This document shows positions 1 through 36,608 of a stretch of 36,608 nucleotides of DNA, piece by piece. The DNA comes from Pyramidobacter piscolens W5455. Its GTDB lineage: Bacteria > Synergistota > Synergistia > Synergistales > Dethiosulfovibrionaceae. The translations under genes were made by a program, and so were the position numbers. The number at the start of each line of letters is the position of its first letter. Position 1 is the stretch's first letter. Location of the stretch: NCBI RefSeq assembly GCF_000177335.1, contig NZ_ADFP01000069.1, forward strand, positions 1-36,608, read 5' to 3'. The notes under the pieces are model-generated. The model was not told the DNA's origin and made no database searches. It saw only the letters and a list, made by a program, of their open reading frames with translations.

Positions 1-1
1 G

Positions 2-84
2 GCCGCCACGAGAAAATGATATGTCCCCTCTTTAACTGGACAACCAGTAAGGAGGGGACATATCAAAAAACGTGGCGGCTTTTT
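2..84. terminator. Stem-loop terminator at the end of the ispG operon, interrupted by a palindrome
   Basis: The outer arms GCCGCCACG (2-10) and CGTGGCGGC (71-79) are exact complements. On the plus strand the right arm is followed by TTTTTATTT, a typical intrinsic terminator tail, so it can stop transcription entering from the left. The stem starts 7 bases past the ispG stop codon and probably also ends the minus-strand operon, but the minus-strand T-run would lie outside the window. The loop is filled by a second, longer palindrome listed separately. Confidence 0.75.
17..65. repeat. 49-bp palindrome resembling two abutted IS-end inverted repeats (MITE-like)
   Basis: TGATATGTCCCCTC (17-30) and its complement (52-65) continue inward through a G-T pair and ACTGG/CCAGT, giving about 22 paired bases with one bulge and a 4-base loop (40-43). 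The arm pattern TGATATGTCCCC...ACTGGACA looks like the terminal inverted repeats of IS3/IS150-group elements; this is recognition from memory, not a database match. A-runs flank both sides (13-16 and 66-70), compatible with a short target duplication. It sits exactly inside the loop of the outer terminator hairpin. Confidence 0.6.
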
Positions 85-86
85 AT

Positions 87-1130
87 TTAAGATTTCTTCG
101 GCAGATGGCGCCGCAACGCCTCGATCACGCGGCCGCTTTCGACGCGCTCGACGATTTTTCCGTCTTTGAAAATAACCATGCCCGAAGGCGAACCGGCGAC
201 GCCGAGCTGCGCGTGGCGGGCCTCGCGCGGGCCGTTCACTTCGCAGCCCATCACGGCCAGCGTATAGCCGTCGGGCAGTTTTTCCAATATCGGGGCGAGC
301 TGAGGAACGACGGCGGCCACTTCCAGCTGACGGCGGCCGCAGGTCGGGCACGAGATCAGCCGTCCGCCGCGCTGGCGCAGATCCAGCGCCCGCAGGATGC
401 TGTAGGCCGTCCGCACTTCGTCCGCGGGCGGCTGCGACAAGCTGACGCGCACCGTGTCGCCGATGCCCAGCGCCAAAAGCCGCGACAGGCCGCAGGCGCT
501 TTTGACGATACCGTCCAATCCGCTGCCCGATTCGGTGATCCCCACATGGAACGGGAAATCGCCGTAGCGGCGCTGGAGAAGGACGTTGGCCCGCAGGGAT
601 TCTTCCAGATCGGTCGATTTGGCGGAAACGATGATGTCGTAAAATCTCAGCGACAGCAGCATTTCCATCTGCTCCCCGACCGCCAGCGCCAAAGCGGCGC
701 CGCGATCGCCGCCGGCGCGCCGAAGCTGCGCGTCATTGACCGAGCCGCTGTTGGCGCCGATACGGATGACGACCCGGCGCTCCCGCGCCATGTCGACGAC
801 GGCCGCCAGGCGCTCGGGGCTGCCCATGTTGCCGGGATTGATGCGGATGGAAGGGCAGCCGGCCTCCATGGCCGCGACGGCGAGCGCCGGATCGAAGTGG
901 ATGTCCGCCATCAGCGGCAGCGGCGAAGAAGCGTTCAGGGCGCGCAGTCGGTCTTTCAGTTCCGGCTTGGGAAACGCGACGCGCACCAGTTCGCAGCCTT
1001 CGGATTGAAGTTCGGCAAGCTGTTTCAAACAACTTTCCGTGTCGTCGAGGCGCGTTTTCAGCATCGATTCGACTCGAATCGGCGCGCCGGCCCCCAGAGT
1101 CAGGGGACCAATCCGCACGGTTCTTTTCAT
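87..1130 (-). CDS. ispG: 4-hydroxy-3-methylbut-2-en-1-yl diphosphate synthase IspG
   Basis: 347 aa, the normal length of the short bacterial form. It catalyses the penultimate MEP-pathway step, converting MEcPP to HMBPP with a 4Fe-4S cluster in the cytosol. The cluster ligands are visible as C261 and C264 in SCPTCGR and C296 in GCEVNGP, followed by E303. The N-terminal barrel carries MADIHFD (about 74-80) and the INPGN motif. The ATG at 1130 has GGAGG about 8 bases upstream; an in-frame extension to 1502 only reads through rseP in the wrong frame and was discarded. It is last in the envelope operon, 14 bases after rseP and directly before the terminator. Dxr of the same pathway is two genes upstream. 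Confidence 0.97.
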   Translation of the reverse strand: MKRTVRIGPLTLGAGAPIRVESMLKTRLDDTESCLKQLAELQSEGCELVRVAFPKPELKDRLRALNASSPLPLMADIHFDPALAVAAMEAGCPSIRINPGNMGSPERLAAVVDMARERRVVIRIGANSGSVNDAQLRRAGGDRGAALALAVGEQMEMLLSLRFYDIIVSAKSTDLEESLRANVLLQRRYGDFPFHVGITESGSGLDGIVKSACGLSRLLALGIGDTVRVSLSQPPADEVRTAYSILRALDLRQRGGRLISCPTCGRRQLEVAAVVPQLAPILEKLPDGYTLAVMGCEVNGPREARHAQLGVAGSPSGMVIFKDGKIVERVESGRVIEALRRHLPKKS

Positions 1131-1144
1131 GAGCGGCCTCCGCG

Positions 1145-2179
1145 CTAAAAGAGTTTCAAAACATCCTGCCAGGTCACGATGACGATCAGAGCGAACAGGA
1201 TCATGAAACCGATGAAATGGATTTTCCCTTCCAGTTCGAGGGACATGTTTCTGCCCGTGATCATTTCGACCAGCACGAAGAGGATGTGCCCCCCGTCGAG
1301 GGCGGGAAACGGCAGCAAGTTGATGATCCCCAAGTTGAGACTGATCACCGCGAGGAACGACAGCAGCGAGAAAAAACCGGCGCTGGCGGCCTGCCCGGCC
1401 ATGGCGGCAATGCCCACGGGCCCGGAGACGTCGACTCTCGCCGGGTGAACGAGCATTTCTTTCAGCCCCTGGAGCATCGCCAGAGACATACGGAAGGTCC
1501 ACGCAAGCGAGCCGCGCAGGGCCCGGTTCAGCGGCAGCTTCCTGATCGCGGGCTGAATGCCGATCAGCGGCGGCTCGCCCGCCTTTTCAGCTTTGGTTCC
1601 CATCGTCAGCGTCAGCTGCCGGGAACCTCGCCGGACCGTCAGCTCGAGTTTCTCCCGAGCGGCGGCCTGGGAGCGGATCGCGCGGGTCATCTCTTCCCAA
1701 TCGCGGACGCCGACGCCGCCGACCCGCTCGATCACGTCACCGCGCCGCAGCCCCGCCTCCGCCGCCGGGAAGCCGGGCATCAGCGCGCCGACTTCGCTGA
1801 CGGAAAGGTCCATCACGCCGCGCGACATCAGCAGCACCGTCGCCAGCACCACGACCAGCAGGATATTGTTGAAGGCGCCGGCCGCCAAAACGATCAGGCG
1901 CTTCCAGGCGGGCTTTTCCTGAAAGCTCTCCCCGGGAAGGAGCGATTCGCCCTCGTTTTCCTCGCCCATGCCGGCCAGACGGACAAAACCGCCCACGGGG
2001 AACGCGCGCACCGACCACTTATTTTTGCGTCCCTGGCGCTGCCACAGCACGGGCCCCATGCCGAAGGAAAATTCGTGCACCTTGACGCCGCACCAGAGCG
2101 CGGTCAGGTAATGGCCGAACTCGTGCACGATCACGCAGATCAGGATGATGAAAAGGAACGATATGACGCTCAAAATCAT
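1145..2179 (-). CDS. rseP: Site-2 intramembrane zinc metalloprotease RseP
   Basis: 344 aa inner-membrane protease of the RseP/SpoIVFB (S2P, M50) family. The zinc motif HEFGH (19-23) lies in the first membrane helix, the third ligand lies in PALDGGH (292-298), and a single PDZ domain spans about 120-185. More hydrophobic helices follow at about 90-118, 268-305 and 320-340. E. coli RseP has two PDZ domains, so this is the shorter one-PDZ type common outside Proteobacteria. It cleaves membrane-bound anti-sigma factors or signal-peptide remnants; the substrate here is unknown. Its ATG directly abuts the dxr stop codon, and ispG follows after 14 bases. The dxr-rseP order is conserved in many bacteria. 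Confidence 0.96.
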   Translation of the reverse strand: MILSVISFLFIILICVIVHEFGHYLTALWCGVKVHEFSFGMGPVLWQRQGRKNKWSVRAFPVGGFVRLAGMGEENEGESLLPGESFQEKPAWKRLIVLAAGAFNNILLVVVLATVLLMSRGVMDLSVSEVGALMPGFPAAEAGLRRGDVIERVGGVGVRDWEEMTRAIRSQAAAREKLELTVRRGSRQLTLTMGTKAEKAGEPPLIGIQPAIRKLPLNRALRGSLAWTFRMSLAMLQGLKEMLVHPARVDVSGPVGIAAMAGQAASAGFFSLLSFLAVISLNLGIINLLPFPALDGGHILFVLVEMITGRNMSLELEGKIHFIGFMILFALIVIVTWQDVLKLF

Positions 2180-3355
2180 TTAACTCCAAACCTTCTTCCT
2201 GCCCCAGGACCTTTCATTCGCCAATTCGAGGGCGTGGCCCCGGCAGCGTTCGTAAAGCGCGACGCGCGAGGAAATGTCTTCCGCGGGCCCGCCGCTATAG
2301 CCGTCCACGACGGCGGACACAATTTTTGCGATGTCGGCGAAGCCGATCTTCCTTTCGAGAAACATCCGCACGGCCGCTTCGTCGGCGGCGATCAGAACGA
2401 CGGGATAGGGCTCGCCCCGGCCGGCCGCCTCGATCGCCGTATAAAGCCCGGGGAAACGCTCTTTCTGCGGCCTTTCGAAATGAAGATCCAGGCCGTCCAG
2501 TTCGACCGGCTCGATCTTCTTCATCCGCTGCGGCAGACGCACCGGCCACGAGAGGGCCGTCAGCGCCGCGAGACGCATATCGGGAGAACTGAGGAGCATT
2601 TTCGTTGCCCCGTCGACGAAAGAAACCAGCGCGTGGACCTTCGAACCGGGATGGATCACGGGCAGGATTTTTTCTCCCGGGATCCCGAAAAGATCGTGTG
2701 CCTCGAGAAGCTCGATGCCCTTGTTGATCATCGTGGCGCTGTCGACGCTGATCTTTCGCCCCATGGGCCAGACGGGATGCGACGCCGCCTGCTCGGGCGT
2801 AACCGCGTCGAGCTGTTCCAGCGGCGTGCGCAGGAAAGGGCCGCCCGAAGCCGTCAGAACCAACCGTTCCACATGATCGTAATTTTCGCCGGCAAGACAC
2901 TGCCAGAGCGCGTTGTGCTCGCTGTCGAGCGGACGGATCTGACCGCCGCGCACGGCGGCGGTCAGGCGCTCGCCCATGATCAGCGCCGATTCCTTGTTGG
3001 CCAGGCTGATTTCCTTGCCCAGTTCCATCGCGCGCGCCAGCGCCTTTACCGCGGCGACGCCGGACGAGGCGAAAACGATATGTTCCACTTCGTCGGACTC
3101 GACCAGACGAAGCAGCGCTTCCTCGCCTTTCCAGAGCGCCACATCCTTGGGCAAATCATAGCGCGTCTTTTGCAACACGACAATCCGCGGCGCAAACTCC
3201 CGACAAAGCGACGGCAGCGCTTCTCTTCCCGTCTCCGCGGCCAGCGCCGTCACCTGAAAGAACTCGGGATAGGAACGGCACACGTCAAGCGCCGAAGAGC
3301 CCACGCTGCCGGTGCAGCCGATCACGGCCACCTTTTTTTTCGTGTTTTTCGACAT
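2180..3355 (-). CDS. dxr: 1-deoxy-D-xylulose 5-phosphate reductoisomerase Dxr
   Basis: 391 aa, family-typical. It is the NADPH-dependent reductoisomerase that converts DXP to MEP, the first committed step of isoprenoid synthesis. The NADPH-binding GCTGSVGSSALD motif is at 13-24. The metal-binding acidic residues are in PLDSEHNALW (D144, E146) and NKGIELLEAHDLFG (about 211-224). The substrate-loop sequence SHPVWPMGRKISVDSATM is present. The gene abuts rseP with no spacer and starts 10 bases after cdsA. Together with uppS two genes upstream it ties isoprenoid supply to the lipid carrier for wall synthesis. Confidence 0.98.
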   Translation of the reverse strand: MSKNTKKKVAVIGCTGSVGSSALDVCRSYPEFFQVTALAAETGREALPSLCREFAPRIVVLQKTRYDLPKDVALWKGEEALLRLVESDEVEHIVFASSGVAAVKALARAMELGKEISLANKESALIMGERLTAAVRGGQIRPLDSEHNALWQCLAGENYDHVERLVLTASGGPFLRTPLEQLDAVTPEQAASHPVWPMGRKISVDSATMINKGIELLEAHDLFGIPGEKILPVIHPGSKVHALVSFVDGATKMLLSSPDMRLAALTALSWPVRLPQRMKKIEPVELDGLDLHFERPQKERFPGLYTAIEAAGRGEPYPVVLIAADEAAVRMFLERKIGFADIAKIVSAVVDGYSGGPAEDISSRVALYERCRGHALELANERSWGRKKVWS

Positions 3356-3365
3356 TCTTCAACTC

Positions 3366-4193
3366 TTAGAGCAGGAAAGCCCACCAGATCATCCACGCGC
3401 ACAGCGTGTTGACGAGAACGCTGTCGAAGCGGTCGAGGAATCCGCCATGACCGGGGAAAATATGCCCGCTGTCCTTGACGTCGTTCTCGCGCTTGATCAG
3501 AGATTCCACCAGATCGCCCAGCTGACCGGCGCTGCCGCAGGCTGCGCCGACCAGGATAAACGCCATCGGGCTGAACTTGAAAAACAGTGCACAGAGCGCG
3601 CCGCAAAGCGTGCTGGCGACAAAGCCGCCAATAAACCCTTCGAGACTCTTGTGAGGGCTGATATGAGGACAGACGCGCACCGTTCCCCAGCGCGAGCCGA
3701 CGAGATAGGCCATGACGTCGCACGACCAGGTGCAGAGAAAGATGGAGAGGACCGTCGCCCAACCAACGGGATCGGGCAGAGCCCGAAAACGAATCATACA
3801 GTACCACGGGATGACCGCGTACACCAAGCCCGTGATCACAGGGCCGACGCTGGCGATGGAATGACTGCCGGCAGTCAGCTGGCGACGCGCCAGTTCCATA
3901 AAATAGACGGCGAAACAGCACAAGCCGAAAATCGCCATCAAACCGGTCTGCGACACTTGTTCGGAAGAAAAAAGCACCACTACCGCGGCCACCAGGCCGA
4001 CGAAGCGGTCCGCTTTCGGCAGGCTGGGCGACATGCGGTAAAACTCCCAGAGAGACCCCAAAGCCACAAACGCGGCATAGACATGCCACCACCAGCCGCC
4101 GAGATAAAGCAATCCCAGCATCACCGCGACCAAGGCCGTGCCGGTAGCGGCGCGAACGGCCAGCGTATGCTCAAAACTCTTCGACTCGTCCAT
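3366..4193 (-). CDS. cdsA: Phosphatidate cytidylyltransferase CdsA
   Basis: 275 aa from the chosen start. It makes CDP-diacylglycerol from phosphatidic acid and CTP at the inner membrane, the branch point of phospholipid synthesis. At least seven hydrophobic segments are visible. The C-terminal CdsA signature is clear: HKSLEGFIGG, then GQLGDLVESLIKRENDVKD and PGHGGFLDRFDS. The ATG at 4193 is preferred because GGAAGGG lies 9 bases upstream. An in-frame ATG at 4214 would add seven residues but has a poorer ribosome site. With either start the gene overlaps the 3' end of uppS, suggesting translational coupling. Confidence 0.96.
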   Translation of the reverse strand: MDESKSFEHTLAVRAATGTALVAVMLGLLYLGGWWWHVYAAFVALGSLWEFYRMSPSLPKADRFVGLVAAVVVLFSSEQVSQTGLMAIFGLCCFAVYFMELARRQLTAGSHSIASVGPVITGLVYAVIPWYCMIRFRALPDPVGWATVLSIFLCTWSCDVMAYLVGSRWGTVRVCPHISPHKSLEGFIGGFVASTLCGALCALFFKFSPMAFILVGAACGSAGQLGDLVESLIKRENDVKDSGHIFPGHGGFLDRFDSVLVNTLCAWMIWWAFLL

Positions 4194-4872
4194 AGCGGCG
4201 TTCCCTTCCGGCATAGGACTGCAATGCCTTTTTCAGTTCCGCGGCGCCGAAATCGGGCCAGAGCGTGTCCGTAAAATAATATTCGCTGTACGAGCCCTGC
4301 CACAGCCAGAAATTGCTGATGCGGAGCTCCCCGCTGGTGCGGATGATCAGATCCGGATCGGGAACGTCGGGAAGATAAAGATGTTTTCTCAGGTCTTCTT
4401 CGCTGGAGATCGTTTCGCCGTTGGACTGAGCGTCGGCAATGGCGTCCAGGATCTCCTGCCGTCCGCCGTAATTGAAACAGACGACCAGCGTCATGCGGCC
4501 GCATCGAGCCGTCTCCGTCTCGCTCCAGTCGATGATCCGCAAAACTTCATCGGGAACGCCACGGCGCGCCCCGCAAAAACGGACCCTGACGCCGTTTTTC
4601 ACGAGTTCGGGAACCTTTCGGCGCGCGTAATACCGAAGCAGCGCCATCAAGCCCATCACTTCGAGCTGAGGTCGATTCCAATTTTCCGTTGAAAAAGCGT
4701 AAACCGACAGGAAGCCAATGCCCATCTCGCCGGCCGCCCGCACCGTCCGCTCCAAAGCGGCGATCCCGGCGCGGTGCCCCAACAGGCGGGGCAGGCCACG
4801 TTTGTTGGCCCAGCGGCCGTTGCCGTCCATGATCAGGGCGACGTGTTTCGGTAAGTTCGCGCAACTTTCCAT
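4171..4872 (-). CDS. uppS: Isoprenyl transferase (undecaprenyl diphosphate synthase) UppS
   Basis: 233 aa cis-prenyltransferase, slightly shorter than the usual 240-250. It extends farnesyl diphosphate with IPP to make the C55 carrier used for peptidoglycan and O-antigen. The catalytic motif ALIMDGNGRWA (12-22; D16 is the Mg/diphosphate aspartate) and FSTENWNRP are present. The C-terminal block DLIIRTSGELRISNFWLWQ supplies the diphosphate-binding arginines. It lies 3 bases after udg and overlaps cdsA. The uppS-cdsA-dxr-rseP order is a widely conserved cluster; frr, often its first gene, is not here. Confidence 0.97.
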   Translation of the reverse strand: MESCANLPKHVALIMDGNGRWANKRGLPRLLGHRAGIAALERTVRAAGEMGIGFLSVYAFSTENWNRPQLEVMGLMALLRYYARRKVPELVKNGVRVRFCGARRGVPDEVLRIIDWSETETARCGRMTLVVCFNYGGRQEILDAIADAQSNGETISSEEDLRKHLYLPDVPDPDLIIRTSGELRISNFWLWQGSYSEYYFTDTLWPDFGAAELKKALQSYAGRERRYGRVEEF

Positions 4873-4875
4873 GCT

Positions 4876-5493
4876 TTATCCTCTCAGGCTTTCATAGCGC
4901 TGACGTATCTCTTGAATATCGCGCCACGTCAAATCCTTGGGGCCGCCGCGCTCACGGCTCTGGTTCCGCAGAAGGTAGCTGGGATGGAACATCGGCATCA
5001 GCGCCGCGCCGCGCCACGTGAACCAGCGCCCGCGCATTTTGGTGATCCCCTCCGTGCCGTGCAGAAACCACTTCAGAGGCGTGTTCCCCAGACAGACGAT
5101 GATTTGCGGCTGAAGCAGGGCGATCTGAGCTTCCAGCCAGCGCTGGCAGCTCAAGACCTCTTCGATTTCGGGAACGCGGTTGTTGGGCGGACGGCACTTG
5201 ACGATGTTGGTGATGTACACGTCGTCGCGGCTGAATTTGGCCGCCTCGAGGATGCGGGTCAGCAACTGCCCGGCCGGCCCGACGAAGGGACGTCCCGAAT
5301 TGTCTTCCACCTCGCCGGGACCTTCGCCGACGAACATGATGCGCGAGGTCAGGCTGCCTTCGCCGACCACGACGTTCTTTCTGGAGCGGCAGAGCCCGCA
5401 CTGTTCGCATCTGTTCGCCGCGTCCCGCAACAATTGGTAAAGCGCCGTGCGCTCTTGCGGGGAGCGCTGCGCTTGAGAGATCATTTCAGTCAT
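4876..5493 (-). CDS. Type-4 uracil-DNA glycosylase (4Fe-4S)
   Basis: 205 aa. It removes uracil from DNA to start base excision repair. It belongs to family 4 (UDGa), not the Ung family: motif 1 is GEGPGEVED (56-64), motif 2 is HPSYLLR (170-176), and four cluster cysteines fit C29, C32, C100 and C116. The ATG at 5493 has AGAGGT upstream and overlaps the preceding gene by 8 bases; a second ATG three codons in is possible. Placing a DNA repair gene inside an envelope operon looks like simple co-transcription. Confidence 0.93.
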   Translation of the reverse strand: MTEMISQAQRSPQERTALYQLLRDAANRCEQCGLCRSRKNVVVGEGSLTSRIMFVGEGPGEVEDNSGRPFVGPAGQLLTRILEAAKFSRDDVYITNIVKCRPPNNRVPEIEEVLSCQRWLEAQIALLQPQIIVCLGNTPLKWFLHGTEGITKMRGRWFTWRGAALMPMFHPSYLLRNQSRERGGPKDLTWRDIQEIRQRYESLRG

Positions 5494-6331
5494 TGAAGGT
5501 TACCTCTGCTATGGTTACGTCGACTCTCGCAATTTCCATTCCCGTCAGTTGTTCGACGGCAACCCGGACGCGCAGCGCCGCCTGAGCGGTCAGCTCCTTG
5601 AAGTTGAGAGCGCCGGTTTTCACCGCCAGGGAAAGAGAAATTACCAGACGGTCGTTTTCTTCTTTCACTTTCGGCTCCTTGACGGAGACCACCTGTACGG
5701 TGCCGCGGGCCACGTGCTCGGCGATCTGTTCGACGACGGCGGATTCGATCTTGAGCGCCCCGTAGTAGCTGAACGGGGGACGCACAATGGTCTTTTCCGC
5801 CTCGTCCCGACTCGAGAAAAGATTTTTCAGACGGCCCACCAGCCGTCCCGTATAGTTTTTCTGGATCTGCGTCTGAGCGACGGGAATGACGTGACGCTTG
5901 TTCTGTTTCCGCTCGTAAAGCGCCTTTTCGATCTCGTCGCCGGAGGCGACTTGATCGATGCGCACGTATTCCGAAGGCAGCGGCAGTCCCAGCACCTCGC
6001 AGATCTCGTCGCTCATGCCCTGCGATGTGGCGAGAATCATAATGCGACTTCCCGGGTGGCGCGCCAGGCAGCGCCGCACCTCATCGCGGTGTTCCGGAAA
6101 ATGGAACATGGCGCGCCGAATGGCCCGCACCATGTTGGGTTCCGTTTTGGCGCTTTTTCCGGCCAGAATCCGCCCGCGGGAAATCAGCAGTCCGTCGTCG
6201 ATGATGATGTCGACGCTGCGTTTCGACGCGACCATCTGCGAGCGCATGCTTTTTCCCGTTCCCGCCGGCCCGTAGAAGGCCAAAACTTCATATTTCCCCG
6301 GAAGGAGGTCAGAAACCGTCTTCGTCTTCAC
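5486..6331 (-). CDS. P-loop NTPase fused to an Asp23/Gls24-like domain
   Basis: 281 aa. The start is a GTG at 6331 preceded by AGGAGGGGG about 7 bases away; a longer open frame to 6814 only shadows murA. Residues 21-28 (GPAGTGKS) form a Walker A motif followed by a hydrophobic DIIIDD strand resembling Walker B (41-46). A basic linker (about 140-175) leads to residues 182-281. That region, with GALKIESAVVEQIAEHVA and a long beta pattern ending IARVDVTIAEV, resembles the Asp23/Gls24 (DUF322) fold of envelope-stress proteins. Function is unknown. The family assignment of the C-terminal half is from pattern only. The gene sits 32 bases after murA and overlaps udg. Confidence 0.8.
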   Translation of the reverse strand: MKTKTVSDLLPGKYEVLAFYGPAGTGKSMRSQMVASKRSVDIIIDDGLLISRGRILAGKSAKTEPNMVRAIRRAMFHFPEHRDEVRRCLARHPGSRIMILATSQGMSDEICEVLGLPLPSEYVRIDQVASGDEIEKALYERKQNKRHVIPVAQTQIQKNYTGRLVGRLKNLFSSRDEAEKTIVRPPFSYYGALKIESAVVEQIAEHVARGTVQVVSVKEPKVKEENDRLVISLSLAVKTGALNFKELTAQAALRVRVAVEQLTGMEIARVDVTIAEVTFND

Positions 6332-6363
6332 GATCGCTCCCCCCTCCTGGAAGGATAAACGCT

Positions 6364-7656
6364 CTAAAGCGAGCTTTCGTCTTCTTCCGCGACAGAAACT
6401 TTGGCGCCCAGTCCCTGAAGGGCGCGATCGAAATTTTCGTATCCTCTCAGGATATGGTGAAGACCGTAAACGCGGGTCTCGCCCTCGGCCGCCAGCCCGG
6501 CCAGCACCAAGGCGGCGCCGGCGCGAAGATCGGTTCCCTGCACGCTGGCGCCGTACAGAGCGGGCACGCCGTTGATGACCGCCGTGTTGCCCTGGATCTC
6601 GATCGCCGCGCCCATTTTGCGAAGTTCCGCCACGTGCTGGAAACGGGATTCGAAGATGCTTTCCTTGATCACGCTCGTGCCTTTGGCAAGGCACAACGCG
6701 GCCATCAGCTGCGGCTGCACGTCGGTGGGAAAACCGGGATAGGGCATGGTCTTGACGGACAGCTTCTTGAGCCTGCCGCGCGAGGGATAAACGGTGACGC
6801 TGTTTTCCTGACATTCATAAGACACGTCGGCTTCTTCCAGTTTGGCCAGAAGCGAATCGAAATGCTGCGGCTGCACGTCGGTCACGGTCACTTCGCCGTT
6901 CGTGATCACGCCGGCCAGGAGGTACGTGCACGAAGCGATGCGGTCGGGGATGATCTGGACGCGGCCGGAAAACAACCCGGCTCGTCCGTTGACCTGGATC
7001 ACGCCGGCATTGTCCTTTTTATAACAGACCTCGGCGCCCATCGCCTGAAGCGCCTGAACCAGATTCGTGATCTCCGGCTCGCGGGCGGCGTTCTCGATCG
7101 TCGTCTCGCCGTCCGCCAGCGCTGCCGCCATGACAAGGTTCTCCGTCGCGCCCACCGAAGGGAAATCCAGATATATTCTACAGCCGCGCAGTTTCCTGGC
7201 GCTGGCATAGACGGCCCCGTGGCTGAGTTCGATCGAAGCGCCCATTTTCGCCAGCCCCTTGAGATGCAGATCGATCGGCCGGGCGCCGATCGCACAGCCT
7301 CCCGGCAAAGGCATAACCGCTCTCCCCGTCTGGGCAAGCAGCGGTCCCAAAAGGATCGAAGAAGCGCGCATCTTTTGTACCAGCGACGCGGGCATTTCGC
7401 AGAGCAGATCGCCCCGACGGGTCACCGTGGCCGCGCCATCCTCGAACTGTACGTCCATTCCCAGCGCGCGCAAAAGGGCGACCAGCGTCTCAGTATCGCG
7501 CAGAAGCGGCACATTGGTGCATGTCAGTTTTTCACCGTCGCCGAGCAGAAGAGCCGCCGCCATCACCGGCAGCGCGGCGTTCTTGGATCCCTGAGTACGA
7601 ACTTTCCCCTTGAGAGCCGCTCCGCCGGAAATCTTCAAAAACTGAGCATTACTCAT
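6364..7656 (-). CDS. murA: UDP-N-acetylglucosamine 1-carboxyvinyltransferase MurA
   Basis: 430 aa. It transfers enolpyruvate from PEP to UDP-GlcNAc, the first committed step of peptidoglycan synthesis, and is the fosfomycin target. The catalytic cysteine is present as C121 in PGGCAIGARPIDLHL, so the protein should be fosfomycin-sensitive in principle; K25 and N26 of the substrate site are in GSKNAALP. The ATG at 7656 is chosen over an upstream in-frame codon because AGGAGTGGGAG lies just before it. It is first in the eight-gene envelope operon and has a TATAAT-type promoter about 55 bases upstream. Confidence 0.97.
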   Translation of the reverse strand: MSNAQFLKISGGAALKGKVRTQGSKNAALPVMAAALLLGDGEKLTCTNVPLLRDTETLVALLRALGMDVQFEDGAATVTRRGDLLCEMPASLVQKMRASSILLGPLLAQTGRAVMPLPGGCAIGARPIDLHLKGLAKMGASIELSHGAVYASARKLRGCRIYLDFPSVGATENLVMAAALADGETTIENAAREPEITNLVQALQAMGAEVCYKKDNAGVIQVNGRAGLFSGRVQIIPDRIASCTYLLAGVITNGEVTVTDVQPQHFDSLLAKLEEADVSYECQENSVTVYPSRGRLKKLSVKTMPYPGFPTDVQPQLMAALCLAKGTSVIKESIFESRFQHVAELRKMGAAIEIQGNTAVINGVPALYGASVQGTDLRAGAALVLAGLAAEGETRVYGLHHILRGYENFDRALQGLGAKVSVAEEDESSL

Positions 7657-7709
7657 AACTCCCACTCCTAAGGCACGTTTTATGATAACCAAGATACAAA
7701 TACTTTTAC

Positions 7710-7738
7710 ATTATACAACAACTACAAGAAAGCCGTCA
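7710..7738 (-). promoter_or_regulatory. Probable sigma-70 promoter of the murA operon
   Basis: The minus strand has a perfect TATAAT at 7715-7710. With a 17-base spacer the -35 would be TGACGG (7738-7733), a weak match lying inside the wecA terminator stem. The predicted start is about 50 bases upstream of the murA ATG. Confidence 0.55.
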
Positions 7739-7763
7739 TCCTCAATCAAGGACGACGGCTTTC
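7728..7763 (-). terminator. Stem-loop terminator after the wecA-like gene
   Basis: GAAAGCCGTC (7728-7737) pairs with GACGGCTTTC (7754-7763), and TCCT/AGGA extends the stem after one mismatch. On the minus strand it follows the wecA-like stop by a few bases and is trailed by the T-rich TTGTAGTTGTTG. It separates this operon from the murA promoter. Confidence 0.7.
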
Positions 7764-7766
7764 CCC

Positions 7767-8632
7767 CTATAGGCGCAGAAGCAGATAGGCGCAGGACAAA
7801 CTGACGATCTGCAGGAAGCTCAGGGCCATCAGCACCCCGAACGGCGACAGACCTTTATCCAGCAGACGATGATGAATATGACTCCGGTCAGGATAAAAAG
7901 GCGATTTTCCCGCGGCAACGCGACGCACGATCGCCGCCAGAGTGTCGATCACGGGCACGCCGCCGACGAAAAGCAGCACCGCGCAGAGCTTGTAAATGCC
8001 GAGATCCATCGGCAGCAGCCAAAGCATCGCCACGGCCGCGGTAAAGTAGCCCAGCAGGTAGACGCCGCCGTCCCCCAAGAAAGTCCTCGCCCTGGGAAAA
8101 TTCCAGAAAAAGACCCCCGCGATCATGGCGATAACCGGCACGACCTCGGTCGAAGCGCTCATCCAGCCGATAAAACTCAGACTGAGGAACGCCATGGAAA
8201 GAGCCAAGCCGTTGATGCCGTCGATAAAGTTGTAAGCGTTCGTCACGCCGGCGACCCAGAACAACAGGACGCCCATATGCAGCGCATCCTGTTGTCCCAC
8301 CATGAGCAACGACACGGCGGCGGCAAAGAAATGCACGACCAGCCGTCCGAACGGGGACAAAGAAAGCATGTCGTCCAGGTAGCCGGCAAAAAAAACGATC
8401 GTCGCGCCGGTCACGATGATCCTCAGTTCGAACGAGACCCGGGCAAAAAGCAACGCCCACATCAGCAAGCCGCTCCACAAAACAAGCCCGGCGCCGCGCG
8501 GCACCGGGGCACGATGGATCTTGCGCTGATCCGGATAATCCATCATGCCGTAACGCTCCGCCAGCATGATGGCGATGGGGGTCATCCCGCCGCCCCACAA
8601 CAGAAAGATCAGAAAAAGCCAGAAAGGCTTCA

Positions 8633-8633
<1 letters not shown>
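7767..8633 (-). CDS. WecA/TagO-like undecaprenyl-phosphate sugar-1-phosphate transferase
   Basis: 288 aa polytopic membrane protein of the MraY/WecA/TagO family, with about ten hydrophobic segments. These enzymes load a UDP-linked amino sugar phosphate onto undecaprenyl phosphate to start a surface glycan. Family motifs are PDQRKIHRAPVPRGAG (34-49), AGYLDD (83-88; Mg-binding aspartates), NAYNFIDGINGLA (132-144), TFLGDGG (184-190) and SHIHHRLLDKG (251-261). The HIHH motif points to the WecA/TagO branch rather than MraY. The ATG at 8633 overlaps the upstream TGA as TGATG, so translation is probably coupled to the rpiB-upp fusion. The exact sugar cannot be read from sequence. Confidence 0.9.
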
Positions 8634-9745
<1,112 letters not shown>

Positions 9746-9812
9746 TCAAAAGAAGTTGACTCGCCGACCTTCAAGCATTTATACAGAACAACGCTATTTT
9801 GCCACACTTGCA

Positions 9813-9855
9813 TAAAAAAAGCGAGGTCATCCACGAAAAGTGAATGCCTCGCTTT
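9813..9855 (-). terminator. Intrinsic terminator of the decarboxylase operon
   Basis: On the minus strand AAAGCGAGG (9855-9847) pairs with CCTCGCTTT (9826-9818), followed by a run of Ts (complement of the A-run 9814-9820). It lies 16 bases past the biotin-carrier stop codon and closes the three-gene operon. Confidence 0.85.
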
Positions 9856-9870
9856 CGGAACCGGCAGTTT

Positions 9871-10278
9871 TCAGCCAATAACGACGAGAACGTCGCCGCT
9901 GTTCACGGCCGAGCCTTCGCTCACACGAATCTCAAGCACCTTGCCGTCGCGGCCGGCGGGGATTTCGTTTTCCATCTTCATGGCCTCGAGGATCAGAAGG
10001 TTGTCATTGGCCGACACGGTGTCGCCCACCTTGGCAAGAACGCGCAGGACTTTGCCGGGCATAGGCGCCGTCACTTCCGTGCTGCCCGCCGGAGCGGCAG
10101 CGGCCGGCGCCGCCACCGGAGCGGGGGCAGCCTGGGGCGCAGGAGCCGGAACAGGAGCGGCAACGGGCGCCGCCGCAACGGGCGCTGCCTGAGGCGCCGC
10201 GACAGCAGCGGCGCCAGCAAGAGGCTCAACGTTTACGTCATAGGACTTGCCATTCACGGTAATCTTATACATCGACAT
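9871..10278 (-). CDS. Biotin carboxyl carrier subunit of a Na+-pump decarboxylase
   Basis: 135 aa. The N terminus (1-20) is a short strand-rich segment, followed by an Ala/Pro-rich flexible linker (about 21-66) and a biotinyl domain (67-135). The biotin lysine is K101 in EAMKMENEI, 34 residues from the C terminus as usual. It shuttles CO2 from the carboxyltransferase to the membrane decarboxylase. The ATG at 10278 has GAGGAGG 9 bases upstream; an ATG two codons later is also possible. It is last of three genes (carboxyltransferase, small membrane subunit, carrier), matching the gamma subunit of methylmalonyl-CoA decarboxylase. Confidence 0.93.
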
Positions 10279-10358
10279 TATGAGTATCCTCCTCAGTTGT
10301 TTTTCGATGAGATGATATTTTTCGGATTTCAGGCGCACTGACCTGAACCGTCAGTCAC

Positions 10359-10775
10359 TTAATTCCAGCGGTCACAGAGAGCTCCCTGGAGCGCTTCGAT
10401 GCGTCCGCAGGCGATCCATGCCGTTTCGTCGCGGCCGATCAAATGCACCCCGGCCGGAACGATCGACCTGATGGACATCGTGGTCCCCGTCTGCGCCGCG
10501 ATCGCCGCCGCGATAACGGCCACGAGTTCGTCGTCCGAGGCCGCTCCGGCGCGAGCGGGAACAGAGCCTGCAGCGACTTGCGCAGGCGCGGAAACAGCCG
10601 CCGGGGCTTTTCCATTGCCGGCGACCTTGGAAACGACGCGCATGGCAAAGATAACCAACGTCAGTCCCGCCAAAACAAGGAAAACGACGCTGAAGGCGAT
10701 CAGGGAAAGAGCCGTAGCACCGCCCATTCCTTCAAAGGACGCTGCTAATGTTTTTACTGCTCCGGTAGCGGGCAT
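10359..10775 (-). CDS. OadG-family small membrane subunit of the decarboxylase (delta)
   Basis: 138 aa. One transmembrane helix (about residues 20-45, ALSLIAFSVVFLVLAGLTLV) is followed by an Ala/Pro-rich linker and a small cytoplasmic C-terminal domain (about 80-138). This is the architecture of OadG/MmdD subunits, which assemble the decarboxylase complex. The sequence is weakly conserved, so the call rests on the single helix, the AMRVVSK boundary and the position between the carboxyltransferase and biotin carrier. The start has GAGGAGG upstream. A 6-bp hairpin (ACTGAC/GTCAGT) lies just after the stop. Confidence 0.85.
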   Translation of the reverse strand: MPATGAVKTLAASFEGMGGATALSLIAFSVVFLVLAGLTLVIFAMRVVSKVAGNGKAPAAVSAPAQVAAGSVPARAGAASDDELVAVIAAAIAAQTGTTMSIRSIVPAGVHLIGRDETAWIACGRIEALQGALCDRWN

Positions 10776-10790
10776 CGCTCTTCCTCCTCA

Positions 10791-12350
10791 CTAGTTGGGC
10801 ATGACGCCGTGCTTCTTGCGGGGCAGGGCCTGACGTTTTGTGCGATGAGCCTTCAACGCCTGGATGACTTCGTAGCGAGTTTCTTCGGGGAGGATGACCT
10901 TGTCGACGTAGCCGCGGCTGGCCGCCTGATACGGCGTCGCGAAGGCGTCTTCGTACTCGCTGATGAGCTCGGCGCGCTCAGCCTGAGGATCCTTGGCCGC
11001 TTCGATCTCCTTGCGGAAGATGATATTGGCCGCACCGGCCGCTCCCATGACGGCGATCTGCGACTGCGGCCAGGCAAGGACAGAATCGGCCCCCAGCGCC
11101 TTGGAGCACATACCGATGTAAGCGCCGCCGTAAGCTTTGCGCATTACCACCGTGATCAGGGGCACGGTCGCCTCGCTGTAAGCGTACAGCATCTTGGCGC
11201 CGTGGCGGATGATGCCGCCCCACTCCTGCGCCTTGCCGGGCAGGTAGCCGGGGACGTCGACGAACGTCACGATCGGAAGGTTAAAGGCGTCGCAGTGACG
11301 GATAAAACGGCTCGCCTTGTCGGAGCAGTCGATATCGAGACATCCCGCCATCACGCTGGCCTGATTGGCGACAATGCCAACCGGCAAACCGTCGAAGCTG
11401 GCATAGCCGATCACAATGTTCTTGGCCCACATCGCCTGAACCTCGACGAACTTGCCGTCATCAACCACCGCCTTGATCACGCTGTGCACATCGTATCCCT
11501 TGTTGGAGTCGGTGGGCACCATGGTGCGCAGGGCCATCTCCGCGCGGGAGACAGGGTCGCTCGTCGCCACGCGGGGCGCGTCGCCCATGTTGTTGCTGGG
11601 CAAGTAGCTCAGCACGTCACGAACCTGCTGGAAACATTCCTGCTCCGAAGCCGCAAAGAAATGCGCGTTGCCAGACCGGCTGTTATGAGTTTTGGCGCCG
11701 CCCAACTCCTCGCTGGAAATCTCTTCGCCGGTCACCGTCTTGATGACGGCGGGGCCCGTGATATGCATGATGCTGATCTTGTCAACCATAAAGATGTAGT
11801 CCGTCAGAGCGGGACTGTACACCGCGCCGCCGGCCGTCGGACCGACGATGACCGACATCTGCGGGATGATGCCGCTGGAAATGGTATTGCGGTAAAAGAT
11901 TCCACCGTAGCCGTCCAAAGCGTCAACGGCTTCCTGAATGCGGGCTCCGCCGCTGTCGTTGATGCCGACGATCGGACAGCCGTTGCGAAGGGCAAGGTCC
12001 ATGACTTTGCAGATCTTGGCGGCATGCATCTGTCCCAGAGAACCGCCGAGGACCGTAAAGTCCTGGCTGAAAACGTAAACGATGCGCCCGCCGACCGTGC
12101 CGTAGCCGGTAACGACGCCGTCGCCTAAATATTTTTTGTTCTCCATGCCGAAATTCGTGCAGCGATGTTCCACAAATTCGTCAAGCTCGACAAACGATCC
12201 TTCATCCATGAGGAGATCGATTCTCTCACGAGCCGTGAGACTGCCCTTGGCCTTGTGCTTGGCAACGGCCTTCTCGCCGCCGCCGGCCGCCGCCTTGGCG
12301 CGCTTGTCGAGAAGTACATTGCAAAGCTCATCGATGGTTTTTACCGCCAT
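10791..12350 (-). CDS. mmdA: Carboxyltransferase (alpha) subunit, methylmalonyl-CoA decarboxylase type
   Basis: 519 aa, the usual length for MmdA/PccB-like carboxyltransferases. It moves the carboxyl group of an acyl-CoA, most likely (S)-methylmalonyl-CoA, to biotin. Two crotonase-like halves are visible: the N-terminal one has GGSLGQMHAAKICK and NDSGGARIQEAV; the C-terminal one has FVDVPGYLPGKAQEWGGI, RKAYGGAYIGM and the AVMGAAGAANIIF oxyanion region. Malonyl- or glutaconyl-CoA as substrate cannot be excluded. The ATG has AAGGAGG upstream. The beta subunit that couples decarboxylation to sodium export is not in this operon. Confidence 0.93.
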   Translation of the reverse strand: MAVKTIDELCNVLLDKRAKAAAGGGEKAVAKHKAKGSLTARERIDLLMDEGSFVELDEFVEHRCTNFGMENKKYLGDGVVTGYGTVGGRIVYVFSQDFTVLGGSLGQMHAAKICKVMDLALRNGCPIVGINDSGGARIQEAVDALDGYGGIFYRNTISSGIIPQMSVIVGPTAGGAVYSPALTDYIFMVDKISIMHITGPAVIKTVTGEEISSEELGGAKTHNSRSGNAHFFAASEQECFQQVRDVLSYLPSNNMGDAPRVATSDPVSRAEMALRTMVPTDSNKGYDVHSVIKAVVDDGKFVEVQAMWAKNIVIGYASFDGLPVGIVANQASVMAGCLDIDCSDKASRFIRHCDAFNLPIVTFVDVPGYLPGKAQEWGGIIRHGAKMLYAYSEATVPLITVVMRKAYGGAYIGMCSKALGADSVLAWPQSQIAVMGAAGAANIIFRKEIEAAKDPQAERAELISEYEDAFATPYQAASRGYVDKVILPEETRYEVIQALKAHRTKRQALPRKKHGVMPN

Positions 12351-12659
12351 ACTGGTACCTCCTTGAAAAATATGAACTGCCGTTAACGCCGTTTATCTTT
12401 AAACGCTCATCAGACGTCAATCCGCGAGGCGCTTGACAAGAATGGACTTCGCCCTTTGGCTTCACCGAAAAAACAATAACCATACTCTATCAGTAATTCG
12501 GGCAAAGTCAATCACGAATCGCCTCTCGTTTTACCGCGCGCACGGGGACTGCGGAGGAAAGCGAAACCGCCTACAAATAATAACAGAGAATAACGAAAAA
12601 AGCTCTTATTCTTCTTGCTGAATTCTTAAAAAAACGAGAGAAGCGCGTCCGACAGAATT
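12351..12659. other. Intergenic leader and AT-rich spacer upstream of mmdA
   Basis: About 309 bases without a convincing gene. On the minus strand it holds the mmdA promoter and a roughly 125-base 5' leader. A small hairpin (CGTTTA/TAAACG with a 4-base loop, 12390-12405) lies about 40 bases upstream of the start codon. Nearer 12570-12660 the sequence is AT-rich with T-runs after the small membrane gene, but no clean terminator stem is visible. No known riboswitch core was recognised. Confidence 0.5.
12484..12511 (-). promoter_or_regulatory. Putative sigma-70 promoter of the mmdA operon
   Basis: On the minus strand TTGACT (12511-12506) and TAGAGT (12489-12484) are separated by 16 bases. The predicted 5' leader is about 125 bases. 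Confidence 0.45.
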
Positions 12660-12890
12660 TTAAACATATCGAAAGCCAAGGAGCGCTCCGAAAAACATCA
12701 GCAGTCCGCCGACGAGACAGAACCACAAGACCGAGCGAAGGTAAAGCAGCATTGTGCCGCTCCCGGGGTAACGGCCCGTCTGAATGCCGCGGATCAGCTT
12801 TACAAGGAAAAAAGTCGCCGCAAAGAAAACAAGGCCCAACAAGGCCTGAAAATTCAGGGCCGGAAGTCCCATGATGATCTTTTTTTCCAC
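12660..12890 (-). CDS. Small two-helix membrane protein, function unknown
   Basis: 76 aa. GTG start at 12890 with a strong AGGAGGG 6 bases upstream, which is the main reason to believe the gene. Two hydrophobic stretches are visible (about 16-34 and 47-72), separated by a short basic/polar hairpin containing KLIRGIQTGRYPGSG. No family was recognised. It stands alone between the mmdA operon and the GnnA-like gene, with its own likely promoter and a long inverted repeat just upstream. Confidence 0.75.
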   Translation of the reverse strand: MEKKIIMGLPALNFQALLGLVFFAATFFLVKLIRGIQTGRYPGSGTMLLYLRSVLWFCLVGGLLMFFGALLGFRYV

Positions 12891-12922
12891 GTTGTCCCTC
12901 CTGGGCGCGAAGATACGACGAT

Positions 12923-12951
12923 AATATCACAATCCAATATTCCCATGGCAA
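12923..12951 (-). promoter_or_regulatory. Putative promoter of the small membrane gene
   Basis: On the minus strand TTGCCA (12951-12946), a 17-base spacer and GATATT (12928-12923). The inverted repeat at 12955-13009 begins 3 bases upstream of the -35 hexamer, a position suited to a regulator. Confidence 0.4.
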
Positions 12952-12954
12952 GGA

Positions 12955-13009
12955 ATTGACGCTGATACTGAATTTCAATGAAACAGCACCATTGAAACTC
13001 AGTGTCAAT
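12955..13009. promoter_or_regulatory. Long imperfect inverted repeat, possible operator pair
   Basis: Nested complementary arms: ATTGAC (12955-12960)/GTCAAT (13004-13009), ACTGA (12967-12971)/TCAGT (12999-13003), TTTCAATG (12973-12980)/CATTGAAA (12990-12997), with a 9-base centre. Each half is itself a near-palindrome of ATTGA...TCAAT form, somewhat like Fur-type boxes. It lies between the upstream gene's terminator and the promoter of the small membrane gene. It has no T-run, so a regulator site is more likely than a terminator. Confidence 0.45.
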
Positions 13010-13019
13010 GATCGCGCCG

Positions 13020-13072
13020 ACAACAAAAAAGACAGGCAGAAAATTTATCTTTCCGCCTGTCTTTTTTGTTGT
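13020..13072. terminator. Strong bidirectional terminator after the GnnA-like gene
   Basis: An 18-bp perfect stem: arms 13020-13037 and 13055-13072, core GACAGGC/GCCTGTC flanked by A6 and T6, with a 17-base loop. It ends the long clpP-to-GnnA operon on the minus strand. Confidence 0.9.
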
Positions 13073-13126
13073 CGCCGCGCCGCCGGCGCCATGAAAAGGC
13101 ACGAAGCCTTTTTAACGAAACCGATA

Positions 13127-14074
13127 TCAATCCTGAAAATGAATCTGTTTCAATATGTCCACCGCCACCTGAAGCGCCCGCTTGCCATCCGAAATTCCGA
13201 CCAGAGGCTGGCGCCCCTCGCGCACGCAGGTCATAAAATGTTGAAGTTCCTGTTTGAGCGGCTCCCCTTTCGGCAGCAGAGGGTGTTCGATCACCTCGAT
13301 CAAACTCCCGGCGGCCGACGTCTGCGGCGCGTGATGAACCATTACGTCCTGAGTTTCAAAGTTCACGGAATAGTACTTGTCGCGGCACATGACATCCATC
13401 TGGCGCAGACGGCGTTCCGCCACCCGGCTTACCTGAATGTCCGCGATCGCCCCCGACCTGAAAGCGATCTGAGCGACGGCAAGGTCCTCGTGATTCGTGC
13501 GAATCTTGCGTCCCATCGCGTTGATCGCCGCAATTTCGGACTTCACGAGCGAAAGCACGATATCGATGTCGTGAATCATCAGATCGAGCACGACCCCCAC
13601 ATCGCCGATCCGTGACGAAAAGGGGCCCTGGCGACGCGACTGAATGCAGAGCGGATCGTTTTTGATCTCGCCGTCAAGATAACGAATCGCGCTGTTGAAC
13701 CGCTCCACGTGCCCCACCTGGAGAACGATGCCGTTGTCCCGGGCGATATCCAAAAGCGCCGAAGCCTGCTCCACGGTGCTCGTTACCGGTTTCTCGATCA
13801 ACAGGTGGATTCCCTGCCGGGCCAGACGGCCGGCCACGTCAAAATGAGCAACGGTCGGGACGACAACGCTGATCGCTTCGGGTCTCTGTTCGCTGACGAA
13901 ACGTTCCACGTCGGTATAGGCCGGCACGCCATACTGCGCGCCAATCTCCTCTGCGGCTGAAAGAGAGCTGTCAACGACGCCGACCAGCTTTGCTCCCATC
14001 AGTTCTTTGTATATGCGCGCGTGGATACGGCCAAGATGCCCTACCCCGATGACGCCAACTCTGATACTCCCCAC
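13127..14074 (-). CDS. Gfo/Idh/MocA oxidoreductase, GnnA-like (UDP-GlcNAc 3-dehydrogenase?)
   Basis: 315 aa NAD(P)-dependent dehydrogenase. The Rossmann motif VGVIGVGHLG is at the N terminus, the family EKP motif is in HLLIEKPVTSTVEQA, and a conserved GHVERFNSAI follows. That last motif is typical of GnnA, which oxidises UDP-GlcNAc for 3-amino lipid A, and of WlbA-like enzymes. The GnnA assignment is a family inference; no lpx genes or GnnB aminotransferase are nearby. A GTG at 14074 is chosen because GGGGTGA lies 5 bases upstream; an in-frame GTG at 14083 adds three residues but lacks a ribosome site. It is last in the clpP-lon-valS operon. Confidence 0.85.
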   Translation of the reverse strand: MGSIRVGVIGVGHLGRIHARIYKELMGAKLVGVVDSSLSAAEEIGAQYGVPAYTDVERFVSEQRPEAISVVVPTVAHFDVAGRLARQGIHLLIEKPVTSTVEQASALLDIARDNGIVLQVGHVERFNSAIRYLDGEIKNDPLCIQSRRQGPFSSRIGDVGVVLDLMIHDIDIVLSLVKSEIAAINAMGRKIRTNHEDLAVAQIAFRSGAIADIQVSRVAERRLRQMDVMCRDKYYSVNFETQDVMVHHAPQTSAAGSLIEVIEHPLLPKGEPLKQELQHFMTCVREGRQPLVGISDGKRALQVAVDILKQIHFQD

Positions 14075-14118
14075 ATGATTCACCCCGTTTTATATGTTAC
14101 ACCGCTCTCTTTATCTTA

Positions 14119-14868
14119 TCACGTACACTCCGACTTTTGTGGCCTTTCAGTCTGTATCGTAAGAAGCATTCGCGGGTCGCTTTCCCGGGTGGAACGCCTG
14201 TGGGAGTAGAACAGTTCGGTCTGGCAGCACGTGCACTGGGATTCGAGGAAGATATGTTCGTCAGGAACGCGCTGTTCCCGCAACTGCTCGGCGATCTGTC
14301 TTTTCAGGTCGATCAACGCGTAATCGCCCGCCACGCGGACGGCCCGCGCGACAAAAACTTTCAGGGCCTCCGCGGTGGAAGGATCTTCCCGGCGGCGACT
14401 GTAACACGTTCCAGAAATACACGGCCCCACCCACGCATAAAGGTCCTGCGGAGCGGCGCTGCCAAATCTTTCGCGGGCCAGCGCCATTCCCGAAGCGCAG
14501 ATATTTTTCAAAGTCCCCTTGAAACCGGAATGCAGCGCCAGAATCCAGGGAGCTTCCCCAAGCGAGAGAATCACGACCGGCGCGCAGTCACCATAGCGCA
14601 GGCCGCAGGTCGCGTCTCCAGGCGCGATCAGCAGACCGTCGGCCTGATCTTTCTCAGGATAAAGGAGCGCCCGATCTGCGGAAATCACGCGCGCGCCGTG
14701 GACCTGGCTGAGCAAGACGAACGGAGCACGCGCCGCCAGGCGTTCGATCTCTTCCTGCGCGCTGACGCCTTTCAAAGAGATCCGCACATGAAAGGGCGCC
14801 TGCGGGGGCAGCGGATAATCGTAAAAACCGTGATGCGACGCGATCGTAAAAGATTTACAGCCATCCAT
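14119..14868 (-). CDS. pgeF: PgeF/YfiH-family protein (peptidoglycan editing factor, laccase-like)
   Basis: 249 aa. The DUF152/CNF1-like YfiH fold includes purine nucleoside-active enzymes and PgeF, which removes mis-incorporated residues from wall precursors. The three metal-site residues are present: the His in LSQVHGARV, the Cys in YGDCAPVVIL and the His in LALHSGFKG. The later motifs VGPCISGTCY and SQCTCCQTELFYSHRR also match. The start overlaps the end of folC by 14 bases. Which activity applies here is not decidable from sequence. Confidence 0.9.
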   Translation of the reverse strand: MDGCKSFTIASHHGFYDYPLPPQAPFHVRISLKGVSAQEEIERLAARAPFVLLSQVHGARVISADRALLYPEKDQADGLLIAPGDATCGLRYGDCAPVVILSLGEAPWILALHSGFKGTLKNICASGMALARERFGSAAPQDLYAWVGPCISGTCYSRRREDPSTAEALKVFVARAVRVAGDYALIDLKRQIAEQLREQRVPDEHIFLESQCTCCQTELFYSHRRSTRESDPRMLLTIQTERPQKSECT

Positions 14869-16159
14869 CGTCCTTTATCCGCCTCCTGACCGTGCCGATG
14901 AAGTACAGACTTCCGCAAAGAATCACGGGATTGCCCAGCGCCATGGCGTTTTTCAGAGCCGTCCGCGGATCTTTCACCGCCAGCGGTTCGCGTTTCCACG
15001 GGAAAGCGGCCGCCGTCCGCGCCAGAATCTCGGCGTTCTCGCAACGCGGCGCACCTTCAAGCTCCACGCAGAACAGCCGCGCCTGCGGAAACGCCCGGGC
15101 ATACAGTGCCAGCGAGGCGGCGTAATCCTTATCGGCCATTGACGTGTAGACAAAGCTGAGCGGCCGGTCGCCGTAAAGCGCTTTCAGCGACCGGATCAAT
15201 GCGGCCGTGCCATGGGGATTGTGGGCGCCGTCCAGAATCACGTCAGGATTACGGTGCATGACTTCCATACGTCCCGGCCAGGAAACTTCCGCCAGTCCCT
15301 TTTCCATCGCCGCGGCGTCACACGGCAGTTTATCGGAGATTATTTCCAGGGCACGCAGCGCCAGCGAGGCGTTTTCGGGCTGATGCAGCCCCGCGAGTCG
15401 GACGAAGCAGCGCCGCGTCCCCCGCGGGCTCGCATAGATAAAGCGATTCCCGTCCAAAGAGGTTTGAACGCCGGCAATCCGACAGTGCTCGGAAAAGATC
15501 TCGCCGACCGCGCTCACTTCCGCACAACGGCGGCGGAACTGTTCGTTCAGCGCCGCCTCGCCGCCGCAGTACAGGGCTCTTCCGCCCGGCTTGACGATGC
15601 CGAACTTCTCCGCGGCGATCTCGCTCAGACTGTTGCCGAGCAAATGCATGTGATCCATCCCCAGCGGCGTGATAACGCTCAGCAGAGGCCGGCGCAGCAT
15701 GTTCGTGGCGTCGAGCCGTCCGCCCAGCCCCGTTTCGATCACCGCGGCATCGACCTTCTCCCGCTCGATCAGCCAGAAAGCGGCCGCCGTCAGCGCCTGA
15801 AAATATCCCAGACGGACCTCCGGCAGCTTTTTCAAAACCACGCTGATCCGCTCCAGAGCGTCCAGCCATTTCTCGCCGCCCAACATCTGCCCGTCGATCA
15901 GGAGCCGCTCGCCCAAACACGTCAGATGCGGGCTCGTGTACAGGGCCGTTTTGTATCCTGCGGCGCGCAGCATGGAATCGAGGCAGGCGGCCGTGGAGCC
16001 TTTGCCGTTCGTTCCGGCGATATGAATGGCAGGAAATCTCGACGGATCTCCAAGTTCCTCAAAAACTTTCTCTACAAAAACAAGCCCCGAAAGCGACTCG
16101 GGGCTTGTCAGGGAGTTCAGGCGCTTTTCGACAGCATCCCAGCACTCGAAACGATCCAT
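14855..16159 (-). CDS. folC: Folylpolyglutamate synthase / dihydrofolate synthase FolC
   Basis: 434 aa, Mur-ligase-type ATP-dependent amide ligase that adds glutamate to folates. The P-loop is in HIAGTNGKGSTAA (about 46-58), followed by TSPHL and the lysine-bearing AAEKFGIVKPGG region. The central DGAHNPHGTAAL motif marks the C-terminal Mur-ligase domain. Gene order valS-folC is conserved in many bacteria. It starts 9 bases after the valS stop and overlaps the PgeF-like gene. Confidence 0.96.
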   Translation of the reverse strand: MDRFECWDAVEKRLNSLTSPESLSGLVFVEKVFEELGDPSRFPAIHIAGTNGKGSTAACLDSMLRAAGYKTALYTSPHLTCLGERLLIDGQMLGGEKWLDALERISVVLKKLPEVRLGYFQALTAAAFWLIEREKVDAAVIETGLGGRLDATNMLRRPLLSVITPLGMDHMHLLGNSLSEIAAEKFGIVKPGGRALYCGGEAALNEQFRRRCAEVSAVGEIFSEHCRIAGVQTSLDGNRFIYASPRGTRRCFVRLAGLHQPENASLALRALEIISDKLPCDAAAMEKGLAEVSWPGRMEVMHRNPDVILDGAHNPHGTAALIRSLKALYGDRPLSFVYTSMADKDYAASLALYARAFPQARLFCVELEGAPRCENAEILARTAAAFPWKREPLAVKDPRTALKNAMALGNPVILCGSLYFIGTVRRRIKDDGWL

Positions 16160-16168
16160 TTTAATCGC

Positions 16169-18874
16169 TTATTCCTCGGACAAGCTGGCAATGTTTTCGA
16201 GAATGCGAACGCGGCGGCTCTTCGACTCGTCGGCGCGCTGGCGTTCCGTCTCGACGACGTCCTCCGGAGCTTTGGCCACAAAGCTTTCGCTCGAGAGTTT
16301 CTTCTCACTGCGGGCCAGATTGGCCTCGACCTGCTTCAGTTCCTTTTGCAGGCGCTCGACCTCCGCTTTCGGATCGAGCAGATCGCCTACCGGCAGGAAC
16401 ACCTGCCCGGCCCTGACGATGGAGCTCAGCGCCAAATGCGGTTTGGGCGCGTCGGCAGCGACGACTTCGACGGCGTCGACCTTGGCGGAGAGTTTGATCA
16501 GGTCGAGATTGGCTTCGAGCACCGGCTCAAAGTCTTTGCCGGGACCGCGCAGCACAACGCGCCGCATGTTCTGGCTGGGCGGCAGTCCCGCTTCGGCGCG
16601 CAGGTTGCGGATGGAGCGGATAAATTCCTGAAGCTCGTCCATCTCCGCGACCGACGCCCGATCCTCCGCGTAAGCGGCGGCCTCGGGCCAGGCTTCGAGC
16701 TCCATCGGCTTTTCGCCGAAAGCGAATGCGTGCCACAGTTCCTCGGTCACAAAGGGCGTGAAAGGATGCAGCAGACGCAGCACATCTCTGAAAACGCACA
16801 GCAGCACGCGCTTCGTCGTTTTCTGGCGCTCGGGGCCTTCGTCGCCGTACAGAGCCGGCTTGGAAAGCTCGATGTACCAATCGCAGAAATCGCCCCACAT
16901 AAACTCGTAAAGCTCGCGGGCGGCTTCGCCGATGAAGTATCCGTCGATATCCTTCGTCACGACGTCGTCAAGACGGCGCAGTCGTTCGAGGATCCACCGG
17001 TCATGAAGGCGCATGCGCTTGGGATCGGGCTGTCCTTCATGATCCTCGTCGCCGAGATTCATCAGCGCAAAACGGCTGGCGTTCCAGATCTTGTTGATAA
17101 AGCGCTTATAACTTTCGATCTTCGCAGGGCCGAGCAGGATGTCGCGCCCCTGTACCGTCAGAGCCGCGACCGTAAAGCGCAGGGCGTCGGCGCCGTACAG
17201 ATTGATCATGTCGATGGGGTCGATGCCGTTGCCCAAAGACTTGCTCATCTTGCGTCCCTTTTCGTCGCGCACCAGAGCATGGATGAAAATGTCACGGAAG
17301 GGCACCTCATCCATAAACTCCAGCCCCATCATGATCATTCGCGACACCCAGAAGAAAATAATGTCGAATCCCGTGACCATGACCGACGTGGGATAGAAAT
17401 ATCTCAGTTCCTCGGTATCTTCAGGCCAGCCCATTGTCGAAAACGGCCACAGCGCGCTGCTGAACCAGGTGTCCAGAACGTCCTCATCCTGTTTCAGTTT
17501 TCGAGAACCGCACTTGGGGCAGCAGTCGGGATCGTGTTCGGCAACTACGATATGACCGCAGTCCTCGCAGGTCCAGGCGGGAATGCGATGTCCCCACCAC
17601 AGCTGACGGGAAATGCACCAGTCGCGCACGCCATCCATCCACTGATAATACGTTTTGTCCCACTGCGAAGGGATCCAGTGCATGTGGCCGGCCTTCGATT
17701 CCGCGACGCCGCGTTCGGCCAGCGGAGCCACCTTGACGAACCACTGTTCTGACAGGTAAGGCTCCACGGTCGTGCCGCAACGATAGCAATGGCCGACCTG
17801 ATGCGGCAGTTCTTCGATTTTTTCGAGCGCGCCCTCGTTCTGCATGATCTCTACGCTTTTGACGCGCGCCTCGGCCACGGACATGCCTTCCATTTCTTTG
17901 GCGGCTTCGGTCATGTTGATCATATGGCCGTCCTCGTCGATCACCTGAATCGGTTCGAGATCATGCGTACGCCCGACCTGAAAGTCGTTGGGATCGTGCG
18001 CCGGCGTGATTTTCACGAAGCCGGTCCCGAAAGCGGGATCGACCATGCGATCGGCGATGACGGGAATCGCCCGTCCGCCGGTCATCTTGCCGTCGACACG
18101 CCGTCCGCCCGTCATCGGCACGATCACCTCGCGGCCAACCGCATAGGCGTGCGCTTCGTCGCCGGGATGCACCGCCACCGCTACGTCGGCGATGATCGTT
18201 TCCGGACGCGTCGTGGCGATCATGATGTACTCGTCGCTGTCCTTGAAATAATAACGGACATAGTACATGTGCCCCATCTCTTCGGAATGCTCCACCTCGA
18301 TGTCGGAGAGCGCCGTATGGCAGCGCGGGCACCAGTTGACAATGTATTTCCCTTTGTAGATCAAACCTTTTTCATAGAGGCGGCAAAACACCGTACGAAC
18401 GGCTTTGGAAAGCCCTTCGTCCATCGTGAAGCGCTCGCGCTTCCAGTCGCAGGAATCGCCCAGGCTTTTCATCTGATTGACGATGCGGTCGCGATATTCC
18501 TCTTTCCATTCCCAAGTCCTTTTCACAAAGGCCTCGCGCCCCAAAGCGCGCCGCGACGTGCCCTCTTTGGCGAGACGACGCTCCACCACGTTCTGTGTGG
18601 CAATGCCGGCGTGATCCGTCCCGGGCAGCCAGAGCACGCTGTATCCGCGCGCTCTCTTGTAACGCGCCAGAATATCTTGAAACGTATGGTCGTAGGCGTG
18701 CCCCATGTGCAGCGCTCCGGTAACGTTCGGCGGCGGCAGCACGATCGAGAAAGCTTTCTTTTCTGGATCGATCTTTGCGTCAAAAAGATTTTGATCCAGC
18801 CACCACTGATACCATTTTTCCTCAAGAGGCGCGGGGTCGTATGTTTTCGACAGCTCTGTATTGCGCGAGGCCAT
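16169..18874 (-). CDS. valS: Valyl-tRNA synthetase ValS
   Basis: 901 aa class I aminoacyl-tRNA synthetase, full length. The HIGH-type motif is PPPNVTGALHMGH (about 47-59) and the KMSKS loop is GRKMSKSLGNG (about 539-549). Zinc-type cysteines appear in NWCPRCHTAL and, in a second group, CEDCGH/CCPKCGS. The editing domain contains TTRPETI. The C-terminal coiled coil (about 825-890), rich in Lys, Glu and Leu, is the tRNA-binding arm of ValRS. It lies between engB and folC. No T-box leader is visible upstream. Confidence 0.98.
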   Translation of the reverse strand: MASRNTELSKTYDPAPLEEKWYQWWLDQNLFDAKIDPEKKAFSIVLPPPNVTGALHMGHAYDHTFQDILARYKRARGYSVLWLPGTDHAGIATQNVVERRLAKEGTSRRALGREAFVKRTWEWKEEYRDRIVNQMKSLGDSCDWKRERFTMDEGLSKAVRTVFCRLYEKGLIYKGKYIVNWCPRCHTALSDIEVEHSEEMGHMYYVRYYFKDSDEYIMIATTRPETIIADVAVAVHPGDEAHAYAVGREVIVPMTGGRRVDGKMTGGRAIPVIADRMVDPAFGTGFVKITPAHDPNDFQVGRTHDLEPIQVIDEDGHMINMTEAAKEMEGMSVAEARVKSVEIMQNEGALEKIEELPHQVGHCYRCGTTVEPYLSEQWFVKVAPLAERGVAESKAGHMHWIPSQWDKTYYQWMDGVRDWCISRQLWWGHRIPAWTCEDCGHIVVAEHDPDCCPKCGSRKLKQDEDVLDTWFSSALWPFSTMGWPEDTEELRYFYPTSVMVTGFDIIFFWVSRMIMMGLEFMDEVPFRDIFIHALVRDEKGRKMSKSLGNGIDPIDMINLYGADALRFTVAALTVQGRDILLGPAKIESYKRFINKIWNASRFALMNLGDEDHEGQPDPKRMRLHDRWILERLRRLDDVVTKDIDGYFIGEAARELYEFMWGDFCDWYIELSKPALYGDEGPERQKTTKRVLLCVFRDVLRLLHPFTPFVTEELWHAFAFGEKPMELEAWPEAAAYAEDRASVAEMDELQEFIRSIRNLRAEAGLPPSQNMRRVVLRGPGKDFEPVLEANLDLIKLSAKVDAVEVVAADAPKPHLALSSIVRAGQVFLPVGDLLDPKAEVERLQKELKQVEANLARSEKKLSSESFVAKAPEDVVETERQRADESKSRRVRILENIASLSEE

Positions 18875-18903
18875 TTATTTTTCCTCCCTAGTCAAAGTTG
18901 AAC

Positions 18904-19500
18904 TTATTTCAGCGCAGTGGTCAGATACAGATCGATCTGCGCTTTCAGAGCTTCAATCGTCGCGGGCTCGTCGACTGAACAGGCCAAAGGCAGATTCCAC
19001 GAATAAAGGCCCGTTTCGACATACTTCATGATCACGCTCTTACGTTTCGTTTTTGCAATCTTGTCGGCTTTGGTGAAAACGACCTGCATCGGCACGTCCA
19101 AAGCCTTGAGCCATTCCTGAAGTTCACGGTCCTTATCCAGCAGGCCGTGCCTGATATCCACCAGATGAACCACCAGGGCCAGAGTTCCCCGGCGTTCGAT
19201 ATAGCCCTCGACCAGCGAAGCCCAGCCTTTGCGTTCGTCCTTGCTGCGGGACGCGTAGCCAAATCCCGGCAGATCGACGAGCGTAAAGGGATGAGGCGCC
19301 TGAACGTCGAAGAAATTGACGCTGCGGGTCATTCCCGGCTCCGAACTGACGCGAGCCAGTTTTTGTCCGGCCAGTTTGTTCAGCAGCGAAGATTTGCCGA
19401 CGTTGGAACGCCCCGCCAGGGCGACTTCAGGCAGGCTCCCTGCGGGAAACTGCTGGATTCTATAGGCGGTACAGCGCAACAACGCCTTCCAGGTGATCAT
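18904..19500 (-). CDS. engB: Ribosome biogenesis GTPase YihA/EngB (YsxC)
   Basis: 198 aa TrmE-Era-like GTPase needed for large ribosomal subunit assembly. The motifs are in order: G1 GRSNVGKSS (30-38), G2 around PGMTRSVNFF, G3 DLPGFGYA, G4 TKADK. Its ATG overlaps the lon TGA as ATGA, so it is translationally coupled to lon; the lon-engB pair is conserved in Bacillus and relatives. valS follows after 29 bases. Confidence 0.97.
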   Translation of the reverse strand: MITWKALLRCTAYRIQQFPAGSLPEVALAGRSNVGKSSLLNKLAGQKLARVSSEPGMTRSVNFFDVQAPHPFTLVDLPGFGYASRSKDERKGWASLVEGYIERRGTLALVVHLVDIRHGLLDKDRELQEWLKALDVPMQVVFTKADKIAKTKRKSVIMKYVETGLYSWNLPLACSVDEPATIEALKAQIDLYLTTALK

Positions 19501-21815
19501 CGTCCGCCCTCCAGCACCTTTTCGAAGACTTGCGCCGCCTGAGAGACGAAAACATAATGAACGTCCTGTTTGATCCAGGGTTCCATGTCTTCCGCGTCGG
19601 CCCGGTTCGCTTCCGGTACGAACAGATTATAAATGCCGTAGCGTTTGGCCGCCAGTGTTTTTTCGCGCAGTCCGCCGATCGGCAGCACGTCGCCGCGCAA
19701 GGAAATTTCCCCGGTCATGGCGTAGCCGGGACGATATTTTGCGCCGCTCAACGCGGAGAAAAGAGCGATCGCCATGGTGATGCCGGCGGACGGGCCGTCC
19801 TTTGGGATGGCGCCTTCGGGGACGTGAAGATGCAGCCCCGTCGCCCCCCATTTCGGCTCGGCCTGTTTCGTCAGCTTACGCCAATGAGACTTGAGGAATC
19901 CCAGCGCGGTCATCGCCGATTCCTGCATGACCTTGCCAAGATTGCCGGTCAGCTGCAGTTCTCCCTTGCCGGGCATCTTCACGGCTTCGATGATCAGGAC
20001 GTCGCCGCCGGCAGCCGTCCAGGCCAGTCCGACGGAAAGCCCCGTCTGCGGCTCTTTGGGAATTCTCACGTCCGGGCGGTGAGGCGCGCCCAGATACCCC
20101 GCCAGATCTTTGACTCCAATGCTGACTTTTCGCGAAGCTTCGCCCCGTTCTTCCCGTTCCAAAGCCGAGCGGGCGATCTTGCGGAACAGCGTGGACAGGC
20201 GACGGTCGAGCTCGCGCACGCCGGATTCGTGAGAATAATCGGCAATGACGGCTTTCAGCGCCGCCGACGAAAGGACAGCGTCTTTCTTCGTCAGGCCGCT
20301 TTCCCTGTAGATGCGAGGCAGCAGATGGCCTTTGGCGATGTGATACTTTTCTTCGGGCAGATAACTGGAAAGCTCGATCACGTCCATACGATCCAGCAGC
20401 GGCGCCGGAATCGTATGGGAGACGTTGGCCGTCGTGATGAAAAGGACGTCGCTCAAATCGACGGGCACTTCAAGATAGTGGTCGGTAAAATGGGAATTCT
20501 GTTCCGGATCGAGAACTTCAAGCAGAGCGCTGGCAGGATCGCCGCGAAAGTCCGAACCGATCTTGTCCACTTCGTCAAGCAGCATGACGGGATTGTTGCA
20601 GCCGGCTTCTTTCAATTTCTGCACGATGCGTCCGGGCAAAGCGCCGATGTAGGTGCGACGATGTCCGCGAATCTCGGCCTCGTCGCGCATTCCGCCCAGA
20701 GAAAAACTGACGAAACGGCGCCCCAACGCCTGGGCAACCGACTTTCCCAACGACGTCTTGCCGACGCCGGGCGGTCCGACCAGGCACAAAATCTGCGCCC
20801 GCGAGGACTTGCCGGCCAATTTCCGTACGGCCAGATATTCAAGGAGACGGTCTTTAACGCGTTTCAGGCCGTAATGATTGGCGTCGAGGACTTTTTTCGC
20901 CGCGCCGATGTCAAGCTGCTCTTCCGATTTTCTCAGCCATGGCACGTCAAGCAGCCATTCCACATAGTTTCGAATGACGGTCGACTCCGGCGACATGGAC
21001 GGCGTTTTCGCCATGCGTTTCAGCTCGCTCTCGACCTTCGAACGAACGGAGTCGGGCAGTTCGCTCTTCGCCGCCCGGTCGCGCAGGTCCTGGGCTTCCG
21101 GAGAATCGTCGATCTTCAGCTCTTCCTGAATGGCTTTCAGCTGTTCGCGCAGGAAATACTCCCGCTGATTCTGGTCGATCTCCTTTTGAACTTTGGTATG
21201 GATTTCTCGCCCCAGCTTCAGCATTTCCGTCTCCGAAATCAAATATTTCAGAAGCAGCTCGAGGCGGCTGTCCACTCGAAAGCATTCAAGCAACGACTGC
21301 TTGCGCTGGACGTCAAGAGTCATGTGCGCCGCGATCATGTCGGCCGCCAGCCCGGGATCCTTGATGGCGCTGACCGGCTGAATCAGCTCCGCCGGCAGAC
21401 GGGGATGGTAGGTCACGTAGCTCTCAAACTCACGGAGCACTTCCTGGCGCAGGGCTTCCAAACGGTCGTTATCCACGTAGCCGCTCGGCACAGAGACAAG
21501 ATCAGCCGTCAGCATGGAGTCCTGCAGCACATAGGCGCGGCAGCGTTTGCGCTCTTTGCCTTCGAGCAGCAGCTTCATCGTACCGTCGGGCATGCGGATC
21601 ATCTGCAGCATCTCGCACACGGTGCCGACATCGTATACATCCGCGGGGCCCGGATTTTCTTCTTCGGGATTCTTTTGAGCTGCCACAAAGATGTAACGTT
21701 TCTCCGCAGTGGCCGCAATTTCTATGGCCTTCAAGGTCGAAGAACGTCCGACGAAAATCGGCACAAGAACTCCGGGGAAAATGACGGTGTCACGGGCAGG
21801 CAGCACGTACAACAT
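19497..21815 (-). CDS. lon: ATP-dependent protease Lon
   Basis: 772 aa, LonA type. An N-terminal substrate-binding domain (about 1-200) and a coiled-coil region lead to the AAA+ module, with Walker A GPPGVGKTSLG (about 344-354), GGMRDEAEIRGHRRTYIGA and Walker B VMLLDEVDKIG. The C-terminal protease domain has the catalytic serine in KDGPSAGITMA (about 676) and the lysine in the REKTLAAKRYG region (about 720). The ATG at 21815 has GGAGGAG upstream. It degrades misfolded and regulatory proteins in the cytosol. It sits 3 bases after clpX. Confidence 0.98.
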   Translation of the reverse strand: MLYVLPARDTVIFPGVLVPIFVGRSSTLKAIEIAATAEKRYIFVAAQKNPEEENPGPADVYDVGTVCEMLQMIRMPDGTMKLLLEGKERKRCRAYVLQDSMLTADLVSVPSGYVDNDRLEALRQEVLREFESYVTYHPRLPAELIQPVSAIKDPGLAADMIAAHMTLDVQRKQSLLECFRVDSRLELLLKYLISETEMLKLGREIHTKVQKEIDQNQREYFLREQLKAIQEELKIDDSPEAQDLRDRAAKSELPDSVRSKVESELKRMAKTPSMSPESTVIRNYVEWLLDVPWLRKSEEQLDIGAAKKVLDANHYGLKRVKDRLLEYLAVRKLAGKSSRAQILCLVGPPGVGKTSLGKSVAQALGRRFVSFSLGGMRDEAEIRGHRRTYIGALPGRIVQKLKEAGCNNPVMLLDEVDKIGSDFRGDPASALLEVLDPEQNSHFTDHYLEVPVDLSDVLFITTANVSHTIPAPLLDRMDVIELSSYLPEEKYHIAKGHLLPRIYRESGLTKKDAVLSSAALKAVIADYSHESGVRELDRRLSTLFRKIARSALEREERGEASRKVSIGVKDLAGYLGAPHRPDVRIPKEPQTGLSVGLAWTAAGGDVLIIEAVKMPGKGELQLTGNLGKVMQESAMTALGFLKSHWRKLTKQAEPKWGATGLHLHVPEGAIPKDGPSAGITMAIALFSALSGAKYRPGYAMTGEISLRGDVLPIGGLREKTLAAKRYGIYNLFVPEANRADAEDMEPWIKQDVHYVFVSQAAQVFEKVLEGGR

Positions 21816-21818
21816 TCG

Positions 21819-23117
21819 TTAAGACTCCTCCGCTTTCATGTCTTCAATGTATTCGGGCTGCCCCGTTCCCGCTACATATTCCGGAGTGATAACGATTTTC
21901 TTGATCTGCCCTTTGGTGTTGGACGAGGGGACTTCGTACATCAGATTAAGCATCAGATTTTCCATGATCGCGCGCAGTCCGCGAGCGCCCGTCCCTTTAC
22001 TGGCCGCCTTTTCGGCGATCGCGCGGATGGCCTCCGGCTGATAGTCCAGTTCGACGTTCTCCATTTCGAAATTTTTCTGGTATTGCCTCACCAGGGAATT
22101 TTTCGGTTCGGTCAAAACGCGCACCAGCGCGTCCGCGTCAAGACTTTGAAGAGGTACGAGCAACGGCAGACGCCCGACCAGTTCGGGGATAAAGCCAAAA
22201 GAAACGAGGTCTTCGGGTTCCACCTGCCGCAGCAGGTCGTAGCGATCGGCGGCGGTACCGTTGCGAATGTCGCTGTCGAAGCCGATGACTTTCTTGTTGA
22301 CGCGGCGGCCGACAATATTTTCAAGCCCGTCGAAAGCGCCGCCGCAAATGAAGAGAATATTGGCTGTGTTGACCTGAATGAATTCCTGCTGAGGATGTTT
22401 GCGCCCTCCTTTGGGAGGGATATTGGAGACCGTCCCTTCGAGGATCTTCAAAAGCGCCTGCTGTACCCCTTCGCCGGAAACGTCGCGGGTGATGGACGTA
22501 GATTCCGATTTGCGGGCGATCTTGTCGATTTCGTCGATGTAAACGATGCCGCGTTCAGCGGCGGCTACGTCATAATCAGCCGCCTGGACGAGCCTTACCA
22601 GCACGTTCTCGACGTCTTCGCCCACATATCCGGCTTCCGTCAACGTCGTGGCGTCCGAAATTGCAAAGGGGACGTTGAGTTTTTTCGCCAAACTCTGGGC
22701 CAGGAGCGTCTTGCCGCTTCCCGTCGGCCCCAGCAGGAGCAGATTGCTCTTTTGCAGTTCCACTTCGCCGCCGCTGAAACCGGTGACGATCCGTTTGTAG
22801 TGATTGTAAACGGCGACGGAAATCGCCTTTTTGGCGTAATCCTGACCGATCACATACTCATCAAGATATTCTTTGATCTCTTTCGGGCGCGGGGGATTTT
22901 TCAGCGCCGTCATCATCTTGTCATCGTGCTGCCCGGCATCGTTAAAAGCCTCGTCAAGGTCCGCCGTATTTCTCAGATAGGAATTGCAGATTTTTATGCA
23001 TTCGCTGCAAATGTTGATTCCTTCCGGACCGGAAATCAGAGTGATCCCGTCTTCAGCGCTTCTGCCACAGAATGAACAGCGCGGATTCTTGCGATTTTTC
23101 TCATCGATGCGTGCCAT
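21819..23117 (-). CDS. clpX: ATP-dependent Clp protease ATP-binding subunit ClpX
   Basis: 432 aa from the chosen start. An N-terminal zinc-binding domain (CSFC and CSEC pairs) precedes one AAA+ module with Walker [12 protein letters not shown], Walker [11 protein letters not shown] and the pore loop GYVGEDVE. It unfolds substrates for ClpP. The ClpP-docking IGF-type loop appears as VIGFDSD. The ATG at 23117 gives the usual 14 residues before the first cysteine and has GGAAGGG 9 bases upstream; an in-frame ATG at 23138 would add seven residues. clpP is 82 bases upstream and lon directly follows. Confidence 0.97.
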
Positions 23118-23199
23118 GGCAGCCATCCCTTCCGACATCAGCCTGTTTCATCATAAATAACAAGAGAGAGAGGAGCGGGAATTTCACAGTCATTCCGTT

Positions 23200-23778
23200 C
23201 TATCGCTTGTCGATCACTTTGTCCACAATTCCATAGGCAAGAGCTTCCTGCGCCGTCATGTAAAAATCGCGATCAGTGTCGCCCTTGACTTTTCTCATGC
23301 TTTGTCCCGTATGTTTCACAAGAATATTGTTCAGCGTTTCCTTGGTTTTGATGATTTCGCGGGCCTGGATTTCAATGTCGCTGGCTTGTCCCTGCGCGCC
23401 GCCGAGAGGCTGATGGATCATGATGCGGGAATTCGGAAGAGCGATGCGCTTGCCGGCAGAGCCCGCCGAAAGCAGCACCGCGGCCATGCTGGCTGCCATA
23501 CCGACGACAATGGTGGACACGTCGCATTTCACGAACTGCATGGTATCGTAAATCGCCAGCCCCGCCGAAACCGAACCTCCGGGGGAATTGATATAGATGC
23601 TGATGTCGCGCTCCGGGCTTTCGCTTTCCAGAAACAACAGCTGAGCCACCACCGCGTTGGCTACGTCGTCGTTGATCTCGTCGCCAAGAAAAACGATGCG
23701 GTCCTTCAGCAGCCGCGAATAAATGTCGTAAGAGCGCTCTCCGCGGCCGGTCTGTTCAATTACAAAAGGAATATACAT
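23200..23778 (-). CDS. clpP: ATP-dependent Clp protease proteolytic subunit ClpP
   Basis: 192 aa serine protease that forms the tetradecameric chamber served by ClpX. The catalytic serine is in [14 protein letters not shown] and the histidine in [10 protein letters not shown]; the QARE and LVKHTGQS segments lead to the C-terminal region with the aspartate ([10 protein letters not shown]). The N terminus [24 protein letters not shown] is typical. Its ribosome site AAAGGAG lies about 13 bases from the ATG, longer than ideal. It follows the terminator after tig. Confidence 0.98.
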
Positions 23779-23811
23779 GTTGAAATTGAGGCTCCTTTCT
23801 GCTTCTCTTTC

Positions 23812-23848
23812 AAAAAAAATTGCTGCGGCATCGTCTCTGCCGCAGCAA
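23812..23848 (-). terminator. Intrinsic terminator between tig and clpP
   Basis: On the minus strand TTGCTGCGGCA (23848-23838) pairs perfectly with TGCCGCAGCAA (23830-23820) around a 7-base loop and is followed by a T-run (complement of 23812-23819). It begins 13 bases after the tig stop. Only about 33 bases separate it from the clpP ATG, and these show no -10/-35 pair. Confidence 0.9.
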
Positions 23849-23861
23849 CGAGGGAAAATCC

Positions 23862-25214
23862 TTAATTCTGAGCGGCAGGCGCTTCAGCGTCAACACCCTT
23901 CTTCACTTCGTTGACTTTCACTTTTTCCATAATCGCCTGCAGCGTCTTGCGGTAACGCGCCTGAGAGATCATGTTCTCGAAGTCCTCCGGACGCTTCTTC
24001 AGCATATCCTTGATGCTGTCGCTGGAGATGCCGTAATTGGCGGCCATCTGGGCAATCTCCCCGTCCAGATCCTCTTTTCGTACGGAGACGCCGAATTTCT
24101 TGGCGCAGGCATCAACCACAAGATACCCCATCACGTCGCGGCGAGCGTCTTTCTCGAGATTCTCTTCGAGTTCTTCAAGATCGTGCCCCTCGGACTTATA
24201 GTATTCCTCAAGGCTCATCTTTGTCCGCTGTTTGACGTTTTCCTCGAAACGCTTGCGCAGATGTTCCCGCTGGCGCCGCACCATCGAGTCGGGCAATTCG
24301 ACCTGAGAAGCCTCGGTGATCTTGGCGACCGCCTCGTTTTCGGCCGCGGTACGGGCGTCGGCTTTCAGGCGCTTGTCGAGGTTCTCGCGGATCGTGGCGC
24401 GCAGTTCCGCCTCGCTGTGCACGTCCTCCGAGGTGACTTTCTTGAAGAACTCGTCGTCCATCTCCGGAGCGACCGGCTCCTGAACTTCGATGACGTCGAA
24501 CTCATAGTGAGCCGTTTTGCCGGCCACCGTCTTGTCCCGATAGTCGTCGGCGACGTTGATGTCGGCGGACTTTTTGGTTCCCGCTTCAGTTCCCGTCAGA
24601 GCCTCGACGATCTCGGGGCGCATGGAAAGATGGTCCAGTTCGAACGTGTCGATCTGGGGTTCGTGAGACATGACGTCTTTGCCGTCGTCGTCTTTCACGA
24701 CCAGGCTGTAGGCGGCGCGAACTTTATCGCCGTGCCGGGCGGGCCGATTGACGGGCTTGTAGGTGGCCAATCTCTTCTTCATATTCTCGAGCGCTTCGTC
24801 GACCATGCTTTCGCTGACGGCGAACACCGGCAGATCGACCGTGATATCGGAAAGCTCGGGCAGCGTCACCTCGGGTTCGACCTCATACTTCACGGTAAAA
24901 GTGACGTCCTCGCCCTCCTTCATGTTGAGATCGTCAACCGTGGGCGAAGCGATCGGCTCAAGGTCGTACTCGGCGCAGACTTCGTCAAGAACTTTTGGAA
25001 GCATGTCTTCGAGAGCCTGACTCATGATCGAGTCTTTGCCGAGGCGCATTTCCAGCACCGCCTTGGGGGCCTTCCCTTTACGGAAACCGGGAATGTTGAC
25101 CCGTTTGGCGATCTCGGCGTAGGTTTTCTTCAGCTGAGCCGCATAACCGGCCTGATCCACGGTTACCTTGATGGTTACAATGTTTTTTTCTTGTGACAGC
25201 AGTTCCGATTTCAC
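23862..25214 (-). CDS. tig: Trigger factor (ribosome-bound chaperone and prolyl isomerase)
   Basis: 450 aa. Trigger factor binds the ribosome at the exit tunnel and holds nascent chains. The ribosome-binding loop is GFRKGKAP within [16 protein letters not shown] (about 42-57). A PPIase-like FKBP domain (about 150-240; [13 protein letters not shown]) and the long helical C-terminal domain follow. The GTG at 25214 is preferred: AAAGGAGTG lies 7 bases upstream, whereas the longer frame to 25232 would place the ribosome site inside the gene. The tig-clpP-clpX-lon order is widely conserved. Confidence 0.95.
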
Positions 25215-25271
25215 AAGAAGCACTCCTTTCAATAACCTAGACTCAATGGTGATAAAAAAACGACTCGGACA

Positions 25272-25280
25272 AGTATATCA
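25272..25280 (-). promoter_or_regulatory. Extended -10 promoter of tig
   Basis: The minus strand reads TGATATACT: a TG one base before TATACT. No good -35 is visible, which fits an extended -10 promoter. The predicted leader is about 50 bases. Confidence 0.5.
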
Positions 25281-25443
25281 CAGGAAAGCCAAAGAATCTT
25301 CATTATTTTATGCTCCGAGAGACTCGAAACACAAAAACATTCTTTGTGACGAAAAAAATATTGAACTTTTGGGAGGAGATCCCGTCTTTTTCGTTATTTT
25401 TATCGGGACATAAATATCCGTGAGCAAAAATGCTCCTGGGCAT

Positions 25444-25490
25444 AAGAAAGCCCTCCCTCCTGTCACGAAACGCGAGAGGAGGAAGGGGCG
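25444..25490 (-). terminator. Probable terminator after rpoD
   Basis: CCTCCT (25456-25461) pairs with AGGAGG (25477-25482), and GCCC/GGGC extends the stem with an internal loop. On the minus strand it is followed by TTTCTTA and lies about 20 bases after the rpoD stop. Confidence 0.6.
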
Positions 25491-25509
25491 AGTCAGTCGT
25501 TGCTCAAGA

Positions 25510-27438
25510 TTACTCCAAAAAATCCCGGAGTTTTTTGCTGCGGCTGGGATGGCGCAGTTTTCTCAGCGCCTTGGCTTCGATCTGACGGATGCGCTCGCGG
25601 GTGACGCCGAAACGGCGGCCGACTTCTTCAAGCGTATAAGAGCGCCCATCCTCCAGCCCGAAGCGGTAGCGCAGCACTTCGCGCTCGCGGTCCGACAGGG
25701 CGTCGAGCATCTCCTCGATCTGCTCGTGAAGAAGGTTGCCGGCGGCCGCGTCTTCGGGGCTGGGCATGTTGCGGTCCTCGATAAAATCGCCGAGCTGGCT
25801 GTCCTCTTCTTCGCCGATGGGCGTTTCCAACGAGACGGGAAGCTGAGCGATGCGGCGGATCTCTTCGACGCGCCCGCTTTCGATTTCCATTTCATGGGCG
25901 ATCTCCTCGTCGCTGGGTTCGCGTCCAAGTTTCTGCACGAGCTGGCGGGAAATGCGCACCATCTTGTTGATCGTCTCGACCATGTGCACGGGGATGCGGA
26001 TCGTGCGCGCCTGATCGGCGATAGCGCGGGTGATGGCCTGACGGATCCACCAGGTGGCGTAGGTGCTGAACTTGAAGCCTTTGCGGTAGTCGAACTTCTC
26101 CACGGCGCGGATCAGGCCGAGATTGCCCTCCTGGATCAGGTCGAGGAACAGCATGCCGCGGCCGATGTATTTCTTGGCGATGCTGACGACCAGACGGAGA
26201 TTGGCGTCGATGATCTGCTGTTTCGCCTCCGCGTCGCCGGCTTCGACTTTGATCGCCAGCTCGCGTTCCTTTTCTCCGCTTAAGAGGGGGACCTTGCCGA
26301 TCTCGCGCAGGTACATGCGCACCGGATCGGACAAGGGCACGTCTTCCATGCGCCCCAATTCTTCTCCATAGCCGGGAGCTTCGTCGCCACCGGACGAGGC
26401 AAAATCGGACGCACTGTCGTCATCGCCCGGGACGTCGGGGCTTTCTCTCTCGTCGGAAATTTTCGTCCTGCTTCTCGAAGGCCGCTTCGATTTGGCTGAA
26501 CTGCCATCCTTTGATGAAACTTGAGCGGAATCATCCAGCACTTGAATGCCAAGCTCCGTCAAATTAATGAAAACATTGTCCAGGATCTCGGAACTCCAGT
26601 AATCCGCGGGGATATATTTCTCGATGTCCTTGTGGGTCACATAGCCATTCTTGCGCCCCTGAACGATGAGCCCACGGATATGACTCATCATGGAACGCAG
26701 ATAATCCGGATCGCTTTCCGAGATTTCGCCGGAAGAAGATCCCACCGAATCGTCTTCTTCATGCTCCACCTCGAGGTTCAGATTTTCGTCAAGTCCATCG
26801 TCGGCGCCCACCTCTGCGAGATCTTCCGCGTCAGGACCGCTGAAATTGTCGAGGTCCTCGTCTGCGGGAGCCTCGGCGAACGGATCGTCGGGCTCTTTGG
26901 GAACCGCATCCAGCGTAGACGTCAGCTTGATACGCTCCGGAGCGCTTTTCTTTTTGTCGCCCGTTTTCTTTGTCTCGTCTTTCGCCGGAGATCGCTTCTC
27001 CGGCTTTTCTGCGGCGGGGGCTTGAGGATCGTTTTCCTTCGCCGCCGCTTTTTTCTTTTTCTTGACGGCGTTTTCGGATGCCTCGACTGTCCTTTTCGGA
27101 GTTTTCTTCGCCATGCCCTTCTCTTCGGACGGAACGTTTGCTTTGGCGCCCGCATCCTTCTTTGCCGTTTTCTTCTTTGCAGGAACCGCGCTTGCCACGG
27201 GGGCCTTTATTTTCTCAGGCACTTGGGATCCTTCGCTGTTCACGCGCTTTTCAGCCGCCTTTTTTCCGGATTCCAGGCCGGGGGCGCTTTTTTTCCTGTC
27301 GGAAGATGACGCCTTTTTCGCCTTCGGACTCTTTGGAGCAGATGTAGATTGTCTGGTCGGCTGAGCCTGCTTCGATACGTTCCCGGCGGAATCTCTCTCT
27401 TTGGGTTCAAGAGTCTTGTTCTTTTTGTGAACAGCCAT
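25510..27438 (-). CDS. rpoD: Primary sigma factor RpoD with long basic N-terminal extension
   Basis: 642 aa. The conserved core is complete: region 1.2 [17 protein letters not shown] (371-387), region 2 with [25 protein letters not shown] and [15 protein letters not shown], region 3, and region 4 with the helix-turn-helix [28 protein letters not shown] (602-629). A region 1.1 domain lies at about 246-304. Before it come residues 1-175, dominated by Lys, Ala, Pro and Ser, then an acidic stretch (181-245). The ATG at 27438 has AAGGAGG 7 bases upstream, so the extension appears to be translated. dnaG, the common neighbour of rpoD, is replaced by an unrecognised gene. Confidence 0.97.
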
Positions 27439-27516
27439 CGAACATCCTCCTTCACTTCTTCGTCCACGACGAAAAGGCCGATAGATCTTTTCAAAATTCT
27501 CACGGGCTCCACAATA

Positions 27517-28197
27517 TCATGTTTCTTCGCCGTCGTCACCGATGGTCAGCTCGTAAAAAGCCGGCAGCGGGATGGACGGAGATGGTCCGATAACCGAGCG
27601 GGTCTCGTCGAGCTGAAAATTCTCCAGCTTATTCACGACGAGCATGTCTTCCGGGATATCGGTTTCGTACGGCAAGGGCGCGCGCAGAAAGCCGAAGCGT
27701 TCCGCATAGAAAGGGACCAAGGCGCTGCCTTTCTTCCATTTCTGCAAGGCCGCACGCATTTCCACGAGTCCTTCCAGCTCGTTAAAGACCGGAAGCGCCG
27801 CCATATAGGCGATGACTTTATAGCGTATGAGGGCAATCTGCCCGTTCCAAAAGGTGCACTCCGTCACGCCGGCTTTCAGGTCCCGGCGCCGGGCAAGGAA
27901 ATGCCCCGAAAAGCGCTCCATTTCCCGGCTGTAGCCGAAAACAAGGGTAAACGGAGACATATTCGCAGCCGTTCTTCTTTCGAGGACAGACTCATCCCAG
28001 ATCATGCTGCCGGCGATGCCGCATTCACTGCCGCAGAGATACAGCAGTTCACTGTCCAAGGAGAGTGCCTGAAAGGAAAGGTCGCGCAGCAACTCGCTGT
28101 GGAGCCCCGCCATGGAGATGGTGCCGTGCTCGCGCCGGGAGAAACTCCAGCATCCCACTTCGATGTCAAGTTCGCTGTTCCAATAAGGCAGGCACAC
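27517..28197 (-). CDS. Conserved-looking protein of unknown function upstream of rpoD
   Basis: 226 aa from a GTG at 28197 with AAGGAGG 7 bases upstream. A longer frame to 28254 would run through the promoter and is rejected. No signal peptide or membrane helix is seen. The protein is rich in Leu, Glu and aromatic residues and ends with an acidic tail (GDDGEET). Cysteines are scattered (LYLCGSECGIAG, about residues 53-64) without a clear metal motif. No family was recognised. It is 78 bases upstream of rpoD on the same strand and probably shares its transcript. Confidence 0.75.
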   Translation of the reverse strand: MCLPYWNSELDIEVGCWSFSRREHGTISMAGLHSELLRDLSFQALSLDSELLYLCGSECGIAGSMIWDESVLERRTAANMSPFTLVFGYSREMERFSGHFLARRRDLKAGVTECTFWNGQIALIRYKVIAYMAALPVFNELEGLVEMRAALQKWKKGSALVPFYAERFGFLRAPLPYETDIPEDMLVVNKLENFQLDETRSVIGPSPSIPLPAFYELTIGDDGEET

Positions 28198-28225
28198 GGC
28201 ACAGCCTCCTTCTCGAAAAATCCGT

Positions 28226-28254
28226 ATATTATTATCCCACAAAGAACGCCTCAA
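28226..28254 (-). promoter_or_regulatory. Putative promoter of the unknown gene-rpoD operon
   Basis: On the minus strand TTGAGG (28254-28249), a 17-base spacer and TAATAT (28231-28226). The predicted start is about 20 bases upstream of the GTG at 28197. Confidence 0.5.
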
Positions 28255-28312
28255 TTGGAAGAAATATTTTTTAAGTTCTCTGTTTCTGTCTTTTCCGGAA
28301 GACGCCCGATGA

Positions 28313-28321
28313 TGCTACAAT
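28313..28321 (+). promoter_or_regulatory. Extended -10 promoter for the dedA leader
   Basis: TGCTACAAT: a TG dinucleotide one base before TACAAT (5 of 6 consensus). The -35 region (TTCCGG at 17 bases) is poor. The predicted start is near 28328, leaving a ~175-base leader before dedA; the promoter is divergent from the rpoD operon promoter. Confidence 0.5.
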
Positions 28322-28326
28322 AACGC

Positions 28327-28495
28327 CGTGCTTCATACTGTCCTTCGGGAAAAAGACTGCACGCTTTTTCCCGCGCCGAGGAGACGCCGCAAAACGCGTG
28401 GGACAGGGGGCCATAAAGGCCCCGTCGCGACGCGACGGCCGTCCTCTTGCCTCGAAACATGGATCACACGTCTTAGAAAAAATCATCGAGCGGGG
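28327..28495 (+). ncRNA. Structured 5' leader of dedA (candidate regulatory RNA)
   Basis: Five helices can be drawn by eye: CTGTCC (28338-28343)/GGACAG (28401-28406) closes a domain holding a 9-bp hairpin GGGAAAAAG (28347-28355)/CTTTTTCCC (28364-28372); GGGGCC (28407-28412)/GGCCCC (28418-28423) with loop ATAAA; GTCGC (28424-28428)/GCGAC (28432-28436) with a 3-base loop stacked right after; and a possible CGTG (28327-28330)/CACG (28467-28470) closure. It lies between a promoter and the dedA ribosome site and encodes no plausible protein. It matches no 6S, SRP or riboswitch core I recognise. Confidence 0.4.
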
Positions 28496-28502
28496 TGAAG
28501 TC

Positions 28503-29132
28503 ATGCTAAGCGATGTTTTTGGCGGTTTAGTCAGTTGGCTGGTGGATACGATCGGTTCGCTGGGGTATACGGGAATCGTCGCGCTGATGTTCCTGGAATC
28601 GTCGTTTTTCCCGTTTCCAAGCGAAGTCGTTATGCCTCCGGCCGGCTTTTTGGCCCACGAGGGACAAATGTCGCTGTCCCTCGCGCTTCTCGCAGGGATC
28701 GCCGGCAGCCTGCTGGGAGCGCTGTTTAATTATTGGCTGTCGCTGCGTTTCGGCCGTCCCTTTTTCATCAGGTACGGCAAACATTTCGGGATCACGCCAG
28801 AGGTTCTTGACAAAGCGGACTCGTTCTTCGAACGCCACGGCCATATCAGCACGTTCGTCGGCCGTCTGATCCCGGTGATTCGTCAGTATATCTCGCTGCC
28901 GGCGGGGATCGCCCGCATGGACCTGACGCGCTTCTGTTTCTATACGACGCTTGGCGCCGGCATCTGGGTCGTCATCCTGACACTGCTGGGCTACTGGCTG
29001 GGAGCCAATAAATCGCTGATCCAGCGGTATCTTTCCGAGATCAGCATGGCCCTTTGCGCTGCCTGCGCAGTTATCGTGGCGCTTTATATCTGGCGCCAGA
29101 AAACAAGTCAAGAATCAAAAAAGAGTCGATAG
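28503..29132 (+). CDS. DedA-family membrane protein
   Basis: 209 aa inner-membrane protein of the DedA/SNARE-associated (VTT) family, which includes undecaprenyl-phosphate and phosphatidylethanolamine flippases. Typical motifs are present: [20 protein letters not shown] (about 30-49), the conserved RYGKHFGI segment and [17 protein letters not shown] with the essential arginines, then [12 protein letters not shown]. Four to five hydrophobic stretches are seen, and the last ends in a basic tail ([12 protein letters not shown]). The ATG at 28503 has GGGGTGA 5 bases upstream. Undecaprenyl-phosphate recycling would suit the nearby carrier genes, but the substrate is an inference. Confidence 0.93.
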
Positions 29133-29133
29133 C

Positions 29134-29179
29134 GCGTCTTCTCCACGGCTGGTTCTTCCCGCGGAGAAGACGCTTTTTT
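29134..29179 (+). terminator. Intrinsic terminator of dedA
   Basis: GCGTCTTCTCC (29134-29144) pairs with GGAGAAGACGC (29163-29173), followed by six Ts. It starts immediately after the dedA stop codon. Confidence 0.92.
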
Positions 29180-29191
29180 GCGTAATAGCAG

Positions 29192-29232
29192 AAAGGCCGA
29201 CAGATCAGATCTGCCGGCCTTCTTTTTTAATC
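29192..29232. terminator. Second hairpin between convergent dedA and csp, likely bidirectional
   Basis: AAGGCCG (29193-29199)/CGGCCTT (29215-29221) and CAGAT/ATCTG form one stem with a single mismatch and a 3-base loop. TCTTTTTT follows on the plus strand; the minus-strand tail CCTTTCTG is weaker. It lies about 29 bases past the csp stop and would end csp transcripts. Confidence 0.7.
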
Positions 29233-29260
29233 TAAAAGGGTTCAATCACTAACGGTCGTC

Positions 29261-29458
29261 TTACAGACGGACAACGTTAGCAGCCTGAGGGCCCTTTTCA
29301 CCATCGACGACGTCAAACTCAACTTCTTCGTTCTCCTCAAGGGACTTGTAGCCGTCCATCTTGATAGCGCTAAAATGGACAAAAACGTCCTTGCCCTCTT
29401 CGGTGGTGATGAAACCGAAGCCCTTGGTGCTGTTGAACCATTTCACTTTGCCCTTCAA
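29261..29458 (-). CDS. Cold-shock protein (CspA family), TTG start
   Basis: 65 aa single OB-fold RNA chaperone. The RNA-binding motifs are KGFGFI (RNP1-like, from about residue 11) and VFVHFSAI (RNP2). It begins [16 protein letters not shown] as family members do. The TTG at 29458 gives the normal length and has GGAGG exactly 7 bases upstream. A longer in-frame TTG at 29473 would put that ribosome site inside the gene, and the ATG at 29465 is in another frame. It binds single-stranded RNA to melt structure. It is monocistronic, with its own promoter and terminator. Confidence 0.95.
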
Positions 29459-29464
29459 AGTACA

Positions 29465-29531
29465 TGCCTCCAAAAAAAACGTGATGAAAAATCCCGACCA
29501 GTTCGGGAGCGCCCGGAGGATTTTCCAGGCA
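29465..29531 (-). promoter_or_regulatory. Structured 5' leader of the cold-shock gene
   Basis: About 70 bases. A 6-bp hairpin TCCCGA/TCGGGA (29508-29503 with 29497-29492, minus strand) is flanked by CCTCC (29519-29515) and the ribosome site GGAGG (29471-29467). These two can pair and would hide the ribosome site behind the hairpin. Confidence 0.4.
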
Positions 29532-29538
29532 CGGGGAA

Positions 29539-29567
29539 AATATACAACGATTCTTCTGAAATGTCAA
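29539..29567 (-). promoter_or_regulatory. Near-consensus sigma-70 promoter of the cold-shock gene
   Basis: On the minus strand a perfect TTGACA (29567-29562), a 17-base spacer and TATATT (29544-29539; 5 of 6). It is among the best promoter matches in the window, fitting a highly expressed gene. Confidence 0.85.
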
Positions 29568-29684
29568 ACTTGAAATTAACGCGTGCGCGTTTTTTCAAGG
29601 ATTTTTATGTATCGCGCTTCCCTTCTTCCGCAGAGAAAGCGCGCGTGCATTTTCAAAAACAGTTTTTGCACCGCGCCGCGGAAG

Positions 29685-31025
29685 TCAAAGGACATTATAG
29701 TGCCGCAGTCTTCTAGCCACCTCGTCGCGCCCCAGCAGTTCGATCACTTCGAAGATGCCGGGGCTGACTTTGTAGCCGGTCAGCATGTAGCGCAGGGGCA
29801 TGGCGATGTCCTTGAGTTTGGCTCCGTTGGCGTCGCACCACTCGCGCGCGAAGGCCAGCATCTGCTCGGGCGTGAGCAGTTCGGGACGAGACAGAAAATC
29901 GGTATTGAACTTTTTCAACAGGGCGCGGCGCTCGTCCGTCAGGTCGCTGCCGTCGTAACGGGCCGCCACGGGGACAAAGGTCACCAGATAGTCGGAGAAC
30001 TCCGCCAGCTCCTTGATCGTCTTGCCGCGGCCGGCCATGATCCCGAAACATTTGCCGAGATAATCCAGGTCGAGTTTGTCGCAGTCCACGCCCATTTCTT
30101 CCCAGAACGGACGGACCAGTTCGAATTTTTCCCTGACGGGCATTTCCGTGATGTGTTCCTGATTGATGAAGTTCAGCTTGTCGAAATCGAAGACCGAGGA
30201 CTTGCGGTTGATGTTGCGAAGTTCGTATTCCTTGATGGCCAGGTCGCGGCCGAACACTTCCACGTTCCCCTTCGGAGCCCAGCCCAGCAGCGCCAGAAAG
30301 TTGAAGATCGAATCGGGCAGGTAGCCCATGTCGCGGTATTCGTAAACGCTGGTGGCGCCGTGGCGTTTGGAGAGTTTTTTCTTGTCCTTGCCGAGGATCA
30401 TGGGCAGATGGGCGAACTTGGGCATCTCCCAGCCCAGCGCCTTGTAGATCAGGACCTGCTTGGGCGTGTTGGAGATGTGGTCTTCGCCGCGGATGACGTG
30501 AGAGATCTTCATCAGATGATCGTCGACGACGACGGCGTAATTATAGGTAGGGAAACCGTCGCTTTTGATCAGGACGATGTCCTTCATCACGCCGGTACGG
30601 CCGTCGATCAGCGCATCGCTCTTGTAGTCCACGTGGCCGTAGACTTCGTCGTCAAAGCCGATGTCCAGCCCCAGCGGCACTTTGTAGATGACCGCGCTGC
30701 CGTCCTTGTAGGCTTTGCCTTCGTCGAGAAGCCGCTGAGCGTATTTACTGTAAAGGTCGAGGCGTTCGGTCTGACGGTACGGTCCGTAATCGCCGCCGAC
30801 GTCGGGCCCTTCGTCCCAGTCGAGATTCAGCCATTTCATCCCGGCTATGATCGTCTCTTCGTATTCCGCGGTCGAACGGACGCGGTCGGTGTCCTCGATA
30901 CGAAGGATAAATTTTCCGCCGGTATGACGGGCCCAAAGCCAGTTGAAAAGCGCCGTGTGAGCGCCGCCGATATGCAGCGCGCCGGTGGGGCTGGGCGCGA
31001 AACGTACTCTCACTTCATCCGCCAT
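29685..31025 (-). CDS. gltX: Glutamyl-tRNA synthetase GltX, shortened catalytic insert
   Basis: 446 aa class Ic synthetase. The HIGH-type motif is HIGG in PSPTGALHIGGAHTALFN (11-28) and the KMSKS-type loop is KKLSKRHG (216-223). Sequence continues to the helical anticodon-binding C terminus. The part that usually follows GKAY, a cysteine-bearing zinc/insert segment of roughly 40 residues before VIRFKVP, is missing: GKAYKDGSAVIYKVP (103-117) runs straight through. Length is correspondingly below the usual 465-490. The ATG at 31025 has AGGAGG about 11 bases upstream. It is divergent from polA. Whether it also charges tRNA-Gln is not decidable here. Confidence 0.96.
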   Translation of the reverse strand: MADEVRVRFAPSPTGALHIGGAHTALFNWLWARHTGGKFILRIEDTDRVRSTAEYEETIIAGMKWLNLDWDEGPDVGGDYGPYRQTERLDLYSKYAQRLLDEGKAYKDGSAVIYKVPLGLDIGFDDEVYGHVDYKSDALIDGRTGVMKDIVLIKSDGFPTYNYAVVVDDHLMKISHVIRGEDHISNTPKQVLIYKALGWEMPKFAHLPMILGKDKKKLSKRHGATSVYEYRDMGYLPDSIFNFLALLGWAPKGNVEVFGRDLAIKEYELRNINRKSSVFDFDKLNFINQEHITEMPVREKFELVRPFWEEMGVDCDKLDLDYLGKCFGIMAGRGKTIKELAEFSDYLVTFVPVAARYDGSDLTDERRALLKKFNTDFLSRPELLTPEQMLAFAREWCDANGAKLKDIAMPLRYMLTGYKVSPGIFEVIELLGRDEVARRLRHYNVL

Positions 31026-31141
31026 TTATAAAAGTTCCTCCTCACATAATTGGTCCATCGCGTGTACAATAGACAGGCAGCTGCGGAAGAAAATCCGCAG
31101 AGATCAGAGAGCATTATAACCTGTCCTGGAGGTTTATGGAA

Positions 31142-33736
31142 ATGTCTGGAAAAAAGATTTTGCTCATCGACGGACACGGGATCGCCTTTCGCGCCTTTTA
31201 CGCGATCCCCGAACTGAACGCCCCCGACGGCACGCCTACCAACGCGCTGGTCGGCTTCTTCAACATGTTCGCCAGGGTCAGACACGACCAGCGTCCTGAC
31301 GAGATCTACGCGGCGTTCGACATGAAGGAGCCGACGTTCCGCCACCGGCTCTATCCCGAATACAAAGCCACGCGCCGGCCAACGCCCGAGGAGTTCAAAA
31401 TCCAGGTCCCGCTGCTCCATGAAATGCTTCCGCTTCTGGGCGTCCACATCATGGAACGTCCTTCGGTCGAGGCCGACGACCTGATCGGCTCGGCCGCCGT
31501 GCAGTTCGCGTCCCGCGGCGACGAGGTGCTGATCCTCACGTCGGACAAGGACATCATGCAGGTGCTGCGCCCGGGCGTAAAGATCCTCCGCCCCGGCAAA
31601 GGCGTCTCGTCTTTCGAGGAATACGACGTTCCTCATTTCACAGAAAAATACGGTTTTCCCCCGGACACAATGGTCGATTATCTGTCGCTGATGGGCGACT
31701 CGATCGACAACATCCCCGGCGTTCCCGGCGTCGGCGAAAAGACCGCTTCGAAATTGCTGCAAAGTTACGGCTCCATCGAGGGCATCATGGAACACGCCGG
31801 CGAGCTCAAACCCGCGCTGCAAAAAAAGATCGAAGAACACGGGGCGCAGGCCGTCGCGAACCGCAAACTGACGCGGCTCAAATGCGACGAAGATCTGAGC
31901 GAATTCACCTCGAAAGAAGCGGCGGCCGATCTGGAAGCGTTCGGCGCTTTCTGCGCCCGCCTGGGCATGAAAAAAGCGGCCGAATCTCTTGGCGTTACGG
32001 CCTCTCAAAAAGAACGCCCCGCCGCGGACCCGCCGGCGGAAGCGGCGCGGCCGTCGCCCGTCAGTACCGGGGACGACTTCGGCGAAGCCGTTCCGTCCGC
32101 TGCCGCCATTCCGCTGGACACGATCCTGTGCGCGCCAAGGATCGCGCTCGATCTCGAAGAATCCGGCGCGCCCGTCCCATACACGATCAAAGAAGAAACG
32201 CTGCAGTCGCGCCGCGTCATCCTCGCCGCCCCCGACGGCAGCTGGTGGCAGGGCACGCTGGCCGAACTGGCGCCGCGTTTGGACGAACTGTTGGACAACA
32301 GGGTCGTCTGTCTCGACGCCAAGGCGCTGTGTTATCTGATGGAGCGGCCGCGCCTCGGCGGGCTTTGGGATGTCAAAACCGCCTGGTACCTGCTCCATCC
32401 CGACCTGGAGAGCTACGACATCTCGAAAGAGATCGGCCTCGAGCTTTCGCCCGGCCGGGCGCTGCGCCTGTTGGCCATCGCCCGCTCCATGGAAGAAAAA
32501 ATTGCCGCCCAGAACATGACGCGGGTCATGAACGAGATCGATCTGCCGCTGATCCCTTCTCTCATCGGCATGGAGCGCCGCGGCATTCGCCTCGACCGCG
32601 AAAAAATGCTGGCGCTTTCGCGGGAGCTGGAACGTCAGCTGAACGCGATCACCGAAAAAGTCTACGAAGCGGCCGGGTGCGAGATCAATCTCAACTCGCC
32701 CAAACAGATCGGCGAGCTTCTTTTCGAAAAACTTGGGCTTCCCGTCGTCAAGAAAACAAAAACCGGCTACTCCACCGACGTATCGGTGCTCGAGCAGCTG
32801 CGGGAGATCTGCGGCGCGCGCTGCGAAATCCCGGGGCAGCTCCTGGAATACCGCGAGCTTCAAAAAATGGCGTCCGGCTTCGTTCAGCCGCTGCTGAGCG
32901 CGGCCGGCGGGGACGGCTTGATCCACAGCACTTTCGAATCGCTGACGACCGGCACGGGGCGCCTCAGCAGCCGCGATCCCAACATGCAGAACCTGCCGAC
33001 TTACAGCGGCTGGGGACAGCGGATCCGCGAATGCCTGATCCCGTCGCAGCCGGGACATTGCTTCGCCGCCGCCGATTATTCGCAGATCGAACTGCGCGTG
33101 CTGGCGCATCTCTCGGGAGATCCGCAGCTGATCGAGATCTTCAACTCGGACCGCGACATCCACACCGAAACCGCCGCCATGATCTTCGGCCTCCCCGCCG
33201 ACGCCGTCACCAAAGAACTGCGCCGCAGCGCCAAGACCGTCAGCTTCGGCCTGATCTACGGCATGAGCGTTTTCGGCCTCGCCTCCCGCCTGGGGACGGA
33301 CCGCAACACCGCGTTCCAGATCATGGACGCCTACTTCGCCGCCCTGCCGGGCGTGCGCGAATACATGGAAACGAGCAAGAAAAAATCTCTCGAATTCGGT
33401 TACACTTCCACGCTTTTCGGCCGCCGCCGCCCGATGGACGAAATCGCCACCGGGAACCAGACGAAAGACCACCAAAAACGCGTCGCCATCAACGCCCCGA
33501 TCCAAGGGACGGCCGCCGACATCACCAAGATCGCCATGAACAAAGTCGCCGCGCATTTTGCCGGCCGCGACGTGGCCATGGTGCTCCAGGTTCACGACTC
33601 CATCGTCTGCGAATGCCCGCACGACCAGGCCGAACAGACCGCGCTGGAACTCAGTCAGGTCATGGAAAGCGCCGTTCATCTCTCCGTTCCTTTGAAAACG
33701 GAACGAACCGTCGGCACATCCCTCGCCACGGTTTAA
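31142..33736 (+). CDS. polA: DNA polymerase I with degenerate proofreading domain
   Basis: 864 aa. The 5' nuclease domain (about 1-290) has LIDGHGIAFRAFYA, EADDLIGS, TSDKDIMQ and GDSIDNIPGVPGVGEKTA. The middle domain (about 300-470) keeps a DLE remnant of the first exonuclease motif but lacks recognisable second and third motifs, so proofreading is probably lost, as in Taq and Bst enzymes. The polymerase motifs are DYSQIELRVLAHLSGD (A), RRSAKTVSFGLIYG (B) and QVHDSI (C, about 816-821). The ATG at 31142 is preferred: GGAGG is 9 bases upstream, against 3 bases for the ATG at 31136. A 7-bp hairpin (31081-31100) and a weak TACAAT (31065-31070) lie upstream. Confidence 0.96.
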   Translation: MSGKKILLIDGHGIAFRAFYAIPELNAPDGTPTNALVGFFNMFARVRHDQRPDEIYAAFDMKEPTFRHRLYPEYKATRRPTPEEFKIQVPLLHEMLPLLGVHIMERPSVEADDLIGSAAVQFASRGDEVLILTSDKDIMQVLRPGVKILRPGKGVSSFEEYDVPHFTEKYGFPPDTMVDYLSLMGDSIDNIPGVPGVGEKTASKLLQSYGSIEGIMEHAGELKPALQKKIEEHGAQAVANRKLTRLKCDEDLSEFTSKEAAADLEAFGAFCARLGMKKAAESLGVTASQKERPAADPPAEAARPSPVSTGDDFGEAVPSAAAIPLDTILCAPRIALDLEESGAPVPYTIKEETLQSRRVILAAPDGSWWQGTLAELAPRLDELLDNRVVCLDAKALCYLMERPRLGGLWDVKTAWYLLHPDLESYDISKEIGLELSPGRALRLLAIARSMEEKIAAQNMTRVMNEIDLPLIPSLIGMERRGIRLDREKMLALSRELERQLNAITEKVYEAAGCEINLNSPKQIGELLFEKLGLPVVKKTKTGYSTDVSVLEQLREICGARCEIPGQLLEYRELQKMASGFVQPLLSAAGGDGLIHSTFESLTTGTGRLSSRDPNMQNLPTYSGWGQRIRECLIPSQPGHCFAAADYSQIELRVLAHLSGDPQLIEIFNSDRDIHTETAAMIFGLPADAVTKELRRSAKTVSFGLIYGMSVFGLASRLGTDRNTAFQIMDAYFAALPGVREYMETSKKKSLEFGYTSTLFGRRRPMDEIATGNQTKDHQKRVAINAPIQGTAADITKIAMNKVAAHFAGRDVAMVLQVHDSIVCECPHDQAEQTALELSQVMESAVHLSVPLKTERTVGTSLATV

Positions 33737-33743
33737 TGTTTTA

Positions 33744-33752
33744 TGGTACAAT
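33744..33752 (+). promoter_or_regulatory. Possible extended -10 promoter for the SurA/PpiD-like gene
   Basis: TGGTACAAT lies just after the polA stop: TG one base before TACAAT. No -35 match. It could give the chaperone gene transcription independent of polA. Confidence 0.35.
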
Positions 33753-33806
33753 TCTTAGGCTGAAACAGAATTTTTCACGCTGCCAATTCGAAAGGAGTAA
33801 AGTCAC

Positions 33807-34913
33807 TTGCAGATACTTACTGCGCTTCGCACTCAGATCAAGTGGATTCTCGCCTTGTTTATCGTCATCTTCACCGCTTCCGTCGGATTCATGTACGGCA
33901 CGGGCGGTTCCTCCGACTCCGACAATCAGCGCACCGGCGATTTCGTGGTCGCCAAGGTCAACGGCGAAGAGCTGCGCATCAGCCAGCTGCAGGAGCACCT
34001 GCGTTCGTTCGTCGAGCGCAACGGCATCCGCGACCTCTCCGACAAACAGATGCCGCTCATTTACAAAGCCGTGTTCGATGAAATGGTGTCCAACCGCGCC
34101 GTCATCGACGAAGTCGCTCGTCTGAAAATCAGCGCCCCCGCCGACGACGTCGACAGACAGCTGAAAGAGGTCGAGAATCAGTACGTGACCAAAGAAGCCT
34201 TCATGCAGACGCTGAAGAACCAGGGCAGCAGCCTCGAACAGGTCAAAGCCGAGATCGCCCGCCAGCTGGCCATCAACAAAATGCTGGAAGACGTTTCCGG
34301 CGGCGTGGTCGTCTCCGACGACGAGATCAAAACCCTGTACGACGCGCTGCGCGGCAACTTCACGCTGCCGGCCGGCATCGAAGCCGACTTTGTCCAGCTG
34401 AAGAGCAAGGAGGCCGCCGACAAATTCGCCGAAGAGGTGAAGGCCGACAAAGACTGGGACAAAGCCCTTACGATCGTCTCGGCCGACGTTGTCCAAGCGA
34501 CCTCGAACGACGTTCACGAGCGCATTGCCGCGATGGAAATGGTCGGCAAGCTCGAGCCCATTTCCGCGCTGAACGACGGCGAAATCTCCGCTCCCATCGA
34601 GATCACCAGCCAGGATTATTTCGTCGTCCACCGCATCAAAGCCGTCTCGGAAGACGTGCGTCCCCTCTCCGAAGTCTCCGACGGAATCAAGACGATGCTC
34701 CTTCAGAGCAAAAAAGTGGAAGCCCAGCGCAACTACATCAAGGGGCTGACCGATAAGATGAACGTGGAAATCGTCGCCCCAGAACTCTTCACCGTCACGA
34801 GCGACGACGTTCCGCCTGGCGATGCCCTCCCCGATGAAAAGCTGGACGGGCTCAAGCCGGCTTTCATTGAGGATGCGGCGGACAAAGCCGCGGCTCCGGC
34901 CGCCGCGAAGTAG
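33807..34913 (+). CDS. Membrane-anchored SurA/PpiD-like periplasmic chaperone
   Basis: 368 aa. A short cytoplasmic N terminus, one membrane helix (about 12-31, KWILALFIVIFTASVGFMYG) and a periplasmic region follow. Residues about 45-170 resemble the SurA/PpiD helical chaperone core (VAKVNGEELRISQLQEHL, VFDEMVSNRAVIDEV). The following segment has a parvulin-like outline (GEISAPIEITSQDYFVVHRIK, about 265-285) but no typical catalytic GG-LG and histidine motifs, so isomerase activity is doubtful. The C terminus is Ala/Lys-rich. Translation starts at a TTG (33807) with AAAGGAG 9 bases upstream. It likely helps fold outer-membrane or secreted proteins. It follows polA by 70 bases. Confidence 0.88.
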   Translation: MQILTALRTQIKWILALFIVIFTASVGFMYGTGGSSDSDNQRTGDFVVAKVNGEELRISQLQEHLRSFVERNGIRDLSDKQMPLIYKAVFDEMVSNRAVIDEVARLKISAPADDVDRQLKEVENQYVTKEAFMQTLKNQGSSLEQVKAEIARQLAINKMLEDVSGGVVVSDDEIKTLYDALRGNFTLPAGIEADFVQLKSKEAADKFAEEVKADKDWDKALTIVSADVVQATSNDVHERIAAMEMVGKLEPISALNDGEISAPIEITSQDYFVVHRIKAVSEDVRPLSEVSDGIKTMLLQSKKVEAQRNYIKGLTDKMNVEIVAPELFTVTSDDVPPGDALPDEKLDGLKPAFIEDAADKAAAPAAAK

Positions 34914-34932
34914 CCGGCATTCAAAGTATTCA

Positions 34933-34970
34933 AAAGGCCGATAGGAAAGAATTCTCTCCTATCGGCCTTT
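34933..34970. terminator. Bidirectional terminator between convergent genes
   Basis: A 13-bp perfect stem AAAGGCCGATAGG (34933-34945)/CCTATCGGCCTTT (34958-34970) with a 12-base loop. It lies 19 bases after the stop of the SurA/PpiD-like gene. Confidence 0.85.
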
Positions 34971-34987
34971 GATGTTGCGAAATCCAG

Positions 34988-35036
34988 GCGGCGCCGGACT
35001 CGGGAAAAATCCACGCGTCCGGCGCCGCTTTCGTTT
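34988..35036 (+). terminator. Second GC-rich hairpin in the convergent region
   Basis: An 11-bp perfect stem GCGGCGCCGGA (34988-34998)/TCCGGCGCCGC (35018-35028) followed by TTTCGTTT. The tail is weaker than usual. It may be a backup terminator or a structural repeat. Confidence 0.55.
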
Positions 35037-35055
35037 CCCGTCCGTCGCGGATCGT

Positions 35056-35712
35056 TTACGCATATACGACCGGCGCCGTATTCACGACCATAGCCTTGCG
35101 CTTCTGCGAAGAGCCGTACGTGATCCGGTCCGTCTCTCCCAGGGAAATATTCGACGTGCTCAGGCGTTCCATGGAATGTTCGATCAGAATATTGCCGCAC
35201 AACTGATAACATCTTTTCGACCAGAGATCGACATACTCGATCGTTCCTTCATACGAGCGGCCGTTCTCGGCAGGCTCCAGCTTCATGAACTTGATCAGAA
35301 GCTGAAGCATCTCCTTGCCGCGCACATGGTAACGCGCCAGCCGCAGCGGCGTCCAGCCTTTGGCGTTCGTCGCCATCGGATCCGCGCCGTGCTCGAGCAG
35401 CGTCTGCACGACGTGAAGATCCTTCGTCCAGACCGCGGCGTGGAGAATCGTATCGCCGTATTCGCCCGTCGTCCGCGCATTAACGTCGGCCCCGGCATCG
35501 AGAAAATATTGAACCACTGCCAGCGAGTTATTCTGCGCCGCCAAGTACAACGGCGTAATTCCGTCGTGAAACGGCTGTGTGACGTCGATCCGCTCCGCAG
35601 CGACCTTCTCCTTGATTTCGTCGACCGTCCCTTTGACGCATAACGTCCAGAAGTCTTTTCCTGGTTCCGCCTGCCCCTCTGCCGTCGCGACGCTTTTCTC
35701 ATCATCCGCCAT
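35056..35712 (-). CDS. Ankyrin-repeat protein
   Basis: 218 aa, no signal peptide or membrane helix, so probably cytoplasmic. About three ankyrin repeats cover residues 50-150, with the usual TPLYLAAQNN, ILHAAVWTKDLHVVQTLLEHGAD and TPLRLARYHVRGKE cores. The N terminus (1-20) is acidic and low-complexity. The C-terminal 65 residues (YEGTIEYVDLWSKRCYQL onward) do not match a domain I recognise. The ATG at 35712 is preferred because GAGGAA sits 4-5 bases upstream; codons at 35733 and 35730 are alternatives. Ankyrin repeats bind other proteins; the partner is unknown. Confidence 0.88.
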   Translation of the reverse strand: MADDEKSVATAEGQAEPGKDFWTLCVKGTVDEIKEKVAAERIDVTQPFHDGITPLYLAAQNNSLAVVQYFLDAGADVNARTTGEYGDTILHAAVWTKDLHVVQTLLEHGADPMATNAKGWTPLRLARYHVRGKEMLQLLIKFMKLEPAENGRSYEGTIEYVDLWSKRCYQLCGNILIEHSMERLSTSNISLGETDRITYGSSQKRKAMVVNTAPVVYA

Positions 35713-35799
35713 TCGTTCCTCACCCTTCATCACAATTCCACCGTTCCGTTATATCACAAAGTTGAGAGATTGCGCCAAATGCGGGCGTTTTTAATGGGA

Positions 35800-36333
35800 T
35801 CAGTCGATTTTCAGCACGCGATACTCGCCGCAGTCTTCGACCGCTTTCTTCAAAACGGCGTCGGGGACCTCGCGTTCCAGAATCACTTCCGTAAAATTTT
35901 CCCGGTACGCCACGCCCGTAACGCCACCGACGTCAGTCAGCGCCCTGCGGATTTTTTCGCGGCAGACGTCGCAGGCAATGCCCTCGATGAACAGCGCCTT
36001 GTAATCGATACGCTCGATTTTGAAAATGACCGGACGTGTCCCATCGCTACAGCAAGCGATCATGATCCTCTCGTCGTTCGTCCAGTTTCTCATGATGGAA
36101 CCGCCTTGAAGGGCCGTGTAAACATAACGGCTGATCGCATCCCACGCTTCAGAGCACTGAGTCCCTTTCCCCATGGTCCAGAAATCGTCCCGACCGCCAT
36201 AGCGTTCGAAAACGAACTCCTGCCCTTCCTCGTAAAACCGGCAGGGACCGGAACTTGGGTCCGCCAGATACTCCCGCTGCAAATCAGGATACAGTTCTTT
36301 TTTCAGAACGGTGATTTTGCATTTGTGCTGCAC
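35800..36333 (-). CDS. TIGR04076-like domain fused to a heavy-metal-associated (HMA) domain
   Basis: 177 aa. Residues 1-110 resemble the small uncharacterised TIGR04076 family: KCKITVLKKELYPDLQREY at the start, a central FWTMGKGTQCSEAWDAI and DGTRPVIFKIER. Residues 112-177 look like an HMA metal-chaperone fold: GIACDVCREKIRRALTDVGGV with CxxC at C121/C124, then a beta-alpha-beta pattern ending CGEYRVLKID. GTG start at 36333 with AGGGGGG 6 bases upstream. The role is unknown; a metal-handling or metal-sensing function for the C-terminal part is an inference from CxxC. Confidence 0.85.
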   Translation of the reverse strand: MQHKCKITVLKKELYPDLQREYLADPSSGPCRFYEEGQEFVFERYGGRDDFWTMGKGTQCSEAWDAISRYVYTALQGGSIMRNWTNDERIMIACCSDGTRPVIFKIERIDYKALFIEGIACDVCREKIRRALTDVGGVTGVAYRENFTEVILEREVPDAVLKKAVEDCGEYRVLKID

Positions 36334-36363
36334 TATGATCCCCCCTGAAATTTATTGATTCCC

Positions 36364-36380
36364 CTGGCGCCAGTATAGCA
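36364..36380 (-). promoter_or_regulatory. Extended -10 promoter with overlapping palindrome for the HMA-fusion gene
   Basis: The minus strand reads TGCTATACT (36380-36372), an extended -10 immediately after the terminator T-run. A perfect 10-bp palindrome CTGGCGCCAG (36364-36373) overlaps the end of the -10 and the start point, a classic repressor position. The leader would be about 32 bases. Confidence 0.45.
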
Positions 36381-36406
36381 AAAAGCCCCCGCGAAGGGGG
36401 CTTTTT
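36380..36406. terminator. Intrinsic terminator after the tRNA-like gene
   Basis: AAAAAGCCCCC (36380-36390) pairs with GGGGG-CTTTTT (36396-36406) around a 5-base loop. It has T-runs on both strands, so it can work in both directions. Confidence 0.92.
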
Positions 36407-36427
36407 GTAGTTTTCACAAAAAAATCA

Positions 36428-36520
36428 TGGCGGAGGGAAGAGGATTTGAACCCCCGAGGGGCGTGAACCCCTGGCTGATTTCGAGTCAGCTGCCTTGCCC
36501 GCAAAATGCCCACACCCTAC
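36428..36520 (-). tRNA. tRNA-Ser(CGA)-like gene with atypical 5' half
   Basis: Clear tRNA-Ser features on the minus strand: anticodon arm GCTGA-CTCGAAA-TCAGC (anticodon CGA), a long class II variable arm AGGGG/CCCCT, T-loop TTCAAAT, discriminator G and encoded CCA (36430-36428). From the best 5' end it is 93 bases, normal for tRNA-Ser. However, the acceptor 5' strand GTAGGGT (36520-36514) pairs with TCCCTCC with two mismatches, the T-stem has two G-T pairs, and the D-arm cannot be folded normally. A good promoter and terminator flank it. It could be functional but divergent, a pseudogene, or a tRNA 3'-half left by an integration event. The exact 5' end is uncertain. Confidence 0.65.
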
Positions 36521-36530
36521 GACGCCAGCG

Positions 36531-36559
36531 ATTATAACACCTCATGCCCCGCTGGACAA
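36531..36559 (-). promoter_or_regulatory. Promoter of the tRNA-Ser-like gene
   Basis: On the minus strand TTGTCC (36559-36554), a 17-base spacer and a perfect TATAAT (36536-36531). The predicted start is within about 5 bases of the proposed tRNA 5' end. Confidence 0.7.
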
Positions 36560-36608
36560 GAGCGGCTTCCGCCAGTAGCAGCTGATTCATCGACTCGAAA
36601 TTTTCAGA

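What the first reader, a model, noticed from the sequence alone, without database searches (positions are those of the whole stretch)
36428..36559. tRNA-Ser(CGA)-like gene with an unfoldable 5' half but good promoter and terminator
The anticodon arm, long variable arm, T-loop, G73 and CCA are intact, but the acceptor has two mismatches and no normal D-stem is possible. Either it is an unusual serine-like tRNA or a tRNA 3'-half left as an attachment site. The last bases of the window (36577-36601, plus strand) repeat GCAGCTGA and CTCGAAAT of the anticodon arm, split by 8 bases, which hints at past rearrangement.
Basis: partly seen in the sequence, partly recalled or inferred. Interest (0 to 1): 0.55.

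Follow-up and report, generated by a model that had tools for sequence, protein, structure and literature searches.

The report
Mobile-element scar in serine tRNA gene
The odd half-tRNA at the end of this contig is the far junction of a small phage-like mobile element that inserted into the cell's serine tRNA gene; an intact copy of that tRNA gene lies at the element's other end, so the finding is real but mostly ordinary.

Summary
A tRNA-Ser(CGA)-like gene lies at 36428-36516 (minus strand) with an intact 3' part and a misfit 5' part. It is best read as the distal junction (attR) of an integrative element.

The last 69 nt of the tRNA plus two flanking bases (36426-36496) recur, 71/71 identical, in the genome's complete tRNA-Ser(CGA) on contig C51. 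In a same-genus genome (G005) the same two copies flank a 10-kb element as direct repeats, with a tyrosine integrase starting 47 bases past the point where our window (a whole contig) ends. Two other congeners have the uninterrupted site.

The promoter-like site is element DNA; the terminator is the host tRNA's own, displaced; the split repeat at the window end lies in the element's att arm. The element resembles a phage satellite or decayed prophage.

Side result: of 13 related Synergistales integrase loci with att-like repeats, four displace a 3' tRNA fragment, as here; four are the mirror image, the repeat covering the tRNA 5' half plus upstream DNA. Both modes are in print; their mixture in one integrase clade is the mildly new part. 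Whether the chimeric half-tRNA is transcribed is untested.

The parts
36426..36496 (-). att core: the 3' 69 nt of tRNA-Ser(CGA), from the D-stem 3' strand to CCA, plus TG
   Evidence: 71 of 71 identical to C51:4435-4505 and to both copies in G005; 69 nt of it in the empty site of G001, 71 in G004
36428..36516 (-). chimeric tRNA-Ser(CGA)-like sequence; anticodon at 36483-36481
   Evidence: ARAGORN; below Rfam gathering scores
36497..36516 (-). element-derived misfit 5' part of the chimeric tRNA
   Evidence: differs from the complete gene; same in G005's integrase-side copy
36531..36559 (-). promoter-like site in element DNA, reading into the fragment
   Evidence: TTGTCC-17-TATAAT, TG before -10, 10 of 12; identical in G005. 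Activity untested
36386..36399 (-). terminator-like hairpin, the host tRNA's own terminator, displaced with the 3' fragment
   Evidence: same hairpin stands behind the intact tRNA at the empty site of G001
36573..36590 (+). putative arm-type integrase site, one copy of an 18-bp direct repeat
   Evidence: partner on the other side of the core at C51:4348-4365; both also in G005. Role inferred
36497..36608 (.). element end (P arm); in G005 the integrase gene starts 47 bases past the base that matches 36608
   Evidence: 111 of 112 identical to G005 element DNA; G005 integrase L032:4187-5143; window end is the contig end

Best explanation
The feature is attR, the distal junction of an integrative element that a tyrosine integrase inserted into the tRNA-Ser(CGA) gene. 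Shown by sequence comparison: the element carries a copy of the tRNA 3' part, so that the tRNA is complete at the other junction (contig C51), while the host's original 3' part with its terminator is displaced to the window end behind element DNA. Inferred: strand exchange takes place in the anticodon arm; the element can excise; the element's promoter-like site reads through the chimeric half-tRNA into the displaced host terminator; the resulting RNA, if made, is a by-product without function.
For: Second copy, 71 of 71 bases, inside a complete tRNA-Ser(CGA), the only other place found in the genome at E<=0.001. In G005 the two copies are direct repeats 10,004 bp apart with a Phage_integrase-family gene (3.3e-28) between them, beside the chimeric copy. 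In G001 one uninterrupted locus joins the flank of C51 and the flank of C69, overlapping by 70 bases that are the core; G004 likewise has an intact tRNA with both flanks. G000's C51 side matches the G005 element next to the intact tRNA at 88%. Relatives of the integrase sit beside tRNA genes in the same geometry in 17 of 26 loci analysed.
Against: The window's own genome has no contig with a close copy of the integrase: its best matches are distant (E 7.4e-7, 27% identity), so the integrase of this copy is inferred to lie in an assembly gap. The element of G000 is in three contigs (C69 end, C58, C51 start) whose continuity is not shown. No free circular form was found (two exact patterns, 0 hits in viral contigs).
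Confidence: 0.96

Rival explanations
1. The chimeric sequence is a working, unusual serine tRNA, or another functional small RNA, expressed from the element's promoter.
For: ARAGORN calls it; a promoter-like and a terminator-like site frame it; the 112 element bases next to it are 111/112 identical in G005, where C51 and G005 element DNA are 88% alike; in four relatives the integrase-side copy is an intact tRNA.
Against: Below Rfam gathering scores, fold no better than shuffles, two acceptor mismatches, and a complete tRNA-Ser(CGA) elsewhere. High identity over 112 bases can come from att function alone.
Confidence: 0.05
2. Assembly artefact: the fragment is a misjoined contig end.
For: The window ends at a contig end and the genome is in 140 contigs.
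Against: The same junction is present in G005, a two-contig genome, with an integrase-bearing insert between the copies, and two congeners show the empty site.
Confidence: 0.02
3. A tRNA pseudogene left by an ordinary duplication, with no site-specific integration.
For: A tRNA fragment and a complete gene in one genome would look alike at first sight.
Against: The fragment's downstream flank, terminator included, is the native downstream flank of the tRNA in G001 and G004, while the complete gene is followed by element DNA: the hallmark of insertion, not duplication.
Confidence: 0.01

Closest known systems
tRNA-gene genomic islands with a displaced 3' tDNA fragment (Islander class; PMC4383910, passages read)
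   Same: Complete tRNA at one end, displaced 3' fragment in the same orientation at the other, tyrosine integrase inside, crossover compatible with the anticodon arm. Islander counts 3760 such islands of 3919.
   Different: Only details: the integrase is beside the displaced fragment, and the element DNA there has a promoter-like site at tRNA-like spacing. I did not check how common that is in Islander.
5'-half tRNA integrations: Islander's 159 islands with 5' fragments and archaeal pTN3-like integrases (PMC8371274 and PMC5495485, passages read)
   Same: Four relatives of this integrase behave so: the integrase-side tRNA is intact and the repeat covers the 5' half plus upstream DNA.
   Different: The window's own element is of the 3' type. 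[quoted passage not shown] here expression is unknown.
ICEKp1 and its tRNA-Asn site (PMC13023037, abstract and section headings read)
   Same: Integration displaces the tRNA's terminator; a promoter lies at the element's far end.
   Different: In ICEKp1 both serve integrase transcription. Here the integrase points away from the promoter-like site, and the element has a strong hairpin after the rebuilt tRNA.
tRNA-dependent lysogeny phages (PMC10865867, abstract and passages read)
   Same: Tyrosine integrase, attB in a tRNA gene.
   Different: There the host tRNA is not rebuilt and the phage brings its own tRNA; here the tRNA is rebuilt at the far junction.
Integrase of Moorella phage MTATph1 (closest named phage record)
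   Same: 39% identity over 98% of the G005 integrase.
   Different: A 177-kb phage record; its att site was not examined.

Membership tests
tRNA-gene integrative element, 3'-fragment type | Displaced 3' tRNA fragment identical to, and oriented as, an intact copy | tested here: met
   71/71 identical; direct repeats in G005; in G000 the two lie on different contigs, so relative orientation there is not shown
tRNA-gene integrative element, 3'-fragment type | Integrase gene inside the element | tested here: inconclusive
   Met in G005. In G000 no close copy is in the held contigs; the window stops 47 bases short of where it would start
tRNA-gene integrative element, 3'-fragment type | Uninterrupted site in relatives without the element | tested here: met
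   G001 and G004
tRNA-gene integrative element, 3'-fragment type | Excision to a circle and re-integration | not testable with these tools
   No circular form found in viral contigs with two exact patterns, which is weak evidence
functional tRNA-Ser | Cloverleaf with paired acceptor and D-stem | tested here: not met
   Two acceptor non-pairs; below gathering scores
functional tRNA-Ser | Transcription, processing and charging | not testable with these tools
   Promoter-like and terminator-like sites only
phage satellite (PICI-like) | Integrase, replication gene and terminase small subunit without a capsid gene set | tested here: inconclusive
   G005: integrase, primase-helicase and TerS (phrog_4102, 3.1e-27) in 10 kb, no capsid gene recognised among the proteins scanned; but G000's contig C58 has a tape-measure protein, which fits a decayed prophage as well
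phage satellite (PICI-like) | Induction and packaging by a helper phage | not testable with these tools
   Needs culture work; definition from the abstract of PMC6092414

The most novel reading that the evidence does not exclude
In this Synergistales integrase clade attP is a captured whole tRNA transcription unit (promoter, tRNA body, terminator). Either half can be the one that rebuilds the host gene, and the clade has switched between 3'- and 5'-rebuilding. In the window's element the 5' half has decayed but its promoter is kept and the P' arm brings a terminator, so the element could make a chimeric tRNA-like RNA in both the integrated and the circular state.
Probability: 0.3. Interest if true: 0.5.

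Novelty: new member of a known kind. Interest (0 to 1): 0.3.

Why it matters
It shows that a tRNA called by ARAGORN at a contig end can be an att junction rather than a gene, and it maps a phage-like element in a little-studied phylum. [quoted passage not shown]

Tried and rejected
A protein gene at the window end: the minus-strand frame that is open from the contig end into the fragment has no Pfam match, and in G005 its counterpart overlaps the 5' end of the integrase on the other strand; I do not treat it as a gene.

A circular form driving the element's own operon: the promoter-like site would, in a circle, point at the XRE-primase operon, but a strong hairpin with a T tract stands in between, so I dropped this as the main reading. 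The simple terminator scan does not list that hairpin (its loop limit is 3-8), so its role rests on the fold alone. The same holds for the hairpin behind the 5' fragment in G051 (z -2.88; not listed).

A promoter in the repeated upstream DNA of 5'-type elements: the scan found none at the integrase side of G051. That these repeats include the tRNA promoter is therefore inference from position only.

Arm-type sites shared by the clade: the 18-bp repeat of the Ser element is not a clade-wide motif (motif scan); repeats between the two arms of other loci are different and mostly weaker.

A free form in viral contigs: none.

Literature: no paper in the library holds Pyramidobacter, integrase and tRNA together. 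The listings (20 of 123 shown; 2 of 2; 15 of 110; 15 of 129; 0; 8 of 4,952; 10 of 594) show no title describing this element or a clade mixing both modes; most hits were not seen, and the library is partial. Williams 2002 on tRNA sublocations is not held and is known here only as cited in PMC8371274. PMC2718499 was opened (passages) and gave nothing used.

Rows dropped: of 29 integrase loci I analysed 26; left out were two on one 3.5-kb contig of G143 and one at a contig end in G017. Short chance-like repeats (13-14 bp) in G004 and G053 were not counted as att repeats. The integrase of G001 is split over two frames and was left out of the tree; G004, with the same Leu target but no far end on its contig, was labelled 3' by analogy.

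Full report
Observation. ARAGORN calls a tRNA-Ser(cga) at 36428-36516 on the minus strand. No Rfam gathering score is reached in the window; at relaxed threshold the site's best match is tRNA-Sec at 33.8 bits, below its cut-off of 47. A promoter-like site (36559-36531) and a terminator-like hairpin (36399-36386) lie on the same strand.

Second copy. The window is the whole contig C69 of a 140-contig genome, so its end is a contig end. A search of the genome found one other place: C51:4435-4505, 71 of 71 bases identical to 36426-36496. There ARAGORN and Rfam find a complete tRNA-Ser(CGA), 54.4 bits, with a promoter-like site in front. In the complete tRNA the shared block starts at base 22 and ends two bases past CCA.

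The element in a congener. A same-genus genome in two contigs, G005, carries both copies: the chimeric one at L032:3958-4028 and the complete one at 13962-14032, direct repeats 10,004 bp apart. Between them, beside the chimeric copy, lies a 318-aa tyrosine recombinase (L032:4187-5143; Phage_integrase 3.3e-28). The last base of the window corresponds to L032:4140, so in G005 the integrase starts 47 bases further on. The 112 element bases in the window match G005 at 111 positions.

Empty sites. In G001 one uninterrupted locus matches C51's flank (L033:1497-3750) and C69's flank (3681-10001); the 70-base overlap is the core. G004 has an intact tRNA with both flanks. This fixes the direction: element DNA lies at 36497 and beyond; 36425 and below is chromosome. 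The terminator behind the fragment is the one that stands behind the intact tRNA in G001, so it is the host's own, displaced. At the rebuilt end the element brings a long hairpin with a T tract that folds far better than shuffles in G000 and G005 (z -7.2 and -6.2, 0 of 200 shuffles each); the simple terminator scan, limited to loops of 3-8, does not list it.

Host. The genome is most likely a Pyramidobacter species (Synergistota): G004, in the window's genus, has a contig of 92,898 bases with an integrase relative at 72% identity, the same length and identity as a contig of Pyramidobacter sp. C12-8. This is inference; the genomes held are unnamed.

Element content. G005: integrase, an HTH regulator, Fic, RelB antitoxin, a terminase small subunit (phrog_4102, 3.1e-27), a Toprim/AAA_25 primase-helicase and a small HTH_3-like protein below its cut-off. 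G000's pieces: C51:1-4434 with a different primase (NrS-1 polymerase-type HBD domain; phrog_1829 DNA primase 6.6e-57), and C58, a 3.5-kb contig whose two ends match the G005 element, with part of Fic, RelB and an 861-aa tape-measure protein (phrog_1716, 8.7e-35). G005 keeps only the C-terminal end of that protein (ORFs compared by eye). A phage satellite or a decayed prophage both fit. No close integrase copy is in the held contigs of G000 (best E 7.4e-7), and the order C69-C58-C51 is inferred.

The split repeat. The window's last 112 bases share four 8-mers with the tRNA core in inverted orientation; 8 of 2000 shuffles reach that. Part of it, 36573-36590, is one copy of an 18-bp direct repeat whose partner lies on the other side of the core (C51:4348-4365; also in G005). 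Arm-type integrase sites are the natural reading, an inference.

The integrase clade. In 149 genomes of the order, 21 have a relative at E<=1e-30. I analysed 26 of the 29 loci. In 17 of 26 an ARAGORN tRNA lies within 450 bp with its 5' end facing the integrase; in one the tRNAs are in the other orientation; eight have none. Thirteen of 26 show long att-like repeats; of the other 13, nine run into a contig end and four gave none. Of the 13: four displace a 3' fragment, nearly whole in two, to the integrase side (Ser here; Trp in G021; Leu in G001; Gly in G014); four have an intact integrase-side tRNA and a repeat covering the 5' 46-64 nt of the tRNA plus 28-85 bp upstream, leaving a 5' fragment at the far end (Gly G051, Val G018, Sec G081, Arg G071); one has the whole tRNA at both ends (Gln G010); one lies at the 5' end of what I read as metG (G059; motif recalled, no search made); one is a reversed two-tRNA site (G020); one is not a recognised tRNA (G043); one could not be classed because of masked bases. 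The eight classified repeats have tRNA bases 22-46 in common, which hold the anticodon arm, and the single mismatch of the Leu repeat lies 5' of the anticodon loop; both fit exchange in the loop. On a quick tree of 25 integrases (SH-aLRT support only) the two modes need at least two changes over eight labelled rows, one label by analogy. For three of the four 5'-type hosts I checked that the integrase-side tRNA is the only full-length exact copy in the genome. A relative of G051 has the corresponding tRNA-Gly region uninterrupted, 92% over 315 bases. Against the idea that the repeats carry the tRNA promoter: a scan found no promoter-like site at G051's integrase side.

Known or not. Islander lists 3760 islands with 3' and 159 with 5' fragments among 3919 (PMC4383910, passages). 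The 5' mode is described for pTN3-like archaeal integrases and called seldom met in bacteria (PMC8371274, passages). Displacement of a tRNA terminator and a promoter at the element's far end are in print for ICEKp1 (PMC13023037, abstract and headings). So the window's feature is a new member of a known kind; the mixture of modes within one clade is a modest addition that my listings did not show described.

Not shown: excision, transcription of the chimeric unit, activity of the integrase, and continuity of the G000 element across its assembly gaps.

Noticed in passing
window 35800-36333, minus strand: 177-aa gene of family TIGR04076 (115.7 bits, cut-off 33) with a weak C-terminal heavy-metal (HMA) domain below its Pfam cut-off. 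The stretch 35842-36323 is missing at the same place in G005 and G004 but present in G001.
   Followed up: partly
L032:14125-15971: G005 has a 1.85-kb insertion between tRNA-Ser(CGA) and the upstream tRNA-Arg genes, absent from C51 and G001, flanked by a short direct repeat; looks like a transposition.
   Followed up: no
L120:762-3347 (G000:C58): 861-aa tail tape-measure protein in the G000 element piece; only its C-terminal end remains in G005. An isolated tail gene in such a small element is odd.
   Followed up: partly
L003:593-3362 and L032:10210-12874: The two elements at the same tRNA-Ser site have different replication genes (NrS-1-type primase in G000, Toprim/AAA_25 in G005) but similar ends: a mosaic.
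   Followed up: partly
L106:870-1415 and L108:700-1409: In G051 and G018 the integrase-side junction is in the first gene of an array of five and six tRNAs, so the whole array lies behind DNA shared with the element.
   Followed up: partly
L111 about 1163-1353: A distant integrase relative in G059 has a 191-bp perfect repeat over what looks like the 5' end of methionyl-tRNA synthetase (read from the sequence; no search made).
   Followed up: no
L118:3093-3167 and L104:1287-1363: Elements at tRNA-His (G053) and tRNA-Trp (G021) share a similar integrase-side 5' half, (A)GTTTAGTAGCTCAA..., that does not fit the acceptor stem of either target, as if an element-borne tRNA 5' half moved between targets.
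   Followed up: partly
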